Part shown: one piece after another, positions 1-64,000 of the stretch | Layout: each line of letters starts with the position of its first letter | How positions within the stretch are numbered: the stretch's first letter is position 1 | From: Methylobacterium sp. SyP6R | GTDB taxonomy: Bacteria > Pseudomonadota > Alphaproteobacteria > Rhizobiales > Beijerinckiaceae | NCBI RefSeq assembly: GCF_019216885.1 | Contig: NZ_JAAQRC020000001.1 | Location: 124,001-188,000, forward strand | Direction: 5' to 3' | DNA length: 64,000 bases | Notes under the pieces: model-generated | The model's database searches: none | Told to the model about the DNA's origin: nothing | Seen by the model: the letters and a program-made list of their open reading frames with translations, nothing else | Position numbers and translations under genes: made by a program

Positions 1-1
1 T

Positions 2-982
2 CAGGCATTAATATCCGGCACGCTTGATATGCGTCGCGATCGCCCGTTGTTGGATAAGGCGCTCAATGGCTCTGCTTTTGGCGTTGATCCGGTGTCGTGT
101 GTGGCGGCTGCACGAATACTCGTTGGAATCCGTGCAGCACACCAGAACTTTGAGCTAAGGCGCGATTATCAAACCGAGATATTATTTCGCCTTTCACTTG
201 GTGCAATATGCCATCAGATCAACTGGGATTTTATTTCTAAGCATCTTGGTCTTGCATTTGATGAAGAGGGGATTTCTGCTGCATATCTAGCCAACGTCAC
301 AGCCCGTGATATTAGTCGTTGGTTCGGAACATATCATCGACCTGAACGCCTGCGGGCACAGGAACGAGCTTCGTTGTTGCGCGACCTCGGAACATCACTG
401 CTGCGGATATGGAATGGCGATATAGCGAAAATGCTGGATGACACCGAATTTAATATACAAGGTTCAAGGGGGTTTTTGGCACAACTCGACAAATTTGAAG
501 CATTCCGCGAAGATCCACTACGAAAAAAATCAAATGTCATTGTTCATGATTTAGTGCGAGACAAACTTGTCCCTTTCAAAGACGAGAACAGCATATCTCC
601 CGCTATTGATTATCATATCATGAGAATGTATCTGCGCAATGGTCGTGTGTATCCACTCCATCACGAGACCATGTTGCTTCTTAAGGGTGATTCCACCCCG
701 CGCCCGCGCTTGGTCAAGCTGCTGCGACAGGCAGTCAGTGAAGCATTGTCACTGACTGCGTTTTACGCTGGCATGTCAATACCACAGGTGAATGGCTTGG
801 AATGGGAAATCGGGCGAGAAAAATGTGATAGAATTAGCCCGCAGTGTCAAATAGTCGGACAGCTTGATGAAGGTCAATTTATAAATAAAAGTATCTGTAT
901 CTATTCTGAATTCTGCCGAGCTTATTCGGATCCGAATTTTTTATCTTTACGTGAACCTGATCTGAAAAAGAGCTTTTACTAA
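2..982 (+). CDS. DNA-glycosylase-like protein with FeS-loop-type cysteines (5' end cut by window)
   Basis: The frame is open to the first base, so the gene probably begins before the window; the first internal ATG is at 29. Numbered from that ATG, the visible 317 residues contain a conserved-looking PAIDYHIMR segment (residues 191-199). This recalls the catalytic Asp region of helix-hairpin-helix DNA glycosylases. The C-terminus has Cys at 266, 273, 290 and 296, spaced C-x6-C-x16-C-x5-C, which resembles the FeS cluster loop of endonuclease III (C-x6-C-x2-C-x5-C) with an insertion; CIYSEFC is close to the endonuclease III third/fourth Cys segment. No clear HhH hairpin is visible. The gene is clearly richer in A+T than the chromosome, and its stop codon overlaps that of the convergent methyltransferase by 4 bp. 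A base-excision or restriction role is inferred. It could instead be an unrelated four-Cys protein. Confidence 0.45.
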   Translation, partial: QALISGTLDMRRDRPLLDKALNGSAFGVDPVSCVAAARILVGIRAAHQNFELRRDYQTEILFRLSLGAICHQINWDFISKHLGLAFDEEGISAAYLANVTARDISRWFGTYHRPERLRAQERASLLRDLGTSLLRIWNGDIAKMLDDTEFNIQGSRGFLAQLDKFEAFREDPLRKKSNVIVHDLVRDKLVPFKDENSISPAIDYHIMRMYLRNGRVYPLHHETMLLLKGDSTPRPRLVKLLRQAVSEALSLTAFYAGMSIPQVNGLEWEIGREKCDRISPQCQIVGQLDEGQFINKSICIYSEFCRAYSDPNFLSLREPDLKKSFY

Positions 983-2373
983 TTTTTGATTTCGAAATAG
1001 ACAAGTGCCTCGCCCAATTTTTTATTTGGAGCGTACGAATTTTGAATGGGGCTCATGTATCCCATATGTGATTTTACGTATTCAGTACGGGCCACCTCTG
1101 ATTCGCATCCGAGATGGCTGAGCATTTCACAGCATATGGTTGGAACGTCTATTGCAATATCCTTGTAATATGAATTTTGGATAACAATCAATCCCTTCCC
1201 ATTGGCTTTTAAATTAGAAATAGTCGCCGCTAGTGCTTCCGCAAGGGATGAAAAATATTGTCTGTATGTATGGTAATAATACCGACGACTTGCATATGAG
1301 CTATGTGCTTCGATTTTTTTGAGAACTTCATTGCAGTAGCGACCCCAGACGCTTGGTGGCTCACCGTAGTTTTTTTCGTTTATTTTGGTTGTCCCAATCA
1401 TCATTGATTTTAAGTCAGGAATCGAGAATTTAAGGAAGACATTCAGTACAGTGAGTTCAGGTATATGAGCTACAACATAATCCAGTCTGTTTAGGTAAGG
1501 AGGAGAGGTTAAACAAATATCATATTTCTCGTTTGAGATATAATCTCTCACATCTACATTGACAATATTTGGTTTTGTGGCGTATGAACAGGTCGATAAA
1601 TCGTCCATGATTCTTTTTGCATAGTTTTTTGCCGTAGATTCGAGCGTAATTCCTTCTTCTGCTTTTTCAGACAGTGAGGGTCGGTACCATATTGGGTTGC
1701 TTCCTTTCTCAAGTTTTGTAACATCTCTTGCGGCAAGACACAGGCTCACGATGGTGACAATCTCGGAGTCATAATTTCCTAAGTTATCGTTTAATAGATT
1801 TCCCCAAATTTCATTTATGTTTTTATTTAAGCCCATTTTTCTCGCGACGCTTCGCAAATAACTCATGTCACTGCGCGATATCGCGCTCTGATCTGCCTCC
1901 TCGGTTGCAATCTTATTATCTCCTTCTAGATATGTATTCACTAGATTTGTGTCAAAGCAGACGGCAACCCGTGATCGCGCAAGTAGACATGAAAATGGAC
2001 TAATATCTATTCCCAGCGAATGACAGCCTAGACCAGATGCTGCGATCAGAGATGTCCCTGAGCCTGAAAATGGGTCAATTATCTTCGATTGGGTGTTGCA
2101 ACCTAAATACTCAATTGCAGCCTTTGCGAAAGGAAGCGAAAATGCCGTATAGGTGTATGCCCAGGAAAAAGACTGATCACGTCGGGATGGACGTTTCACT
2201 TTTGTAGTTGGCAAGTCGATCAGAGAACGACGCGCAGTCAGAATAAGCTCTTCTTGCTTCGGTGTTGTTGATCGATCATAAGCATTTAATTCGTTGCTGA
2301 TCGACGCCGTTTTTTGAGTATCGCGAGCATCATCTAATTTGTTAGATGAATGCTTTATAGAATGCTCGTTCAC
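979..2373 (-). CDS. DNA methyltransferase (N4-cytosine or N6-adenine type)
   Basis: This 464-residue protein has the two hallmarks of amino-methylating DNA methyltransferases. Motif I, DPFSGSGTS, lies at about residue 100 (AdoMet binding), followed by an acidic GIDIS. The catalytic motif IV, TSPPY, lies at about residue 289. Motif I precedes IV by some 190 residues, leaving room for a target-recognition segment between them. An aromatic FSWAYTYTAF stretch at about 69-78 may be motif X. The SPPY form is common in N4-cytosine enzymes but does not prove the base modified. The gene is A+T-rich, unlike the host, and converges on the glycosylase-like gene with a 4-bp overlap. It is probably part of a restriction-modification or DNA-protection module carried by the integrated element. 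The methyltransferase call is firm; base and site are unknown. Confidence 0.85.
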   Translation of the reverse strand: MNEHSIKHSSNKLDDARDTQKTASISNELNAYDRSTTPKQEELILTARRSLIDLPTTKVKRPSRRDQSFSWAYTYTAFSLPFAKAAIEYLGCNTQSKIIDPFSGSGTSLIAASGLGCHSLGIDISPFSCLLARSRVAVCFDTNLVNTYLEGDNKIATEEADQSAISRSDMSYLRSVARKMGLNKNINEIWGNLLNDNLGNYDSEIVTIVSLCLAARDVTKLEKGSNPIWYRPSLSEKAEEGITLESTAKNYAKRIMDDLSTCSYATKPNIVNVDVRDYISNEKYDICLTSPPYLNRLDYVVAHIPELTVLNVFLKFSIPDLKSMMIGTTKINEKNYGEPPSVWGRYCNEVLKKIEAHSSYASRRYYYHTYRQYFSSLAEALAATISNLKANGKGLIVIQNSYYKDIAIDVPTICCEMLSHLGCESEVARTEYVKSHMGYMSPIQNSYAPNKKLGEALVYFEIKN

Positions 2374-2526
2374 GCGACCCTCTGAATCACTATTTATGGC
2401 ATCATGCTGATCATTTATTAGGCGCTTAAATGGTTATTTTCCTCTTAAATTCCATGTGGCTTCGTAGGCAAAGGAGGCTGGTAATTCGATGTAGTTGACA
2501 AAATTGCGCGCTAATAAACAGATGCG

Positions 2527-3849
2527 TTATTGACGCTTCCACTCAGGCCGCAGACGATCAACCAAACGCTCAAGGCGCACCTGGCCGTAGTGCTTGTCAA
2601 TCATGGCCAGCGATGTACGGCAGTTTCGGGCCACGTCGAGCACTTCGGAGCCGTTGGCCAGCTGCTCGCTGATGTAGAAGTGTCGGAGAGAGTACGGCGT
2701 GCGTTTGATGCCGCGGTGGTCCCGCTCCAAGCCGGCCGCCTTCAGCAGTTCGGTGAAGCCGTTGGCCACCGACGTGATCCGCTTGCCCGTGTCGCTCGCA
2801 AACACCGGATCGGCATCTACGGGCTCACGGCCCATGCTGCGCTCGAACAGCATCCACAGGGTATCAAACCACGGGATCGCAGCCTTCTGCGGGATCGCCT
2901 TGCCGCTCCTGCCCTTGCCTCGCACCTGCAGCCGGATGTCGCGCTGATCCACGGGCTTGCCCCGCCCGGCCCGATACCCCAGCACGTCGCCCCACGTGAG
3001 ATTGTACATCTCAGTGGGCCTGAGCCCGGAGAATGCGCCGATCATCACGTAGGCGTGCAGCAGGGTGCGATCGCGCCGCGTATGATCGTCCAGCCGCTTG
3101 ATGCGCCAGCGACGCTTGTCGCTGGCCTCCACCATGGCTCCGCTGCCATCCATGATGGGGTCCACCAGCCGGCCGAGGCTGATCTTCTGCAGGTGAGCGA
3201 ACTCGTGTGGCTCAAAGCTGGGTCGCCGGTTGTCCGGCGTACGCCGGGCCTTGATGGTGACCTCCGGCGGCGTCTTCAGGTAGCCCTGCCGCGAGGCCCA
3301 GCGTAGCAGCTGCCTCAGCACCACCAGCTCGCCTCGCTGGCGGCTCAGAGAGGGCGCAGAGCGGCGTACGGGCCGGCGCAGGCGATGACCTCCCCTCTCG
3401 TACTCGATGTGCGTGATGAGCTTGCCAGGACCCTCGGTCCAGTAGGTGCGTCGCCACTCCGCATAGCGCTCCAGATCGGCCTCGCTGACGGCATCCACAG
3501 GCTTCTGGCCGAAATAGCCCACGAAGTACCGCCGGATCACTGCAGGCTCGCTCTTGCCCTGGTCCGCCCGCCGTTCGCCGCGCTCCACCTCACGCAGGAT
3601 CTGCGCGATGTACTCCTCAGCCACGCCCTCGAACGTGTGGGCGCGGGCAGTGAGCCCCTGCTGCGCGCGATACGTCGCCTCGTACCAGATGGCCTCCGCC
3701 CGGCGCTGTGCCTCCCGGAGATCGTCGGTGTCGAGGGAGCGCTTGAGCTGCCCCTGCCCGCGGATGCTGAAGCGCATCTGCCACTTGGCGCTGCCCTTGC
3801 GCTGGAACAGCTGGAAGCGCTCGTCGGGGACGTTGCCAGGGGGTCTCAA
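2527..3849 (-). CDS. Tyrosine recombinase / phage-type integrase
   Basis: The 440-residue protein has an N-terminal DNA-binding half and a C-terminal catalytic domain. The first catalytic Arg is in SGLRPTEM (R277), the second in YSLRHFYIS (R389), and the nucleophilic Tyr is in DKHYG (Y421). The usual first His of the HxxR box appears as Tyr386, and the usual GH before the nucleophile reads RNCRTS, so the box is divergent. The start is TTG at 3849; no ATG or GTG lies between it and the upstream in-frame stop. The gene sits beside the 3' end of tRNA-Met, the classic position for an integrase of a tRNA-targeted island. Its G+C is host-like, unlike the two cargo genes beyond it. It should excise or integrate the element whose right end is seen here. 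Confidence 0.9.
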   Translation of the reverse strand: MRPPGNVPDERFQLFQRKGSAKWQMRFSIRGQGQLKRSLDTDDLREAQRRAEAIWYEATYRAQQGLTARAHTFEGVAEEYIAQILREVERGERRADQGKSEPAVIRRYFVGYFGQKPVDAVSEADLERYAEWRRTYWTEGPGKLITHIEYERGGHRLRRPVRRSAPSLSRQRGELVVLRQLLRWASRQGYLKTPPEVTIKARRTPDNRRPSFEPHEFAHLQKISLGRLVDPIMDGSGAMVEASDKRRWRIKRLDDHTRRDRTLLHAYVMIGAFSGLRPTEMYNLTWGDVLGYRAGRGKPVDQRDIRLQVRGKGRSGKAIPQKAAIPWFDTLWMLFERSMGREPVDADPVFASDTGKRITSVANGFTELLKAAGLERDHRGIKRTPYSLRHFYISEQLANGSEVLDVARNCRTSLAMIDKHYGQVRLERLVDRLRPEWKRQ

Positions 3850-3885
3850 GGGGCGGCCCTGTCTGGTTACTGCGGTGCAGATGAC

Positions 3886-3977
3886 TGCGCTAGGAGTGCG
3901 CTAGAGTGCTTTCTGACCCCCCAGCAAACCGTTACGCGCGCAGGGCAATTTTTGGGGCTGCGCTAGCACTGCGCTAG
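3886..3977. repeat. Two pairs of phased TGCGCTAG repeats upstream of the integrase
   Basis: The octamer TGCGCTAG occurs at 3886-3893, 3897-3904, 3959-3966 and 3970-3977. Within each pair the spacing is exactly 11 bp, about one helical turn, and the pairs are 73 bp apart. They lie between the integrase start and the tRNA. This fits arm-type integrase sites, excisionase sites or an operator for the integrase gene; which one is not decided by the sequence. Confidence 0.7.
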
Positions 3978-4013
3978 GAAATATTGCCGTTCTGGCGCAA
4001 GGGCAAGGCAATG

Positions 4014-4040
4014 AAAAACCCCGCTAAGTGCTTAGCGGGG
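4014..4040 (-). terminator. Rho-independent terminator after tRNA-Met
   Basis: A perfect hairpin with 10-bp arms (4019-4028 and 4031-4040) is followed on the minus strand by five T residues (4014-4018). It lies 11 bp downstream of the tRNA 3' end and is the likely terminator of the tRNA transcript. Confidence 0.88.
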
Positions 4041-4051
4041 TTGAAAAACTT

Positions 4052-4128
4052 TGGTAGCGGAGGAGGGATTTGAACCCCCGACACAAGGATTATGATTCCT
4101 CTGCTCTGACCAACTGAGCTACTCCGCC
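4052..4128 (-). tRNA. tRNA-Met (anticodon CAU), elongator type
   Basis: A 77-nt cloverleaf can be folded by hand on the minus strand. It has a 7-bp acceptor stem closed by a G-U pair, a D arm, a 5-bp anticodon stem (GAGGA/TCCTT) with loop ATCATAA giving anticodon CAT, a T arm with TTCAAAT, and an encoded CCA at 4052-4054. The body resembles alphaproteobacterial elongator tRNA-Met. A CAT anticodon could in principle also be tRNA-Ile2 read with lysidine. Its 3' half is the probable integration target of the neighbouring element. Confidence 0.93.
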
Positions 4129-4252
4129 GCGCGGTGGCCGGTGCGTGTCCGGCTCTGCGGTGGCGCGGATATAGGGGGAGGCGGGCGGGCCTGTCAAGGA
4201 ACCGTCGCAGGCCTTTTTGCGCCGCGCCATTCGGGGCGCAGCGCGGCCGGGC

Positions 4253-5473
4253 TCAGAGGGCGTCGCCCAGGATCTCGGCGACCTGGGGGATGTCCTTGTC
4301 GCCGCGGCCGGAGAGGTTGACGACCATCAGGTGGTCGCGCGGCAGGCTGGGGGCGAGCTCCTTGACCTTGGCGAGCGCGTGGGCGGGCTCGAGGGCCGGG
4401 ATGATGCCCTCCATCAGCGAGCAGAGCCGGAACGCCTCCAGGGTCTCCGTATCGGTCGCCGACAGGTAGGTGACGCGGCCCATCTCGTGCAGCCAGGCGT
4501 GCTCGGGACCGATGCCCGGATAGTCGAGGCCCGCCGAGATCGAGTGGGCGTCGGCGATCTGGCCGTCGCCGTCCATCAGCAGGTAGGTGCGGTTGCCGTG
4601 CAGCACCCCCGGCTTGCCGCCGGTGAGGGAGGCCGCGTGCAGGCCGCTCGATACGCCGTGCCCGGCCGCCTCGACGCCGTAGATCGCGACCTCGCGGTCG
4701 TCGAGGAAGGGATGGAACAGCCCCATGGCGTTCGAGCCGCCGCCGATGCAGGCGACGAGGGAGTCCGGCAGGCGGCCTTCCATCTCCAGCATCTGCGCCT
4801 TAGTCTCGATGCCGATGATCGACTGGAAGTCGCGCACCATCGCCGGGTAGGGATGCGGGCCCGCCACCGTGCCGATGCAGTAGAAGGTGTCGGCGACGTT
4901 GGTGACCCAGTCGCGCAGGGCCTCGTTCATCGCGTCCTTGAGGGTGCGGGTGCCGGATTCGACCGGCACCACCTCGGCGCCGAGCATCTTCATCCGGAAG
5001 ACGTTCGGCTTCTGCCGCTCGACGTCGACGGCGCCCATGTAGACGACGCATTTGAGGCCGAACCGGGCGCAGAGCGTCGCGGTGGCGACGCCGTGCTGGC
5101 CCGCTCCCGTCTCGGCGATGATCCGCGGCTTGCCCATGCGCCGGGCGAGCAGGATCTGGCCCAGCACGTTGTTCACCTTGTGCGAGCCGGTGTGGTTCAG
5201 CTCCTCGCGCTTGAAGTAGATCTTCGCGCCGCCGAGGTGCTCGGACAGCCGCTCGGCATGGTAGAGCGGGCTCGGCCGGCCGACATAATGCGTGAGGTAG
5301 GAGGTCATCTCGGCCTGGAAGGCCGGATCGGCCTTGGCCGCCGCATAGGCCTCCTCCAGGGCGAGGATGTTCGGCATCAGGGTCTCGGCCACGAAGCGGC
5401 CGCCGAAGATGCCGAAGCGGCCGCGCTCGTCGGGGCCGGTGCGGAACGAGTTCGGATTCTGGGGAGCGGTCAC
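4253..5473 (-). CDS. trpB: Tryptophan synthase beta chain
   Basis: TrpB condenses indole with L-serine to make L-tryptophan, using PLP in an alpha2-beta2 complex. The PLP lysine is in HTGSHKVNN, the phosphate-binding glycine loop is [10 protein letters not shown], and the C-terminus is typical (LSGRGDKDI). The open frame runs up to 5677, but the first 68 codons are Arg/Pro-rich and unlike TrpB. The GTG at 5471-5473 gives [10 protein letters not shown] and a 406-residue protein of normal family length. It starts 52 bp after the trpF stop, so the two are probably cotranscribed. The usual next gene, trpA, is absent: 124 bp downstream is the tRNA-Met gene and then the integrated element. Confidence 0.96.
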
Positions 5474-5525
5474 GGCGGGAGCTCTGCCTCTGGAAGGATT
5501 CGCGAAAGAACTGTGTCGGCGGGGC

Positions 5526-6254
5526 TTACGCCCTTCGCGCCGCAGGGGCAATTTCCGGTGCGGTCGCACCCCCGACGGCACGCGCGGCGGCTTTCGCGGT
5601 GCCTGCGGCAGCCTTGGCTGCCGCCACGAAGGCGGCGATGCGGTCCGGATCCTTGTGGCCGGGGCGCGATTCGACACCCGACGAGACGTCGACCGCCTGG
5701 GCGGCGGTCACCGCGAGAGCTCCGGCGACGGTCTCGGGGGTGAGGCCGCCGGAGAGCATGAACGGCTGGTCGCGGCCGGCCCCGGCCAGCAGCGACCAGT
5801 CGAAGGCGTGGCCGTTGCCGCCGGGCAGGATCGCGTCAGGCGCGGGCTTGGCGTCGAAGAGCAGCCGGTCGGCGATCGCCGCGTAGCGGGCGGCGCGGGC
5901 AAGATCCTCGGCGGTGGCGATGCCGAGGGCCTTCATCACCGGGCGGCCGGTGCGGGCCTTCACCTGGGCGACCCGCTCCGGGCTCTCGGCGCCGTGGAGC
6001 TGCAGCCAGTCCGGATCGAGGGCCGCGATCACCGCCTCGATCAGGGCGTCGTCGGGATCGACCAGCAGCGCGACGCGCAAGGCCCGCCCCCGCGCCTGCC
6101 GCGACAGGGCGGCGCCGAGGGTGAGATCGACGTGGCGCGGGCTCTTTTGGAAATGGACGAGGCCGATCAGGTCGGCGCCGGCGGCGAGCGACGCGTCCAG
6201 GGTCTCAGGGGTGCTGAGGCCGCAGATCTTGACGAGGATGGGAGCGGTCGACAT
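5526..6254 (-). CDS. trpF: Phosphoribosylanthranilate isomerase
   Basis: TrpF carries out the Amadori rearrangement of phosphoribosyl-anthranilate, the third step of tryptophan synthesis. The TIM-barrel motifs are clear: [10 protein letters not shown] near the N-terminus (catalytic Cys), [15 protein letters not shown], and the C-terminal phosphate-binding segments LSGGLTPE and [15 protein letters not shown]. The last 35 residues are an Ala-rich extension beyond the barrel (about 242 residues against about 210 in typical TrpF). It lies upstream of trpB in the same orientation and downstream of the cyclodeaminase-family gene with a 48-bp gap. Confidence 0.96.
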
Positions 6255-6302
6255 CCGCTCCCTATACGCCGATCCGCTTCCGCCCGCACGTGAAACGGGC
6301 GT

Positions 6303-7241
6303 TCAGGACGGCCGCGTCAGGCTCTCCCACACGCATGCGGCGGCGGCGAGGTCCTCGATCGCGGCGCCGACCGACTTGAACACCGTGATGGCCTCGGGGC
6401 TTTGCCGCCCCGGCGCCTCGCCGCGGCACAGGGCCGCGAGGTCGCCCGTCACGGCATCCGGCGCGAGCGCGCCGGACTGGATCGCCACCGCCACGTCGCC
6501 GCCCTTCTTCAAGGCGTCTTGCGTGTCGACGTAGACCGGCCCGCGCAGGAGGGCCGCGTCGTCGGCCTCGCGCATCGCCGGCGTGAAGGCGCCGACGAGG
6601 TCGAGATGGGTGCCGGGCCGCAGCCAGGCGCCGCGCACCAGCGGCTCGGTCGAGAGGGTGGCGCAGGACACCAGATCCGCCTGCCCCACCGCCGCCGCGA
6701 GGTCGGTGACCGGATAGGCCGGGATGCCCTCGGCGGCCAGGATCGCGGCGAGGCGCTGGGCGCCTTCCGGCCGGCGGTTCCAGATCGCGACATCGCGGAT
6801 TGGCCGGATGGCGGCATGCGCCCGCACGAGCGCGGGGGCGAGCGCACCGGCCCCCACCATCACCATCCGGGCGGCGTCGGGCCGCGCGAGGTGGCGGGCG
6901 GCGAGCGCCGAGGCGGCGGCGGTGCGCCAGAGCGTCAGGCGGGCGCCGTCGAGGAGGGCAAGCGGCCGGCCGTCGCGTCCGTCGCAGAGCAGGACCCCGC
7001 CCTGGATCGTGTCGAGCCCCCGGGCCGGGTTGCCCGGGAACAGGGTCAGGATCTTGACCCCGACATAATCGGCCGTCCAGGCCGGCATCAGCAGCAGCGA
7101 GGCCCCGTCGGGCGCGGTCTCGATCGCGTGGTGGTGGCGCGTCGGCGCCGTCGCGCCGGCCCGGAAGGCGACGCTGAGGGCGTCGATCATCCGCAGCGGG
7201 GTCAGCGCCGCGTCGATCTCGGCCTCGCCGATCAGCCGCAT
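6303..7241 (-). CDS. Ornithine cyclodeaminase / mu-crystallin family protein
   Basis: The 312-residue protein shows the family plan. It has an N-terminal substrate domain with VGVKILTLFPGNPARGL (the catalytic-domain Lys and surrounding residues) and TLWRTAAASALAA, then a Rossmann nucleotide-binding domain opening with MVGAGALAPALVRAH. Members include ornithine cyclodeaminase, alanine dehydrogenase of archaeal type, and delta-1-pyrroline/piperideine carboxylate reductases. The exact substrate cannot be read from the sequence. The gene starts one base beyond the stop region of the LapA-like gene, so it is translationally close to it and is part of the lapA-trpF-trpB run. Confidence 0.85.
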   Translation of the reverse strand: MRLIGEAEIDAALTPLRMIDALSVAFRAGATAPTRHHHAIETAPDGASLLLMPAWTADYVGVKILTLFPGNPARGLDTIQGGVLLCDGRDGRPLALLDGARLTLWRTAAASALAARHLARPDAARMVMVGAGALAPALVRAHAAIRPIRDVAIWNRRPEGAQRLAAILAAEGIPAYPVTDLAAAVGQADLVSCATLSTEPLVRGAWLRPGTHLDLVGAFTPAMREADDAALLRGPVYVDTQDALKKGGDVAVAIQSGALAPDAVTGDLAALCRGEAPGRQSPEAITVFKSVGAAIEDLAAAACVWESLTRPS

Positions 7242-7242
7242 C

Positions 7243-7596
7243 TCAGGCGCGGCTGATCGGGGCCGGCAGGGCGGTACGGCCGACCGTGGCGCTGCTCGGA
7301 GAGGCCTGGCGCAGGCGCTCGGCCTCGTGGCGCAGGCGGGCGAGCTCGCGGCCCTTGGCGCGGCGGTCGCGGCGGGTATCGCCCTGGCCGAGCCAGGAGC
7401 CGACGCCGCCGACCACGATGCCCAGGGCGACCGCGGCGAAGATCAGCGCGTAGAGCGGCATCGGCAGGCTGAAGGCCGGCGTGCCGTCGGTGAACGGATC
7501 GAAGGACAGCATCACCGGCTGGCGGTTGGCCACCGCCAGCAGCACGACCACGATCGCAATGGGCAGCAGGATCAGGCCTTTGAGGAAGCGGATCAT
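7243..7596 (-). CDS. LapA-domain (DUF1049) inner-membrane protein
   Basis: This short protein (117 residues) has two transmembrane segments, about residues 4-24 and 47-68, separated by a loop containing the family-typical NRQPVMLSFDPF. A charged cytoplasmic tail rich in Arg and Glu follows and is probably helical. The family resembles LapA (lipopolysaccharide assembly protein A), which works with LapB in E. coli to control LpxC turnover. No LapB is adjacent here, so that role is not established. Its place between ihfB and the trp genes is the usual alphaproteobacterial order. Confidence 0.85.
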   Translation of the reverse strand: MIRFLKGLILLPIAIVVVLLAVANRQPVMLSFDPFTDGTPAFSLPMPLYALIFAAVALGIVVGGVGSWLGQGDTRRDRRAKGRELARLRHEAERLRQASPSSATVGRTALPAPISRA

Positions 7597-7724
7597 CGGG
7601 AAACCCGGTCTTTCGTCGGTGATGCGGGAAGGGAGCGGGACCGCCGGACGGAGCCCCGGAGAAGAAAGTGTAACGCGCGGCAGCCGGGAGGCCAGTGCCG
7701 ACCTCGCACGGGGCCGACCTTGCG

Positions 7725-8051
7725 TCAGCTCGCGGCGGCCTCGGCCCGGCTCGGCTCGTCGGCGCCGATCCCGGCGGCGTTCAGGCGCAGGCGCATCTCC
7801 TTGCCGGTCTTGAAGACCGGGATCGCCTTCTCGGCCACCGCCACGGCGGCACCCGTGCGCGGGTTGCGGCCGCGCCGCGCCTCCCGGCGCTTGACCGAAA
7901 AGGCGCCGAAGCCGCGCAGCTCGACCCGGTCGCCCCGGGCGAGCGCGTCCGCGATCGTGTCCAGGATGGCGTTGACGATGTTCTCGACGTCGCGCTGATA
8001 CAGGTGCGGGTTCTGCTCGGCGATCTTGAGCACCAGCTCGGACTTGATCAT
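7725..8051 (-). CDS. ihfB: Integration host factor subunit beta
   Basis: IHF-beta is a 108-residue DNA-bending protein that pairs with IHF-alpha. The N-terminus [18 protein letters not shown] and the DNA-wrapping beta arm with [10 protein letters not shown] (the conserved Pro that intercalates) are diagnostic, and the phrase [14 protein letters not shown] is typical. A 15-residue Ala/Glu tail extends beyond the fold. The gene lies between sppA and the LapA-like gene. IHF commonly assists sigma-54 promoters and integrase reactions, both of which occur in this window; any direct link is inference. Confidence 0.95.
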
Positions 8052-8110
8052 GGGCGGTATGGTCTCGAGAAAGGCGGGGCCGGCGGGACGATGGCGCGGG
8101 AGGGGTCTTT

Positions 8111-9067
8111 TTAAGGGCGCCAGACCGCGAGCAGGCCGCCCTGCGTCAGGCTGGCCGTCTCGTCGCCGGCCTGCCGCAGCCGGGCGGCGAGGTCGTCGTA
8201 GCCGAGAAGGCCCGCGCCGGCGGCCGCGGCCGAGAACAGGCCGAAGCGGCTGTCGGAGCGCGGCTTCCAGTCCCGCACCGGCAGGTTCTTCGCCACGCCC
8301 TTCTCGCGCTCGAGCCAGGCGACGGCCTGGCGCTCGCTGCCGGTCTCGTCGATCAGGCCGAGGGGCACGCTCTGGCGGCCGCTGAACACGCGCCCGTCGG
8401 CCACCACCTTGATCTGGTCGGGATTCATCTTGCGGCGCTCGGCCACCAGGTCCTTGAACCAGCCATAGGTGTCGCCGACGATCGCCTGGAGCGCCGCGCG
8501 GGCCTCCGGCGGGGTCGGGTGGAAGCCGCTCGGCTCGGCCTTGAGCGGCGAGGACTTCACCTCGTCGACCTTGACCCCGACCTTGTCGAGGAGGCCCGAC
8601 ACCTCCGGGTACTGGAACAGCACGCCGATCGAGCCGACGAGGCTGGTCTCGCGGGCGACGATGTGGTCGGCGGCGATCGCCGTGATGTAGGCGCCCGACG
8701 CCGCGGTGCCGTCGACGAAGGCGACGATCGGCTTCTTCTCGGCCAGCGCGCGAAGATTGCGAAAGAGTTCTTCCGAGCCGGTGGTGGTACCGCCCGGCGA
8801 GTTGATCGAGACGACGACGCCCGAGACCGCGCTCGAATCACCGACGCGCTTCATCAGCTCGCGGGTCTTCTCGCTGCCGGCGATGAAGCCGTCGATGCTG
8901 ATGCGGGCGATCTGCGGCGTGACGGCGGAGAGCCCCCTGCCCCCGGCCGCCCGCCAGCCGACGGCGCCGGCGGCGACGATCAGTGCCCCGACCCCGATCG
9001 CCCGCCACACCGACAGCTTCCGGCGTAAGGACCGCCGGTCGAGGAGAAGTTCGGCATCGATGGCCAT
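8111..9067 (-). CDS. sppA: Signal peptide peptidase SppA (short, 36K type)
   Basis: This membrane-anchored serine protease degrades cleaved signal peptides. A single N-terminal transmembrane anchor lies at about residues 22-43. The oxyanion segment INSPGG, the nucleophile in GTAASGAYI and the general-base Lys in SSPLKAEPS give the Ser-Lys dyad of the S49 family. The length of 318 residues matches the short bacterial SppA forms, which work as homo-oligomers. It lies between rpsA and ihfB on the same strand, 59 bp before ihfB. Confidence 0.94.
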
Positions 9068-9236
9068 GCGGCGCCCGTATCCTGGTCTGACCCTGGAAGG
9101 CCGCCCCGCCCGCAGGGTGTTCCCTGCAAGTCATTGGCGTGCCTCGCTCCCGGGCTGTTCTACCCCCGGCCGTCGCGCAGCGGCAAGACCGGTTTTGCGG
9201 GCATGCCCCTCCCCGATCGCGGTAAGCCGGACATGC

Positions 9237-9310
9237 GGACGCCCGCGCAGGGGGTGTCCCCGCGCGGGCGTCCGGTCTCGTTCGGGGTGTCCGGGCCTCG
9301 CGGCCCGGAC
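9237..9310 (-). terminator. Tandem GC-rich hairpins after rpsA
   Basis: Two strong hairpins follow the rpsA stop on the minus strand. The first has 9-bp arms (9289-9297 / 9302-9310) with a GCGA tetraloop of GNRA type. The second has 12-bp arms (9237-9248 / 9262-9273) and an inner GGGG/CCCC stem. Neither has a T-tract, so they may act as mRNA 3' stabilisers or with Rho rather than as a classical intrinsic terminator. Confidence 0.65.
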
Positions 9311-9317
9311 GGATCCC

Positions 9318-11030
9318 TTACTTCTTGTCGGCCTGACGGGCCTTGAGGGCCGCGCCGAGGATGTCGCCGAGCGAGGCGCCCGAATCGGCGGAGCCGAACT
9401 GGGCGATCGCCTCCTTCTCCTCGGCCATCTCGAGGGCCTTGATCGAGAGCTGGACGCGGCGGGCCTTGCGGTCGAACTGCGTCACCCGCGCATCGAGCTT
9501 CTCGCCGGCGGCGAAGCGCTCGGGGCGCTGGTCGTTGCGCTCGCGGGCGAGGTCGGCCCGGCGGATGAAGGCCTGGAGGTCGGAATCGACGATCTTGACC
9601 TCGATGCCCGAATCCTTGACCTCGAGCACCTCGCAGGTGACGACCTGGTTCTTGCGGATGCCGTCACCGGCATCGGCGAAGGGGTCGCCGGCGAGCTGCT
9701 TGATGCCGAGCGAGATGCGCTCCTTCTCGACGTCGACGTCGAGAACCTGGGCGCGCACCACGTCGCCCTTCTTGAACTCGTCGATGACCTGCTCGCCCGG
9801 ACGGTTCCAGTCGAGGTCCGAGAGGTGGACCATGCCGTCGACGTCGCCCTCGAGGCCGATGAACAGACCGAACTCGGTCTTGTTCTTGACCTCGCCCTCG
9901 ACCTCGGTGCCGGCCGGGTGCTTCTCGGAGAAGGCCTCCCACGGGTTCTGCAGGGTCTGCTTGAGACCGAGCGAGATGCGGCGCTTGACCGGATCGACTT
10001 CGAGGATCTGGACCTCGACCTCCTGGGAGGTGGAGACGATCTTGCCCGGATGGACGTTCTTCTTGGTCCAGCTCATCTCCGAGACGTGGATCAGGCCCTC
10101 GATCCCCGGCTCCAGCTCCACGAAGGCGCCGTAGTCGGTGATGTTGGTCACGCGGCCCTTGAGCTTGGCGTCGACCGGGTAGCGGGCGGCGATGCCCTCC
10201 CACGGATCGGCGAGCAGCTGCTTGATGCCGAGCGAGATGCGGTGCGTCTCGTGGTTGATCTTGATGATCTTGACCTTGACGGTCTGGCCGATGTTGACCA
10301 CCTCGGACGGGTGGTTGACGCGGCGCCACGCCATGTCGGTGACGTGCAGCAGACCGTCGATGCCGCCGAGGTCGACGAACGCACCGTACTCGGTGATGTT
10401 CTTGACCACGCCGTCGATGACCTGACCCTCTTCGAGGTTGGCCACCAGCTCGGAGCGCTGCTCGGCCCGGCTCTCCTCGAGCACGGTGCGGCGCGACACC
10501 ACGATGTTGCCGCGGCGGCGATCCATCTTGAGGATCTGGAACGGCTGCGGCGTGCCCATCAGCGGGGTGACGTCGCGGACCGGACGGATGTCGACCTGCG
10601 AGCGCGGCAGGAACGCCACGGCGCCGTCGAGGTCGACGGTGTAGCCGCCCTTGACCTGGTTGAAGATCGTGCCGGAGACGCGCTCGTTGTTCTCGAACGC
10701 CTTCTCGAGCTTGACCCAGCTCTCCTCGCGGCGGGCCTTGTCGCGCGAGATGACGGCTTCACCGAGCGCGTTCTCGATGCGATCGACATAGACCTCGACC
10801 TCGTCGCCGACGGCGATCGGCTGGTCACGGCCGGGGCCCGTGAATTCCTTGAGGGCGACGCGGCCCTCGGTCTTCGCCCCGATATCGATGACGGCGACGT
10901 CCTTCTCGATCGCCACCACGCGGCCCTTGACCACGGAGCCTTCCGTGATCTCGTGCTCGCGGAACGACTCTTCCAGAAGGGCGGCGAAATCTTCGCGGCT
11001 CGACGAGGCGGCTTGCAAACCTGCGGACAT
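9318..11030 (-). CDS. rpsA: 30S ribosomal protein S1
   Basis: S1 binds mRNA on the 30S subunit and helps initiation on structured leaders. The 570-residue protein contains six S1/OB-fold repeats; typical phrases recur, such as [37 protein letters not shown] and [19 protein letters not shown]. The open frame extends to 11171, but the ATG at 11028-11030 ([10 protein letters not shown]) is preceded by an AAGGAG sequence at good spacing and matches the family N-terminus. The preceding 47 codons are Pro/Arg-rich and not S1-like. The gene is flanked downstream by two stem-loops and then sppA. The cmk gene that often precedes rpsA is not present in the 600 bp upstream. Confidence 0.97.
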
Positions 11031-11637
11031 CCATGCTCCTTTTCGTCCCGCCCTATCCGGGGGGACGGCGCCGGCGGCTCGTATCAACGGGCCGCTTCCG
11101 CCCGCCGGAGTTCCGGGGAGATCCCCGAAACCGCCGCTCCCCAAAACGTGAAGGGGCGCGGGCCGGCGCATGATCGACGGGCAGAAACGTGTACTCCGAA
11201 GGTCCCGGCCGGGGCGCGGTGCGGACGGGCGCGAGGCCCGGCACGCGGCATCCCGGCATGGGACGACCGGAGTTGCGGCCGATACACGAAAATCGAACTC
11301 CCGGCAAGGCGTTGCGGGGCGGGGCGCGGCAACCTGACGGTGAACTGGCGGCTTGCCGACACGCGCGGGTCCGGGTTACCCATCCCTAGCCTTAAATCAT
11401 TCTCATGTTCGGGCGTGGTGCGGGGCTTTCGATGCTTCGGCCCGCGGGACGCGTCCCGGGGCGGAGCGTCCAAGATGCATGAACGCACGCCGCATGCACG
11501 GCGTGAGGGAGGAGTGCGGCGCCGTCCGGTCCGGGGGCCGGGGCGCCGAGACCGCAATCGACGAGAGGGAGGCGGCGTCGCGACCGGAATCGTGTCCGCG
11601 GGGCGCCGGAGAAGCCTCCCGAAGCCGGAGGGCGACG
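11031..11637. other. Divergent intergenic region between rpsA and iorA-like gene
   Basis: About 607 bp without a supportable gene. It must hold the promoters of rpsA (minus) and of the molybdenum hydroxylase genes (plus). I see an A+T-rich patch at about 11390-11405 (CTTAAATCAT) that could be a -10 region for the plus-strand genes, but no convincing full promoter or operator. Confidence 0.5.
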
Positions 11638-12117
11638 ATGATCAATCTCAACGTGAACGGTGAGGAGCGCCGGTTCGACGGCGATCCCGAGATGCCGCTG
11701 CTCTGGTACCTGCGGGACGAGCTCGGCCTGACGGGTACCAAGTTCGGCTGCGGCGTCGCGGCCTGCGGCGCCTGCACCATCCATGTCGGCGGCACCGCGA
11801 TGCGGGCCTGCCAGACTCCGGTCTCGGCCGCCGACGGCCAGCCGGTCGTGACGATCGAGGGCCTGTCGCCGGACGGCAACCACCCGGTCCAGGCCGCCTG
11901 GCGCGACCTCAACGTGGCGCAGTGCGGCTATTGCCAGACCGGTCAGATCATGCAGGCGGCGGCGCTCCTCAAGGAGACCCCGAAGCCGACCGACGCCGAC
12001 ATCGACAACCAGATGAGCGGCAACCTCTGCCGCTGCGGCACCTATCCGCGCATCCGCGCCGCCATCAAGCAGGCGGCGGGGCTGACCCCGAAGGCCGGCC
12101 AGGGAGATCGCCTGTGA
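11638..12117 (+). CDS. iorA: [2Fe-2S] subunit of an isoquinoline 1-oxidoreductase-type molybdenum hydroxylase
   Basis: This small subunit passes electrons from the molybdenum site through two [2Fe-2S] clusters. The plant-type cluster ligands are in [14 protein letters not shown] with a fourth Cys in MRAC. The second, helical cluster is bound by [10 protein letters not shown] and [11 protein letters not shown]. The start at 11638 ([10 protein letters not shown]) has a GGAG at good spacing; the open frame extends upstream to 11353 but that part does not resemble the family. The resulting 159 residues match the family. It overlaps the large-subunit gene by 4 bp (GTGA), indicating translational coupling. 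There is no FAD subunit gene next to it, as expected for the two-subunit IorAB type. The substrate is unknown. Confidence 0.88.
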
Positions 12118-14459
12118 TTCACGACCTCTCCTCCCTCCTCAAGGCCGCCCCGGCCGACGAGCCGGACTCCCTCGTCGCCAAGGTCTCGCCCGGCCAGCTC
12201 AGCCGCCGCGGCCTCATCGCCGGGGCCGGCGCCCTGGTGCTCGCCCTGTCGCTCAAACCCCAGGGCGCGCTCGCCGCCGACCCGCCGAAATTCGGCGCCG
12301 ACGGCATGCCGCATGGCTGGCGCGACGATCCGACCCTGTTCGTGGCGATCGCGCCGGACGGCACCGTGACGGTGACCTGCACCCGCTCGGAGATGGGCCA
12401 GGGCGTGCGCACCTCGGTCGCCTTCGTGGTCGCCGACGAGCTCGACGCCGACTGGGCCAAGGTCAAGGTCGCCCAGGCCCATGGCGACGAGGAGCGCTTC
12501 GGCAATCAGGACACCGACGGCTCGCGCTCGCTCCGGCACTTCTTCATGCCGCTGCGCCGCGCCGGCGCCGCCGCCCGCGCCATGCTGGTCGCGGCCGCCG
12601 CCAAGCAGTGGAACGTGCCGGCCTCCGAGGTCACGACGGAGAACCACGCCCTCGTCCACGCCAAGTCCGGCCGCCGGATCGGCTTCGGCGAGGTCGCCCA
12701 GGCGGCAGCCGGCATGCCGGTGCCCGACCGCGCGACGGTGACGCTCAAGGACTCGTCGGCCTTCCGCTACATCGGCAAGGGCCGCGTCGGCCTCATCGAC
12801 AATGTCGGCATCACCACCGGCAAGGCGCAGTACGGCCTCGACACCCGCCTCGACGGGATGCTCTACGCCGTGGTCGCCCGCCCGCCGGTCTTCGGCGGCA
12901 AGGTCAAGAGCTTCGACGAAGCCGCCGCCCTGAAGGTGCCGGGCGTCGTCAAGGTCGTGACCATCGATCCGCCGGCCCCTCCCTACGAGTTCATGCCGAC
13001 CGGCGGCGTGGCGGTCATCGCCCGCAACACCTGGGCGGCGATCAAGGGCCGCGAGGCCCTCAAACCCACCTTCGAGGACGGCCCGAACGCGAGTTACGAT
13101 TCGGACGCCTATCGGGCCACCCTGGAACAGGCCGTGCGCAAGCCCGGCAAGGTGGTGCGCCAGGAGGGCGACGTCGACGCGGCAATGAAGAAGGCGGTGA
13201 AGCGCCTGGAGGCCGAGTACTACATCCCCCACCTCGTCCAGGCCCCGATGGAGCCGCCGGCCGCGACCGTCCGGATCGCCAAGGACGGCACGATCGAGGC
13301 GTGGGGCTGCGTGCAGTCGCCCCAGGCCGCCCGCGACCGCATCGCCAAGCGCCTCGGCGTCGACCCGAAGACGATCACCGTCAACGTGACGCTGCTCGGC
13401 GGCGGCTTCGGCCGCAAGTCGAAGCCCGACTACTTCGTCGAGGCGGCGCTCTGCTCGAAGGCGATGGACGGCGCCCCGGTCAAGATGACCTGGACCCGCG
13501 AGGACGACCTCCACAACGGCTACTACCACACCGTCTCGGTGGAGCGCCTGGAGGCCGGCCTCGACGACAAGGGCATGCCGATCGCCTGGCTGCACCGCAG
13601 CGCGGCCCCGACCATCGGCTCGACCTTCGTCGCCGGCGCCAACGAGCAGATCCCGATCGAGCTCGGGATGGGCCTCGTCAACGTGCCGTTCTCCATCCCC
13701 AACATGCGGATGGAGAACCCGCCGGCGGATGCCCATGTCCGGATCGGCTGGTTCCGCTCGGTGTCGAACATCCCGCGCGCCTTCGCGGTGCAGTCCTTCA
13801 TCGACGAACTGGCCCAGATGGCCGGCCGCGACCCGAAGGACTACCTCCTCGACGTGATCGGCCCGGCCCGGATCATCGATCCGGTCAAGATCGGCGATGC
13901 CTGGAACTACGGCGAGGATCCCTCGCGCTATCCCTTCGATACCGGGCGCCTGCGCAACGTGATCGAGGCGGTGGCCAAGGGCGCCGGCTGGGGCCGCAAG
14001 GTGGACAAGGGCCGTGGCCTCGGCATCGCGGCGCATTACAGCTTCGTGACCTACACCGCCGCCGTCGCCGAGGTCGAGGTGTCGCCGAAGGGCGAGGTCA
14101 CCGTCCAGCGGGTCGACATCGCCATCGACAGCGGCCAGCAGGTCAACCCGGAGCGGGTGCGCTCGCAGCTCGAGGGCGCGGTGGTGATGGGCATGGGCCT
14201 CGCGCTCACCGCCCAGATCACCTTCAAGAACGGCCGCGCCGTCCAGGACAACTACGACACCTACGAGCTGACCCGGATCAACGAGGCGCCCAAGATCATC
14301 AACGTGCACCTCGTGCAGGGCGGGTCCTGGGACAAGCCGCTCGGCGGCGTCGGCGAGCCCGGCGTGCCGCCGGTGGCGCCGGCCATCGCCAACGCGATCT
14401 TCGCGGCGACCGGCCGGCGCATCCGCCAGCTGCCGATGCGCGACAAGCTGAGCGCGTGA
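12114..14459 (+). CDS. iorB: Molybdopterin-binding subunit of an isoquinoline 1-oxidoreductase-type enzyme
   Basis: This 781-residue protein is the large catalytic subunit of the xanthine oxidase family and should hydroxylate an N-heterocycle or oxidise an aldehyde. A twin-arginine signal ([18 protein letters not shown], about residues 24-41) predicts Tat export as a folded complex with the small subunit. Family motifs include [28 protein letters not shown] and the catalytic Glu in [14 protein letters not shown] near the C-terminus. The start is GTG at 12114, overlapping the iorA stop, with GGGAG about 8 nt upstream. True substrate specificity cannot be assigned. Confidence 0.88.
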
Positions 14460-14462
14460 GCG

Positions 14463-14497
14463 AAGACCCCGCGGGGCAGCGCGCCCCGCGGGGTCTT
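14463..14497 (+). terminator. Stem-loop terminator after iorB
   Basis: Perfect 15-bp inverted arms (14463-14477 and 14483-14497) with a 5-nt loop begin 4 bp after the iorB stop. The stem is very G+C-rich and begins with AAG and ends with CTT; the T-tract is minimal. Confidence 0.75.
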
Positions 14498-14539
14498 GGT
14501 CTGACGCAAGACGTACGAAGCAATCTAATCTCGGTTTGA

Positions 14540-14716
14540 GCGCTTTCCCCTCAAAGGTAGCGCGCCTCTCCTCCCCCTTGTGGGGAGGAGCCGGAGGTGG
14601 GGGTGGTGCCAGATAAGGCTCAGCGGTGCCTTCTGCACCACCCCCACCCCTAGCCCCTCCCCACAACTTGCAGCGATACCGGGCAAGCCCGGGATCGCCG
14701 GGGGAGGGGAAAGCGC
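14540..14716. repeat. Palindromic intergenic element with 11-bp terminal inverted repeats
   Basis: A 177-bp element is bounded by GCGCTTTCCCC (14540-14550) and GGGGAAAGCGC (14706-14716). Inside, a CTCC/GGGGAGGAG segment and GGTGGGGGTGGTGC pair with their complements further along, so the whole unit could fold into a long hairpin. No coding potential is supported. Confidence 0.7.
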
Positions 14717-14770
14717 GCATATTTACAGAGGGTTAGCTCTCGAAGGAGAAGCGTGAATCCGCTAGCCCGA

Positions 14771-14894
14771 GTGGGAGAGGGGTAGGGGTGAGGGTGACAC
14801 GCTTCCGAGTAACGCTCCGGATGTCACGCTGCCCGCGCGACGCTCAGTGCTTGATCTTGAAGCGTGTCACCCTCACCCCCAACCCCTCTCCCAC
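14771..14894. repeat. Palindromic intergenic element with 34-bp inverted arms
   Basis: The segment 14771-14804 is the near-exact reverse complement of 14861-14894 (arms built on GTGGGAGAGGGG and GAGGGTGACACGCTT). It is related in style to the elements at 30155 and 55641. It lies between the iorB terminator and the next gene. Confidence 0.7.
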
Positions 14895-15038
14895 CCGGGA
14901 GAGGGGAGTCGCGCCTGCTTTTTCCGGTCCGTCTCTCACTCTCGCCGGAACCCCCGCCCACGGGCCGGTGTTCGCGGAGCGGAGCCCTTCGCGCCAAGGT
15001 TCAATGATTGGCGCGATTCAACGACAGGGAGAGACGCC

Positions 15039-15443
15039 ATGAAGCTCATCCTCGCCGCCGGCCTCATCGCCGGTCTCGCCGGTCCGGCGCTGGCCGGCGC
15101 CTGCGGCACCGAGATCGACGCCCTCGAACCGCGCCTCGACGCGAAGGGCCGCGAGACCATTGCGGCGTCGAGCGGCGGCAAGGAGGTGGCGTCGCGCCGC
15201 GAGGCCCAGGCCGAGGCGGCGACCGAGAAGGGCACCAGCCCCTCCGCTCTCCCCAAGGGCCCGGCCCCCGGCTCGGCCGAGACGCAGGCCACCGCCGACG
15301 TCGCCAAGGCGAGCGGCGGCGGCACCGGCGTGATGGAGGCCCGCGCCAGCCTCAACCGCGCCCGCGAGCTCGACAAGAAGGGCGACGAGGCCGGCTGCAT
15401 GAAGGCGGTGTCCGACGCCAAGGAGCAGATGGACAAGTCGTGA
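15039..15443 (+). CDS. Small secreted protein of unknown function
   Basis: The 134-residue product starts at ATG 15039, preceded by a GGGAGAG Shine-Dalgarno sequence. The first 19 residues (MKLILAAGLIAGLAGPALA) are a textbook Sec signal peptide with an ALA cleavage site. The mature part is rich in Ala, Glu and Lys and probably helical or disordered. It has a Cys near each end (CGTEIDAL and GCMKAV), which could form a disulfide. I do not recognise the family. The open frame extends upstream into repeat DNA, which is not coding. Confidence 0.75.
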   Translation: MKLILAAGLIAGLAGPALAGACGTEIDALEPRLDAKGRETIAASSGGKEVASRREAQAEAATEKGTSPSALPKGPAPGSAETQATADVAKASGGGTGVMEARASLNRARELDKKGDEAGCMKAVSDAKEQMDKS

Positions 15444-15597
15444 TCCCGGGTCGGGTTTAATCCCGACCGCGAGGTGAGGCAGCGCACATCGCGGGCCGGG
15501 CCGCCGGCCCCGCCCCTGGTCTGTTGCACTGCAGCGCCCACATCTCACCCGCATCGCCCGGCCCTTGAAGCCGGGCTCGATCCGGAGATTTCCGACA

Positions 15598-16686
15598 GTG
15601 CCTTCCCTGTTCGACCCGATCCAGCTCGGCGCCATCCAGGCTCCGAACCGCATCCTGATGGCCCCGCTGACCCGCGGCCGCGCCTCGCGGACCCACGTGC
15701 CGACCCCGATCATGGCGGAGTATTACCGCCAGCGCGCCGGGGCCGGCCTGATCATCAGCGAGGCGACCGGCATCTCGCAGGAAGGCACCGGCTGGCCCTT
15801 CGCCCCGGGCCTGTGGGCGCCTGAGCAGGTCGAGGCCTGGAAGCCGGTGGTCGCCGCGGTGCACGAGGCCGGCGGCCGCATCGTCGCGCAGCTCTGGCAC
15901 ATGGGCCGGGTGGTGCACCCGGACTTCCTCGGCGGGCAGGCCCCGGTCTCGGCCTCCGCCACCACGGCGCCCGACCAGGCCCACACCTACGAGGGCAAGA
16001 AGCCCTATGCCGAGGCACGGCCCTTGCGCGAGGACGAGATCCCGCGGCTCTTGGCGGATTACGCCAAGGCCGCCCGCAACGCGGTCGAGGCCGGCTTCGA
16101 CGGGGTGCAGATCCACGCCGCGAACGGCTACCTGATCGACCAGTTCCTGCGCTCGGGCACCAACCTGCGCCAGGACCGCTACGGCGGCTCGGTCGAGAAC
16201 CGCATCCGGCTCCTCGCCGAGGTCGCCCGCACCGTCGCCGACACGATCGGAGCCGACCGCACCGGCGTGCGCCTGTCGCCGAACGAGCCGATCCAGGGCG
16301 TCGACGATCCCGAGCCCGAGACCCTGTTCCCGGCCGCCGCCGCCGCGCTCTCGCAGATCGGCGTCGCCTTCCTGGAACTGCGCGAGCCCGGCCCGAACGG
16401 CACCTTCGGCAAGGCCGCCCGCCCGGCCGTGGCGCCCGCCATCAAGGCCGCCTTCCGCGGTCCCCTGGTGCTGAACTCCGACTACGACGGCCCGAAGGGC
16501 CAGGCCGCCCTCGACGAGGGCCGCGCCGACGCGATCGCCTTCGGCCGCACCTTCATCGCCAATCCGGACCTGCCGGAGCGGATCGCCAAGGGCGCAGCCC
16601 TCAACAAGGACAATTACAAGACCTGGTACAGCCAGGGTCCGGAGGGCTACATCGACTATCCGGCGCTCGAACAGGGTGCCCGATAG
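15598..16686 (+). CDS. Old Yellow Enzyme family alkene reductase (NemA-like)
   Basis: OYE-family flavoproteins use FMN and NADPH to reduce activated alkenes, N-ethylmaleimide and similar electrophiles. The protein shows PLTRGRA (FMN contacts), AQLWHMGRV, DGVQIHAANGYLIDQFLR, the active-site Tyr in QDRYGGSVENR, and the phosphate-binding ALDEGRADAIAFGR. The GTG at 15598 gives VPSLFDPIQLG, the usual family start, with GGAG 10 nt upstream; an earlier ATG at 15565 adds 11 atypical residues. The length of 362 residues is normal. The TetR-type gene at 37870 resembles NemR-class regulators but is 21 kb away. Confidence 0.92.
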   Translation: MPSLFDPIQLGAIQAPNRILMAPLTRGRASRTHVPTPIMAEYYRQRAGAGLIISEATGISQEGTGWPFAPGLWAPEQVEAWKPVVAAVHEAGGRIVAQLWHMGRVVHPDFLGGQAPVSASATTAPDQAHTYEGKKPYAEARPLREDEIPRLLADYAKAARNAVEAGFDGVQIHAANGYLIDQFLRSGTNLRQDRYGGSVENRIRLLAEVARTVADTIGADRTGVRLSPNEPIQGVDDPEPETLFPAAAAALSQIGVAFLELREPGPNGTFGKAARPAVAPAIKAAFRGPLVLNSDYDGPKGQAALDEGRADAIAFGRTFIANPDLPERIAKGAALNKDNYKTWYSQGPEGYIDYPALEQGAR

Positions 16687-16716
16687 TCCGAATTGTCGCA
16701 GAGCAATCACGCAAAC

Positions 16717-16746
16717 GGGTCGCCCGGACCGCCGTCCGGGCGACCC
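16717..16746 (+). terminator. Stem-loop terminator after the OYE gene
   Basis: Perfect 12-bp arms (16717-16728 and 16735-16746) with a 6-nt loop lie 30 bp after the stop codon. The flanking CTCTCC is only weakly U-rich. Confidence 0.7.
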
Positions 16747-16943
16747 TCTCCGCACGAGGGGGCCATAACTCGATCGCGATCGATTTGCCTACAACGTAAG
16801 TGACGGAAGAGGACGTCGTTCCAACTCTTTTGTTAGATCATGAAATAGTTCGAATCGCTCCAGAACAAAATATTTACATTTGGTTACCGTCACGGCTAAG
16901 CTCCGCGCCCGTTCCGCCGGAACGAGGATGCGCGGAGCTCGAC

Positions 16944-18383
16944 ATGATGCGTCTGTCCTGCGGTTGCAGGCCCTCTGAGGCAGGATCGTGCTACGAGGCG
17001 GGGCCGACGTCGTGCAGCGCGCGGCCGGACGTGCTCGACAGCATCAGGGCTCAGGTCGCGGCCGGTCGGGTTCTCTCGACGGGGGATGCCAGGCTGGCGA
17101 CCCGGGCCGGGTGGCTCGGCAACAGGGCGGCCGCCCTCAGCGGCTTCAACGACGGCGTCGTCTACCCGCCGCCCGCCGAACAGGCGGCGCCGGCCGCGTT
17201 CGACGATCGGTCCGCCGAGCGTCTCCCCCGCCTGATCAAGCGCGACGGGATCACCCACCTCCATTGCCTGGTTCTGCTCGTCGACTTTTCCGACCTTCCG
17301 GGGAAAAGGTCGAAGGCCGAGTACGAGCGGCTTCTGTTCGATCCGGGCAATCCCGGTTCTCTACACAACTTTTATCGGGAGATGTCGTACGGGCGACTGC
17401 ACATCACCGGGGAGGTGATCGACTGGCAGCGCGCGGCCCATCCCTCCGGCTATTACGCCGACGGCCAGAGTGGAACCGGCACCGGCTTCCCGCGGAACAC
17501 GCCGGGTCTCCTCGACGAAACCTTGCAGCGCTACTGCACGGCCAACAGCCTGGAGCCGTTCGATCGCAACGGGGACGGCTTTCTCGACGGGCTGGTCCTC
17601 ATCCATGCCGGCGGCGGCGCCGAGGCGGAACCGGATCCCGCGTTGCGCAAGGCGCGCATCTGGTCGCACAAGTGGACGCTGCCCCATCCCGTCACCCACG
17701 GCAAGGTGAGCGCCTACGCCTACTTCACCGCCCCGGAGGATGGCCGGCTCGGGGTGTTCGCCCACGAGTTCGGGCACTTCCTCGGGCTGCCGGACCTCTA
17801 CGACACGAGCTATCGCGGCGCCGGCATCGGCGACCTGTGCCTGATGAGCGGCGGCTCCTGGGCCGGCGGCGGCCATCGCCCGGCCCGCATGTCGGCGTGG
17901 TGCCTGGTGGAACTGGGATGGGTCACGCCCGTGACGGTCACCGTCTCGTCGCGCGTCTCGCTCACGACGCTGGAACGCGATGCGACGGCGAGCATCCGCA
18001 TCGACGGTCCTCCCGGCTCCCTCGAATACTTCCTGCTCGAGAACCGCCAGCGGGTCGGCCGTGACGACGCGCTGTTCGGTTCGGGCCTCGCGATCTGGCA
18101 TATCGACGACAGTCAGGCCGACAACGCCAATCCGCGGATCTACCGGGTCGCGCTGATCCAGGCCGACGGTCTGCGCGATCTCCAGGCCGGTCGCAAACCA
18201 GCCGATCCGGCCGACCTGTTCCCGGGCACGGGCGGGGTCCGCGCGGTCGACGATCGCGGTGCCGCTCACCCGCATCTGCGCTGGAACGACGGGACCGCCA
18301 GCGGCCTCGCCCTCTCCGACATCACGGAACGGGACGGCCTGATCGTGGCGACCCTCACGATCGCTCCGGTCGCCACCGCTTGA
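16944..18383 (+). CDS. M6-family (immune inhibitor A-like) zinc metalloprotease
   Basis: The zinc-binding motif HEFGHFLGLPDLYD (HExxH with the downstream Asp of metzincin-like M6 proteases) is clear. So are the family segments HCLVLLVDFSD, NFYREMSYGRLHITGEV and a Ca-binding-like DRNGDGFLDG loop. I prefer ATG 16944 (GGAG at good spacing) over the GTG at 16800, because the intervening stretch is A+T-rich and looks like promoter DNA. From either start there is no obvious Sec or Tat signal peptide, although relatives are secreted. The N-terminal region is Cys-rich (CGCRPSEAGSCYEAGPTSC) and may be a propeptide or metal-switch. A GC-rich inverted repeat (18390-18398 / 18410-18418) follows the stop. 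Confidence 0.85.
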   Translation: MMRLSCGCRPSEAGSCYEAGPTSCSARPDVLDSIRAQVAAGRVLSTGDARLATRAGWLGNRAAALSGFNDGVVYPPPAEQAAPAAFDDRSAERLPRLIKRDGITHLHCLVLLVDFSDLPGKRSKAEYERLLFDPGNPGSLHNFYREMSYGRLHITGEVIDWQRAAHPSGYYADGQSGTGTGFPRNTPGLLDETLQRYCTANSLEPFDRNGDGFLDGLVLIHAGGGAEAEPDPALRKARIWSHKWTLPHPVTHGKVSAYAYFTAPEDGRLGVFAHEFGHFLGLPDLYDTSYRGAGIGDLCLMSGGSWAGGGHRPARMSAWCLVELGWVTPVTVTVSSRVSLTTLERDATASIRIDGPPGSLEYFLLENRQRVGRDDALFGSGLAIWHIDDSQADNANPRIYRVALIQADGLRDLQAGRKPADPADLFPGTGGVRAVDDRGAAHPHLRWNDGTASGLALSDITERDGLIVATLTIAPVATA

Positions 18384-18402
18384 CGCGGGGGCCCGGCGGA
18401 CG

Positions 18403-18705
18403 TCAAGGGCGCCGGGCCTTAACATCCTGAAGGACCTTGGCATCCTGGAGCACGACGCGCTCGCCTCCCGGACCGCCGAGGACGGACGCGGTCACCGTAT
18501 AGGACTGGCCCGGCTTGACCGCTCCCAGATCCGCCGTGAACATCGTCACGGTGCTTCCTGCCGCGGCGCGGACGAAATCCGAGTAGCCGTCGGCCGGCTT
18601 GCTTGTCTCGACCGCGAACTCGACGGTGCCGCCCCAGCCGTCCGGTGCGGGGTCGACGCGCTGCGCCCGGCCTTCGATCACGGTCTTGTTCGGCATGACC
18701 TGCAT
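18403..18705 (-). CDS. Small hypothetical protein, beta-rich
   Basis: The 100-residue ORF has a good Shine-Dalgarno sequence (GGAAGG) before ATG 18705. The sequence alternates hydrophobic and polar residues (TVEFAVETS, SYTVTASVLGG, RVVLQDAKVL), suggesting a small beta-sandwich or OB-like fold, with no signal peptide or membrane segment. I do not recognise a family. It converges on the metalloprotease gene, with 19 bp between the stops. Confidence 0.6.
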   Translation of the reverse strand: MQVMPNKTVIEGRAQRVDPAPDGWGGTVEFAVETSKPADGYSDFVRAAAGSTVTMFTADLGAVKPGQSYTVTASVLGGPGGERVVLQDAKVLQDVKARRP

Positions 18706-18972
18706 GGGAACCTTCCGGAGGTTGCCTCAACGGACGATCCTAGCACGATTTCACGCAACGAGCCCCGTCCCGCGGAACCCGCAGCACTGTGGCGCGTCTC
18801 TATCCACTGGGACTTCGCGCAGCGGGAAGCCGGGCGCCCCTCTTGCGATGCACCATGATCCGGCTTGACGCGCGGCCCGGCGTTTGCGACCCCGCTCGCG
18901 CCTGCCCGGCGGGCGGGCGCCGTCCGTCGGACCGGACGGGCGGCATCATGGCGGCACGCGGAGACGACGCGC

Positions 18973-19221
18973 ATGAGCAACCCGGGCAACACCCCTGCGA
19001 CCTCCCAGGAGCCGAAGCAGCTCCTCCACCTGGTGTTCGGGGGCGAGCTGACCGACCTCGACAGCGTGACCTTCCGCGACCTCTCGAAGCTCGACGTGGT
19101 CGGCATCTTCCCCGACTATGCCAGCGCCGCCATGGCCTGGAAGGCGAAGGCGCAGCAGACCGTCGACAGCGCCCAGACCCGCTACTTCATCGTGCATCTC
19201 CACAAGCTCCTGCAGCCCTGA
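18973..19221 (+). CDS. DUF4170 family protein
   Basis: The 82-residue product begins MSNPGNTPATSQ at ATG 18973. It contains the family-like core LHLVFGGELTDLDSVTFRDL, VVGIFPDYASAAMAWKAKAQQTVD and YFIVHLHKLL. Small soluble proteins of this type are widespread in alphaproteobacteria and often lie just upstream of prs, as here. The molecular function is unknown. The longer open frame back to 18865 has no family similarity. Confidence 0.85.
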   Translation: MSNPGNTPATSQEPKQLLHLVFGGELTDLDSVTFRDLSKLDVVGIFPDYASAAMAWKAKAQQTVDSAQTRYFIVHLHKLLQP

Positions 19222-19484
19222 GGCGCATCCTCGCGGAGAGGCATGCAGTCACCGCGCATCCGAAAGCCGGTGACTTGCGCATTCCGGCGCACATGAAAGC
19301 ATTGTGACGGTATCCCGGCACTGATAAGAGCCTCGCCCGTCACACACGAGAGCATCGTCGCGCGAGGGGCCCGCATTCGCGCGAATCTCGATGCGATCCT
19401 CCCCTCGCCCCGGCGCGCGCGGTCTCGACGAGAGCACCGTGCGGCAGCGCCGGGGCTCTTGGCGCGGGCCACGATGGAAGCACG

Positions 19485-20425
<941 letters not shown>

Positions 20426-20429
<4 letters not shown>

Positions 20430-21670
20430 ATAGAAACTGGCTCTACGGGTTTGATTTCGCACGCAAATCCAAGGCGCTCGATCTGCCGCACGAGCGCCTT
20501 GGCGCGGATGGTCGGGGCCGCCTTGCGGCCGTGATCAGGCCCGGGATCGACGTAAGCCGTGCCGGCCTTGAGCATGTGATAGATCGCGGTCAACATCGAA
20601 GCGGCGACCGCGCAGATCGCCTTCTTGGGGCCGCGCCGGCCGCGCAAGCGCTGGAACTGCGCCCTGATGTAGCTCGCCTTCTTGCGCACTCCGGCCCAGG
20701 CGGCCTGCACCAAGGCCGTCTTGAGCCAGGGCGCGCCCTTGCGCAGCCGCGTCGAGCGCCGCTTGCCCGCGCTCTCGTCGTTTCTCGGGCACAGCCCGGC
20801 CCAGGAGATCAGATGGCCGGCGGTCGGGAAGCGGCTCATGTCGGGGCCGATCTCGGAGAGGATCACCTGCGCGGTGAGGTCACTGATGCCCGGGATCGTC
20901 ACCAGCAGCTTCACCGCTTCCCGGAAAGGGCCGAGGTCGCGCTCCACCTGCGCGTCGATCTCCGCGATCGCTCGCCCCAACCCGTCGTACTGGCGTAGAT
21001 GCACACCGAGCAGGAAACGGTGGTGATCCCCGATCCGGCCCGTGAGCGCGGCCCGGATCGCCTCGGGCGCCGCCTTCACCCGCGGGCTGACCAGCGCCTG
21101 CAGCCCAGCCGGATCGCGCTCGCCCTTGACCAGCGCGTCGAGCACGGCGCGACCGGACTGGCCCATGATGTCGGTGAGCACCGAGGCGAGCTTGAGGTTG
21201 GCCTCCTCGAGGGTCTTCTGGATGCGCTGGACGTGGCTGGCCTGCTCGCGGACCAGTTGCTTGCGGGTGCGCAGCAGGTCGCGCATCGCCTGGGTCTGAG
21301 CCTCGGGCACGAAGCTGGCGCGGATCAGGCCGTGGGCGAGCAGGTCGGAGAGCCAAACCGCGTCGGCGACGTCGGTCTTGCGGCCGGGCACGTTCTTGAC
21401 ATGGGCGGCATTGGCCAGGATCAGGGTGCGGCTGTCGGCGTCGAGGACCTGCCAGACCGGGCGCCAGTAGATGCCGGTCGCCTCCATGGCGACATGGGTG
21501 CAGGCGTGCTCGTCGAGCCAGGCGGAGAGGTCGAGCAGAGCGGTCGTGGTGGTGGCAAACGTCCGCACCTCACGCTGAACCTCGCTGCTCTCGGCCAGAC
21601 GGATGGCTGCGACGACGGTGTCCTTGTGAACATCGAGGGCGGCGCAGCGGGGGTAGAGGACCTCCATCAC
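20426..21670 (-). CDS. IS110-family transposase (DEDD recombinase)
   Basis: The 414-residue protein has the N-terminal RuvC-like DEDD domain ([36 protein letters not shown]) and a C-terminal Transposase_20 domain with [32 protein letters not shown] (the candidate catalytic Ser region) and [12 protein letters not shown]110 enzymes insert without classical inverted repeats, guided in several members by a bridge RNA from the non-coding end of the element. Its stop codon overlaps that of prs on the opposite strand. It appears intact. Confidence 0.95.
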
Positions 21671-21890
21671 GATCTCCTTGCCGTCAGGCCGCCGGCGCAG
21701 GCTCCCGTGAGATCAAATCTAAATGACGCGCTCCGGGGCTGGCCCGAGGACCGGCCCGTGACGCAAGCGAGGGGACTGAAGAGGAGCCCGGATCCAACTG
21801 ATACGCGGGGTCTGGCACACCAAAGACGAACCGATCTCTCCGCCGACGGCAAGTCCACTCTGCCATATGTTTCATCCGCAAGGGACCGCG
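20430..21890 (-). mobile_element. IS110-family insertion sequence (boundaries approximate)
   Basis: The element comprises the transposase and a non-coding segment upstream of its start, roughly 21671-21890, where a bridge RNA would be expected. The left border must be at or within a few bases of the prs stop. The right border is a guess made where repeat DNA begins (21906). IS110 elements lack diagnostic inverted ends, so the borders need a comparison with an empty site. A TCTAAAT heptamer occurs at 20425-20431 and at 21718-21724; I do not claim it as a target duplication. Confidence 0.6.
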
Positions 21891-21905
21891 AAGCCGGTGA
21901 CGAAC

Positions 21906-22013
21906 TGATACGAAATCCGGAAGATCACTTCCGGATTTCGTATCATCAGCCCGCGCGGCGCCTGAGCGGAGCCGCTTTCCGCATCGCGAAGCGATCAATC
22001 GGAAAGCGTATGA
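21906..22013. repeat. Intergenic repeat, family D, copy 1
   Basis: This starts with a hairpin built on ATCCGGAAG...CTTCCGGAT flanked by TGATACGA and TCGTATCA. It continues with CGCTTTCCGCATCGCGAAGCGATC and ends at CGGAAAGCGTATGA. A second copy in opposite orientation is at 23425-23554. It lies between the IS110 element and the DUF1013 gene. Confidence 0.75.
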
Positions 22014-22348
22014 CAAGCCCCTCGCCCGCCGCCCGGCCGGCGGCGGGCCGCCCCTTTCGAAGGGACGACACCCGACCCGCAGAGTCTTTCGACCGACCGC
22101 TTGGTCGCCCACTCGGCGGCCCTTTAGCCTGCGAAAGCGGTTTGCGCCGGGCCTGAGACGCGCCTATATATCGGGCGATTCCCTCACAGCGTGAGACAGG
22201 CCGTCCTGACCATCCCGGGACGCCGGCGGGGCCTCCCGGCTCCGCCCCGGGCGCCCTGTCGCCGGCGAGGGGCCCGTGTTTGTATTATGGCCGCTTCCCG
22301 GACGGGCGGCCGTCGCGCTCCCGAGGGAGCGCCCCGAGGAGGTGTGGT

Positions 22349-23068
22349 ATGTCCCAGGGACCGTTGATGCCGAAGGCGACGGCCGTCTGGCTCGTCGAGA
22401 ACACGTCGCTGTCCTTCGATCAGATCGCCGATTTCTGCAAGCTCCACCCCCTCGAGGTGAAGGGTATCGCCGACGGCGAGGTGGCGGCCGGCATCAAGGG
22501 CCTCGACCCGGTCTCGACCGGCCAGCTCACCCGCGAGGAGATCGAGCGGGCGCAGGTCAACCCGAACCACCGCATGAAGGTGGCGGTCTCGAAGGTGAAG
22601 CTGCCCGAGGTGAAGCGCACCAAGGGCCCGCGCTACACCCCGCTGTCGCGCCGCCAGGACCGGCCGAACGCCATCCTGTGGCTGCTGCGCAACCACCCGG
22701 AGCTGAAGGACGCGCAGGTGATGCGCCTCGTCGGCACCACCAAGTCGACGATCCAGCAGATCCGTGAGCGTACCCACTGGAATTCCGGCTCGCTGCAGCC
22801 GATGGACCCGGTGACCCTCGGCCTGTGCTCGCAGATCGACCTCGATTTCGAGGTCCAGCGCGCTGCCAAGGATCGTCCGCTGGTGGAATCCGCCGAGGGC
22901 GGCGCCACCCTGATGCCGCCCGAACTCTCGGTCCTGCCCGAGCCCGAGGATCACGACGCCGATCGCCGGCCCGGCCGCGGCGACGAGCGCCTCGATGCGG
23001 ATTCGGTCTTCGCCCGCCTCAAGCCGATGCGGAAGGGCGGCGAGGACGAGGACGACGACGAGTATTGA
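22349..23068 (+). CDS. DUF1013 family protein (TrcR-like cell-cycle regulator)
   Basis: The 239-residue protein starts at ATG 22349 behind a strong GAGGAGG sequence; the extra upstream frame is not conserved-looking. The body is typical of DUF1013, a soluble family nearly restricted to alphaproteobacteria: PKATAVWLVENTSLSFDQIADFCKLHPLEVKGIADGE, a second helix-turn-helix-like block at AILWLLRNHPELKDAQVMRLVGTTKSTIQQI, and a short HWNSGSLQPMDPVTLGLC signature. As I recall, the Caulobacter member (TrcR) associates with RNA polymerase and is degraded by ClpXP during the cell cycle; that is family knowledge, not shown here. The C-terminal tail is strongly acidic (GGEDEDDDEY). Confidence 0.88.
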   Translation: MSQGPLMPKATAVWLVENTSLSFDQIADFCKLHPLEVKGIADGEVAAGIKGLDPVSTGQLTREEIERAQVNPNHRMKVAVSKVKLPEVKRTKGPRYTPLSRRQDRPNAILWLLRNHPELKDAQVMRLVGTTKSTIQQIRERTHWNSGSLQPMDPVTLGLCSQIDLDFEVQRAAKDRPLVESAEGGATLMPPELSVLPEPEDHDADRRPGRGDERLDADSVFARLKPMRKGGEDEDDDEY

Positions 23069-23124
23069 GATCGGGGGAGCGGCCGTTCCGCGAGACGGGA
23101 CGGCCGGTGCCCTCATGTGGATCG

Positions 23125-23168
23125 GGGCGGTGCGTGATCGCTGAGGCGATCGGGCAGCGCCCTTTTTT
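23125..23168 (+). terminator. Rho-independent terminator after the DUF1013 gene
   Basis: A long hairpin (arms 23125-23141 and 23146-23162, two mismatches, loop TGAG) is followed by six T residues. It is the best intrinsic terminator on the plus strand of this window. Confidence 0.88.
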
Positions 23169-23243
23169 GTCCCGGTGCCGTTGTCCGCTGCCGGCGTCGC
23201 GCTCAAAGCCTGCTTGATCGATCCAACCGCTCGATCCCACCCG

Positions 23244-23365
23244 CGACCTCATCCTGAGGTGTTAGTCGATCGAAGATCGACTGACCTCGAAGGAGGGCTC
23301 CAGTGATCAATATGGTTCCTGGAGCCCTCCTTCGAGGCCCGGCCACCTTCGCCCCGCACCTCAGA
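23244..23365. repeat. Intergenic palindromic repeat, family A, copy 1
   Basis: A long palindrome. CCTCGAAGGAGGGCTCCAG (23285-23303) pairs with its exact complement at 23319-23337, and an outer CCTGAGGTG is echoed by CACCTCAG at the far end. The inner GTCGATCGAAGATCGAC is itself palindromic. Other copies are at 23797-23922 and 63261-63393. Confidence 0.8.
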
Positions 23366-23424
23366 GCTTTTTGAACAGTTTTTTCCGCTAAAATATTGAT
23401 ACAAGTTTCATTATTCTACCATCT

Positions 23425-23554
23425 CATACGATTTCCGATTGATCGCTTCGCGATGCGGAAAGCGGCTTCGCTCAGGCGTGTGAAGCCTACGGCTTCACCG
23501 CGCGGGCTGATGATACGCAATCCGGAAGCGATCTTCCGGATTGCGTATCACTCA
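23425..23554. repeat. Intergenic repeat, family D, copy 2 (inverted)
   Basis: Reverse-oriented relative of 21906-22013, sharing the TCATACG...TTCCGATTGATCGCTTCGCGATG core and the terminal hairpin ATCCGGAAG/CTTCCGGAT with GCGTATCA ends. It carries an extra short inner hairpin (GTGAAGCC-TAC-GGCTTCAC). The two copies bracket the DUF1013 gene. Confidence 0.75.
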
Positions 23555-23561
23555 TCCTGAA

Positions 23562-23796
23562 AGCCTGTTTGAGTGGGCCGCTCCGATCCAAACTCTCCAC
23601 GTCATCCTGGGGCTCGTCGAAGATGAGAACCCGGACCCGAAGGGGCGCGTAGCGCAATCCATACCCGCTGACGATGCAGGACCAGGCGGAGCGAGGTCCG
23701 ACTTCTTCTGGAATCTCAGCGGATATGGATCCCGGGTTCCGCTACGCGGCCCCAGGGTGACATCGAGGGTTTCAATTCGGCCGGCTCAAACAGGCT
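23562..23796. repeat. MITE-like element bounded by AGCCTGTTTGA / TCAAACAGGCT
   Basis: The ends at 23562-23572 and 23786-23796 are exact 11-bp inverted repeats. The interior (about 23600-23760) is a diverged member of family B: ACGTCATCCTGGGGC at one side and GGCCCCAGGGTGACAT at the other. No ORF is supportable. The region from 23069 to 23988 contains only the terminator and these repeats. Confidence 0.65.
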
Positions 23797-23922
23797 CTGA
23801 GGTGCTGGCGATCGAAGATCGCTAAGCCTCGAAGGAAGCCTCCATATGCCTCTGCGATCCCTGGAGCCCTCCTTCGAGGTCAGTCGATCTTCGATCGACT
23901 GACACCTCAGGATGAGGTCGTG
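23797..23922. repeat. Intergenic palindromic repeat, family A, copy 2
   Basis: Contains CGATCGAAGATCG, CCTCGAAGGA, CTGGAGCCCTCCTTCGAGG, GTCGATCTTCGATCGAC and ends CACCTCAGGATGAGG. It abuts the 23562-23796 element directly, so the two form a composite. Confidence 0.75.
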
Positions 23923-23988
23923 GGTTGGATAAAAAACTCGCCGCGATGCCCTACCCGCAAGTCAAACAGGCGATCGAGACTTTCCGCC

Positions 23989-25512
23989 TCAGAGACTGGC
24001 CCGCTCCGCCGCCTGCAACACCGCCGCCGGGATCGCGGAGACGTGCTCCGCCTGGGCTCCCCGTCCGAGCGCATTCCCGACCATCACGATCGCCGGCCCC
24101 TCCAGCCCAGCCGCCTCGACCCGGTCGGCGAGGTCGTGGGCCTGCCCCTGCACCACCGCCTGGTCGGGCCGGGTGGCGTTGAACACCACCAGAGCCGGGG
24201 TCGCGGGCGGCAGGCCCTCGGCGACCGCCTTCGCCAGCAGGGTGCGCATCGTGCGCTTGGGCATGTAGATCACCGTCGTGACGGTGGGATCGGCGAGGGC
24301 GGCCCAGTTGAGGTCGTCGGGCAGGGCGCCGCGGCGGTCGTGGCCGGTGACGTATTGCAGGCGGCGTGCCGCGTCGCGGTGGGTGAGCGAGATGCCGAGC
24401 GACGCCGCCGCGCCCTGCGCCGCCGTGACGCCGGGCACCACGGTCACCGGGATGCCGGCCTCACGGCAGGCATCGATCTCCTCGCCGGCCCGGCCGAAGA
24501 CCAGGGGGTCGCCGGACTTGAGCCGCACCACGCGCTTGCCGCTTCCCGCCAGCGACACCATCAGGGCGTTGATGTCGTCCTGGCGGCAGGAGGGGCCGTG
24601 GCCGGTCTTGCCGACCAGCATCGTGCGGGCCTCGCGCCGGGCGTAATCCAGGATCTCCGGCGCGACGAGGTCGTCGTACAGGATCACGTCGGCGCTGCGT
24701 AGCGCCCGCAGGGCTTTGAGGGTGAGGAGTTCGGCGTCCCCCGGGCCGGCCCCGACCAGGACCACGCTGCCGCCGGTCGGGGCGGCATCGTTCTCGGCGA
24801 TGAGCCCGTCGAGATCGGCCCGGACCGGCGCCCGGTCCGGATGGGCGAAGGCGAGGTCGGTGAAGCGCTCCCAGAACGCCCGGCGCTCGCCGAACACATG
24901 GTAGCGGGCGCTCACCTCGGCGCGCCAGTCGCGGGCGGCGGCCACCCAGGCCTTGAAGCCCGAAGGCAGCATCGCCTCGATCCGGGCCCGCACGGTCTGG
25001 CCGAAGACCGGGACTGCGCCCTCCGTGGAGATGCCGACGACGAGGGGCGAGCGGTTGACGATGGCGCCGAACGACACGTCGCAGAGATGCGGCCGGTCGA
25101 TGGCGTTGACGATGGCGCCCGCGGCGCGGGCGGCGCCGACGAAGCATGCGCATTCGCCCTCGTCCTCGAAGGCCGCGATGGCGAAGGCGGCGCCTTCGAG
25201 ATCGGCCGGCGACCAGTCGCGCTCATGCAGCACCACCGTGCCGGCGACGGCCTCGGCAGGTGCGCCGCGCATCTCCTCGGTCGGTTCGGGGGCGAACACG
25301 TCGACATGGGCGCCGGCGGCGGCGAGCAGCTTCACCTTCCAAGCCGCACCCCCATTGGCCCCGGCCAGCACCGCGCGCTTGCCCGTGAGCGTCACGAAGA
25401 CCGGGAGAACGGCCAGGGGCTCGAGGCCCGGGGAGCGGGTCTCTCGGGGGGCACGGGGCGTACGCATGGGACGATGAGTGTCTGACACGAGTCTCGGGAA
25501 ATCCTGCGGCAT
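23989..25512 (-). CDS. cysG: Siroheme synthase (trifunctional CysG)
   Basis: CysG turns uroporphyrinogen III into siroheme, the cofactor of NirA upstream in the same operon. The N-terminal dehydrogenase/ferrochelatase half is present (RAVLAGANGGAAWKVKLL, NAIDRPHLCDVSFGAIVNRSPLVVGISTEG). So is the C-terminal methyltransferase half (VVLVGAGPGDAELLTLKALRAL, LYDDLV, RLKSGDPLVFGRAGEE, VPGVTAAQGAAASLGISLTHRD). The dehydrogenase half departs from consensus at the catalytic AATDD region, which reads AAFEDEGE. The start at 25512 lies 9 bp after the nasA stop; ATG 25467 is an alternative. It is the last gene of the nitrate cluster. Confidence 0.93.
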   Translation of the reverse strand: MPQDFPRLVSDTHRPMRTPRAPRETRSPGLEPLAVLPVFVTLTGKRAVLAGANGGAAWKVKLLAAAGAHVDVFAPEPTEEMRGAPAEAVAGTVVLHERDWSPADLEGAAFAIAAFEDEGECACFVGAARAAGAIVNAIDRPHLCDVSFGAIVNRSPLVVGISTEGAVPVFGQTVRARIEAMLPSGFKAWVAAARDWRAEVSARYHVFGERRAFWERFTDLAFAHPDRAPVRADLDGLIAENDAAPTGGSVVLVGAGPGDAELLTLKALRALRSADVILYDDLVAPEILDYARREARTMLVGKTGHGPSCRQDDINALMVSLAGSGKRVVRLKSGDPLVFGRAGEEIDACREAGIPVTVVPGVTAAQGAAASLGISLTHRDAARRLQYVTGHDRRGALPDDLNWAALADPTVTTVIYMPKRTMRTLLAKAVAEGLPPATPALVVFNATRPDQAVVQGQAHDLADRVEAAGLEGPAIVMVGNALGRGAQAEHVSAIPAAVLQAAERASL

Positions 25513-25521
25513 CAGATGCGC

Positions 25522-28203
25522 CTATGCGGAAGCGGACGCAAGTTCCGCCGCCAGCAGCTTGCGGATCTCAGGGATGCACGAGCCGCAATTGGTGCCGGCC
25601 TTGCACGCGGCCCCCACCGCCTCGACCCCGTGCGCCCCGCCCTTGATCGCGCCCCGGATCGTGTCGAGCCCGACCGTGTGGCAGGCGCAGACCAGCGGGC
25701 CGGTGCCGGCACTCTCCGCTCTCCCCGAGATCAGGGCCCGGCGGGCCGAGGGCTCCAGCAGTTCCTGGGTGCGGAAGAACGCCTTGGCGGCGTCCCAGGT
25801 CGGGCGCTCGGCGGCCGGGGCCAGGGCCAGCACGCCGAGCAATCGCCCGTCCCGGAAGGCGGCGGCGCGGTAGCGGCCGCGGGCCGGGTCGGCATACTCG
25901 CTGAGGGCCGCCCCGGGAAAGGTCTCGCGCATCAGCGCGGCGGCCTCGGGCGCACCGTCCTGGGCGGCGAAGATCAGGCCGGTCCCGCCCTCCAGGCTCG
26001 TCCGCGCCCACCACCAGCCGAACGGCGCGGCCACCGTGTCGCGGGTGATGAGGTAGCCGCGGGAGCGGTAGGGTTCGGGGGCGATCGAGGCCGGGGTCGC
26101 CTTGAGTTCCGGCTGGCCCGAGACCGGATCGACCGCGCCTTGCGCGAGCGCACCGACGCGGCCGTCCGAGGTGTTGGCCTCGCTCCAGTGCATCGGGGCG
26201 AACAGCATTCCGGCTTGCGCGCCCGGCGTCACCATGACTTCGAGCACCGCCGCGCCATGGGCGGTGCGGACGCGGGCGAGGTCGCCGTCGGTGAGGCCCG
26301 CAGTCTCGGCATCGTCGGGGTGGATCTCGACGAAGGGAACGGCGCGGTGGGCCGAGAGGCGCGGGCTCTTCCCCGTGCGGGTCAGGGTGTGCCAGTGGTC
26401 GCGCACCCGGCCGGTATTGAGGCGCAAGGGGAGCGCGTCGCTGGTGGCCTGCGCCAGCGCCGGCTTCTGCACCGCGACGAAACGGGCCTTGCGGTCGCGG
26501 GTGAAGAAACCGCCATTGGCGAAGAAGCGGGTCTGCGGCGCCTTGGCCTTGCGGGTGAGCGGCCACTGCACGGGTGCTGCCGCGTCATAGGCGGCGTCGG
26601 TGATGTCGGCGAGGCCGCCGAGATCGAAGTCGCGGGTGCCGCGATTCTCGAACTCCGACAGGGCGGCATGCTCGCGGAACACCGCCGCCGCGTTGCCCCA
26701 GGCGAAGGCCTTGGCGTGGCCGAGGCGCTGGCCCACCTGCGCCATGATCCACCAATCGGCCCGCGCCTCGCCGGGCGCCGCCAGGAAGGCGCGCTGGCGC
26801 GAGATGCGGCGCTCGGAATTGGTCACCGTGCCATCCTTCTCGCCCCAGGCCAGCGCCGGCAGCAGGATCGCGTTGCGGGCCCGCACCGTGTCGGTGTTCG
26901 CCACCACCTCCGAGACCACGTAGGTGTCGAGCTTCGCGAGCGCCGCCCGCACCCGGTCGGCCCGGGGCATCGAGACGGCCGGGTTGGTGCCCATCACCCA
27001 GAGCGCCTTGATCTTGCCGCGCTCGATCGCCTCGAAGAGCTGCACCGCCTTCAGCCCCTCGCCGGTGATGATGTTCGGCGCGTTCCAGAACCGGCGCACC
27101 AGATCCACCTCCTCGGGGGTGAAATGCATGTGGGCGGCCAGCATGTTGGCGAGCCCGCCGACCTCGCGCCCGCCCATCGCGTTGGGCTGGCCCGTGAGCG
27201 AGAACGGCCCCATGCCGGGCCGGCCGATGCGGCCGGTGGCGAGGTGGCAGTTGATGATCGCGTTGGCCTTATCGGTCCCTTGCGCCGACTGGTTCACCCC
27301 CTGCGAGGTCGCGGTGACGACCCGCGGCGTGGTGCGAAACAGCGTGAAGAAGGTCTCGACCTCGGCCTCTCTCAGGCCGGTGGCGGCGGCGGTCGCGGCC
27401 ACCGTCGGGGCGATCTGCCGGGCGCGCTCGAGCGCCGGCTCGAAGCCGGCGGTGTGCTCGGCGATGTAGCGCGGGTCGAGGGCGCCATTGTCCGCGAGAT
27501 GGACCAGGAGGCCGGAGAACAGGGCGGTGTCGGTGCCGGGCTTGAGCCCAAGGAAAAGGTCGGCCTCCTCGCCGGTCTGGGTCTGGCGCGGATCGATGAC
27601 GACGATCTTCGTCCCGCGCTTCTCCCGCGCGTCGAGCATGCGGCGGAACAGGATCGGGTGGCACCAGGCGGTGTTCGAGCCAACGAGCACCAGGAGATCG
27701 GCCTCGTCCAGATCCTCGTAGCAGCCGGGCACCGTGTCGGAGCCGAAGGCCCGGCGATGCGCCGCCACCGAGGACGACATGCAGAGCCGCGAATTGGTGT
27801 CGACGTGGGGCGTGCCGATGAAGCCCTTCGCCAGCTTGTTGGCGACGTAGTAATCCTCGGTGAGCAGCTGGCCCGAGAGGTAGAACGCAACCGAATCCGG
27901 CCCGTGCGCCGCGATGGTGCGCTTGAATCCGTCCGCCACCGCATCGAGCGCCGCGTCCCAGGTCGCCCGCCGCCCGGCGATCTCGGGGTGGAGCACCCGG
28001 TCGTCGAGGGAGAGGGTTTCGCCGAGCGCCGAGCCCTTCGAGCACAGCCGGCCGAAATTCGCCGGATGCTGCGGATCGCCCGCGACGCTCGCGCCCCCCT
28101 CCCCGTCCGGCCGAGCGAGCACGCCGCAGCCGACGCCGCAATACGGGCAGGTGGTCCGGACGGGGGCGGCCTCGGGAGTGAGGGCCGGCACGTGCAGGTT
28201 CAT
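25522..28203 (-). CDS. nasA: Assimilatory nitrate reductase, molybdopterin catalytic subunit with C-terminal BFD-like domain
   Basis: NasA reduces nitrate to nitrite in the cytoplasm. The N-terminal [4Fe-4S] ligands are in CPYCGVGCG and RLCSKG. The bis-MGD binding domains follow, with NSRLCMSSSV, GSNTAWCHPI and VMGTNPAVSMPRADRV. The C-terminal 60 residues (LVCACHTVGLDTIRGAI...CKAGTNCGSCIPEIRKLL) are a bacterioferritin-associated-ferredoxin-type [2Fe-2S] domain, as in Klebsiella NasA. I chose ATG 28203 (MNLHVPALTPEAAP, 893 residues) over the frame start at 28254. No signal peptide is present. It lies between the Fe-S/FNR-like reductase and cysG; a 285-bp gap holding a repeat separates it from the former. 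Confidence 0.94.
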   Translation of the reverse strand: MNLHVPALTPEAAPVRTTCPYCGVGCGVLARPDGEGGASVAGDPQHPANFGRLCSKGSALGETLSLDDRVLHPEIAGRRATWDAALDAVADGFKRTIAAHGPDSVAFYLSGQLLTEDYYVANKLAKGFIGTPHVDTNSRLCMSSSVAAHRRAFGSDTVPGCYEDLDEADLLVLVGSNTAWCHPILFRRMLDAREKRGTKIVVIDPRQTQTGEEADLFLGLKPGTDTALFSGLLVHLADNGALDPRYIAEHTAGFEPALERARQIAPTVAATAAATGLREAEVETFFTLFRTTPRVVTATSQGVNQSAQGTDKANAIINCHLATGRIGRPGMGPFSLTGQPNAMGGREVGGLANMLAAHMHFTPEEVDLVRRFWNAPNIITGEGLKAVQLFEAIERGKIKALWVMGTNPAVSMPRADRVRAALAKLDTYVVSEVVANTDTVRARNAILLPALAWGEKDGTVTNSERRISRQRAFLAAPGEARADWWIMAQVGQRLGHAKAFAWGNAAAVFREHAALSEFENRGTRDFDLGGLADITDAAYDAAAPVQWPLTRKAKAPQTRFFANGGFFTRDRKARFVAVQKPALAQATSDALPLRLNTGRVRDHWHTLTRTGKSPRLSAHRAVPFVEIHPDDAETAGLTDGDLARVRTAHGAAVLEVMVTPGAQAGMLFAPMHWSEANTSDGRVGALAQGAVDPVSGQPELKATPASIAPEPYRSRGYLITRDTVAAPFGWWWARTSLEGGTGLIFAAQDGAPEAAALMRETFPGAALSEYADPARGRYRAAAFRDGRLLGVLALAPAAERPTWDAAKAFFRTQELLEPSARRALISGRAESAGTGPLVCACHTVGLDTIRGAIKGGAHGVEAVGAACKAGTNCGSCIPEIRKLLAAELASASA

Positions 28204-28296
28204 CGCAGGAGCCTTTCGCCGGGCGTGGGGTGAGGGCCGGTGGAGTTGGGGCAAGCAAGGGGTGGGCCGACGGCATCAGTGCTCGACGGACCTGAC

Positions 28297-28452
28297 ACCC
28301 TCCGCGTCATTCCGGGGCCGCGAAAGCGGAGCCCGGAATCCAGACGCTCAGGTCTTTGACGGCAAGGCGGATCGCGTTCCGCTCTGTCCTGAACGATCCG
28401 CGGCTCTGGATCCCGGGCTCCGCTTCGCGGCCCCGGGATGACGCGGAGGGTG
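28297..28452. repeat. Intergenic palindromic repeat, family B, inside the nitrate operon
   Basis: The outer arms ACCCTCCGCGTCAT and ATGACGCGGAGGGT, and inner arms TCCGGGGCCGCG-AAAGCGGAGCCCGGA and its complement, make a long imperfect palindrome. Relatives are at 38581, 63497 and, truncated, 45452. It lies between the reductase stop and the nasA start, so it is probably transcribed and would form a stable RNA hairpin. Confidence 0.8.
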
Positions 28453-28488
28453 GCAAAGACGTCGAGGGAGCCGGACTCTCTGCCGCCC

Positions 28489-30102
28489 TCAATACACGTC
28501 AGCCTGGTACCGGTTCGCCTTCTTCAGCGCCGCGAGATACGCCACCGCCTCGTCCGGGTTCTTGCCGCCATGGCTCGCCGCAACGTCGATGATCGCTCGC
28601 TCGACGTCCTTGGCCATGCGCTTGGCATCGCCGCAGACGTAGAAGTGGGCGCCCTCCTCCAGCCAGCGCCACAATTCGCGGCCGTTCTCGCGCATCCGGT
28701 CCTGGACGTAGGTCTTCTCGGCCCCGTCGCGCGACCAGGCGAGCGACAGGCGGGTCAGCACGCCCTGATCCTTCAGGCCGTTCAGCTCGTCGCGATAGAA
28801 GAAGTCCGAGGCCTGGCGCTGATGGCCGTAGAACAGCCAGTTCTTGCCCGGCGCCGCAGTGGCGGCGCGCTCGCGCAGGAAGGCGCGGAACGGCGCGATG
28901 CCGGTGCCCGGACCGACCATGATGACCGGGGTCTCGGGCGTCGAAGGCAGGCCGAAGCCGTGCGCCTTCTGGAGGTAGACCTTCACCGTGGCGGTCTCGG
29001 CCAGGCGCTCGCCGAGATGGGTCGAGGCGACGCCCAGGCGCAGGCGCGAGCGGTGGCTGTAGCGCACCGCGTCGACGGTGAGCGAGACCCGGCCCGGATC
29101 GGCCTTGGGCGAGGACGAGATCGAGTAGAGCCGCGGCTGCAACTCGTCGAGGGCTTCGAGGAAGACCTCGGCGTCGGGCCGGGCGCCCGGGAACTTGTGC
29201 AGCGCGCCGAGCACGTCGAGATAGGCGGCGTCGCCATCCGGATCCTCGCCGGCGCTCAGCGCCTGGGCCTTCTTGCGCTGTGCGCCGGAGGTGAGGAGCG
29301 ACAGGAGCTGGAACAGGCCGTCGGGGGCACCGCCGAGGGAATAGTTGGTGAGCAGATGGTCGCGCAGGGTCTTCTCGCCGAGCTTGGTGGCGATGATCCG
29401 CTCCGGCCGGGCGCCGAGCTCGGCGATGACCGCATCCGCCAGGGCCGGGGCATTGGCGGGGAAGAGGCCGAGGGAATCGCCGACGACGTAGTCGATGCCG
29501 GTGCCGGCCAAATCGATCTCGACGTGCCAGGTCTCCTTCTCGCCGCCCGGCGCGTTGAGGCGGCGGCGTGACAGGAACACCGCCTCGGCCGGGTTCTCGC
29601 GGCACAGGCCGTAGGGGCCGACCGGGGCGTCTGCCTTCGGGGCGTCGTCGGAGGCCGCGGCGGCGGCACCGGCCGGCGCCGCGGTGCCGAACTCCGCCTC
29701 CAGCTTCTTCAGCATCCGGAGCGTGTCCTTGCCGCCCGGCTGGCAGAGGTTCAGGCGCTCCTCCTTCTTGAGGAAGAGGGCGTTGGCATAGTCGGCGCAG
29801 TTGTAGCCGCACTGGCCGCAATCCTGCTGGGCCATGGCGGCCATCAGCTTCTGCGGCTCGGAGCGGTCCTTGGCGAGCGCCATGCGGTCGTCGAGCCCCA
29901 TCGACGGGTCGTGCCAAGGGGCGTCGTCGTTGTCGGCCAAAGCCGGCCCGCCGGGCGCCGCGCCGGCCGGAAGCGCCGTCGCGCCCTCGACCGCCGGCCC
30001 GAGCAGGGCGGCGAAGTAGCCCGACAGCCAGGCGCGCTGGTCGGCGTTGAAGGGAGCGGATTCGGGGATCAGGACGAGCGGGGGAGCGACGTGCTGGGTC
30101 AT
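28489..30102 (-). CDS. CysJ/FNR-type NADPH reductase with N-terminal Cys-rich (Fe-S) domain
   Basis: The C-terminal 370 residues are a sulfite-reductase-alpha/cytochrome-P450-reductase type FAD-NADPH module: RLYSISSSP (FAD), VYLQKAHGFGLP, MVGPGTGIAPFRAFL (NADPH), FYGHQ and FYVCGDAKRMAKDVE. The flavodoxin (FMN) domain of true CysJ is missing. In its place, residues about 90-130 carry CGQCGYNCADYANAL followed by a further Cys, which looks like an Fe-S binding motif. Its position between nirA and nasA suggests it feeds electrons to nitrate and/or nitrite reduction rather than to sulfite. Total length is 537 residues. The electron path (NADPH to FAD to Fe-S to NirA or NasA) is inference. Confidence 0.82.
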   Translation of the reverse strand: MTQHVAPPLVLIPESAPFNADQRAWLSGYFAALLGPAVEGATALPAGAAPGGPALADNDDAPWHDPSMGLDDRMALAKDRSEPQKLMAAMAQQDCGQCGYNCADYANALFLKKEERLNLCQPGGKDTLRMLKKLEAEFGTAAPAGAAAAASDDAPKADAPVGPYGLCRENPAEAVFLSRRRLNAPGGEKETWHVEIDLAGTGIDYVVGDSLGLFPANAPALADAVIAELGARPERIIATKLGEKTLRDHLLTNYSLGGAPDGLFQLLSLLTSGAQRKKAQALSAGEDPDGDAAYLDVLGALHKFPGARPDAEVFLEALDELQPRLYSISSSPKADPGRVSLTVDAVRYSHRSRLRLGVASTHLGERLAETATVKVYLQKAHGFGLPSTPETPVIMVGPGTGIAPFRAFLRERAATAAPGKNWLFYGHQRQASDFFYRDELNGLKDQGVLTRLSLAWSRDGAEKTYVQDRMRENGRELWRWLEEGAHFYVCGDAKRMAKDVERAIIDVAASHGGKNPDEAVAYLAALKKANRYQADVY

Positions 30103-30154
30103 CGGGGGTTACCGGAGAAGAGTGGCAGTCGACATCGGTCGGTAAAGCGCTGGC

Positions 30155-30359
30155 TTCTCCTCTCCCCGCGGGCGGGGAGAGGGCCGCGACGACCTTGTCG
30201 TCGGCGCGGCGAGGCGTCAGCCGAGGGTGAGGGGGTGCTTCCGGAGGAGCCACATTCGGCACGTCCCCCTCACCCTCGCGGCGAACCTGCGGTTCGCAGC
30301 TCGCTGCATCCCCTGAACGGGGACGCAGCCCTCTCCCCGCCCGCGGGGAGAGGAGAAAG
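30155..30359. repeat. Intergenic palindromic repeat, family C, inside the nitrate operon
   Basis: The arms TCTCCTCTCCCCGCGGGCGG and CCGCCCGCGGGGAGAGGAGA flank a centre with GAGGGTGAGGGGGTG and CCCCCTCACCCTC, so the whole 205 bp can fold on itself. A second copy is at 55641-55840. It separates nirA from the reductase gene. Confidence 0.8.
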
Positions 30360-30364
30360 GTGCC

Positions 30365-32152
30365 TTACTCGGCCGCCTCCAGCAGCCGGGCGTCGGCGAG
30401 GCCCTTTAGGGCCTCGGGCCCGCGGCGGGCGGTGTAGGCCTGGAAGCTCTCCTGCGGGCCGGTGCGGTTGGCGAGGTAGTCGGTGAGCAGGGCCTCGACC
30501 CGGCTGGGGCAGTCCTCGGCCTTCACGGCCTTCCAGATCTCGGTGCCGATCTTGGCCGCCTCGCCGAACCCGCCGCCGACCACGATGTCGTAGCCCTCGA
30601 CGGTGTCGCCCTCCTCGCTCACCGTCACCTTGGCGCCGATGAGGCCGATATCGCCGATGTAATGCTGGGCGCAGGAATGATGGCAGCCGGTGAGGTGGAC
30701 GTTGACCGGCACGTCGAGACCCGGCACCGCGGCCTCGACGTGGTCGGCGATGAGGAGCGCGTGGCCCTTGGTGTCGGCGGCGGCGAACTTGCAGCCGCGG
30801 TTGCCCGTGCAGGCGACGAGGCCGGCGCGGATGCTCGACGCCTTGGTGGAGAGCCCGAGGGCCGCCACGCGGGCTTCGACCTCCGCCACCTTGTCGTCGG
30901 GCACGCCGGAAAAGAGAAAATTCTGCCACACGGTCAGGCGGATCTGGCCGTCGCCGTAGTCGTGCGCGATCGTGGCGAGCGCCCGCATCTGGTCGGTGGT
31001 CATCTTGCCGACCGGCAGCACCACGCCGATCCAATTGAGGCCCGGCTGGACCTGGGCGTGCACCCCGACATGGGCGTAGCGGTCGAAGCCGCCGCGGGGC
31101 TTCACATGGGCGGGATCGACCCGCTCCAGCTTGCGGCCGAGCTTCTCCTCGACGGCGGCGAGGTACTTGTCATAGCCCCAGGCGTCGAGGACGTATTTCA
31201 TCCGCGCCTTGTTGCGGTTGGTGCGGTCGCCGTTCTCGATGAAGACCCGCAGGATCGCATCGGCGACGGCGTTGCACTCGCGGGGCCTCAGGACTACGCC
31301 GGTGTCGCGGGCGATGTCGCGGTGGCCGGTGATGCCGCCGAGGACGAGCCGCATCCAGATGCCCGGCTCGACCGCGGCGCCCTCCAGAACCTCGATCGCC
31401 TGGAAGCCGATATCGTTGGTCTCCTCCAGCACCGGCAGCACGCCGCCGCCGTCGAAGGCGACGTTGAACTTGCGCGGCAGGCCGAAGAGCGAGCGGTCGT
31501 TGAGGATGTGGTTGTGCCAGGATTTCGCCAGGGGGCGCGTGTCGAGGAGTTCCTGGGCGTCGATGCCCGCCGTCGGCGAGCCGGTGACGTTGCGGATGTT
31601 GTCGGCGCCCGCGCCCCGGGCGGTGAGGCCGAGATCGATCAGCCCGTCGAGGAAGGGCTGGCCGTGCTCGGGGCTGATCTCCCGCACCTGGAGGTTCGCC
31701 CGCGTCGTGACGTGGCTGTAGCCGCCGCCATGGGCGTCGGCGAGATCGGCGATGCCGGCGAATTGCCAGTGATGCAGGATGCCGTTCGGGATCCGCAGGC
31801 GGCACATGTAGGAGTTCTGGGCCGGCGCGACCCAGAACAACCCGTGATAGCGCCAGCGAAAATTGTCCTCGGGCTTCGGGGCCTTGCCGGTCTCGGCCTC
31901 GGCGATCAGCCGGTTGTGGCCGTCGAAGGGGTTCTCGGCCCGCTTCCACTTCTCCTGGTCGGCGAGCTTGCCGCCGTTCTTCACGATGCGGTCCTGCGCC
32001 TTGATGTGGATCGCGTCCGGCCCGGTCGGCTCGGCGGCGGGCGCAGGCGCAGTTCCGCCGCCGGCGAGGCCGCCGGTCATGCGGAGGGCGGCGATGCCGT
32101 GGGAGAAGCCTTCGAGGTAGCGCTTCTGCTCGGCGTCGAAGTCGTCGGCCAT
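30365..32152 (-). CDS. nirA: Ferredoxin-type nitrite reductase (siroheme, 4Fe-4S)
   Basis: NirA reduces nitrite to ammonium with six electrons in the cytoplasm. The siroheme/[4Fe-4S] ligands are in CTGNRGCKFA and TGCHHSCAQHYIGDIGLIG (C-x5-C ... C-x3-C). Other typical segments are FRWRYHGLFWVAPAQNSYMCRLRIPNG, RANLQVREI and NVTGSPTAGID. I chose ATG 32152 (MADDFDAEQKRYLEGF), which has GAAGGAG upstream, giving 595 residues; the frame upstream to 32260 overlaps the preceding gene. It starts 11 bp after the FAD oxidoreductase gene. Together with cysG and the leader switch it is part of the assimilatory nitrate operon. Confidence 0.94.
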   Translation of the reverse strand: MADDFDAEQKRYLEGFSHGIAALRMTGGLAGGGTAPAPAAEPTGPDAIHIKAQDRIVKNGGKLADQEKWKRAENPFDGHNRLIAEAETGKAPKPEDNFRWRYHGLFWVAPAQNSYMCRLRIPNGILHHWQFAGIADLADAHGGGYSHVTTRANLQVREISPEHGQPFLDGLIDLGLTARGAGADNIRNVTGSPTAGIDAQELLDTRPLAKSWHNHILNDRSLFGLPRKFNVAFDGGGVLPVLEETNDIGFQAIEVLEGAAVEPGIWMRLVLGGITGHRDIARDTGVVLRPRECNAVADAILRVFIENGDRTNRNKARMKYVLDAWGYDKYLAAVEEKLGRKLERVDPAHVKPRGGFDRYAHVGVHAQVQPGLNWIGVVLPVGKMTTDQMRALATIAHDYGDGQIRLTVWQNFLFSGVPDDKVAEVEARVAALGLSTKASSIRAGLVACTGNRGCKFAAADTKGHALLIADHVEAAVPGLDVPVNVHLTGCHHSCAQHYIGDIGLIGAKVTVSEEGDTVEGYDIVVGGGFGEAAKIGTEIWKAVKAEDCPSRVEALLTDYLANRTGPQESFQAYTARRGPEALKGLADARLLEAAE

Positions 32153-32163
32153 TGCGGGCTCCT

Positions 32164-33381
32164 TCACGCTGCGAGGGGTTGGGGAGTGGGGCGCCCGAAC
32201 ATCAGGTCGTCCCGGTCGTCGGACGTGATGGTGTCGCCGGTGCGGATCAGGGTCTTGCACCAGCCCTGCTCGGCGACGTCGCCGACGAAGACCGCGCCGA
32301 TCAGCTGGTCGCCGTCGATCACGAGCTTGCGGTAGAGGCCGGCGGCCGGATCGCTCCAGGTCACGGCTTGCGCGCCCTCGGGCACGTCGACCGCACCGGC
32401 GGAGAAGACCGGCAGGCCCGACACCTTGAGGCTGGTCGCGAGCGAGGTGCCGGCGTAAGCCGCCTCGATCCCGCAGAGATGGCGGGCCAGCACCTCGGCC
32501 TGCTCGTAGGCCGGCTCGACGAGGCCGTAGGTCTGGCCCCTATGCTCGGCGCATTCGCCGAGCGCGTAGATGCCCGGGACCGAGGTCGCCATCGCGTCGT
32601 CGACCCGGATGCCGCGGCCGACCGCGAGGCCGGCGCTGGCGGCGAGCGCCGTCGAGGGGCGCACGCCGACCGACATCACCACGAGATCGGCCGGCAGCAC
32701 CGTGCCGTCGGACAGGATCAGGCGCTCGACCCGGCCGTCGCCCTCGACCGACGCGGTGTCGGCCTTGAGCAGCACCCGGACGCCGCGGGCCTCCATCGCC
32801 TCGCGCACCAGGCTGGCGGCGGCGTGATCGAGCTGGCGCTCCATCAGCCGGTCCATGACGTGGAGGAGCGTGGTGTCGACCCCGAGCCGCGCCAGCCCCA
32901 CCGCCGCCTCGAGCCCCAGCAGCCCGCCGCCGATCACGATGGCCCGGGCTCCCGCCACCGCCGCCCGGCGGATCGCCGCCACGTCGGCGAGGTCCCGGAA
33001 GGTGATGACGCCCGGAAGATCCATCCCGGGCTTCGGCAGCCGGATCGGCACCGAGCCGACCGCCAGGACCAGCTTGTCGTAGGGCAGCACCAGCCCCTCG
33101 CCGACCTGCACCACCCGCTCGGCGGTGTCGATCGCGGTCGCCGGCGCGCCGGTGACGAGGGTGATGCCGTGCTCGGCGTACCAGTCGAGCCCGCGGAAGG
33201 TGCAGGCCGCCTCGTCGACCTCGCCGCCGAGCAGCGACGACAGGAGCACCCGGTTATAGGCCGCCACCGGCTCGGCGCCGATGCAGGTGACGGCGTAGCG
33301 GCCGGGGGCGGCATCGAGCAGGCGCTCCAGGAAGCGGAGCGAGGCCATGCCATTGCCGATGACGACGAGGCGCTCGGACAT
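32164..33381 (-). CDS. NAD(P)/FAD-dependent oxidoreductase (NirB N-terminal / NasB-like)
   Basis: The 405-residue protein is a two-dinucleotide-binding-domain flavoprotein. It has VVIGNGMASLRFLERL for FAD, AYNRVLLSSLLGG, a second GxGxxG at IVIGGGLLGLEAAVGLARLG for NAD(P)H, and the closing ATSVPGIYALGECAEH. This is the fold of the N-terminal half of NADH-dependent nitrite reductase NirB and of NasB electron donors, without the siroheme part. ATG 33381 (MSERLVVIGNGMAS) is preferred; the longer frame overlaps the ATPase gene. It probably passes electrons from NAD(P)H to NirA or NasA. Which protein it serves cannot be told here. Confidence 0.88.
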   Translation of the reverse strand: MSERLVVIGNGMASLRFLERLLDAAPGRYAVTCIGAEPVAAYNRVLLSSLLGGEVDEAACTFRGLDWYAEHGITLVTGAPATAIDTAERVVQVGEGLVLPYDKLVLAVGSVPIRLPKPGMDLPGVITFRDLADVAAIRRAAVAGARAIVIGGGLLGLEAAVGLARLGVDTTLLHVMDRLMERQLDHAAASLVREAMEARGVRVLLKADTASVEGDGRVERLILSDGTVLPADLVVMSVGVRPSTALAASAGLAVGRGIRVDDAMATSVPGIYALGECAEHRGQTYGLVEPAYEQAEVLARHLCGIEAAYAGTSLATSLKVSGLPVFSAGAVDVPEGAQAVTWSDPAAGLYRKLVIDGDQLIGAVFVGDVAEQGWCKTLIRTGDTITSDDRDDLMFGRPTPQPLAA

Positions 33382-33385
33382 GGGA

Positions 33386-34195
33386 TCAGGCCGCGATCGC
33401 GGGTTTGGCGTGGCGGGCGTAGAGGAATTCCAGCACCTCGGCCCGGGCATGGGTGTAGGTCGGGTCCTCGACGAGCTCCAGGCGCTTGCGCGGCCGGGAG
33501 AGCGGCACGGACAGGATCTCACCGATCGTCGCCGAGGGTCCGTTCGTCATCATGACGATCCGGTCGGAGAGCAGAACCGCCTCGTCGACGTCGTGGGTGA
33601 TCATGATGACGGTGTTCTTCAACCGAAGGTGGATCTCCATCAGCTGGTCCTGGAGATGCGCCCGGGTCAGGGCGTCGAGCGCGCCGAAGGGCTCGTCCAT
33701 CAGCAGAACCTTCGGCTCCATGGCGAGCGCCCGGGCGATGCCGACGCGCTGCTTCATGCCGCCGGAGATCTCGTGCGGGCGCTTCTCGGCGGCGTGGGTC
33801 ATGTTGACGAGCGCGAGGTTGTGCTCGATCCAGTCGCGCCGCTCCGCCCGGTTCTTCTTCGATTTCAGTACCTTGTCGACGGCGAGCGCCACGTTCTCGC
33901 GCACCGTCAGCCAGGGCAGGAGCGAGTGGTTCTGGAACACCACCGCCCGCTCGGGGCCGGGGCTGTTCACCTCCTTGCCGTCGAGGAGGACGCCGCCGGT
34001 GGAGGCCTTCAGAAGACCCGCCACGATGTTGAGCACGGTCGACTTGCCGCAACCGGAATGGCCGATCAGCGAGACGAACTCGCCCTTGTCGATCTTCAGG
34101 TTCACGTCGCGCAGCACTTCCGTGGTGCGCCCCGACCGGGTGAAGCTGATGCCGATCTGCTCGAGGCTGAGATGGGTCGAAGTGAGAGTGGTCAT
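33386..34195 (-). CDS. nrtD: Nitrate ABC transporter, ATP-binding protein
   Basis: The 269-residue ATPase has Walker A GHSGCGKST, signature SGGMKQR, Walker B VLLMDEPFGALD and the switch His in ITHDVDEAVLLSDR. It belongs to the nitrate/sulfonate/taurine (NrtC/D, SsuB, TauB) group and, like NrtD, lacks the substrate-binding-like extension of NrtC. It lies 12 bp after the permease gene and 4 bp before the oxidoreductase gene. It should energise cytoplasmic nitrate uptake with the adjacent permease and binding protein. Confidence 0.92.
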   Translation of the reverse strand: MTTLTSTHLSLEQIGISFTRSGRTTEVLRDVNLKIDKGEFVSLIGHSGCGKSTVLNIVAGLLKASTGGVLLDGKEVNSPGPERAVVFQNHSLLPWLTVRENVALAVDKVLKSKKNRAERRDWIEHNLALVNMTHAAEKRPHEISGGMKQRVGIARALAMEPKVLLMDEPFGALDALTRAHLQDQLMEIHLRLKNTVIMITHDVDEAVLLSDRIVMMTNGPSATIGEILSVPLSRPRKRLELVEDPTYTHARAEVLEFLYARHAKPAIAA

Positions 34196-34207
34196 GGGGG
34201 GCCTCCC

Positions 34208-35068
34208 TCAGGCCGTGGCGGTGCCGCGGGTGACGAGGTGGCCGAGGCCGGCGACGAGGCGGTCGAGCACGAAGCCGATCATCCCGACATAGAGCAGGGC
34301 CACGATGATCTCGCTGATATGCGAGGAGTTCCAGGCGTCCCAGATGAAGAAGCCGATGCCGACGCCGCCGATCAGCATCTCGGCGGCCACGATGGCGAGC
34401 CAGGACAGGCCGACGCCGATGCGAAGACCGGTGAAGATATACGGCGCCGCCGAGGGCAGCATCACCTTGGCAAAGAACTCGAAGGCGTTGAGGCGGAGCA
34501 CCGCGGCGACGTTGCGGTAATCCTGCGGGATGTTGCGGATACCGACCGCGGTGTTGATGATGATCGGCCAGATCGACGTGATGAAGATCACGAAGATCGC
34601 CGAGGGCTGGCCGTCCCGGAAGGCGGCGAGGGAGAGCGGCAGCCAGGCGAGCGGCGGGATGGTGCGCAAGACCTGGAAGATCGGGTCCAGCCCGCGCATC
34701 GCCCATTCGGACTGGCCGACGAGCGTACCCAGCAGCACGCCGGCCACCACCGCCAGGGTGAAGCCGAGCGCCACGCGCTGGAGGCTGGCGGTGATGTGCC
34801 AGAACAATCCCTTGTCGGTACCGCCATTGTCGTAGAACGGGTGGACGATGATGTCCCAGGCATCGGTCACGACGCGCGAGGGCGGCGGCAGGCCGGCGCC
34901 GGGGCGCCCGCACAGAACTTCCCAGATGAGCAGGAAGACCGCCAGCACGACGAGGGGCGGCACGATCCGCAGCGCCAGGCCTTTCAGGGCGGCGCGGGTG
35001 ACCAGAGGGGCTTTCGCCCCCTCGGCCTTGGCGGCGCCGAGGCGCCCGAGGCTCAATCCGAGTGCCAT
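34208..35068 (-). CDS. nrtB: Nitrate ABC transporter permease
   Basis: The 286-residue integral membrane protein has about six hydrophobic segments: IVPPLVVLAVFLLIWEVL near residues 34-51, then a cluster from about 95 to 270. The EAA-type cytoplasmic loop expected for binding-protein-dependent permeases lies around AAVLRLNAFEFFAKVMLPSAAPYIFTGLRIG. That loop sequence is characteristic of the NrtB/SsuC/TauC group. Its start codon lies 1 bp past the nrtA stop, so translation is probably coupled. Confidence 0.92.
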   Translation of the reverse strand: MALGLSLGRLGAAKAEGAKAPLVTRAALKGLALRIVPPLVVLAVFLLIWEVLCGRPGAGLPPPSRVVTDAWDIIVHPFYDNGGTDKGLFWHITASLQRVALGFTLAVVAGVLLGTLVGQSEWAMRGLDPIFQVLRTIPPLAWLPLSLAAFRDGQPSAIFVIFITSIWPIIINTAVGIRNIPQDYRNVAAVLRLNAFEFFAKVMLPSAAPYIFTGLRIGVGLSWLAIVAAEMLIGGVGIGFFIWDAWNSSHISEIIVALLYVGMIGFVLDRLVAGLGHLVTRGTATA

Positions 35069-35069
35069 G

Positions 35070-36356
35070 TCACGCCACCTTCTTGATGCCGAGGCTGTTG
35101 AGGTAGGCGGCAGGATCCGCCGGATCGAAGACCTTACCGTCGAAGAAGGTCTCCTGGCCGCGCGAGGTCGAGGCCGGCGCCGTGACGCCCATGCCCTTGG
35201 CCACCTCGCGCCAGATGTCCTCGCGGTTGACCTTGTCGATCAGCGCCTTGGTGTCGGTCTGGGGATCGAACTTGCCCCAGCGGATGTCCTCGGTGAGGAA
35301 CCAGAGGTCGTGCGACTTGTACGGATACGAGGCGTTGTCGGCCCAGTACTTCATGATGTGCGGGCTGTTCGACACCTTGCGGCCGTCGCCGTAATCGAAC
35401 TCGCCCTTCATCCGCTTGACGACGTCGCTCGCCGGGACGTTGATCCACTGGCGCTTGGCGACGATGCCGGCGAGCTCGTCACGGTTCTCCGGCTTGTCGC
35501 ACCATTGTTGCGCCTCCATCACGGCGGCGAGCAGGGCTTTCGCGGCATTCGGGTGCTTGTCGACCCAGGACGCGCGCATGCCGAGCGCCTTTTCCGGGTG
35601 GTCCTTCCACAATTCGCCGGTGGTCAGCGCGGTGTAGCCGATGCCCTGCGTGATCAGCTGCTCGTTCCACGGCTCGCAGACGCAGAAGCAATCCATCGTG
35701 CCGACCTTCATGTTCGCGACCATCTGGGCCGGCGGCACGACGATGGTCTCGATGTCCTTGTCGGGGTCGATGCCGCCGGCGGCGAGCCAGTAGCGGATCC
35801 AGAGGTCGTGGGTGCCGCCCGGGAAGGTCATCGCGGCCTTCACCGACTTGCCGGACGCCTTCTTGCGCTCGAGCGCCGCCTTGAAGGGCTTGGTATCGAG
35901 GGCGACCTTGTCGCCCATATGCTCCTTGGCGACCGAGATGCACTGGCCGGCGAGGTTGAGCCGGGCCAGGATGTACATCGGGACGGGGACGTTGTTCTGT
36001 GTCACCCGGCCGGCGCTGATCAGGTAGGGCATCGGGGTCAGGATGTGGGCCCCGTCGATGCCGTTGCCCTCGGATCCGAGCACCAGGTTGTCGCGGGTGG
36101 TGCCCCAGGAGGCCTGCTTCAGGACCTCGACGTCCGGCATCCCATGCTTGGCGAAGATGCCCTTCTCCTTGGCGACGAAGAGGGGAGCGGCGTCGGTGAG
36201 CGCGATGAAGCCGAGCTTGGCGCCCTTCACCTCGGGTCCGGCTCCCTGCGCGAAGGCGCCGCCGGGCAGGGCCACGCGGGAGGCCGCCGCCAGCGACAGG
36301 GCGCCGGCCGCCCCCTTGAGGAGGCCGCGACGCGTGGTGTGCTCAACGCTGCTCAT
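35070..36356 (-). CDS. nrtA: Nitrate ABC transporter substrate-binding protein
   Basis: The 428-residue protein starts with a twin-arginine signal (TTRRGLLKGAAGALSLAAAS, about residues 7-26, cleavage near AFAQ). It continues with the NrtA/CmpA fold: KLGFIALTDAAPLFVAKEKGIFAKHGM, VLKQASWGTTRDNLVLG, and the hallmark FCVCEPWNEQLI near the nitrate pocket. It is the first gene of the operon. A 165-nt untranslated leader with an ANTAR-type switch and a sigma-54 promoter motif precedes it. The paralogue nasS 2.4 kb away lacks a signal peptide and has the sensor rather than the transport role. Confidence 0.93.
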   Translation of the reverse strand: MSSVEHTTRRGLLKGAAGALSLAAASRVALPGGAFAQGAGPEVKGAKLGFIALTDAAPLFVAKEKGIFAKHGMPDVEVLKQASWGTTRDNLVLGSEGNGIDGAHILTPMPYLISAGRVTQNNVPVPMYILARLNLAGQCISVAKEHMGDKVALDTKPFKAALERKKASGKSVKAAMTFPGGTHDLWIRYWLAAGGIDPDKDIETIVVPPAQMVANMKVGTMDCFCVCEPWNEQLITQGIGYTALTTGELWKDHPEKALGMRASWVDKHPNAAKALLAAVMEAQQWCDKPENRDELAGIVAKRQWINVPASDVVKRMKGEFDYGDGRKVSNSPHIMKYWADNASYPYKSHDLWFLTEDIRWGKFDPQTDTKALIDKVNREDIWREVAKGMGVTAPASTSRGQETFFDGKVFDPADPAAYLNSLGIKKVA

Positions 36357-36414
36357 CGATCACTCACCCTCAAAGCCCTGCGCCGCGTTGGGCGCGCGAT
36401 CCGGTCCCGAACGC

Positions 36415-36520
36415 AAAAACCGCTGCCCAAGGTCTTCCGCCGGCCGCGCGGTTGCGGGCCCACAGGGGAACTCGGGTCAGCGGCTCTGCTGACGGTCGGT
36501 GCCCGTCGACGCTGACGGAC
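36415..36520 (-). promoter_or_regulatory. NasT (ANTAR) antitermination leader of the nrt-nas operon
   Basis: On the minus strand, hairpin 1 (36520-36501) has 7-bp arms and a hexaloop AGCGTC. Seven nt later hairpin 2 (36493-36476) has 6-bp arms GTCAGC/GCTGAC and hexaloop AGAGCC. Both loops have A at position 1 and G at position 4, the published ANTAR-RNA signature. The 5' arm of an intrinsic terminator (36483-36471, 3' arm 36431-36420, then TTTTT at 36419-36415) overlaps loop and 3' arm of hairpin 2, so the two folds exclude each other. NasT is encoded at 39763-40392. Binding of NasT when nitrate or nitrite is present should release the block on nrtA and the genes behind it. Confidence 0.85.
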
Positions 36521-36531
36521 GGGACAGGATG

Positions 36532-36547
36532 AGCAGGTTCCGTGCCA
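36532..36547 (-). promoter_or_regulatory. Sigma-54 (-24/-12) promoter of the nrt-nas operon
   Basis: The minus strand reads TGGCACGGAACCTGCT, with GG and GC exactly 12 bp apart as RpoN requires. The predicted start is near 36521, so the transcript would begin immediately with the first antitermination hairpin. I found no convincing NtrC enhancer in the 230 bp upstream; GTGCGATGCAC at 36633-36643 is palindromic but does not have the NtrC spacing. Confidence 0.75.
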
Positions 36548-36777
36548 ACTGCCTCGCGGGCCAATCAAGTGCTTGAAACTGGTATCGTTCGCAGCTTGGC
36601 CGGGCAGGCGGCGGCATCAGCTCGGCCGGCGAGTGCGATGCACAAATGATAGGCTGGACGGGCGGGGAAATGGGCAGCCGTGCCGTGACCGGAAACGTTG
36701 CTCCCCCTGGATCGATCTCCGATCGGTCGGCCTGGGCGAGGGTTGCCCTGCGATCCTTGCAGCCACCGATGGTTCCT

Positions 36778-37779
36778 TCACGATCGGGATGCCGCCTCTC
36801 GACATGGCTCGTGAGGACTTGGCTCGTGAGGACTTGGCTCCCGAGAACCTGGCTCCCGAGAACCTGGCTCCCGAGAAGGCCGCGCCGACGCGACCGCGTC
36901 GCCCGAACGCGGCTTCGCCTGTCCGGGTGGCCCTCCCGTCGCGCCCCGTCCGAGCTGCGGCGTCAGGTACCAGACCACGGCGGCCAGAACGATCGCGCCT
37001 CCCAGCAGCGCGCCGGGGCCGGGATCTTCGGATACGACGATCCAGACCCAGAGCGGGCCGAGCACGACGTCGAGAAGTCCGATCAGCGCCGCTTCCGTGG
37101 AGGGGATATGACGGCTGCCCATCAGGAACAGGAGGAAGGACAAGGCCGTCGTCAGGATGCCCAGGGCGGCGAGAAGGGCCAGGGCGGTCGTGCCCGGCAC
37201 GGCACCCGAGGACAGGGGCAGGGCCACGAGCACGCACAGAAGCGCGGCGACGGCATTGACCCGGACGAGGTCGACCCGCTCGAAGCGGCGCGCCACGATC
37301 AGCAGCCCGGCAAAGGCGACGGTCATCAGGACGGCGAACCCGTTCCCTGCCGCGTCGTCGAGACGCGCCGACCGACCGGCGACCATCAGGACCCCGATCA
37401 GGGACGCCGCACTCGCGATCAGCATCCGCCGCGATGCGCGTTCGCCCAGCAGCCACCAAGCCAGCCCTGCGGCGGCGAAGGGGAGCGTCGCGTAGACGAC
37501 CAGGACGTTGGCCACGCTCGTCAGGGTGAGCGACGCAGCGTAGGCGGCCATCGTGACGGCGGCCAGCACCGACGCGCCGAAACCGCTCCACCCGAACCTC
37601 ATGCCCCGGGCGGGACGGAGGATCGCGATCGCCAGGAGGGCGAGGCCGGCGAACGCGGAGCGCCACAGGATCAGGTCCCAGACCGGCAGATCGATCAGGC
37701 GCACGAACAGCCCGGCGAGGCTCCAGAGGAATGCAGCGGCCGTCACGAGGACGAGCCCGTCTCGGCGTCGATGATCCAT
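36778..37779 (-). CDS. EamA/DMT-family transporter with repetitive C-terminal tail
   Basis: The protein has about ten transmembrane helices in two EamA repeats (residues about 8-140 and 150-275), with family phrases such as FLWSLAGLFVRLI, LLGERASRRMLIASAASLIGVLMV and STEAALIGLLDVVLGPLWVWI. It is a drug/metabolite transporter of unknown substrate. The last 60 residues are hydrophilic and end in pentapeptide repeats (REPGS, HEPSP) encoded by 15-bp DNA repeats, not part of the membrane fold. It is divergent from the TetR-type gene with two operator-like sites between them, so that repressor probably controls it. Confidence 0.87.
   Translation of the reverse strand: MDHRRRDGLVLVTAAAFLWSLAGLFVRLIDLPVWDLILWRSAFAGLALLAIAILRPARGMRFGWSGFGASVLAAVTMAAYAASLTLTSVANVLVVYATLPFAAAGLAWWLLGERASRRMLIASAASLIGVLMVAGRSARLDDAAGNGFAVLMTVAFAGLLIVARRFERVDLVRVNAVAALLCVLVALPLSSGAVPGTTALALLAALGILTTALSFLLFLMGSRHIPSTEAALIGLLDVVLGPLWVWIVVSEDPGPGALLGGAIVLAAVVWYLTPQLGRGATGGPPGQAKPRSGDAVASARPSREPGSREPGSREPSPHEPSPHEPCREAASRS
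36805..36879. repeat. 15-bp tandem repeat (five units) in the EamA C-terminal tail
   Basis: Five in-frame units of 15 bp follow the pattern TGGCTCGTGAGGACT (twice) and TGGCTCCCGAGAACC (three times, last slightly changed). Each encodes five residues of the tail, so unit number can vary without a frameshift. Confidence 0.85.
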
Positions 37780-37810
37780 GCCCGCATCTCCCCTGACGCG
37801 CCGTCGCTTG

Positions 37811-37857
37811 AGACGACCGGTCTACTCATAACGTTGACGTTCTGAGACGACCAGTCT
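37811..37857. promoter_or_regulatory. Two TetR-type operator sites between EamA and TetR genes
   Basis: The partial palindrome AGACGACCGGTCT at 37811-37823 is repeated as AGACGACCAGTCT at 37845-37857, 34 bp apart start to start. The second copy ends 12 bp before the regulator start codon. Dyads with AGAC...GTCT ends are typical for TetR-family binding, and the arrangement fits autorepression plus control of the divergent exporter. Confidence 0.75.
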
Positions 37858-37869
37858 AATTTTTACGCC

Positions 37870-38484
37870 ATGGCACGACGAGACACGCGCGAGATCCTCA
37901 TCGCGGAAGGCCTCAAGGCCTTCCTGGCCCGCGGCTACGAGGGGATCGGCATCCAGCCCATCCTGTCCGGCGCGGGCGTTCCGAAAGGGTCCTTCTACAA
38001 CTTCTTCCCGAGCAAGGAGGCCTACGCGCTGGAGATCGTCGACGCCTATGCGGCACGATACGAGGCTTTCCGGCTCGCCTGCTTCGCGGCGGACGGCTCA
38101 CCGCTGCAGCGGATGCGGGGCTACTTCGAGGCTCTGGAGGCCGAGATGGAGGGGGCCGGCGAGACGGCAGGATGCCTCTACGGCGTGCTGGCGCAGACTA
38201 GCGCGCCGCACAGCGAGGCGCTTCGCTCACGGCTCAAGGCGGCCTTCGCGAACTGGCGGTCCCATCTGGCGGACCTCCTCGACACGGCGAAGGCCGCCGG
38301 CGAGTTGGCGCCCGCGACCGATACCGTCGCGCTCGCCGACGCCATCATCGACGCTTACGAGGGCGCCGCCGTGCGGATGCGCGCGGAGGGAAACACGGCT
38401 CCGATGCGACGCTTCCGCGAACGAACGATGGAAGCGCTCCTGTCCGCTCATGCGGCCTGTGATACGCGCGAGCCTGCCCCGTGA
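37870..38484 (+). CDS. TetR/AcrR-family transcriptional regulator
   Basis: The 204-residue protein has the N-terminal HTH (ILIAEGLKAFLARGYEGIGIQPILSGAGVPKGSFYNFFPSKEAYALEIV, residues about 9-57) and an all-helical ligand domain. The style, including a conserved-looking GCLYGVLA with a single Cys, recalls NemR/AcuR-type regulators of electrophile responses; that is a guess from resemblance. No clear Shine-Dalgarno sequence precedes the ATG, so the mRNA may be leaderless or weakly translated. It is divergent from the EamA exporter. Confidence 0.88.
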   Translation: MARRDTREILIAEGLKAFLARGYEGIGIQPILSGAGVPKGSFYNFFPSKEAYALEIVDAYAARYEAFRLACFAADGSPLQRMRGYFEALEAEMEGAGETAGCLYGVLAQTSAPHSEALRSRLKAAFANWRSHLADLLDTAKAAGELAPATDTVALADAIIDAYEGAAVRMRAEGNTAPMRRFRERTMEALLSAHAACDTREPAP

Positions 38485-38580
38485 CTCCTTCGGCCAGAAG
38501 ATCGCAGCCGGCTCCATGGCCGGCGGGCCCATGGATGTGGTCCTGGGAGCCTGTTTGATCCGCGCGACAGTCTTCAAGCT

Positions 38581-38735
38581 CACTGCGTCGTTCCGGGGCC
38601 GCGCAACGGAGCCTGGAATCCAGATACGCCGGAGTTTCCGGACAATGCGGACGGCGTCGCGCTTCGTTCTTACAACTCAGCGGTTCCGGGTTCCGGGTTC
38701 CGCAGCGCGGCCCCGGAATGACCAGGAGGGTGTCA
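38581..38735. repeat. Intergenic palindromic repeat, family B, copy 2
   Basis: Begins GCGTCGTTCCGGGGCCGCGC and ends GCGCGGCCCCGGAATGACC, the arms being complementary. A flanking AGCCTGTTTGA box is at 38548-38558. It lies between the TetR-type gene and nasS and has no supportable ORF. Confidence 0.75.
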
Positions 38736-38764
38736 ATTCCGTTGGATTGCACCAAACACGGTTC

Positions 38765-39766
38765 TCACGCCGGCGCCAGCAGGTCCGGCCTGTACAGACC
38801 CACCGCCTCCGCCGGCACCGCCCCGCCCTCGATCTGCCCCGCCGCCGCCATCTCGTCGATCATCCAGCCGAGGGCGCGAGGATCGGGGGTGAGTTCCGGC
38901 TCGCCGAGCACGAGATAGTCCGAGGCCTCGACCATCGGCCCGCCCGGCGCGAGGCGCAACGCCCCGGCCAGGCCCCGCACGATCAGCGCCGGATCGATCC
39001 CGAGATGGCGCGGGGCGCCGAGCAGGCCGGCCAAAGCCTCGCGGTTGTCCGGATCGCCGCACCAGCGGGCGCTGCGCTTCAGGGCGCGCAGGAGCGGGGC
39101 GGCACGGTCCTCCATCTCGGCGGGAAGCGCCAGGACCTTCTCCGGGCAGCCCGGCGCGATCGCGCTGCCCAGGGCCGCGATGCGGCCGACCCCGGCCTCG
39201 ACGGCGACGCTGCTCCAGGGGGCGCCGACGCAGAAGCCGTCGATCGCGCCGCCTTGCAACGCCGCGACGGTGCGGGGCGGCGGGACCACGACGAGGCGGA
39301 CCGAAGCGAGCGAGCTGCCGCCGAGCGCCAGCAGGCGCCGCCACTGATAGGTGTGGCTGGAATAGGGATGGACGGTGCCGAGCGTCAGCGGGCGCCCCTC
39401 GGCGGCGCGGGCCTCGGCCACCCGGGCGAGCGAGCGCGCCACATCCGCCACGGCGTCGGATTCGGCATCGAGTGCCTGCCAGAGCGGCAGCGACAGGGTC
39501 ACGGCGTTGCCGTTGCGGGCGAGCGCCGCCGGCGCGATCAGGCGCGCCTGCGGCCCGCTCAAGCCTAAATGGCAGGCGAGCGCCAGCGGCGCCAGCATGT
39601 GGGCGCCGTCGAGGAGGCCGAGCGCCAGGCGGTCGCGTAAGGTCGCCCAGGAGGGTTCCGCCACCAGGTCGACGGCGAGCCCCTCCTCGTCGGTGAAGCC
39701 GCGCTCCACCGCGGCGATCAGCACCGCGGCGTCGGTGAGCGGAACGTAGCCGAGCTGCAGCCTCAT
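38765..39766 (-). CDS. nasS: NasS, cytoplasmic nitrate/nitrite sensor (NrtA-like)
   Basis: This 333-residue protein shares the NrtA/CmpA fold with the transporter-binding protein (LQLGYVPLTDAAVLIAAVERGF, AEPSWATLRDRLALGLLDGAHM, IDGFCVGAPWSSVAVEAG) but has no signal peptide. That is the mark of the NasS sensor. In Azotobacter and Paracoccus, NasS binds and inhibits NasT until nitrate or nitrite releases it. Its ATG (39764-39766) overlaps the nasT stop by 4 bp, so the two are translationally coupled and presumably made in fixed ratio. The open frame upstream to 40645 belongs to the nasT region and is not coding in that frame. Confidence 0.92.
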   Translation of the reverse strand: MRLQLGYVPLTDAAVLIAAVERGFTDEEGLAVDLVAEPSWATLRDRLALGLLDGAHMLAPLALACHLGLSGPQARLIAPAALARNGNAVTLSLPLWQALDAESDAVADVARSLARVAEARAAEGRPLTLGTVHPYSSHTYQWRRLLALGGSSLASVRLVVVPPPRTVAALQGGAIDGFCVGAPWSSVAVEAGVGRIAALGSAIAPGCPEKVLALPAEMEDRAAPLLRALKRSARWCGDPDNREALAGLLGAPRHLGIDPALIVRGLAGALRLAPGGPMVEASDYLVLGEPELTPDPRALGWMIDEMAAAGQIEGGAVPAEAVGLYRPDLLAPA

Positions 39767-40392
39767 CCGAGCAGGTCCGCGGCGGTGACGATCGCGCGGG
39801 CGATGTCGACGATCTTGCGCTTCTCGTTCATGGCCTTGCGCCGGAGCTGCTTGTAGGCCTCGTCCTCGGTCAGCCCCTTGGCGCTCATCAGGATGCCCTT
39901 GGCGCGCTCGATCAGCTTGCGGTCGGCCAGCTCGCCCTTCGCCTCGCTGAGCTCCCGCTGCAGCCGCGCGAAGGCGTTGAAGCGCAGGATCGCGATCTCG
40001 ATGATGGGCTTGATCCGCTCGGCCCGCAGACCGTCGACGATATAGGCCGAGATGCCGGCATCGACCGCCGCCTGCATCATCGGCGTGTCGGTGCGGTCGA
40101 CGAACATCGCCACCGGCCGCTCGACCAGGCGCGAGACCCCGAACATCTGCTCCAATACGTCGCGGCTCGGGCTCTCGAGGTGGATCACCACCACGTCCGG
40201 CGAGACGGCGGAGAGCCGGTCGAGGAGGTCGGCGGTGTCGGGGATGACCACGACCCGGGCGCCCTCGACGGCGCGCAGGCCCTCTTCCAGGATCGCGGCC
40301 CGGGCGCGGCTCGGGTCGACGACGGCGATGGTGAGGCTCTCGCCCGGCGAGGCGGCGGAGGAGGCCGGAGACGGTGTTGCGCGGTCGGGCAT
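39763..40392 (-). CDS. nasT: NasT, ANTAR-domain antitermination regulator
   Basis: The 209-residue protein has an N-terminal receiver-like domain (SLTIAVVDPSRARAAILEEGL, with degenerate phosphoacceptor area) and a C-terminal ANTAR RNA-binding domain (DRKLIERAKGILMSAKGLTEDEAYKQLRRKAMNEKRKIVDIARAIV, residues about 155-200). ANTAR proteins bind paired hexaloop hairpins. The nrtA leader of this window has exactly such a pair. NasT should therefore allow read-through into the nitrate operon when NasS releases it. The first 18 residues are Ser/Pro/Ala-rich and may be disordered. Confidence 0.93.
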   Translation of the reverse strand: MPDRATPSPASSAASPGESLTIAVVDPSRARAAILEEGLRAVEGARVVVIPDTADLLDRLSAVSPDVVVIHLESPSRDVLEQMFGVSRLVERPVAMFVDRTDTPMMQAAVDAGISAYIVDGLRAERIKPIIEIAILRFNAFARLQRELSEAKGELADRKLIERAKGILMSAKGLTEDEAYKQLRRKAMNEKRKIVDIARAIVTAADLLG

Positions 40393-40619
40393 GGCGGCGT
40401 CGGATCACGCAAATGTTGGGCCTTCGCGGGCGGCGGTGCCGCCCGGCCCGGTTGCCCTTACCCCAGGGAGAGCGCAGGCGGGAGGGCCCGATTGTGGGGA
40501 GTATCGGCGCCACGCCCCCGCCCGGCATTCCGCCCCTCGACACGAAACCGCAAAGAAACGGCCCCGCTTCGGCCCGAAAGCCGCGCTTCACTCCGGCATC
40601 GATCGGCGGGGAGGTTCGG

Positions 40620-41270
40620 ATGCGGCAGAACGGGCGGATGCGCAAGCCGGCGGAGGCGAGCGCGATCGGAAGCCTGCCCGGCGCATCGCGGGGCTACCTG
40701 CCGCTCCTGCCCACCGCCTGCATCGCGATCTGCCTCGCGGCCGGCTCGCTGTACTGGCGCGAGGCGCCGCCGCGGGCGCCCGAGGGCCACGTCGCCGCGA
40801 TGCAGCCGCTGCCGCCGGGAAGCGACCTCTTCCGCATCGGCACGGAGGGGGACGGACGCGCGCGCGCGCCCTACCCGCTCGAGTTCGAGCAGCAATTCCC
40901 GCTGATCGCCGGCCTGCCGGCCGAGGTCGCCGCGCCGGTGCTGCCGACCCCCGAGACCAAGCCCGACGGCAAGGCCCCGCGCCGCACGGCCGCGCATCGC
41001 TCCAAGGTGATGCCGGCGCTGGCGGTGCCGGCGCTCGCAGACTTGCGCCCGCCGCCCCGGCCCGACGACCTCAAGCCCCGCAAGGCCAATGCGGCAAATC
41101 CGGAGCCGGCGACCCGCACGGCGAGCAGCGGGGCGGAGCCGGAGCGCTCGGCGCCTTGGCTGCCCTTCGCGCCGACCGGCCGGATGGTGACGCAGACCAT
41201 GGTGGCGCTCGGCGACGGCGTGACCAACGCGGGCGCCGCGATGATCGACCTCATCGACAGCCGACGCTGA
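40620..41270 (+). CDS. Hypothetical membrane-anchored protein, Pro/Ala-rich
   Basis: From ATG 40620 the product is 216 residues with one hydrophobic segment (YLPLLPTACIAICLAAGSLYW, about residues 26-46), likely an N-in signal anchor. The rest is Pro/Ala-rich and low-complexity in the middle (PPPRPDDLKPRK), ending in an amphipathic stretch (RMVTQTMVALGDGVTNAGAAMIDLI). No known domain is recognised. The frame extends further upstream but that part is Arg/Pro-rich and overlaps the nasT promoter region. It is divergent from nasTS. Confidence 0.6.
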   Translation: MRQNGRMRKPAEASAIGSLPGASRGYLPLLPTACIAICLAAGSLYWREAPPRAPEGHVAAMQPLPPGSDLFRIGTEGDGRARAPYPLEFEQQFPLIAGLPAEVAAPVLPTPETKPDGKAPRRTAAHRSKVMPALAVPALADLRPPPRPDDLKPRKANAANPEPATRTASSGAEPERSAPWLPFAPTGRMVTQTMVALGDGVTNAGAAMIDLIDSRR

Positions 41271-41367
41271 GCCCGGATCGGCGAGGGCTCCGGTCGAGCA
41301 AGGCCGGGTTGGCCGAAGGGAAGGCCGCTCTAGCTAACGGCGTCACGGCTTTCGTTCGGGACGCATC

Positions 41368-43281
41368 ATGGCGTTGCTCATCGAGGATTACGCGCTCGTC
41401 GGCGACGGGCGTAGCGCGGCGCTGATCGGGCGCGACGGCAGCGTGGACTGGCTGTGCTGGCCGCGCTTCGACGCGTCGGCCTGTTTCGCGGCCCTGCTCG
41501 GCACCCGCGCGGATCACGGCCACTGGCGCATCGCGCCCGCCGCCGAGGCGACGACCACCCGTTGCTACCGCGAGAACACGCTGGTGCTCGAGACCACCCA
41601 CGAGACCGCCGAGGGCGCGGTGCGGGTGGTCGACTTCATGCCGGTCGAGGACGGCACGCATCTCGTGCGCCTCGTCGAGGGCGTGCGCGGCCGGGTGGCG
41701 ATGCGCATGGACCTGGTGGTGCGCTTCGATTACGGCTCCGCCGTCCCCTGGGTGTCGCGCAGCGAGAACGACGACCTGCGGGCCATCGCTGGGCCGAACA
41801 AGCTGGTGCTGCGCACCCGTGCCCCCCTCAAGGGCGTCGGCCAGACCACGGTGTCGGACTTCACCGTCGAGGCCGGGCAGAGCGTGGCCTTCGTGCTGAG
41901 CTACGGCCTCTCGCACGAGGAGGATCCGCCGCCGATCGAGCCGCGCCGGATGCTCGCCGGCACCACCGCCTGGTGGCGCTCCTGGTGCCAGCGCTGCCGC
42001 GGCGGCACGCCCTGGGACGCGGTGCTGACCCGCTCGCTCCTGACGCTCAAGGCGCTGATCTACCGGCCGACCGGCGGCATCGTGGCCGCCCCCACCACCT
42101 CGCTCCCCGAGCAGATCGGCGGCGTGCGCAACTGGGATTACCGGTTCTGCTGGCTGCGCGATTCCACCTTCACGCTGCTGGCCCTGATGGATGCGGGCTA
42201 TATCGACGAGGCCCGGGCCTGGCGCGACTGGCTCACCCGCGCGGTGGCCGGCAGCCCGGCCCAGGCCCACATCCTCTACGGCATCGCCGGCGAGCGCCTG
42301 CTGCCCGAGATCGAGCTCGACTGGCTGCCCGGCTACGAGGGGTCGCGGCCGGTGCGGGTCGGCAACGCGGCGGCCCAGCAATTCCAGCTCGACGTCTACG
42401 GCGAGTTGTTCGACGCCCTGTTCCAGGCCCATCAGCGCGGCATGCTGGCCGATGAATCCGGCGTCCGGGTCGGCCGTGCGCTCCTCGATCACCTGGAGCG
42501 GGTCTGGCGCGAGCCCGACGAGGGCATCTGGGAGGTGCGCGGCGGGCGCAAGCACTTCGTCCACTCGAAGGTGATGGCCTGGGTCGCCTTCGACCGGGCG
42601 ATCCGGTTCTACGAGGACCAGGTCTCCCAGGCCCGCCCCGACGACGAGCCGACGGCGGGCGATTCCGAGGCGGTCGCGCGCTGGCGCGGCGTGCGCGACG
42701 AGATCCACCGCGAGGTCTGCGAGAAGGGCTTCGACCGGGACCTCAACAGCTTCGTGCAGTATTACGGCGCGAAGGATCTCGACGCGAGCCTGTTGCTCAT
42801 CGCCCATATGGGCTTCCTGCCCCAGGACGACCCGCGCGTCGTCGGCACCGTCGAGGCGATCGGCCGCGACCTGATGCACGAGGGCTTCATCCTGCGCTAC
42901 GACACCAGCGGCCAGACCACCGACGGCGGTTCTACCGACGGCTTGCCCGCCGGCGAGGGCGCGTTCCTGCCGTGCAGCTTCTGGTACGCCGACAACCTGA
43001 TCGGGCTCGGCCGCTGCGACGAGGCTCGCGCCCTGATCGAGCGCCTGCTCGCGCTCTGCAACGATGTCGGGCTGCTCGCCGAGGAGTACGACCCGGTGCG
43101 CAAGCGCCAGGTCGGCAATTTTCCGCAGGCGTTCAGCCATGTCGCGCTCGTCAACACGCTTCTGAACTTCAGTCGGGCGACCGGACCCGCTAAGGAGCGC
43201 GGCGGAGACCCGGACGCGGCGGGCCATCCGGGCGAGCGGCCCGTGATGCACCCGCAGGCGGCCGAAAGCCCTGCGACGTAG
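41368..43281 (+). CDS. Glycoside hydrolase family 15 protein
   Basis: The 637-residue protein has the bacterial GH15 layout. The N-terminal beta domain opens with IEDYALVGDGRSAALIGRDGSVDWLCWPRFD. The (alpha/alpha)6 barrel shows GVRNWDYRFCWLRDSTFTL, the first catalytic-acid region in REPDEGIWEVRGG, and the late segment TDGLPAGEGAFLPCSFWYADNLIGLGR. Family members are glucoamylases, dextran glucosidases and acid trehalases; the substrate here is not determined. No signal peptide is present, so it is probably cytosolic. It lies 47 bp before tkt on the same strand. Confidence 0.92.
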   Translation: MALLIEDYALVGDGRSAALIGRDGSVDWLCWPRFDASACFAALLGTRADHGHWRIAPAAEATTTRCYRENTLVLETTHETAEGAVRVVDFMPVEDGTHLVRLVEGVRGRVAMRMDLVVRFDYGSAVPWVSRSENDDLRAIAGPNKLVLRTRAPLKGVGQTTVSDFTVEAGQSVAFVLSYGLSHEEDPPPIEPRRMLAGTTAWWRSWCQRCRGGTPWDAVLTRSLLTLKALIYRPTGGIVAAPTTSLPEQIGGVRNWDYRFCWLRDSTFTLLALMDAGYIDEARAWRDWLTRAVAGSPAQAHILYGIAGERLLPEIELDWLPGYEGSRPVRVGNAAAQQFQLDVYGELFDALFQAHQRGMLADESGVRVGRALLDHLERVWREPDEGIWEVRGGRKHFVHSKVMAWVAFDRAIRFYEDQVSQARPDDEPTAGDSEAVARWRGVRDEIHREVCEKGFDRDLNSFVQYYGAKDLDASLLLIAHMGFLPQDDPRVVGTVEAIGRDLMHEGFILRYDTSGQTTDGGSTDGLPAGEGAFLPCSFWYADNLIGLGRCDEARALIERLLALCNDVGLLAEEYDPVRKRQVGNFPQAFSHVALVNTLLNFSRATGPAKERGGDPDAAGHPGERPVMHPQAAESPAT

Positions 43282-43328
43282 AACCATCGCGGAGCACCGC
43301 CCCTTTTCTCGACCGACGAGGCCCTGAC

Positions 43329-45404
43329 ATGAGCGCAGCCGACACCAAGCCGAAGGCCGGCACCAGCGAGATCGACCAGCGCAGCATCGACACGATCCGC
43401 ACGCTGACGATCGATGCCGTGCAGAAGGCCAATTCGGGCCATGCCGGCGCGCCGATGGGCCTGGCTCCCGTCGCCTTCACCCTGTGGAACCACTATCTCC
43501 GCTACGACCCGGCGAACCCGCACTGGCCGAACCGCGACCGCTTCGTGCTCTCGGTCGGCCACGCATCGATGCTGCTCTACAGCCTCCTCCACCTCGCCGA
43601 GGTGGCGGAGAAGGACGGGGCCAACGCCCCGGCGGTGAGCCTGGAGGACCTCAAGAAGTTCCGCCAGCTCGACAGCCGCACCCCGGGCCATCCGGAATAC
43701 CACTTCACCACCGGCGTCGAGGTCACCACCGGGCCGCTCGGCCAGGGCGTGGCGAACTCGGTCGGCATGGCGATGGGCGGCCGCTTCCTCGGCGAGCGCC
43801 TGGCCTACGGCGACCGGCCGCTCTTCGACTACAACGTCTATGCGATGTGCAGCGACGGCGACCTGATGGAGGGCGTCTCGGCCGAGGCCGCCTCGATCGC
43901 CGGGCACCTGCGCCTGTCGAACCTGTGCTGGATCTACGACAACAACACCATCACCATCGAGGGCCATACCGACCTCGCCTTCAGCGAGGAGGTCGCCGCC
44001 CGCTTCCTGGCCTATGGCTGGCAGGTGCTGCGCGTCGCCGACGCCAACGACACCGTGGCGGTGTCGCACGCCCTTGAGACCTTCCTGCAATCGGGCGACC
44101 GCCCGACGCTCATCATCGTCAACTCGGTGATCGGCTACGGCGCGCCGACGAAGCAGGGCACCCCGAAGGCGCACTCGGACGCGCTCGGCCCCGACGAGGT
44201 CAAGGGCGCCAAGCGCGCCTATGGCTGGCCGGAGGATGCGCAGTTCCTCGTGCCGGACGGCGTCTACGACAACTTCCGCCAAGGCATCGGCGCCCGCGGC
44301 AAGGCCCTGCGCGAGGAGTGGCTGGCGCTGGTCGAGGAGGTAAAGGCCGGGGATGCGGGCCTCGCCAAGGACCTCGCCACCTATCTCGCCGGCGGCCTGC
44401 CGGAGGATTGGGATGCCGACATCCCGGTCTTCCCCGCCGACGCCAAGGGGCTGGCCACCCGCGAATCGTCGGGCAAGGTGCTCAACGCCATCGCCAACCG
44501 GGTGCCGTGGCTGCTCGGCGGCTCTGCCGACCTCGCGCCCTCGAACAAGACCAAGCTCGAGAGCCCGGAGGCCGGCACCCTCGGGCCGTTCACGCCCGGC
44601 GGCCGCAACATCCATTTCGGCGTGCGCGAGCACGCGATGGGCTCGATCGTCAACGGCCTCGGGCTCGTGGGCCTGCGCGCCTACGGGGCGACCTTCCTGG
44701 TCTTCTCCGACTACATGCGCCCGCCGATCCGGCTCGCCGCCCTGATGGAGCTGCCGGTCTTCCACGTCTTCACCCACGATTCGATCGGGGTGGGCGAGGA
44801 CGGGCCGACCCACCAGCCGGTCGAGCACCTGCTGGCGCTCCGCGCGATCCCCGGCCTCGTCACCTTCCGGCCGGCCGACGCCAACGAGGTGGCGGAGGCC
44901 TATCGCGTCATCATGCAGCTCAAGCACCAGCCGGCGGTGCTGGCGCTGAGCCGCCAGCCGCTGCCGACCGTCGACCGCGACAAGTACGCCCCGGCCTCGG
45001 GCACTGCCAAGGGCGCCTACGTGCTCGCCGGGGCCGACGAGGCGAAGCCCGACGTGATCCTGATCGGCACCGGCTCCGAGGTGCAGCTCTGCCTCGGTGC
45101 CTACGAGACCCTCAAGGCCGAGGGCGTGAAGGCCCGGGTGGTGTCGATGCCGTCCTGGGACCTGTTCGAGCAGCAGGACGAGGCCTACCGCAACAGCGTG
45201 CTGCCGCCCGAGGTGACGGCCCGCGTCGCGGTCGAGCAGGGCTCGGTGATCGGCTGGGACCGCTACACCGGCAGCGCCGGCACGATCCTGGGCATGCACA
45301 CCTTCGGCTCCTCGGCGCCGATCAAGGATCTGCAGACCAAGTTTGGCTTCACGCCGGAGAAGGTGCTGGAGGCGGCGCGCGCCCAGCTGAAGAAGAAGGG
45401 CTGA
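43329..45404 (+). CDS. tkt: Transketolase
   Basis: Transketolase moves two-carbon ketol units in the pentose phosphate and Calvin-type cycles with thiamine diphosphate. The 691-residue protein shows the N-terminal [24 protein letters not shown], the ThDP loop [20 protein letters not shown] with Mg ligand YDNN, the pyrimidine domain with [34 protein letters not shown] and the C-terminal domain with [10 protein letters not shown]. Start ATG 43329 lies 47 bp after the GH15 gene; they may be cotranscribed. A strong terminator follows. Confidence 0.96.
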
Positions 45405-45411
45405 GACACTT

Positions 45412-45445
45412 GTGAAGCCCGCCGGCGGTGTCCGGCGGGCTTCAC
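45412..45445 (+). terminator. Stem-loop terminator after tkt
   Basis: Perfect 14-bp arms (45412-45425 and 45432-45445) with a 6-nt loop begin 8 bp after the tkt stop codon. The hairpin is strong but lacks a long T-tract. Confidence 0.8.
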
Positions 45446-45451
45446 ACCATT

Positions 45452-45508
45452 CATGGTCATCCCGGAGCCGCGACGGAGCCCCGGATCCATAGCCGCCGAC
45501 GATGCCGG
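45452..45508. repeat. Truncated family B repeat
   Basis: ATGGTCATCCCGGAGCCGCG followed by ACGGAGCCCCGGATCCA matches the left half of the palindrome seen at 28297 and 63497; the right half is missing. The rest of the gap to 45690 shows no supportable gene. Confidence 0.6.
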
Positions 45509-45690
45509 ATGAAGCGGGAGGCACCTCTCCTTCGATCGGGGCTTTGGGCCGAAAATCCAGTCAGCTCGATCGTGCGAAAGACCACTGAGGGTGGGGAGTG
45601 GACCCTACCCATCTGCCCAAGAGCGGACGTTTCGCGTCCGACCCAAGTCGGACGCTCGGGCCGCACTCGGCGCTGCTCGAAAGCGGCTAC

Positions 45691-46119
45691 TCAGACGCCA
45701 AAGGTCACTAGTCCGCGCTCATCGATCACCCATGCTGGGTTCCAAGCTATCTCCCAGGCATGGCCATCAGGATCGCTCAGATATCCGCGGAACCCACTAT
45801 GTGGCGGCTCATCAGCTTCTCGCAGCAGCTTTCCACCCGCCGCAATGAGCCGTTGAATAGTGGGCTCAACTTCGCTTTGGTTCTCGACGTTATGAGCAAG
45901 GGCGAAGGCGCTCGGGGTTGGTCCGCTCACCCGCCGCATGTCGCCATCCAGCCCGGGATTTAGCCACGTTCCGAGCACGAACCCGTTCATCTGGTAAAAG
46001 ATGATCTCCTCGTTCTCGAAGATCGGCGCCCAACCGAAACCTCCGACATAGAAATCGCGGGATCGGTTGAGTGACGACACGCCGAGCGTGATCACCGAAA
46101 TCTGCTGCTGCATAGCCAA
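45691..46119 (-). CDS. VOC-superfamily (glyoxalase-like) protein
   Basis: The 142-residue protein has two beta-alpha-beta-beta-beta modules. The first starts ISVITLGVSSLNRSRDFYVGGFGWAPIFENEEIIFYQMNGFVLG and the second leads to GFRGYLSDPDGHAWEIAWNP, the usual place of the last metal-binding Glu. Such proteins bind or modify small molecules; the function here is unknown. The gene is visibly less G+C-rich than its neighbours, and it lies in a poorly conserved stretch with repeat fragments, which suggests a recent arrival. AGAGGG precedes the start. Confidence 0.85.
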   Translation of the reverse strand: MAMQQQISVITLGVSSLNRSRDFYVGGFGWAPIFENEEIIFYQMNGFVLGTWLNPGLDGDMRRVSGPTPSAFALAHNVENQSEVEPTIQRLIAAGGKLLREADEPPHSGFRGYLSDPDGHAWEIAWNPAWVIDERGLVTFGV

Positions 46120-46462
46120 GCCCTCTCGTTTGCTTGAGCAATAGCGCTCAGAGCATTTAAGGTCTTGGGCCGTCGACAGGGCGACGGAAGGACCCGCTTG
46201 CGCGGGGGCCGGGCCAACCGCACCGACCTAACCTGTTTCAGACGAGGCATCGTGCTTGATGCAGCGTCGCCCTGCAACTGCTGAACGTCGGCTCGCACAT
46301 AGAGTGAGCCGAAAGCCGACAGGCAGGAAACCACCCAACGCAGTCGTTGACCCCTGCCGCGTCAACGGCCTGGAAGCGGACCTTCCCGGGGGCCGCAACG
46401 GGTCGAAAGCAGCCCCCCGCACAGCCAAGCTGTTTCGGTTTCGATCCTCCGGTAACGCCGGC
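46120..46462. other. Intergenic region without a supportable gene
   Basis: 343 bp between the VOC gene start and the chemoreceptor stop. It contains short inverted segments (for example CCGCTTGCGCGGG) but no convincing terminator, RNA or ORF. Confidence 0.45.
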
Positions 46463-48043
46463 TCACGCCGCCTTCACCGCCGCCAGGAACCCGCCGACCT
46501 CGCGGGTCAGGCCGTCGGAGTGGCGCGCGAGGACGAGCGCGGCGTCGAGGACCTGGCCAGCGGTCTCGCCGGTTTCGCCGGCCTCCCGGCGCAGCGCGCC
46601 CAGGGTCTCGGTGACGTGGCCGGTCCCTTCGGCCGCCTCGCCGACGCTGCGGGCGATCTCCCGGGTGGCCGCGCCCTGCTCCTCCATCGCGACGGCGACG
46701 GACGCCGCGGAGGCCGACATCTCGCCGATCACCCGGCCGATGCGCTGGATGTCGGCGACGGCCGCCCGGGTCGCGGCCTGGATCGCCTCGATGGTGGCGT
46801 TGAGCGCCAGGAGGTTCGTCTGGCCGGCGATGCCGGCGATGACCGCGACCACCCGGTCGATGCGCTCGGCGGCCTGCGCCAGCGCACCCACCGTGGCGTC
46901 GGTGCGGCGGGCATCCTCCACCGCCTGCCCGGCCATGCGCGAGGTCCGGGCGACCTGCTGCACGATCTCCTGGATCGCGGCCGTCATCTGCCCGCTCGCC
47001 GCCGCGACGGCCTGGACGTGGCCGGAGGTCCGCTGCGCCACGCCGGCCGCCGCGTCGGTGCGCCCGGCCCCGGCCTCGGCTCCCGCCGCCATCGCCCGGG
47101 CGGCGGCCTCCATGGTGTCGGCGGCCCCGGCGAGGTCGCGGGAGAGGTCCCCGACCTTGGCCTCGAAATCCTGCGCGAGGCCGTCGACCAGGGCGGCGCG
47201 CCGGGCGGCCGCCGCGTTGCGCTCGCTCTCCCGCTCGGTCAGGCGCCGCATCTCGCCGGCGGAATCCTTGAAGACCTGAAGCGCCCGGGCGAGCGCGCCG
47301 ATCTCGTCCCGCCGCCCCGTGCCCTCCACCGCGACCGCGAGGTCGCCCGCCGCCAGCGCGTTCATCGCCCGCGCCATCCGGGCGAGCGGCCGGGCGATGC
47401 CCAGGACCGCGATGGCCGCGAGGGCCGAGAAGGCGAGGACGAGGCCGAGCCCGGCCAGCAGCGTCAGGCGCGTCTTGGTCGCGGCGGCGGCAGCCTCCGC
47501 CGCGTCCCGGGCCGCCGCCAGCGCGGCGAGCGTGCGCTGCACCCGCGCATCGATGGCGGCGGTCGCCTTGGCGCGCCGCCCGGCATCCTCCTGGGTCGAG
47601 AGCGCGAAGGCGACGTCGGTCATGCCCTGCTGGGCGTTCGCCACCACCTTGGCCGAGAAGGCGAGGTAGTCGGCGATGCCGGCGCGGGCCGCCTCGTCCT
47701 GCCGGCGCTCGTCGTCCCCCTCGGCGAGGGCGACGAGCCGCTCGGCCTCCGCGCCGGCCAGCGCCTCCGCCGCCCCGTGCTGCTTGGCGAGGGCCTGGCG
47801 CACCGCGTCGTCGCCCTCGATGATGACGCTCTTCTGGGCGATCGCCGCTTCCTCGACGGCATTCGCCACCCGCAGGGCCGCCACCGCCCGGCTGGTGCGG
47901 ATGTCGACGATCTCGCGCGTGGTCCGCCCCATGGCGTCGAGCCCGTCCCGGGCGAGCCCGACCAGCCCGAGGGCCACGATGAGGACCAGCCCCGCCGGCA
48001 GGGCCAGCTTGGCGATGAGCTTGAGATCGTTGAAGGCGCGCAT
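46463..48043 (-). CDS. Methyl-accepting chemotaxis protein with shortened signalling hairpin
   Basis: From ATG 48043 (CCGGAG at good spacing) the protein has 526 residues. It has a first transmembrane segment at about 13-31, a helical periplasmic sensor, a second transmembrane segment at about 184-205, a HAMP domain (GIARPLARMARAMNALAAGDLAV), and a coiled-coil signalling domain. The highly conserved hairpin tip is incomplete: [13 protein letters not shown] is followed directly by IQAATRAAVADIQRIG, without the [21 protein letters not shown] segment present in the two other chemoreceptors of this window. About 37 residues (111 bp) are missing in frame, at about 46784. The receptor may be unable to contact CheA/CheW normally. 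Confidence 0.9.
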   Translation of the reverse strand: MRAFNDLKLIAKLALPAGLVLIVALGLVGLARDGLDAMGRTTREIVDIRTSRAVAALRVANAVEEAAIAQKSVIIEGDDAVRQALAKQHGAAEALAGAEAERLVALAEGDDERRQDEAARAGIADYLAFSAKVVANAQQGMTDVAFALSTQEDAGRRAKATAAIDARVQRTLAALAAARDAAEAAAAATKTRLTLLAGLGLVLAFSALAAIAVLGIARPLARMARAMNALAAGDLAVAVEGTGRRDEIGALARALQVFKDSAGEMRRLTERESERNAAAARRAALVDGLAQDFEAKVGDLSRDLAGAADTMEAAARAMAAGAEAGAGRTDAAAGVAQRTSGHVQAVAAASGQMTAAIQEIVQQVARTSRMAGQAVEDARRTDATVGALAQAAERIDRVVAVIAGIAGQTNLLALNATIEAIQAATRAAVADIQRIGRVIGEMSASAASVAVAMEEQGAATREIARSVGEAAEGTGHVTETLGALRREAGETGETAGQVLDAALVLARHSDGLTREVGGFLAAVKAA

Positions 48044-48587
48044 GGGCGATCTCCGGCATGGGGAGGCCCGGGCCCGCACGGCCGCACCGTCCCATCGGAC
48101 AATGATGACGCCAGGTAGTCGTTGCCACGTTAAGAAAATGTTACAATATCACATCGCCTCGATGCGGATCACGACGATCGATTACAGACCGATGCTTTGC
48201 CTGTTTGTCGGACCACACGGCACATGCACGATAATTCTACTTTGATAGAGAACGCGCCAGCGGCGGATTGCAGGGTCGATGGATGGGTCGCCGGCCGGTC
48301 GGGGCACCGTTGCAGCCGACCGGAAGCGGCGCGACCGTTCGCGAAACGGAATCGACGTGAACCTTTTCCTCGTCCCGGGACGGCCTCGTGCCGGCGGAAT
48401 GAAGCTGAACCCTGCGCGCGCTCCGGCACGCATGTCGAGCCGGTACGGTCACGCCCCCTGGTTCCAGCCGGCAAAGCTCTCTGAGGCCTGCGAAAGTCGG
48501 CCTGCCGCGTGGTCATTGGCGGTCGCCAAGGCGGATGGAACGCGGTAGATCTGTCCGCAACCAGTCAGAAACGGGGGTATTCAGGCG
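48044..48587. other. Intergenic region upstream of the chemoreceptor
   Basis: About 540 bp. The A+T-rich patch at 48125-48250 is the likely promoter area of the minus-strand chemoreceptor. Several short overlapping ORFs on both strands look like chance frames. I see no RNA gene or strong hairpin. Confidence 0.45.
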
Positions 48588-48758
48588 ATGAGCGAATCCA
48601 CCGACCGGTTCAAGCGCGCGCCCAAGCGCAAGGCCGCGCAGGCGCGCACCCTCACGGTGTCGCCGGAGGCCAAGGCGGCCTACGAGAAGCTGATCCGCGA
48701 GAAGGAGGAGCGCGAGGCCTACGCCCGCAACCTCCCCGCCGACCAGAGACCGCGCTGA
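48588..48758 (+). CDS. Small basic/charged hypothetical protein (56 aa)
   Basis: ATG 48588 to TGA 48758 encodes a 56-residue, strongly charged protein: basic at the N-terminus (RFKRAPKRKAAQAR) and helical with alternating Glu/Lys afterwards (EAKAAYEKLIREKEEREAYAR). The reading frame has the G+C-rich third positions expected of real genes here. It ends 10 bp before the stop of der on the opposite strand. No family is recognised. The basic start followed by a charged helix could suit a nucleic-acid or ribosome associated protein, but that is speculation. Confidence 0.55.
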   Translation: MSESTDRFKRAPKRKAAQARTLTVSPEAKAAYEKLIREKEEREAYARNLPADQRPR

Positions 48759-48768
48759 CCCGCGCGCC

Positions 48769-50115
48769 CTACTCGCTCTTGTCGAACGGGTTCTTCGAGG
48801 TCCGGAGCGACAGGCGGATCGGCACGCCCGGCAGCTCGAAGGCCTCGCGCAGGCTGTTGACGAGGTAGCGGGTGTAGGATTTCGGCAGCGCGTCGAGCTG
48901 GTTGCCGAACAAGGCGAAGTGCGGCGGGCGCGACTTCACCTGGGTGGCGTAGCGGATCTTGACCCGCCGGCCGGACACGGCCGGGGGCGGATTGGCCTGC
49001 GTCGCCTCGCTCAGCCACTGGTTGATCTTGGCGGTCGAGATCCGGCGGTTCCACACCTCGGCGGTGGAGGTGACCGCGTGCATCAGCCGGTCGATGCCCT
49101 CGCCGGCCAGCCCCGAGAGCGGCACCACCGGGGCACCGCGCACCTGCGGCAGCAGGCGGGTCGCCTTCTCCTTGAGGTCCTTCAGGAGGCCCGGCTGGTC
49201 GGCGACGAGGTCCCACTTGTTGAGACCCATCACGAGGGCGCGCCCCTCCGACTCGACGAGATCGACGATGGTCAGGTCCTGCTTCTCGAACGGGATCGTG
49301 GCGTCGAGGAGCACCACCACGACCTCGGCGAAGCGCACGGCGCGCAACCCGTCCGAGACCGCGAGCTTCTCCAGCTTGTCGTCGATCCGGGCGCGGCGGC
49401 GCATGCCGGCGGTGTCGTGCAGCTTGATCCGCCGGCCGCGCCACTCCCAGTCGAGCGAGATCGAATCGCGGGTGATGCCGGCCTCGGGGCCGACGAGCAG
49501 CCGGTCCTCGCCGAGCATCCGGTTGATCAGCGTCGACTTGCCGGCATTCGGGCGGCCGACGATCGCGACCTTAAGCGGCTTGCCCTCGCCCCCTTCCTCG
49601 TCATCGTCGTCGTCCTGCTCCGGCAGCACGGCTTCCAGCGCGTCGAGGAGGTCGCCCATGCCCTCGCCGTGCTCGGCCGAGAGCGGGACGGGATCACCGA
49701 GGCCGAGCGCGAAGGCCTCGTAGGCGCCGGCCATGCCGGCCCCGCCCTCGGCCTTGTTGGCGAGCAGGATGACGGGCTTGTCGGCCCGGCGGACCAGTTC
49801 GGCGAAGGGCTGGTCGGCCGGCAGCAGGCCGGCGCGGGCATCGATCACGAACAGGACCGCGTCGGCCTCGGCGATGGCGGCCTCGGTCTGGGCGCGCATC
49901 CGGCCGGCGAGCGAATCGGCCTCGGCCTCCTCGAGCCCCGCGGTGTCGAGGATGCGGAAGCGCAGGTGGCCGAGGCGCACCTCGCCCTCGCGCCGGTCGC
50001 GGGTCACGCCCGGCCGGTCGTCGACGAGGGCGAGCTTGCGGCCCACCAGACGGTTGAACAGCGTCGACTTGCCGACGTTGGGACGCCCGACGATCGCGAC
50101 GATGGGCATCGACAT
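48769..50115 (-). CDS. der: Ribosome-assembly GTPase Der (EngA)
   Basis: Der is an essential GTPase in 50S subunit maturation with two tandem G domains and a KH-like domain. Domain 1 has [14 protein letters not shown] and DTAGLEEAE. The acidic linker ([11 protein letters not shown]) is followed by domain 2 with [27 protein letters not shown] and NKWD. The C-terminal KH part contains [29 protein letters not shown]. The length of 448 residues is typical. It lies 101 bp downstream of the TPR membrane protein gene, the usual neighbour. Confidence 0.96.
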
Positions 50116-50216
50116 GGAGGTCTTCCTAAAAAATAGCAGCGGGCGGGCACGCCGCGAGGCGCGCCGCCCTGTCGAGATGATGATGCGGGACGCAAACGCC
50201 CCGCGCTATGGGGTTT

Positions 50217-51005
50217 TTAGCGCGTCGCCGCGGGTGCAGGGGCCTCTTGGGCGGGGGCCTCTTGGGCAGGTGCCTCTTGGGCGGGAGCGGGCGCGTCGGT
50301 GACGACCGGCGGCGGGGGCGCCGCCGGGGCCGGGGCTGCCGCCGCGGTCACCTGCACGGGACCGCCGGCCACCAGGCCGACATAGATCTCGAGCCGCTGG
50401 CGCAGGCCCGCCGGGGTCTCGCGGTCGGCGGCGATCTGGTCGAACCAGCGGCCGGCCCCCTCGAAGTCGCCCTTCTTGAGCGCCACGAGGCCCAGCGTCT
50501 CGCGGGCGGTGTGGCGGAAGGCGTTCGCCGGCGCGGCGAGGCTCTGGAGCGTGTTGAGCGCGGTCGCATCGTCCTTGTCGACGAGGAGCAGCGCCCCGCG
50601 CAGGCGGGCGAGGTCGCGCAGGGACTGGCCGACGGAGGTGTCGTCGGCGATCGCCGCATAGGCCTTGGCGCCGGCCGCCGGATCGGCCTTGCCGGCCTCG
50701 GCCGCGGCGCGCAGGCGCGCCAGCAGGCGGTAACCGAACGGCGCCTCGGCGGCGACGCCCGCGAAGGCCTTCTCGGCATCCTCCGGCGTCCCGTCCTTGG
50801 CGCGGCGAAGCGCCTCCTCGAAGCGCTGGCTCGCGGCCTCCGCCTGCTGTCCTTGCGCGTGCTGCCAGTAGCGCCAGCCGCCGACGCCCAGCACCACCAG
50901 CACCGCGAGACCGATGAACACGCCGCTGTAGCGCGACCAGATCTGGGTCAGGCGGTCGCGCCGGTACTCGTCGTTGACCTCGCGGATGAACTCGTTCTCG
51001 CTCAT
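50217..51005 (-). CDS. YfgM/TPR-like membrane-anchored protein
   Basis: The 262-residue protein starts with EFIREVNDEYRRDRLTQIWSRYSGVFIGLAVLVVLGVGGWRYW. This is the N-terminal motif of the YfgM-like (TPR_21 / DUF2133) family, with one transmembrane helix at about residues 29-45 and a periplasmic TPR domain to about residue 215. In E. coli YfgM is an ancillary SecYEG and chaperone partner encoded next to bamB-der; der follows here too. The C-terminus is a Pro/Ala/Glu-rich tail with three QEAPA-type pentapeptides encoded by 15-bp repeats. Confidence 0.85.
   Translation of the reverse strand: MSENEFIREVNDEYRRDRLTQIWSRYSGVFIGLAVLVVLGVGGWRYWQHAQGQQAEAASQRFEEALRRAKDGTPEDAEKAFAGVAAEAPFGYRLLARLRAAAEAGKADPAAGAKAYAAIADDTSVGQSLRDLARLRGALLLVDKDDATALNTLQSLAAPANAFRHTARETLGLVALKKGDFEGAGRWFDQIAADRETPAGLRQRLEIYVGLVAGGPVQVTAAAAPAPAAPPPPVVTDAPAPAQEAPAQEAPAQEAPAPAATR
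50241..50285. repeat. 15-bp tandem repeat (three units) in the YfgM-like C-terminus
   Basis: Units GGCCTCTTGGGCGGG, GGCCTCTTGGGCAGG and TGCCTCTTGGGCGGG are in frame and encode the APAQE-like pentapeptides of the tail. Confidence 0.85.
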
Positions 51006-51121
51006 GATCTTCTATGGCTCGCCGCCACCTGAGGAACCGGTGGGCTCTTCGCCGCGACCGTGCGACAGGGCCGGTCGCGTAGCACAGTCCCGGCGGGAAG
51101 TCAGGCCCGGTCGGGAATTGC

Positions 51122-51715
51122 TCAGGCCTGGCCCGGCCACACCGCGACGCCGATGAGCCAGGGGTGCAGCACCCGCGCAAAGACGAACCAGGCGGCAATG
51201 CCGATCACCACCGCGAGCGCGTCGTTGCGCCAGCCCGCCTGCGCGACGACGGGACCGCCATGCGGCTTCACCTCGTCGCGACGCTTGGCGCTGATCCGCG
51301 CCATCACCGCCCAGGCCAGGATCGTCCCGAACAGGATCATCGAGCCGAGATCGCCGTTGGCGAGAAGATGCGCGGTGGCCCAGATCTTCACGCCGAGCAG
51401 CATCGGGTGCTTCGCCTTCGTCTTGATCCGCCCCGGCAGGTAGGCGGCGACGAAGCTGATGAAGGCGAAGAGCACCAGCAGCAGGGCGAGGTGCCGGGTC
51501 CAGACCGGGGGCGACCACACCTCGATCATGCCGTGCGCCCGGTACTGGCCGTAGCCGTAGCCCAGCAGCACGAGGCCGGCGAGCGCCAGGACCGAGTAGC
51601 CGATCTTGTAGGGGCCCTCCCCCACCCGGGCGATCAGGGCGGCGCGGGGGCTGCGCGCCATCGTGAAGGCGTGGGTGCCGAGGAACAGCACGAGGCCGGC
51701 GATCAGGAGGAGCAT
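51122..51715 (-). CDS. NnrU-family integral membrane protein
   Basis: From ATG 51715 the product is 197 residues with five to six transmembrane helices, starting MLLLIAGLVLFLGTHAFTMARSPR, the NnrU signature. Later segments include VLALAGLVLLGYGYG, LALLLVLFAFISFVAAYLPG and KHPMLLGVKIWATAHLLANGD. NnrU was named for a role near nitric oxide reductase in denitrifiers, but the family is widespread in alphaproteobacteria without denitrification. No nor or nir denitrification gene is seen here. It is divergent from the secreted protein at 51816 with a 100-bp shared promoter gap. Confidence 0.87.
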   Translation of the reverse strand: MLLLIAGLVLFLGTHAFTMARSPRAALIARVGEGPYKIGYSVLALAGLVLLGYGYGQYRAHGMIEVWSPPVWTRHLALLLVLFAFISFVAAYLPGRIKTKAKHPMLLGVKIWATAHLLANGDLGSMILFGTILAWAVMARISAKRRDEVKPHGGPVVAQAGWRNDALAVVIGIAAWFVFARVLHPWLIGVAVWPGQA

Positions 51716-51815
51716 CGGGGGAAAACCCTCACGAGAACGGCCGGACTCGGCGAAGACCGAAAGCAAGCCTCAAGCACTCTTGGGCAGGCTCGAAAGCGAA
51801 GTCCAGGGTCGCCGC

Positions 51816-52970
51816 ATGCTCCTCCGCCTCCTCCTCGCGTGTCTCTGCGTCGCGGCCACGCTGGGGCCGGCCGCCGCCGAGCCTCCCCTCTCGGCCCTGA
51901 CCCTGGTCGGTCCGCCCCGCCTCGTCTTCACGCCCAAGCGCGATGCCTGCGACGGGCACGACGTGCCGGACGCCCCCGCCCGGGCGTTCCGCGAGGCCGA
52001 GGGCGGGATCGTGCTGTTCGGGATGCATTATCGCAATCGCGCCTTGCGCGGCCGCGACTTCGACTCCTTGAAGCTCGATTGCACGGTGGTGCTCGATTCC
52101 GCCTTCAAGCCCGAGCCCGAGGCCTTCGACGACCGCAGCTGGATCACCGCCACCTGGACCGAGGACGGCAGGCGGGTCGAGGCGCTGCTGCACGAGGAAT
52201 ACCACGCCGACGAGCACAAACGCTGCCGCACCACGGGGACCTTGGCCTGCTGGTACAACGCGGTGCTCGCCGCCCGCTCGAGCGATGGCGGGCACAGCTT
52301 CAGCCGCACCACGCCGCCGACGGTGGTGGCGGCGGCCCCCTTCCGCCAGGAGGTCGAGCAGGGCCGCCACCGCGGCTTCTTCAACCCGTCGAACATCTTT
52401 TCCGACGGCCGCCTCCGCTACTTCTATGCGTCCACCACCGGCTGGACCGGCCAGCCCTTCGGCGTCTGCCTGTTCCGCAGCGACGACGTGACCGATCCCG
52501 CCCGCTGGCGTGCCTTCGACGGCAAGGCGTTCACCGCCCGCTTCCCCAACCCCTACCTGAAGGGCGCGACGGCGACCGGTCCCTGCGTCCCGGTGGCACC
52601 GTTCCCGGCCCCGGTCGGCTCGGTGAGCCGCCACCGCGGCACCGGCGCCTGGATCGCCGTGTTCCAGGCCGCCGCCGGCGGCGTCTTCCCCCGCTCCGGG
52701 ATCTACTGGAGCACGTCGCGCGATCTCCTCGCCTGGGACGCGCCGCGCCTGCTGATCGCCGGATCCACCCTCTACGACGATCCGTGCACGTCCGGCGGCG
52801 AGCTCGTCAGCTACCCCTCGCTGATCGATCCCGCCGCCCCCGGCCGCAACTTCGACACGGTGGGTGACACGGCGACGCTGTTCTACGTCACGCTCAAGAC
52901 CAAGGGCTGCGAGGTCACCTCGGAGCGCGACCTCGTGCGGCGGCCGGTCTCGATCAAGGTCTGGCCTTGA
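51816..52970 (+). CDS. Secreted protein, possible beta-propeller glycoside hydrolase fold
   Basis: The product from ATG 51816 has 384 residues with a clear signal peptide (MLLRLLLACLCVAATLGPAAA). The mature part is rich in aromatic and Asp residues and has repeated SxDGGxxF and WSxSxDLLxWDxPR phrases (ARSSDGGHSF, YWSTSRDLLAWDAPRLL). Such phrases are reminiscent of sialidase/arabinanase-type beta-propellers. Eight or more Cys residues suggest disulfides. No specific family can be named. The frame upstream of 51816 overlaps the opposite-strand NnrU gene and is not used. Confidence 0.7.
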   Translation: MLLRLLLACLCVAATLGPAAAEPPLSALTLVGPPRLVFTPKRDACDGHDVPDAPARAFREAEGGIVLFGMHYRNRALRGRDFDSLKLDCTVVLDSAFKPEPEAFDDRSWITATWTEDGRRVEALLHEEYHADEHKRCRTTGTLACWYNAVLAARSSDGGHSFSRTTPPTVVAAAPFRQEVEQGRHRGFFNPSNIFSDGRLRYFYASTTGWTGQPFGVCLFRSDDVTDPARWRAFDGKAFTARFPNPYLKGATATGPCVPVAPFPAPVGSVSRHRGTGAWIAVFQAAAGGVFPRSGIYWSTSRDLLAWDAPRLLIAGSTLYDDPCTSGGELVSYPSLIDPAAPGRNFDTVGDTATLFYVTLKTKGCEVTSERDLVRRPVSIKVWP

Positions 52971-53129
52971 GCGGATACGGACAAGAGACGAGACAGATAA
53001 ATAAAGACACAGTCAAAACGTCGACAAGCTCTGACAATATATGGGCAAGTCGAACAGACTACGAGACCACTGGCCCTCCGCCTCACGCTGCGTCATGATG
53101 CCGGCGGGGAAGCGCTCGGAGGAACGGCG

Positions 53130-53723
53130 ATGCGGTGGCGGATCCTGGCATGCGTGGCGGCCGTCTCGATCGCGGGCGTCGGCCCGTCCCGGGCGATGAG
53201 CCTCTCGGAGAGCGGCGATCAGGCCACCCTCGCCGGTGCGATCGTGCCCGGCGACGGCGAGGCCTTCGCCCGCTTCCTCGCCGGGCCGCACGCCCGTCCG
53301 CTGCGGGTCGTCTACCTCAACAGCGGCGGCGGCAAGGTGCTGGAGGGCATCGCCATCGGCCGGGCGATCCGCCGCGCCGGCCTCGTCACGGCGGTGGATG
53401 CGCAGGCGGCGCGGTGCGACAGCGCCTGCACGCTGATCTTCGCCGGGGGCGTGCGGCGCCACTACATCCACGGCGAGGACGTGTACGAGGGGATGTCGGG
53501 CCGCTCCGGCCTCGGCTTCCACACGGCGCACCGTCCGGGCAACCGGATCGAGGCGAACACGCTCAACCAGCGCGGCACCGACAACATGCGCCGGTTCTAC
53601 GGCGAGATGGGCCAGCCCGGCGCCGCGACGCTGGTCGACAAGGCCGCGTTCGACAGCCTCTACCGCCCGTCGGGCAGCACCGCCCTGACCCTCGGGATCG
53701 CCACGAGCCTGCAGGCGCCGTGA
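53130..53723 (+). CDS. Secreted ClpP-like (crotonase-fold) periplasmic protein
   Basis: The 197-residue product has a signal peptide (about residues 1-22, SRAMS) and then a domain like the COG3904 group of predicted periplasmic ClpP-like proteins. YLNSGGGKVLEGIAIGRAIR is the oxyanion-type GG, and CDSACTLIFAGGVRRHY is the nucleophile-type Ser between two Cys. A later HTAHRPG could supply a His. Proteolytic activity is not established for this group. It stands alone between short gaps. Confidence 0.75.
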   Translation: MRWRILACVAAVSIAGVGPSRAMSLSESGDQATLAGAIVPGDGEAFARFLAGPHARPLRVVYLNSGGGKVLEGIAIGRAIRRAGLVTAVDAQAARCDSACTLIFAGGVRRHYIHGEDVYEGMSGRSGLGFHTAHRPGNRIEANTLNQRGTDNMRRFYGEMGQPGAATLVDKAAFDSLYRPSGSTALTLGIATSLQAP

Positions 53724-53789
53724 TCGGCTTCTTCGACGGGATCGTCAGGAGAGCGTGGCGAGCCTCGGGCCGATGACGGGCGCGACGGC

Positions 53790-54212
53790 TCACCCCCGCC
53801 AGGTGAGCAGGTAGGCGCCAACCACCACCAGCCCGACCCCGAGCCAGTTCACCCCCGACAGCCGCTCGCCGAGCAGCGTCGCGCCCAACACGGCCACCAG
53901 CACGATCGACAGCTTGTTGAGGGTCGCGACCTGCGCCGCCCCGCCGACCTTGAGGGCGCGGAAGTAGCAGGCCCAGGAGCCGGCGGTGGCGAGCCCCGAC
54001 AGGCCGAGCAGGCCGAGGTTGCGCCCGGTGAGCGCCCGCAGGGCCTGCCACTGGCCGGTGGCGAGGCAGAGTGTCCCGAGCGCCAGCAGGATCACCACCG
54101 AGCGCAGGAAGGCGGCGGCGTCCGATTCCGCCCCGGCGCTGCCGGCCCGGGCCAGCACGGCCGTGATGGCGGTGAACACGGCCGAGACCAGCGCCCAGAT
54201 CTGCCAGGACAT
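53790..54212 (-). CDS. Single-domain EamA/DMT transporter
   Basis: The 140-residue protein contains one EamA repeat with four to five transmembrane helices (MSWQIWALVSAVFTAITAVLARAG, SVVILLALGTLCLATGQ, LGLLGLSGLATAGSWACYFRALK, LSIVLVAVLGATLLGERL, GVGLVVVGAYLL). Half-size members must work as dimers. Substrate unknown. It converges on the ClpP-like gene (66-bp gap) and lies 170 bp from the divergent bicupin gene. Confidence 0.88.
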   Translation of the reverse strand: MSWQIWALVSAVFTAITAVLARAGSAGAESDAAAFLRSVVILLALGTLCLATGQWQALRALTGRNLGLLGLSGLATAGSWACYFRALKVGGAAQVATLNKLSIVLVAVLGATLLGERLSGVNWLGVGLVVVGAYLLTWRG

Positions 54213-54382
54213 CCCGCGACCCCTCTTTCCCGCTTTTGCCCATCTCGGGCGGCATCATGAATGGCCGGCATGCGCGGATGCCGACAATGCGTTTCACTGG
54301 CGCACCGCCCTGCTCCAGCTTGCCGCGCCAAGGCCCGACGGAGCCCGACGGCCCGAGGCCGGCACGCATGGGGGAACGCATC

Positions 54383-55564
54383 ATGGACCAGACGCGGCGG
54401 CTGTTTCTGGGGAGCGCGGCGCTCGGCGCCGGCATGGTGGCGACGGGCGCGAAGGCCCTCGAGCACGACCACGGCAACCCGGGCGACGGCGGCTACGGCC
54501 GGCAGTCGGTGTCGCTGCCGCCGGGCGCCAAGGTCGCCTACCACGATCCGCAGGATGTCGGGGCGATGCCCGAGTTCCGCTTCTCGCTCGACGGCAACCG
54601 CCCGAAGGTGACCTCCGGCGGCTGGGCCAAGGAAGCGACCGTCCACCAGTTCCCCATCAGCAAGGGGATCGCGGGCGTGCACATGTTCCTCGAGCCCGGC
54701 GCCTCGCGCGAATTGCACTGGCACGCCATCGCGGCCGAATGGGCCTACGTCATCGACGGCCGCTGCCAGACCGTGGTGCTCGATCCGAGCGGCGCCAGCG
54801 AGATCAACAACTACGAGCCCGGCGACCTCTGGTACTTCCCGAAGGGCCACGGCCACTCGATCCAGACCATCGGCGACAAGCCCTGCCACTTCATCCTGTC
54901 CTTCGACAACGGCGCCTTCTCGGAGCACGGCACCTTCTCGATCACCGACTGGATCGACGTGACCCCGAAGGACATGCTGGCCCTCGATTTCGGTCTGCCG
55001 GCGAACGCCTTCGACGCCTTCCCGAAGGGCGAGGCCTATATCCAGGCCGGCCCGGTGGTCCCGGTGTCGGACGCCCTCGACGCGCCCTGGCCGAAGGAAT
55101 CGACCCACAAGTTCCGCCTGCTCAAGGACCCGCGGGCGGTCCGCGAGTTCGAGGGCGGCACCTTCCGCCTCGCCACGGTCGACGAGTGGCCGATCCAGAA
55201 GACGATGTCGGGCGGCGTGATGACGATCCGGCCGGGGCAGATGCGCAAGCTGCACTGGAACGTCAACGCCAACGAGTGGCACTATTACCTGAAGGGCAAG
55301 GGCCAGGTGGCCCTGTTCGGCTCGGGCGGGCGCGGCAAGGTGGCCGAGTTCAAGCCCGGCGACGTCGCCTACATCCCGATGGGCTTCGGCCACGCGATCA
55401 AGAACACCGGCGACGAGGACCTGGAGATCGTCCAGACCTGGGACAACGGCAAGTTCGAGGAGATCGACCTCGACACCTGGATCAAGTCGAGCCCGCGCTA
55501 CCTCCTGTCGAACAACTTTTCGGGGGTGCCGGGCGAGACGCTGACGAAGATGAAGCAGGGGTAA
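54383..55564 (+). CDS. Oxalate-decarboxylase-family bicupin, Tat-exported
   Basis: The start at ATG 54383 (MDQTRRLFLGSAALG) follows a GGGGGA at good spacing and gives 393 residues with a twin-arginine signal. Two cupin domains follow. The first has the metal motif HWHAIAAEWAYVIDG with PGDLWYFPKGHGHSIQ. The second has KLHWNVNANEWHYYLKG and PGDVAYIPMGFGHAIKN. Each supplies the His/His/Glu/His set of a Mn site, although in the second the motif begins HWN, with Asn replacing one His. Oxalate decarboxylase splits oxalate to formate and CO2. Whether this protein does so is not certain, as related bicupins bind other substrates. Confidence 0.88.
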   Translation: MDQTRRLFLGSAALGAGMVATGAKALEHDHGNPGDGGYGRQSVSLPPGAKVAYHDPQDVGAMPEFRFSLDGNRPKVTSGGWAKEATVHQFPISKGIAGVHMFLEPGASRELHWHAIAAEWAYVIDGRCQTVVLDPSGASEINNYEPGDLWYFPKGHGHSIQTIGDKPCHFILSFDNGAFSEHGTFSITDWIDVTPKDMLALDFGLPANAFDAFPKGEAYIQAGPVVPVSDALDAPWPKESTHKFRLLKDPRAVREFEGGTFRLATVDEWPIQKTMSGGVMTIRPGQMRKLHWNVNANEWHYYLKGKGQVALFGSGGRGKVAEFKPGDVAYIPMGFGHAIKNTGDEDLEIVQTWDNGKFEEIDLDTWIKSSPRYLLSNNFSGVPGETLTKMKQG

Positions 55565-55640
55565 GGCGGAGCCCATCGCGACGCGCGCGAAATCTCCCCC
55601 TCTGCGCAAGGCCGTCCGGGGAAAGACATGGCGCGGGTTA

Positions 55641-55840
55641 CTCTCCTCTCCCCGCGGGCGGGGAGAGGGCCGTGTCCCCGTCCAGGGGACGCGGCAAGCG
55701 GAGGCGAAAGCCGAAGCGAGGGTGAGGGGGTGTTTCAGGATGTGCCTCCTCCGGCATCACCCCTCACCCTCGCCCTGTGGGCTCGCTGCGCTTCCTGAAC
55801 GGAAGCACAGCCTTCTCCCCGCCCGCGGGGAGAGGGGAAA
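55641..55840. repeat. Intergenic palindromic repeat, family C, copy 2
   Basis: Arms CTCTCCTCTCCCCGCGGGCG and CCGCCCGCGGGGAGAGG flank GAGGGTGAGGGGGTG and its complement, matching 30155-30359. It fills most of the 330-bp gap before the LysR gene and has no supportable ORF. Confidence 0.8.
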
Positions 55841-55894
55841 CCCGCGACCCTCGTTTCCCCGGACAGCCCGCCGCAGAGGGGGGGAGGGTTCGCG

Positions 55895-56890
55895 ATGCAC
55901 AGCCTCCCCCCACCGCCTATCCCCCGCCGCGCCGCTCCGCTACAACCCGCGCCCGTGAACTGGGACGCGTTCGACTTCAAGCTCCTCATCGTGTTCGACG
56001 CGATCATGCGCGAGCGCCACGTGACGCGCGCGGGCGAGCGGCTGGGCCTGAGCCAGTCGGCGGTGAGCCACGCGCTGCAGCGGCTGCGCCGGGCGCTCGG
56101 CGACGAATTGTTCGTGCGCGGGCCCGAGGGCATGAGCCCGACGCCCCGGGCCCTCGACCTGGCCGAGCCGGTGCGCCGGGCGCTGGCCGAGATCGAGGGC
56201 GCCCTGCACCAGGACCGGTTCGACCCGGCCACCTCGACCGCGCGGTTTCGCCTGGTGCTCAACAATACCGCCGCCGTGGTGCTGGCCGCGCCGATCGCCG
56301 AATGGATCGGAAGCCGGGCCCCTCGTTTGAGCCTGCACATGAGCCCGAGCGGCACCGTGCGGGTCGACGACCTCTTGGATCGCGGCGATGTGGATCTTGC
56401 GATCGTCGGGACCGGGCGGGTCGAGGGCGAGCGCTTCGGCACCGCCACGCTGATCCGGGACGGGTTCGCGGTCGTCGCCCGGCGCGGGCATCCAGGCCTC
56501 GCCGCGCCCCTCACCTACGAGCGCCTCGCCGACCTGTCGCACCTCGTCGTCTCCTCCACCGGCGACGATGTCGGCTTCCTCGACGGCATCCTGGCGAGAC
56601 GGGGCCTGCCGCCGCGCCGGGTCGCGATGGCGGCCCCGTTCCTGTCGGCGGCGCCGATCCTCGCCCGCTCCGACCTGGTGGCGGTGATGGCGGAGCGGAT
56701 CGCCCGTACCCTGGCGACGGTACATCCGGTCGCCTGCGAGCCGCTGCCGGTGGATCCGGACCTGCCGGTCACCCGCTCGGCCCTGGTCTGGGCCCGGCGG
56801 GTCGAGCGCCATCCCGACCATGCTTGGCTGCGCCGGCAGATCGCCGATTGCGCCCGCAGCCTCGGGGACGGCCCGGTTCCCGGTCCCTAG
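55895..56890 (+). CDS. LysR-family transcriptional regulator
   Basis: The N-terminal winged helix is [56 protein letters not shown], followed by an effector domain to the end, the usual LTTR plan (about 310 residues). ATG 55895 has a GGAGGG at proper spacing but adds 20 Pro-rich residues; GTG 55955 (VNWDAFDF) matches the usual LysR N-terminus and is a real alternative. The regulated gene is not obvious. The neighbours are a bicupin upstream on the same strand and a chemoreceptor 80 bp downstream. Confidence 0.92.
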
Positions 56891-56970
56891 TCGTCGAATG
56901 GATCGCCGGTAACCGAAAATTATCGCGGTCGCTCGCATCAGTTGTAGACCTGAATAGGTGCAACCGAGCC

Positions 56971-58308
56971 ATGGATCAGACCGTCGTCTCCGCCGCGCAA
57001 GCCCGGCGCTTCGCCACCTTCGGCCTGACGGACGACGATCTCGTCCGCCTGCGCGGCCTCGAAGGCTTCGCGCGGGAGCGCCTGCCGGGGCTGCTGGCCG
57101 ACTGGAACGCCCGCTTCGCGGACTGGCCGGAGATCCAGGAGACCTTGCGCGATCCGGAGGTGCACGCGGCCCGGGTCGCCCATTGGGTGCGGGTGGTGAG
57201 CGGCGATTTCGGCCCGGACTTCACCGCCTCGGCCGAGCGCCTGGCCTCGGTCTTCTACGCCCGGCGGGTGCCGGCCTACGCGGTCGCGATCTGCCACGCC
57301 ACGGTGACGGCGGGGCTCGCCGAGGCGCTCGGCCTCGCCGGGCCGCGGCGCCTGCTCGGAGGCAAGGCCGAGGCGGCGCTCCAGGGTGCGCTCACCCGGG
57401 CGGCCTGGCTCGACCTCGAAGTGCTGCTCGAGACCTATGCGCAAGCCGAGCAGGCGACCCGGCGCCGCACCACCGCCGCCCTGGCCCAGGCCTTCGAGGA
57501 GCGCGTGCTCGCGGCGATCGGCGCGGTCGCCGACCGGGCCCGGGCCCTCGACGGTACCGTCGGGGCGCTGTCGCGCAACGCCTCGCGCTCGTCGCAGGCG
57601 GCGACCTCCGTCGCGGCGGCGGTGACCCAGGCCTCGGCCGGGACCGAGCAGGTGGCGCGCTCCGCCGAGCAGCTGCGCGCGGCGATCGCGGAGATCGCCG
57701 GCGAGGTCGGCCGCTCCCACAATGTGGCGGCGGATGCGGTGGCGCAATCCGACGCGGTGGCGGCGCAGGTCGCGTCGCTCGCCGGGGCGGTGGCGCAGAT
57801 CGGCGAGGTGGTGACGCTGATCACCGGCATCGCCGACCAGACCAACCTGCTGGCGCTCAACGCCACCATCGAGGCGTCCCGCGCCGGTGCGGCCGGCCGC
57901 GGCTTCGCGGTGGTCGCCGCGGAGGTGAAGGCCCTGGCCCAGCAGACCGCCCGCGCCACCGGGACGATCACCGGGCAGATCGACACCGTGCGGGCGGCGG
58001 CGGACGGCTCGGTCGAGGCCATCGCCCGCATCCGCCGGACGATCGGCCAGGTCAGCGAAAGCAGCGCGATGATCAGCGCCGCGGTCGAGGAGCAGAGCGC
58101 CGCCACCGCCGAGATCGCCCGCAGCACCCGCGACGTCAGCGTCGGCACCGACGAGGTCGCCCGCCTGATCGACCGCGTGCGCGAGGATGCCGGCGGCACC
58201 GCCGAGGCCGCCGCCCAGGTCACCGACACCACCCGCGACCTCGGCCGGCAGGCGGAGGCGATGAGCGCGGCAATCGGGGCGTTCCTGGGCGAAATCCGGG
58301 CGGCGTGA
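56971..58308 (+). CDS. Globin-sensor-like soluble chemoreceptor (HemAT-type MCP)
   Basis: The 445-residue protein has no transmembrane segment. Residues about 10-165 resemble the protoglobin/globin-coupled sensor domain of HemAT aerotaxis receptors ([65 protein letters not shown]). Residues about 180-445 are an MCP signalling domain with an intact tip ([37 protein letters not shown]). At the place where the proximal heme His is expected (the VHxRxGLP segment) the sequence reads FYARRVP, so the ligand may be Tyr or the heme may be absent. Oxygen sensing is thus a hypothesis. ATG 56971 is chosen because the longer frame upstream overlaps LysR. Confidence 0.85.
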
Positions 58309-58359
58309 GGAGGAGCCCCGGCACCGGTCGGTCGTCCCGGGGACCGAGGGGAGAAAACC

Positions 58360-58394
58360 AAAGGCCCCGCCGCGCGATCCGCGGCGGGGCCTTT
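58360..58394. terminator. Bidirectional terminator between two convergent chemoreceptor genes
   Basis: Perfect 15-bp arms (58360-58374 / 58380-58394) with loop CGATC begin with AAA and end with TTT, in the 138-bp gap between the convergent stops at 58308 and 58447. It can serve both strands. Confidence 0.85.
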
Positions 58395-58446
58395 GTTCGT
58401 CGAAGGACCGGCGGAACCCGAGACGATCCCGCCGGGATGGTGTGCG

Positions 58447-60450
58447 TCAGGCCGCCTGGATGTCGCGCAGGAAGCCGTCGACCTCCTGCTTGACGGTGAG
58501 CGACTGGGTGGCGAGCTCGGCCGCCGCCATCAGCACCTGGGAGGCGGCGCTGCCGGTCTCACCGGCCGAGCCGAGGACGCCGGCCATCGCGGCGGTGACG
58601 TCCTGTGTGCCCCGGGCGGCCTGCGAGGCGTTGCGCGAGATCTCGGTCGTCGCGGCGGTCTGCTCCGTCACCGTCGCGGCGATCATGCCGCTGATCTCGT
58701 TGATGGTCGCGATGGTCTGGCCGATCTGCCCGATGGCGCCGGCCGCCTGGCCGGTGGCGGCCTGGATCGCCGTGATCTGACCGCCGATCTCCACGGTCGC
58801 CCGGGAGGTCTGGGCGGCGAGCTCCTTCACCTCCGCCGCGACCACCGCGAAGCCGCGGCCCGCCGCGCCGGCCCGCGCCGCCTCGATCGTGGCGTTGAGC
58901 GCGAGCAGGTTGGTCTGGTCGGCGATGGCGGTGATCGTCGCGACGGCGGCGCCGATCTGCGTGGCGGCGGCGCTGAGGCTCGTCATGGCGGCGTCGGTCG
59001 CCGCGGCCTCGCGGGTGGCGTTGCCGGCGACCTCGTTCGAGCGCAGCACCTGCCGCTCGATCTCCTGGAGCGAGGACACCATCTCCTCGGCCGCCGCCGC
59101 GACCATCTGGACGCTGGCGGAGGTCTGCTCGGCGGTGCCGCTCGAGGCCTGCGCCTGGGCGCTGGTGGTGTCGGCGACGCTCGTCATGGTGCGGGCCGTG
59201 GCGTCGAGCTCGGTCGCGGCCGAGGTGACGATCTCGAGCGAGCCCGCGACCCGGTGCTGGAAGCCCCGCACCAGCTGGTCGACCCGGTCGGCGCGGCGCT
59301 GGCGGGCGGATTGCTCGTCGCGCTGCTGCGCCTCCAGTTCGATCCGGGCGAGGGCGTTCTGGCGGAAGACCTCGACGGCTTGCGCCATCTCGCCCATCTC
59401 GTCGCGGGAGTCGCGGGAGGGCACGGCGAGGTCGGTCTCTCCTTGCGCCAGCCGCTTCATCGCCGCGGTCATCCCGCCGATCGGCCCGACGATGCTGCGG
59501 GCGATCAGGACGGCGAGGCCGGCGCCGAGGGAGAGGGCGAAGGCGATCAGGGCGAACTGGATCACCTTCGTCCGCGCCGTCATCGCTTCCGTTGCGGCGG
59601 CGATCTCGCGGACCACGGTCTCCACCTTAGCCCGAACGGTCTTGGTGGCCTCGTCGATGGCGGTGAGGTGCGGCCTGATGCCGGTATCGTAGATCTGCCG
59701 GCTCTCGCCCGACGCCGTGCCGTAGGCCTGGAAGGCGGCGACGTAGGCGGCGAGCGCCTGCTCGGTCGCGCGCATCGGCTGGGCGAAGGAGCCGGCGGAA
59801 TCGAGCCCGCGCAGGAGCTTGAGGGCGGCGTCCGCCTTGCCGGCATTGGTCGCGAAGGTCGCCGGGCCGTTCGGGTCCTGCGTCGCCAGGAAGCGCCAGT
59901 TGGCGACCCGGACCAGCAGCATGGCGCTCTCGGTCGCGGCGGCCTGGAGCACCTGCGCGTCGCTGGCGCGGGCCCGCATCTCGGCCACGAGGGCGTTGGT
60001 CGCGCGGGTCAGCTCGTCGCCGCCCTTGAACAGCTTGTCCTTGGCCTCCGCCATGCCGCGTCCCGCCGCCGCCAGGCGCTGAAGGTCGGGCTTCAGATCG
60101 CGGGCCTGGTCGCGGATCTCCGCGTAGAGCTTGCGGCGGTCCTCGGCGATCGACCGCTTGGCCATCATGTCGCCCGATTCCTCGATCGACCGGCGCTCCT
60201 CCTCGATCCCGGCGATCAGCTCGGGCCGCGGCAGGATCCGGTACTGCTCCGCCTGGCCCGACATCGACTTCGTCGACACGATCACGGACAGCGCGGAGCG
60301 GGACAGATCGTCGAGCAGCGCCCGCTTCTCGTATTGCTCGACGAGACCGGCCTGCTGGTAGATCGAGAAGCCGCCCAGGCCGGCAGCGATCATCACCAAC
60401 GACCCGAAGCCGACGTAGAGGCGGGTGCGGACGGTCAACCTGCGCAACAT
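58447..60450 (-). CDS. Methyl-accepting chemotaxis protein
   Basis: This is a 667-residue chemoreceptor. Transmembrane 1 lies at about residues 12-31, followed by a long, largely helical periplasmic sensor of about 270 residues. Transmembrane 2 ([26 protein letters not shown]) is at about 299-324, then a HAMP domain ([22 protein letters not shown]) and a full signalling domain with intact tip ([40 protein letters not shown]). The C-terminus has no CheR-binding pentapeptide. The ligand is unknown. It serves as a useful in-window reference for the deleted receptor at 46463. Confidence 0.94.
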
Positions 60451-60630
60451 GCCGAGAATCCAGTAAGACGTTGTTTACTCACTATGGATCGGCGCCATTA
60501 ATGATCAGTTACAAACTGACCCTGTGGTAGAAAGATGCCGCAGCGTGCACCCAGGCTGCGTTCATGTCGGGCCGCGCGCATGGAGGGTCCGGTGCCGGGC
60601 CCGTCACCGGACGTCGAAGACCCGCGCGCG

Positions 60631-61080
60631 TCACGCCGCCGGGGCCGGCTCCGGCGGATCGCCCGCCCCGGCCGGCCGGAAGCACGGCACCGGCGTCCCG
60701 TCGCGCGACGACGCGAAGACCAGCTGCACCGGCAGGCTGATCGCCAGGGCTTGCGGATCGCAATCGACCAGGCTCGTCAGCATCGTCGGGCCTTCCGCCA
60801 GGGTGACGTAGGCGACCGTGCGGGGCGGGTCCTCGCGGGCGAGCACGGTGTAGCTGTAGATCGTGCCCTCGCCCGAGGCCTCCTCCCAGGCGGTCTCACC
60901 GAAGCAGAACGGGCAGAGCGCGCGCGGATACCAATGCGCCTTGCCGCAGGCGGCGCAGCGGCGCAGCAGGAACCGGCCCTCGCGGGCCGCCGCCACGAAG
61001 GGCGCGGAATCGGGGCTTGCCGGCGGGTCGGGCCAGTCGCCGTCGCGCAGCGGGATGCGGGTCGAGGACGTTTCGGTCAT
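60631..61080 (-). CDS. DUF35 OB-fold / zinc-ribbon acyl-CoA-associated protein
   Basis: The 149-residue protein has a rubredoxin-like zinc ribbon (RRCAACGKAHWYPRALCPFCF, with Cys at about 42, 45, 56 and 59) and an OB fold (GEGTIYSYTVLAREDPPRTVAYVTLAEGPTML) typical of DUF35 (ChsH2/Ltp2-partner type). DUF35 proteins partner thiolase-like enzymes in acyl-CoA chain shortening or retro-aldol cleavage. Start ATG 61080 follows the thiolase-like gene by 5 bp, so they are cotranscribed and probably form a complex. Confidence 0.9.
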   Translation of the reverse strand: MTETSSTRIPLRDGDWPDPPASPDSAPFVAAAREGRFLLRRCAACGKAHWYPRALCPFCFGETAWEEASGEGTIYSYTVLAREDPPRTVAYVTLAEGPTMLTSLVDCDPQALAISLPVQLVFASSRDGTPVPCFRPAGAGDPPEPAPAA

Positions 61081-61085
61081 CTGTC

Positions 61086-62252
61086 TCACTCCCTCCCGAG
61101 GATCAGGGTCGCGGCGCCGTGGCGGCTGCCGAGCAGGCCGCCGATCCCGGTCGCGACGGCCAGCTCGCAGTTCCTCACCTGCACCGCCGGATGGGCCTCG
61201 CCGCGCAGCTGGCGCACCGCCTCGATCACCTTGGTGATGCCGCCCCGGTTGGCCGGGTGGTTGTTGCACAGGCCGCCGCCATCGGTGTTGAACGGCAATC
61301 GTCCGGTGCCGGAGATCAGGTTGCCGTCGGCGACGAAGCGGCCGCCCTGCCCCTTCTCGCAGAAGCCGAGATCCTCGAGCTGCATCAGCACCGTGATGGT
61401 GAAGCTGTCGTAGATCGAGGCGTAATCGATGTCGGCCGGGCTCACCCCGGCCTCCGCGAAGGCGGCCGGACCCGAGATCCGCGCCGCCGACCAGGTCAGG
61501 TCGACCTCGCCGCCGAGCTGGCCCTTGTGGGCCTCGCCCGCCCCCATCACGCGCACCAGCGGGTGCTTCAGGCTGCGGGCGATCTCGGGCCGCGCCACCA
61601 CCAGCGCCCCGCCGCCGTCGCTGACGACGCAGCAATCGAGCCGGTGCAGCGGATCGGCGACCATCGGCGAGGCCACGACATCCGCGACGCTCACCACGTC
61701 GCGCAGCATCGCGTGCGGATTGTGCTGCGCATGGTGCGAGGCCGCGACCTTGATCCAGGCGAGCTGCTCGGACGTCGTGCCGAACTCGTGCATATGGCGG
61801 CGCGCACAGAGCGCGTAGAGGTTGACCGTGGTCGGGCCGAACGGCGTCTCCCACGGGCTGTCCGGGGCGTCGGCGATGACGGGGCGGGCCGCGGTGCCGG
61901 AATGGCCGGCGCTGCGCGGCCGGCCGGCCAGCGTGATCAGCGCGACATTGCACTTCCCCATCGCGATGGCCTCAGCCGCATGCGCCACATGGGCGATGTA
62001 GGAGGCGCCGCCGATATCGGTGCTGTCGAGGTGGCGCAAGGACAGGTTCATGTAGTCGGCCATTGCCAGCGGCCCGAGGCCCGGCGCGTCGCCGGCGCAG
62101 AAATAGCCGTCGACGTCGTCCTTGGTCAGCCCGGCATCGGCGAGCGCGCCGGCGGCGGATTCGGCGTGGAGCTGGGCCACCGACTTGTCCGGGGCCTTGC
62201 GGGTCGGGTGCTCGTAGGCCCCGACGATGTGGGCGCGTCCGTTGATCGTCAT
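61086..62252 (-). CDS. Thiolase-like protein lacking catalytic cysteines (possible aldolase)
   Basis: The 388-residue protein has the thiolase fold of the SCP-x/Ltp group (IVGAYEHPTRKAPDKS, SIYDSFTITVLMQLEDLGFCEKGQGG, CNNHPANRGGITKVIEAVRQLRG). At the position of the acyl-accepting Cys the sequence is IGGASYIAHVAHA, without Cys. The C-terminal CxG motif reads VATGIGGLLG, also without Cys. The NHPANRGG His is kept. Such Cys-less members paired with DUF35 include Ltp2-type retro-aldolases of steroid side-chain degradation, so an aldolase is more likely than a thiolase. ATG 62252 is used; a GTG at 62258 overlapping the SDR stop by 4 bp is an alternative. Confidence 0.85.
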   Translation of the reverse strand: MTINGRAHIVGAYEHPTRKAPDKSVAQLHAESAAGALADAGLTKDDVDGYFCAGDAPGLGPLAMADYMNLSLRHLDSTDIGGASYIAHVAHAAEAIAMGKCNVALITLAGRPRSAGHSGTAARPVIADAPDSPWETPFGPTTVNLYALCARRHMHEFGTTSEQLAWIKVAASHHAQHNPHAMLRDVVSVADVVASPMVADPLHRLDCCVVSDGGGALVVARPEIARSLKHPLVRVMGAGEAHKGQLGGEVDLTWSAARISGPAAFAEAGVSPADIDYASIYDSFTITVLMQLEDLGFCEKGQGGRFVADGNLISGTGRLPFNTDGGGLCNNHPANRGGITKVIEAVRQLRGEAHPAVQVRNCELAVATGIGGLLGSRHGAATLILGRE

Positions 62253-62254
62253 GG

Positions 62255-63169
62255 TCACACCGGGTCCCAGGAGAACACGTCGGGGCTGCGGTCGAGGGGG
62301 GCGAGGTGGCCCGACAGCGCCGGCATCCCGTGCTCGGCGATGGTCTCCGGCGTCCAGCCCTCGGAGCGGTGCACGCCGCGCACCGGGCGGGGGTGGTTGA
62401 AGACGAACAGCTCGTTGTGGCGGGCGGCGAAGATCTGGCCGGTGATGGTGCTGGCCTGGTCCGAGGCGAGGAAGACCGCGAGCGGCGCGTTCTTCTCCGG
62501 CCCCATCGCCTGGAGCTTGGCGACGCGGGCCTTCTGCTCCGGGGTCTCGGCCGGGATCGAGCTCGTCATCCGGCTCCAGGCGAAGGGGGCGATGCAGTTC
62601 GAGCGCACGCCGAACCGGCCCATGTCGAGGGCGATCGACTTCGACAGGGCGGCGACGCCGAGCTTGGCGGCGGAATAATTCGCCTGGCCGATGTTGCCGA
62701 TCAGGCCCGAGGTCGAGGTCATGTGGACATAGGCGCCCGCCCCCTGCTTGCGGAAGGTCTCGGCGGCGGCGCGGGAGACGAAGAAGCTGCCGTTGAGGTG
62801 GACGTTGATGACGGAGAGCCATTCCTCCGGCGTCATCTTGTGGAAGATCTGGTCGCGCAGGATGCCGGCATTGTTGACCACGATGTCGAGGCGGCCGAAG
62901 GCATCCAGCGCGGTCGCCACCATGCGTTGCGCCGCCGCCCATTCGGCGACGCTGCCGGTATCGACCACCGCCTGGCCGCCGCGCTGCTCGATGATGGCGC
63001 GGGTCTGCTCGCCCGGCGTCGCCGAGGTCTCGCCGAGGCCGCTCAACGAGGCGCCGACGTCGTTGACCACCACCCGGGCGCCGGCGAGCGCCATGGCGAG
63101 CGCGATCTCCCGCCCGATGCCGCCCCCCGCTCCGGTGACGAGGGCGACCTTTCCGTCCAGTAGGCCCAT
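62255..63169 (-). CDS. SDR-family oxidoreductase (acyl-CoA dehydrogenase/hydroxysteroid-type)
   Basis: The 304-residue short-chain dehydrogenase has the cofactor loop TGAGGGIGREIALAMALAGA, VNNAGILRD, and the catalytic YSAAK. A conspicuous 45-residue C-terminal extension (GWTPETIAEHGMPALSGHLAPLDRSPDVFSWDPV) resembles members that act on CoA-linked 3-hydroxy compounds (MFE-2-like SDRs). ATG 63169 follows GGAGGAACCCC, a strong Shine-Dalgarno sequence; the longer frame is not used. It is coupled to the thiolase-like gene, and the three-gene order SDR, thiolase-like, DUF35 implies a CoA-ester degradation step. The substrate is unknown. Confidence 0.92.
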   Translation of the reverse strand: MGLLDGKVALVTGAGGGIGREIALAMALAGARVVVNDVGASLSGLGETSATPGEQTRAIIEQRGGQAVVDTGSVAEWAAAQRMVATALDAFGRLDIVVNNAGILRDQIFHKMTPEEWLSVINVHLNGSFFVSRAAAETFRKQGAGAYVHMTSTSGLIGNIGQANYSAAKLGVAALSKSIALDMGRFGVRSNCIAPFAWSRMTSSIPAETPEQKARVAKLQAMGPEKNAPLAVFLASDQASTITGQIFAARHNELFVFNHPRPVRGVHRSEGWTPETIAEHGMPALSGHLAPLDRSPDVFSWDPV

Positions 63170-63207
63170 GGGGTTCCTCCTTCGATGGTCTGTTTGGCTG
63201 GTCTGAG

Positions 63208-63431
63208 AGCTTGTTTGACTATGATGTGAATGCTGCAGAGGACTTTTTCTTCCAGCCCACAACCTCATCCTGAGGTGTTAGCCGATCGAAGATCGGCTGA
63301 CCTCGAAGGAGGGCTCCAGGGATCGCGCAGGCTTCTGGAGGCCTCCTTCGAGGTCAGTCCATCGTTGATGGACTGACACCTCAGGATGAGGTCGAGAATG
63401 GGAAGAACTTACCCTTCAAGTCAAACAGGCT
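63208..63431. repeat. MITE-like element with AGCYTGTTTGA ends enclosing family A repeat
   Basis: The ends AGCTTGTTTGA (63208-63218) and TCAAACAGGCT (63421-63431) are inverted with one mismatch. The centre (63261-63393) is a family A palindrome starting CCTCATCCTGAGGTG and ending CACCTCAGGATGAGG, with CCTCGAAGGAGGGCTCCAG inside. It lies upstream of the SDR gene and has no supportable ORF. Confidence 0.75.
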
Positions 63432-63496
63432 CTGACAGTTTTTCACAAACACGACCTCATCCTGAGCGCTCGTTCGATTTGCCCGACACTCTCGAT

Positions 63497-63646
63497 ACCC
63501 TCCGCGTCATTCCGGGGCCGCGAAAGCGGAGCCCGGAATCCAGAACCGCCGATCGTTCAGAACAAGGCGGATCGCGTTCCGCTTGATCCTTTCATACCTG
63601 CGGCTCTGGATTCCGGGCTCCGCTGCGCGGCCCCGGAATGACGCCG
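63497..63646. repeat. Intergenic palindromic repeat, family B, copy 3
   Basis: Begins CCTCCGCGTCATTCCGGGGC and ends GCGCGGCCCCGGAATGACGC. It is nearly identical to 28297-28452 in its left arm and has a TCGAACAGGCT box at 63672-63682 just beyond. Confidence 0.8.
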
Positions 63647-63687
63647 TGGATTTGAGATCTATGGCGATCAATCGAACAGGCTCCCCA

Positions 63688-64000
63688 TCACCGTCCCGTC
63701 CAGCGCGGCGGGCGCTTCTCGATGAAGGCGCGGGGCCCTTCGCGAAAATCCTCCGAGGCCTGGACCCGGGCCCGGGCCGCGGCGCTCGCCGCCCGCAAGG
63801 CCGCCTCGTCGGCCGCCGTGGCCAGGCGCGCCACCGCCAGGCTCTCGCGCACGGCGAGCGGGGCGTTGCCGGCGATCACCGTCGCGAGCGCCACGGCCGC
63901 GTCCCGGGCCGATCCCCGCGGCGCCAGCCGGCCGACGAGGCCGAGCGCGTGGGCGCGGGCGGCGTCGAGGGGCGCGCCGGTCAGGATCATCTCGAGCGCG
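63688..64000 (-). CDS. Enoyl-CoA hydratase/isomerase family protein (5' part outside window)
   Basis: The C-terminal part of a crotonase: A-L-E-M-I-L-T-G, then APLDAARAHALGLVGRLAPRGSARDAAVALA and the helical C-terminus ending EDFREGPRAFIEKRPPRWTGR. The DFREGPRAFIEKRPPxW ending is characteristic of the family. The frame is open through base 64000, so the gene continues to the right. It is upstream of the SDR/thiolase-like/DUF35 genes in transcription order but separated by over 500 bp of repeats, so it may or may not be in the same operon. Confidence 0.9.
   Translation of the reverse strand, partial: ALEMILTGAPLDAARAHALGLVGRLAPRGSARDAAVALATVIAGNAPLAVRESLAVARLATAADEAALRAASAAARARVQASEDFREGPRAFIEKRPPRWTGR

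What the first reader, a model, noticed from the sequence alone, without database searches (positions are those of the whole stretch)
36415..36547. Complete NasT-type RNA antitermination switch behind a sigma-54 promoter, in the same window as its regulator pair
Seen directly: TGGCAC-N5-CTGCT with GG and GC 12 bp apart; two hairpins with hexaloops AGCGTC and AGAGCC, each with A at loop position 1 and G at 4, 7 nt apart; and a terminator (arms 36471-36483 and 36420-36431, then T5) whose 5' arm reuses the 3' half of hairpin 2. The predicted start (about 36521) is 1 nt before hairpin 1. Known: ANTAR proteins such as NasR/NasT/EutV bind paired A1/G4 hexaloops and prevent terminator formation. Inference: the operon is gated twice, by nitrogen limitation (RpoN/NtrC) and by nitrate/nitrite (NasS-NasT). 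The link of promoter, switch, sensor and target in one locus makes a testable model for this genus.
Basis: partly seen in the sequence, partly recalled or inferred. Interest (0 to 1): 0.75.

Follow-up and report, generated by a model that had tools for sequence, protein, structure and literature searches.

The report
NasT nitrate RNA switch in Methylobacterium
A bacterium's nitrate-use genes sit behind a promoter of the nitrogen-starvation type followed by an RNA switch that a neighbouring nitrate-sensor pair probably opens; the design is of a known kind, but comparing relatives shows two unusual offshoots of it worth testing.

Summary
On the minus strand upstream of nrtA lie a sigma-54 box, two hairpins with A1/G4 hexaloops, and a terminator plus T5 that reuses the 3' half of hairpin 2. 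Host: Methylobacterium. nasT and nasS are in the window; the genome has one ANTAR protein, one rpoN, one ntrC over cut-off and one strong leader. Of 47 same-type leaders, 47 keep A1 and G4 in both loops; 110 of 111 genus genomes match the leader model and 109 of 111 have an ANTAR protein. I add an NtrC-like box (36640-36654); its motif occurs upstream of 85 of 104 leaders. So this is a new member of a known kind: ANTAR P1P2 antitermination by NasST. Nothing was measured. These make the A1 rule and the need for a terminator testable.

The parts
36640..36654 (-). NtrC-like enhancer box GCCT-N7-GTGC, 107 nt upstream of TGGCAC
   Evidence: motif GCMY-N7-GTGC (or GCAC-N7-RKGC) in the 250 nt upstream of 85 of 104 leaders vs 6.75 in dinucleotide shuffles (pattern widened after seeing the alignment); enteric consensus GCAC-N7-GTGC is recalled
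36532..36547 (-). sigma-54 promoter TGGCACGGAACCTGCT
   Evidence: TGGCA-N7-TGC box found 150-270 nt upstream of the nrtA match in all 59 Methylobacterium/Methylorubrum nrtA loci, window included; genome-wide 8 strict boxes against 51 for the backward control, so the box counts by its place and conservation only
36521..36521 (-). predicted transcription start (12 nt after the GC)
   Evidence: spacing only; not measured
36501..36520 (-). hairpin P1, loop AGCGTC (36513-36508), A1 and G4
36476..36493 (-). hairpin P2 (antiterminator), loop AGAGCC (36487-36482), A1 and G4
36415..36483 (-). intrinsic terminator: 5' arm 36483-36471 (overlaps P2), 3' arm 36431-36420, T5 36419-36415
35070..36356 (-). 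nrtA, nitrate ABC transporter binding protein (NMT1_2), Tat-like signal by eye
34208..35068 (-). nrtB, permease (BPD_transp_1)
33386..34195 (-). nrtC/D, ABC ATPase
32164..33522 (-). NirB-like FAD oxidoreductase (start uncertain; ORF overlaps the gene upstream)
   Evidence: below the NirB cut-off
30365..32260 (-). NirA-family nitrite reductase
   Evidence: NF007126, 1046.8 bits; start codon uncertain
28489..30102 (-). CysJ-like flavoprotein
   Evidence: NF004859
25522..28254 (-). probable assimilatory nitrate reductase (NasA/NasC-like) with BFD [2Fe-2S] tail
   Evidence: no NCBIfam model above its cut-off among those shown (best Fdh-alpha 426.4, NasC 411.5 of 1100); start uncertain
23989..25512 (-). 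siroheme synthase CysG
   Evidence: NF007922
39763..40392 (-). nasT, receiver-like plus ANTAR RNA-binding regulator
   Evidence: receiver domain is below the Pfam cut-off (24.4 vs 30.2)
38765..39745 (-). nasS, nitrate/nitrite sensor (NMT1_2, no signal peptide by eye; start codon chosen by me)

Best explanation
A two-gate control region for nitrate assimilation. Gate 1 (inferred from motif, spacing and conservation): under nitrogen limitation phospho-NtrC, bound at 36640-36654, activates sigma-54 polymerase at 36547-36532, with a start near 36521. Gate 2 (inferred from anatomy, covariation and the known family mechanism): without nitrate or nitrite, NasS holds NasT, P2 melts into the longer terminator and transcription stops at the T5, about 103-107 nt into the leader. 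With nitrate or nitrite, NasT is freed, binds P1 and P2 as a dimer and stabilises P2, so the terminator cannot close and polymerase reads into nrtABC and the genes after it. Shown: the sequence elements, their conservation and the presence of every trans factor. Not shown: start site, binding, termination and operon extent.
For: Exact anatomy and thermodynamics. Conservation: 47 of 47 class I leaders have A at loop position 1 and G at 4 in both loops, while positions 2 and 3 of both loops and 5 and 6 of loop 1 vary. H1+H2 cells 95.8% paired against at most 62.9% when slid, covariation score 0.216 vs 0.166 with 0/500 shuffles reaching it; terminator 93.3% paired against at most 50.5% slid, 25 double-change cells vs 10.4, 0/500. 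Leader model hit in 110 of 111 genus genomes, ANTAR protein in 109 of 111. One ANTAR protein and one strong leader in this genome. rpoN and ntrC present. NtrC-like box. ANTAR match to EutV with the RNA-contact Tyr, Met and Asn kept.
Against: No experiment. Some covariation measures do not exceed shuffles: pairs with a change on both sides (73/500 for H1+H2, 494/500 for the terminator) and further pair types for the terminator (500/500); the sequences are related, so the shuffle controls are weak. Positions 5 and 6 of loop 2 are also invariant (C, C), so invariance there is not special to positions 1 and 4. 4 of 47 class I leaders lack a T4 run. In 15 of 46 distinct class I leaders the second pair below loop 1 is not a standard pair. 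The sigma-54 box is not enriched genome-wide (8 against 51 for the backward control). The NtrC box in the window departs from the recalled consensus in one half (GCCT). Outside the genus the full design is not general: 17 of the 22 Bradyrhizobium-type nrtA loci show no leader of this type before nrtA with the model (default filters, E <= 1, where one further hit near nrtA, L066 at E 0.89, is at chance level), and no sigma-54-like box was seen in the 40 nt before any of 20 leaders from other genera of the family, though a wider scan saw one at three of them. Two genus genomes have a leader but no ANTAR protein found (G058, G129; drafts of 90 and 94% completeness).
Confidence: 0.93

Rival explanations
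1. Only the terminator is real: a constitutive attenuator, or the 3' end of an upstream transcript, and the two hexaloops are incidental.
For: The terminator helix is the most stable element, and single A1/G4 hexaloop hairpins are frequent by chance (mean 15.7 per shuffled window).
Against: A1 and G4 are invariant in both loops in 47 of 47 leaders while several neighbouring loop positions vary. In 14 leaders that lack a terminator the loops survive; in the consensus fold of 12 of them they are the only structure besides a pairing inside the promoter box.
Confidence: 0.03
2. Gate 1 is not NtrC but another sigma-54 activator (for example NtrX), so the promoter answers to a signal other than nitrogen limitation.
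For: Besides the one ntrC over cut-off (698.4 bits) the genome has 9 further matches to the ntrC model of 226.8 to 401.5 bits, all under the cut-off. The box in the window is half degenerate.
Against: In the ten relatives aligned the box lies at nearly the same place, and in more distant ones it fits the recalled NtrC consensus well, for example CGCACAGTTTTTGTGCA.
Confidence: 0.12
3. NasT acts on this leader mainly by something other than antitermination, such as RNA stability or Rho, as the terminator-less relatives might suggest.
For: 14 leaders of relatives keep promoter and loops without an intrinsic terminator; non-terminator ANTAR RNAs are known (PMC3369931 section 10, part 1; PMC8164766 passages).
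Against: In the window the terminator is complete, overlaps P2 and covaries across 47 leaders.
Confidence: 0.05

Closest known systems
Paracoccus denitrificans nasTS-nasABGHC (PMC5424462, PMC3795266; passages seen)
   Same: NasS-NasT nitrate/nitrite sensor pair, hairpin leader before the nas operon to which NasT binds, NtrBC control of the system
   Different: There the NtrC-binding site shown by mutation is at the nasT promoter and a site before nasA was still unidentified; here the NtrC-like box and sigma-54 promoter lie directly before the switch, the first target is nrtABC, and tetR and eamA genes lie between nasS and the leader
Klebsiella oxytoca nasF leader with NasR (PMC7496416, PMC3369936; passages seen)
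   Same: P1P2 hairpins with A1/G4 hexaloops, P2 overlapping a terminator, nitrate signal; Ntr/sigma-54 promoter (recalled, not in the passages)
   Different: NasR is a one-component NIT-ANTAR protein; here sensor and RNA binder are separate (NasS, NasT)
Bradyrhizobium diazoefficiens NasT leaders: nosR (shown), nirA (predicted) (PMC6759348; passages seen)
   Same: NasT antitermination on leader hairpins
   Different: Regulon reaches denitrification genes; here one strong leader in the genome
Enterococcus faecalis EutV leaders (PMC3369931 sections 7 and 10 part 1; PMC8934654 passages)
   Same: General ANTAR P1P2/terminator mechanism and loop rule
   Different: EutV is a phosphorylated response regulator for ethanolamine; NasT is thought to be held by a binding protein

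Membership tests
ANTAR-target RNA (P1P2 dual hexaloop) | two hairpins with hexaloops, A1 and G4 in each, short linker | tested here: met
   47 of 47 class I leaders; linker 7 nt
ANTAR-target RNA (P1P2 dual hexaloop) | closing C:G pair under each hexaloop (PMC7496416 passages) | tested here: met
   C-G closing pair in 46 of 46 distinct rows for both hairpins
ANTAR antitermination leader | intrinsic terminator mutually exclusive with P2 | tested here: met
NasS-NasT system | ANTAR regulator next to an NMT1/NrtA-like cytoplasmic sensor | tested here: met
   17 nt between nasT and nasS; lack of a signal peptide judged by eye
NasS-NasT system | nitrate/nitrite releases NasT from NasS; NasT binds the leader | not testable with these tools
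   needs purified proteins
sigma-54/NtrC-controlled promoter | -24/-12 box, upstream NtrC site, rpoN and ntrC in the genome | tested here: met
   the NtrC half-site in the window is imperfect and the box alone is not enriched genome-wide
Rfam RNA families | match above the gathering score | tested here: not met
   only a tRNA in the whole window; three hits far under their gathering scores at the leader

The most novel reading that the evidence does not exclude
The genus holds two natural departures from the ANTAR rule book, both probably read by the same kind of NasT. (a) In 43 leaders of one group, P2 has G instead of A at loop position 1; the extra G1-C6 pair should shut the hexaloop to a tetraloop, so NasT would have to open it. 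That would make A1 a tunable lock rather than an obligate contact, in line with the EutV-RNA structure, where A1 makes no specific contact. (b) In 14 leaders before nrtABC the promoter and both A1/G4 loops persist without an intrinsic terminator, so NasT there would work through another step, for example Rho-dependent termination or RNA stability. 13 genomes carry both kinds, which would let one NasT give two graded responses to nitrate.
Probability: 0.3. Interest if true: 0.6.

Novelty: new member of a known kind. Interest (0 to 1): 0.4.

Why it matters
It gives a complete, checkable wiring diagram (NtrC box, sigma-54 promoter, two-hairpin switch, sensor and binder) for nitrate use in Methylobacterium, a genus of plant-associated methylotrophs; the listings of my paper searches (titles and starts of abstracts only) showed no description of it there. 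The comparison also supplies near-identical natural RNA pairs (loop AAGGCC against GAGGCC in the same 22-nt hairpin) that bear on why loop position 1 is conserved, for which the EutV-RNA structure paper offers only a suggestion (PMC8934654 passages), and leaders that test whether NasT can act without an intrinsic terminator.

Tried and rejected
Rfam gave no ANTAR family. Weak extra model hits in the own genome (17.9 bits and below) were treated as chance. Two extra weak hits that I read in relatives (L176, L177) have a terminator, but my scan found no P1 and no promoter there, and L226 has one hairpin, no T4 run and no second hexaloop hairpin; all three were dropped from the counts of leaders. 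An idea that class II leaders carry a small upstream ORF starting in loop 1 was dropped because L021 and L057 have ACG there (alignment). An idea that class II leaders replace the terminator by one conserved long hairpin rests on single-sequence folds; the consensus fold of 12 of the 14 shows only P1, P2 and a pairing inside the promoter box, so I do not claim it. Coevolution of NasT with G1: residue 171 is A/R in 55 A1-group rows and L/M/I in 18 G1-group rows (the A1 group contains duplicate loci of single genomes), but the G1 taxa form one group in the NasT tree except L091, with weak support, so this is one event and no independent test. My first loop regex failed on all rows through a wrong gap and my promoter-based scan failed on 17 of 20 family loci; both were redone from model coordinates. 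In one search the loop-1 regex picked a neighbouring place in 3 of 47 class I rows (ACAGGT, ACAGGC, AAAGCC); the loop-1 count I rely on for class I is that on alignment columns.

Full report
What is there. The minus-strand region upstream of nrtA was read directly. The fold of the leader gives P1 and a helix containing the terminator (z -3.22). RNA ending at P2 folds as P1 plus P2, and enforcing P2 on the RNA up to the T run costs 6.9 kcal/mol, as expected of a switch that needs a protein.

Chance. Single A1/G4 hexaloop hairpins are common (16 observed, 15.7 expected), but a close pair (1 observed, 0.075 expected) directly behind a strict sigma-54 box did not occur in 40 shuffles of the window. 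The box by itself is not enriched: 8 matches in the genome, 51 for the backward control. The leader model gives 104.2 bits here and 17.9 at the next place in the genome.

Surroundings. nasT 39763-40392 has the ANTAR domain and is the only ANTAR match of the genome. nasS 38765-39745 is an NMT1_2 protein, by eye without a signal sequence. Between nasS and the leader lie a TetR gene (+ strand) and an EamA transporter gene (- strand). Downstream of the leader on the same strand come nrtA, nrtB, an ABC ATPase, a NirB-like FAD oxidoreductase, a NirA-family nitrite reductase, a CysJ-like flavoprotein, a probable nitrate reductase and cysG. That they form one transcript is inferred. rpoN and one ntrC over cut-off are in the genome. 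The nine records with 96-99% identical NrtA are Methylobacterium (indicum, platani, aquaticum and others).

Conservation. Of 80 loci found by NrtA (303 relatives found, best 80 kept), 58 are Methylobacterium/Methylorubrum records (one labelled only Methylobacteriaceae) and 22 are Bradyrhizobium, Rhodopseudomonas and kin, set aside from these counts. With the window, 59 leaders: a TGGCA-N7-TGC box is at the expected place in all 59. I sorted them by eye into 47 with a terminator (class I) and 12 without (class II). In class I, A1 and G4 are invariant in both loops, 47 of 47; C5 and C6 of loop 2 are invariant too, the other loop positions vary. P1+P2 cells are 95.8% paired against at most 62.9% when slid; the terminator 93.3% against at most 50.5%; covariation scores exceed all 500 shuffles, but the counts of doubly changed pairs do not. 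43 of 47 have a T4 run; L011, L036, L037 and L039 do not. Of the 22 outside loci, 4 match the leader model before nrtA at E <= 0.002 (L060, L067, L071, L077) and L072 at 0.12; the other 17 show nothing better than chance there.

Genus and family. In 111 genomes of the genus, a pattern of promoter plus P1 plus P2 (A at position 1 of loop 2) matches 79, its backward control 0; an ANTAR protein is found in 109; the leader model matches 110 at E <= 0.1 (stricter filters). The one without is 70% complete. The two without ANTAR (G058, G129) are drafts. In a draw of 397 family genomes 86 match at E <= 0.01, in 10 of 43 genera (stricter filters). No sigma-54-like box was seen in the 40 nt before any of the 20; a wider scan saw one before L223, L224 and L225.

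Gate 1. A conserved box lies 107 nt upstream of TGGCAC (window 36640-36654, GCCTATCATTTGTGC), at nearly the same place in the ten relatives aligned. A narrow NtrC pattern set before counting (one mismatch allowed) is in 24 of 104 upstream regions against 2.5 in simple shuffles. The wider pattern, set after seeing the alignment, is in 85 of 104 (class I 41 of 47, class II 6 of 14, the second leader type 38 of 43) against 6.75 in dinucleotide shuffles. Related sequences are not independent. The enteric NtrC consensus is recalled. A published Paracoccus consensus (PMC5424462, passages) shares the two GC steps but not all positions.

First departure: a second leader type. In 43 of the 111 genomes the model's best hit scores 45-74 bits. 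It lies within 2.5 kb of the nasT hit in 40 of the 43 by their coordinates; in G098 and G113 it is on another contig and in G108 19 kb away. In the loci I opened with a clear gene call (L127, L131, L132) it stands between nasS and the NirB-like or NirA gene. All 43 were read: sigma-54 box in 43 of 43, T4 run in 41 of 43 (L127 and L172 have TTTCT), loop 1 A1/G4 in 43 of 43, but loop 2 GAGGCC (41) or GAGGCT (2): G at position 1 in 43 of 43. Rhodopseudomonas leaders (AACGCT) and the leaders read from other genera have A, so G looks derived. Folding predicts a G1-C6 pair (0.97 for GAGGCC, 0.58 with U6 for GAGGCT) that shuts the loop to four bases, against none for the otherwise identical class I hairpin with AAGGCC. 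In EutV, A1 to U in either loop lowers induction (PMC3369931 section 7), yet A1 makes no specific contact in the EutV-RNA structure, whose authors suggest that it prevents cross-loop pairing (PMC8934654, passages). Actinobacterial predictions have A and G at these positions in 'more than 50%' (PMC8164766, passages), so exceptions are not unique.

Second departure: terminator-less leaders. 14 nrtA leaders (12 of the 58 loci plus L128 and L130) keep promoter and A1/G4 in both loops, 14 of 14, but have no T4 run, except one in L017 that lies well downstream of where class I has its own. In the 12 aligned, the hairpin stretch (88% column identity) is nearly as conserved as the promoter (91%), the rest 61-64%. 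In the NrtABC tree (59 leaders plus 5 of the 22 outside loci) class I is one clade (0.998) and class II groups together with low support (0.255); Rhodopseudomonas leaders have a full terminator with T8, so loss is the simpler reading. By matching sequences and coordinates the 14 correspond to 14 of the 111 genomes: 13 also have the G1-type leader, and the fourteenth (G129) shows neither that nor an ANTAR protein. In G034 nrtA leader and nasT are 2.3 Mb apart, in G063 72 kb. Terminator-less ANTAR RNAs have been predicted before (PMC3369931 section 10, part 1).

Judgement. The window feature is a well-supported new member of a known kind. Papers: passages or named sections only, as stated. Searches for a Methylobacterium or Methylorubrum description and for NasT leaders in Alphaproteobacteria listed none that I could recognise from titles and starts of abstracts, in an open-access library that misses most subscription papers.

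Noticed in passing
L127, L129, L131-L135, L138-L173 (leaders of the second type in 43 relatives): Loop 2 of the ANTAR hairpin pair has G instead of A at position 1 in 43 of 43, predicted to close the hexaloop.
   Followed up: partly
L012-L015, L017, L018, L021, L040, L042, L045, L049, L057, L128, L130: nrtA leaders with sigma-54 box and both A1/G4 hexaloops but no intrinsic terminator.
   Followed up: partly
window about 36560-36585 (-) and the same place in L002-L010: A second conserved block upstream of the promoter, TTTCAAnCACTTGA-like, between the NtrC-like box and the -24 element (alignment, which left out L005).
   Followed up: no
L061-L066, L068-L070, L073-L076, L078-L081, upstream of nrtA: These 17 loci have a TTGGCAY-N5-TTGAATAG-like element (TTGA where the -12 GC would be expected) followed by a CGACGCCATTGAAGCCGTC-like hairpin; no hit of the leader model before nrtA better than chance.
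   Followed up: no
window 4055-4128 and 2527-3849 (-): A tRNA gene near an ORF that looks by eye like a phage-type integrase, possibly the edge of an integrated element.
   Followed up: no
window 36778-37779 (-): The EamA transporter ends in a low-complexity tail with repeated REPGS/HEPS units.
   Followed up: no
G428, G420, G363, G218, G242: Some genomes of other genera in the family carry two or three leader copies, in several cases about 3.5 kb apart, suggesting multi-operon NasT regulons.
   Followed up: no
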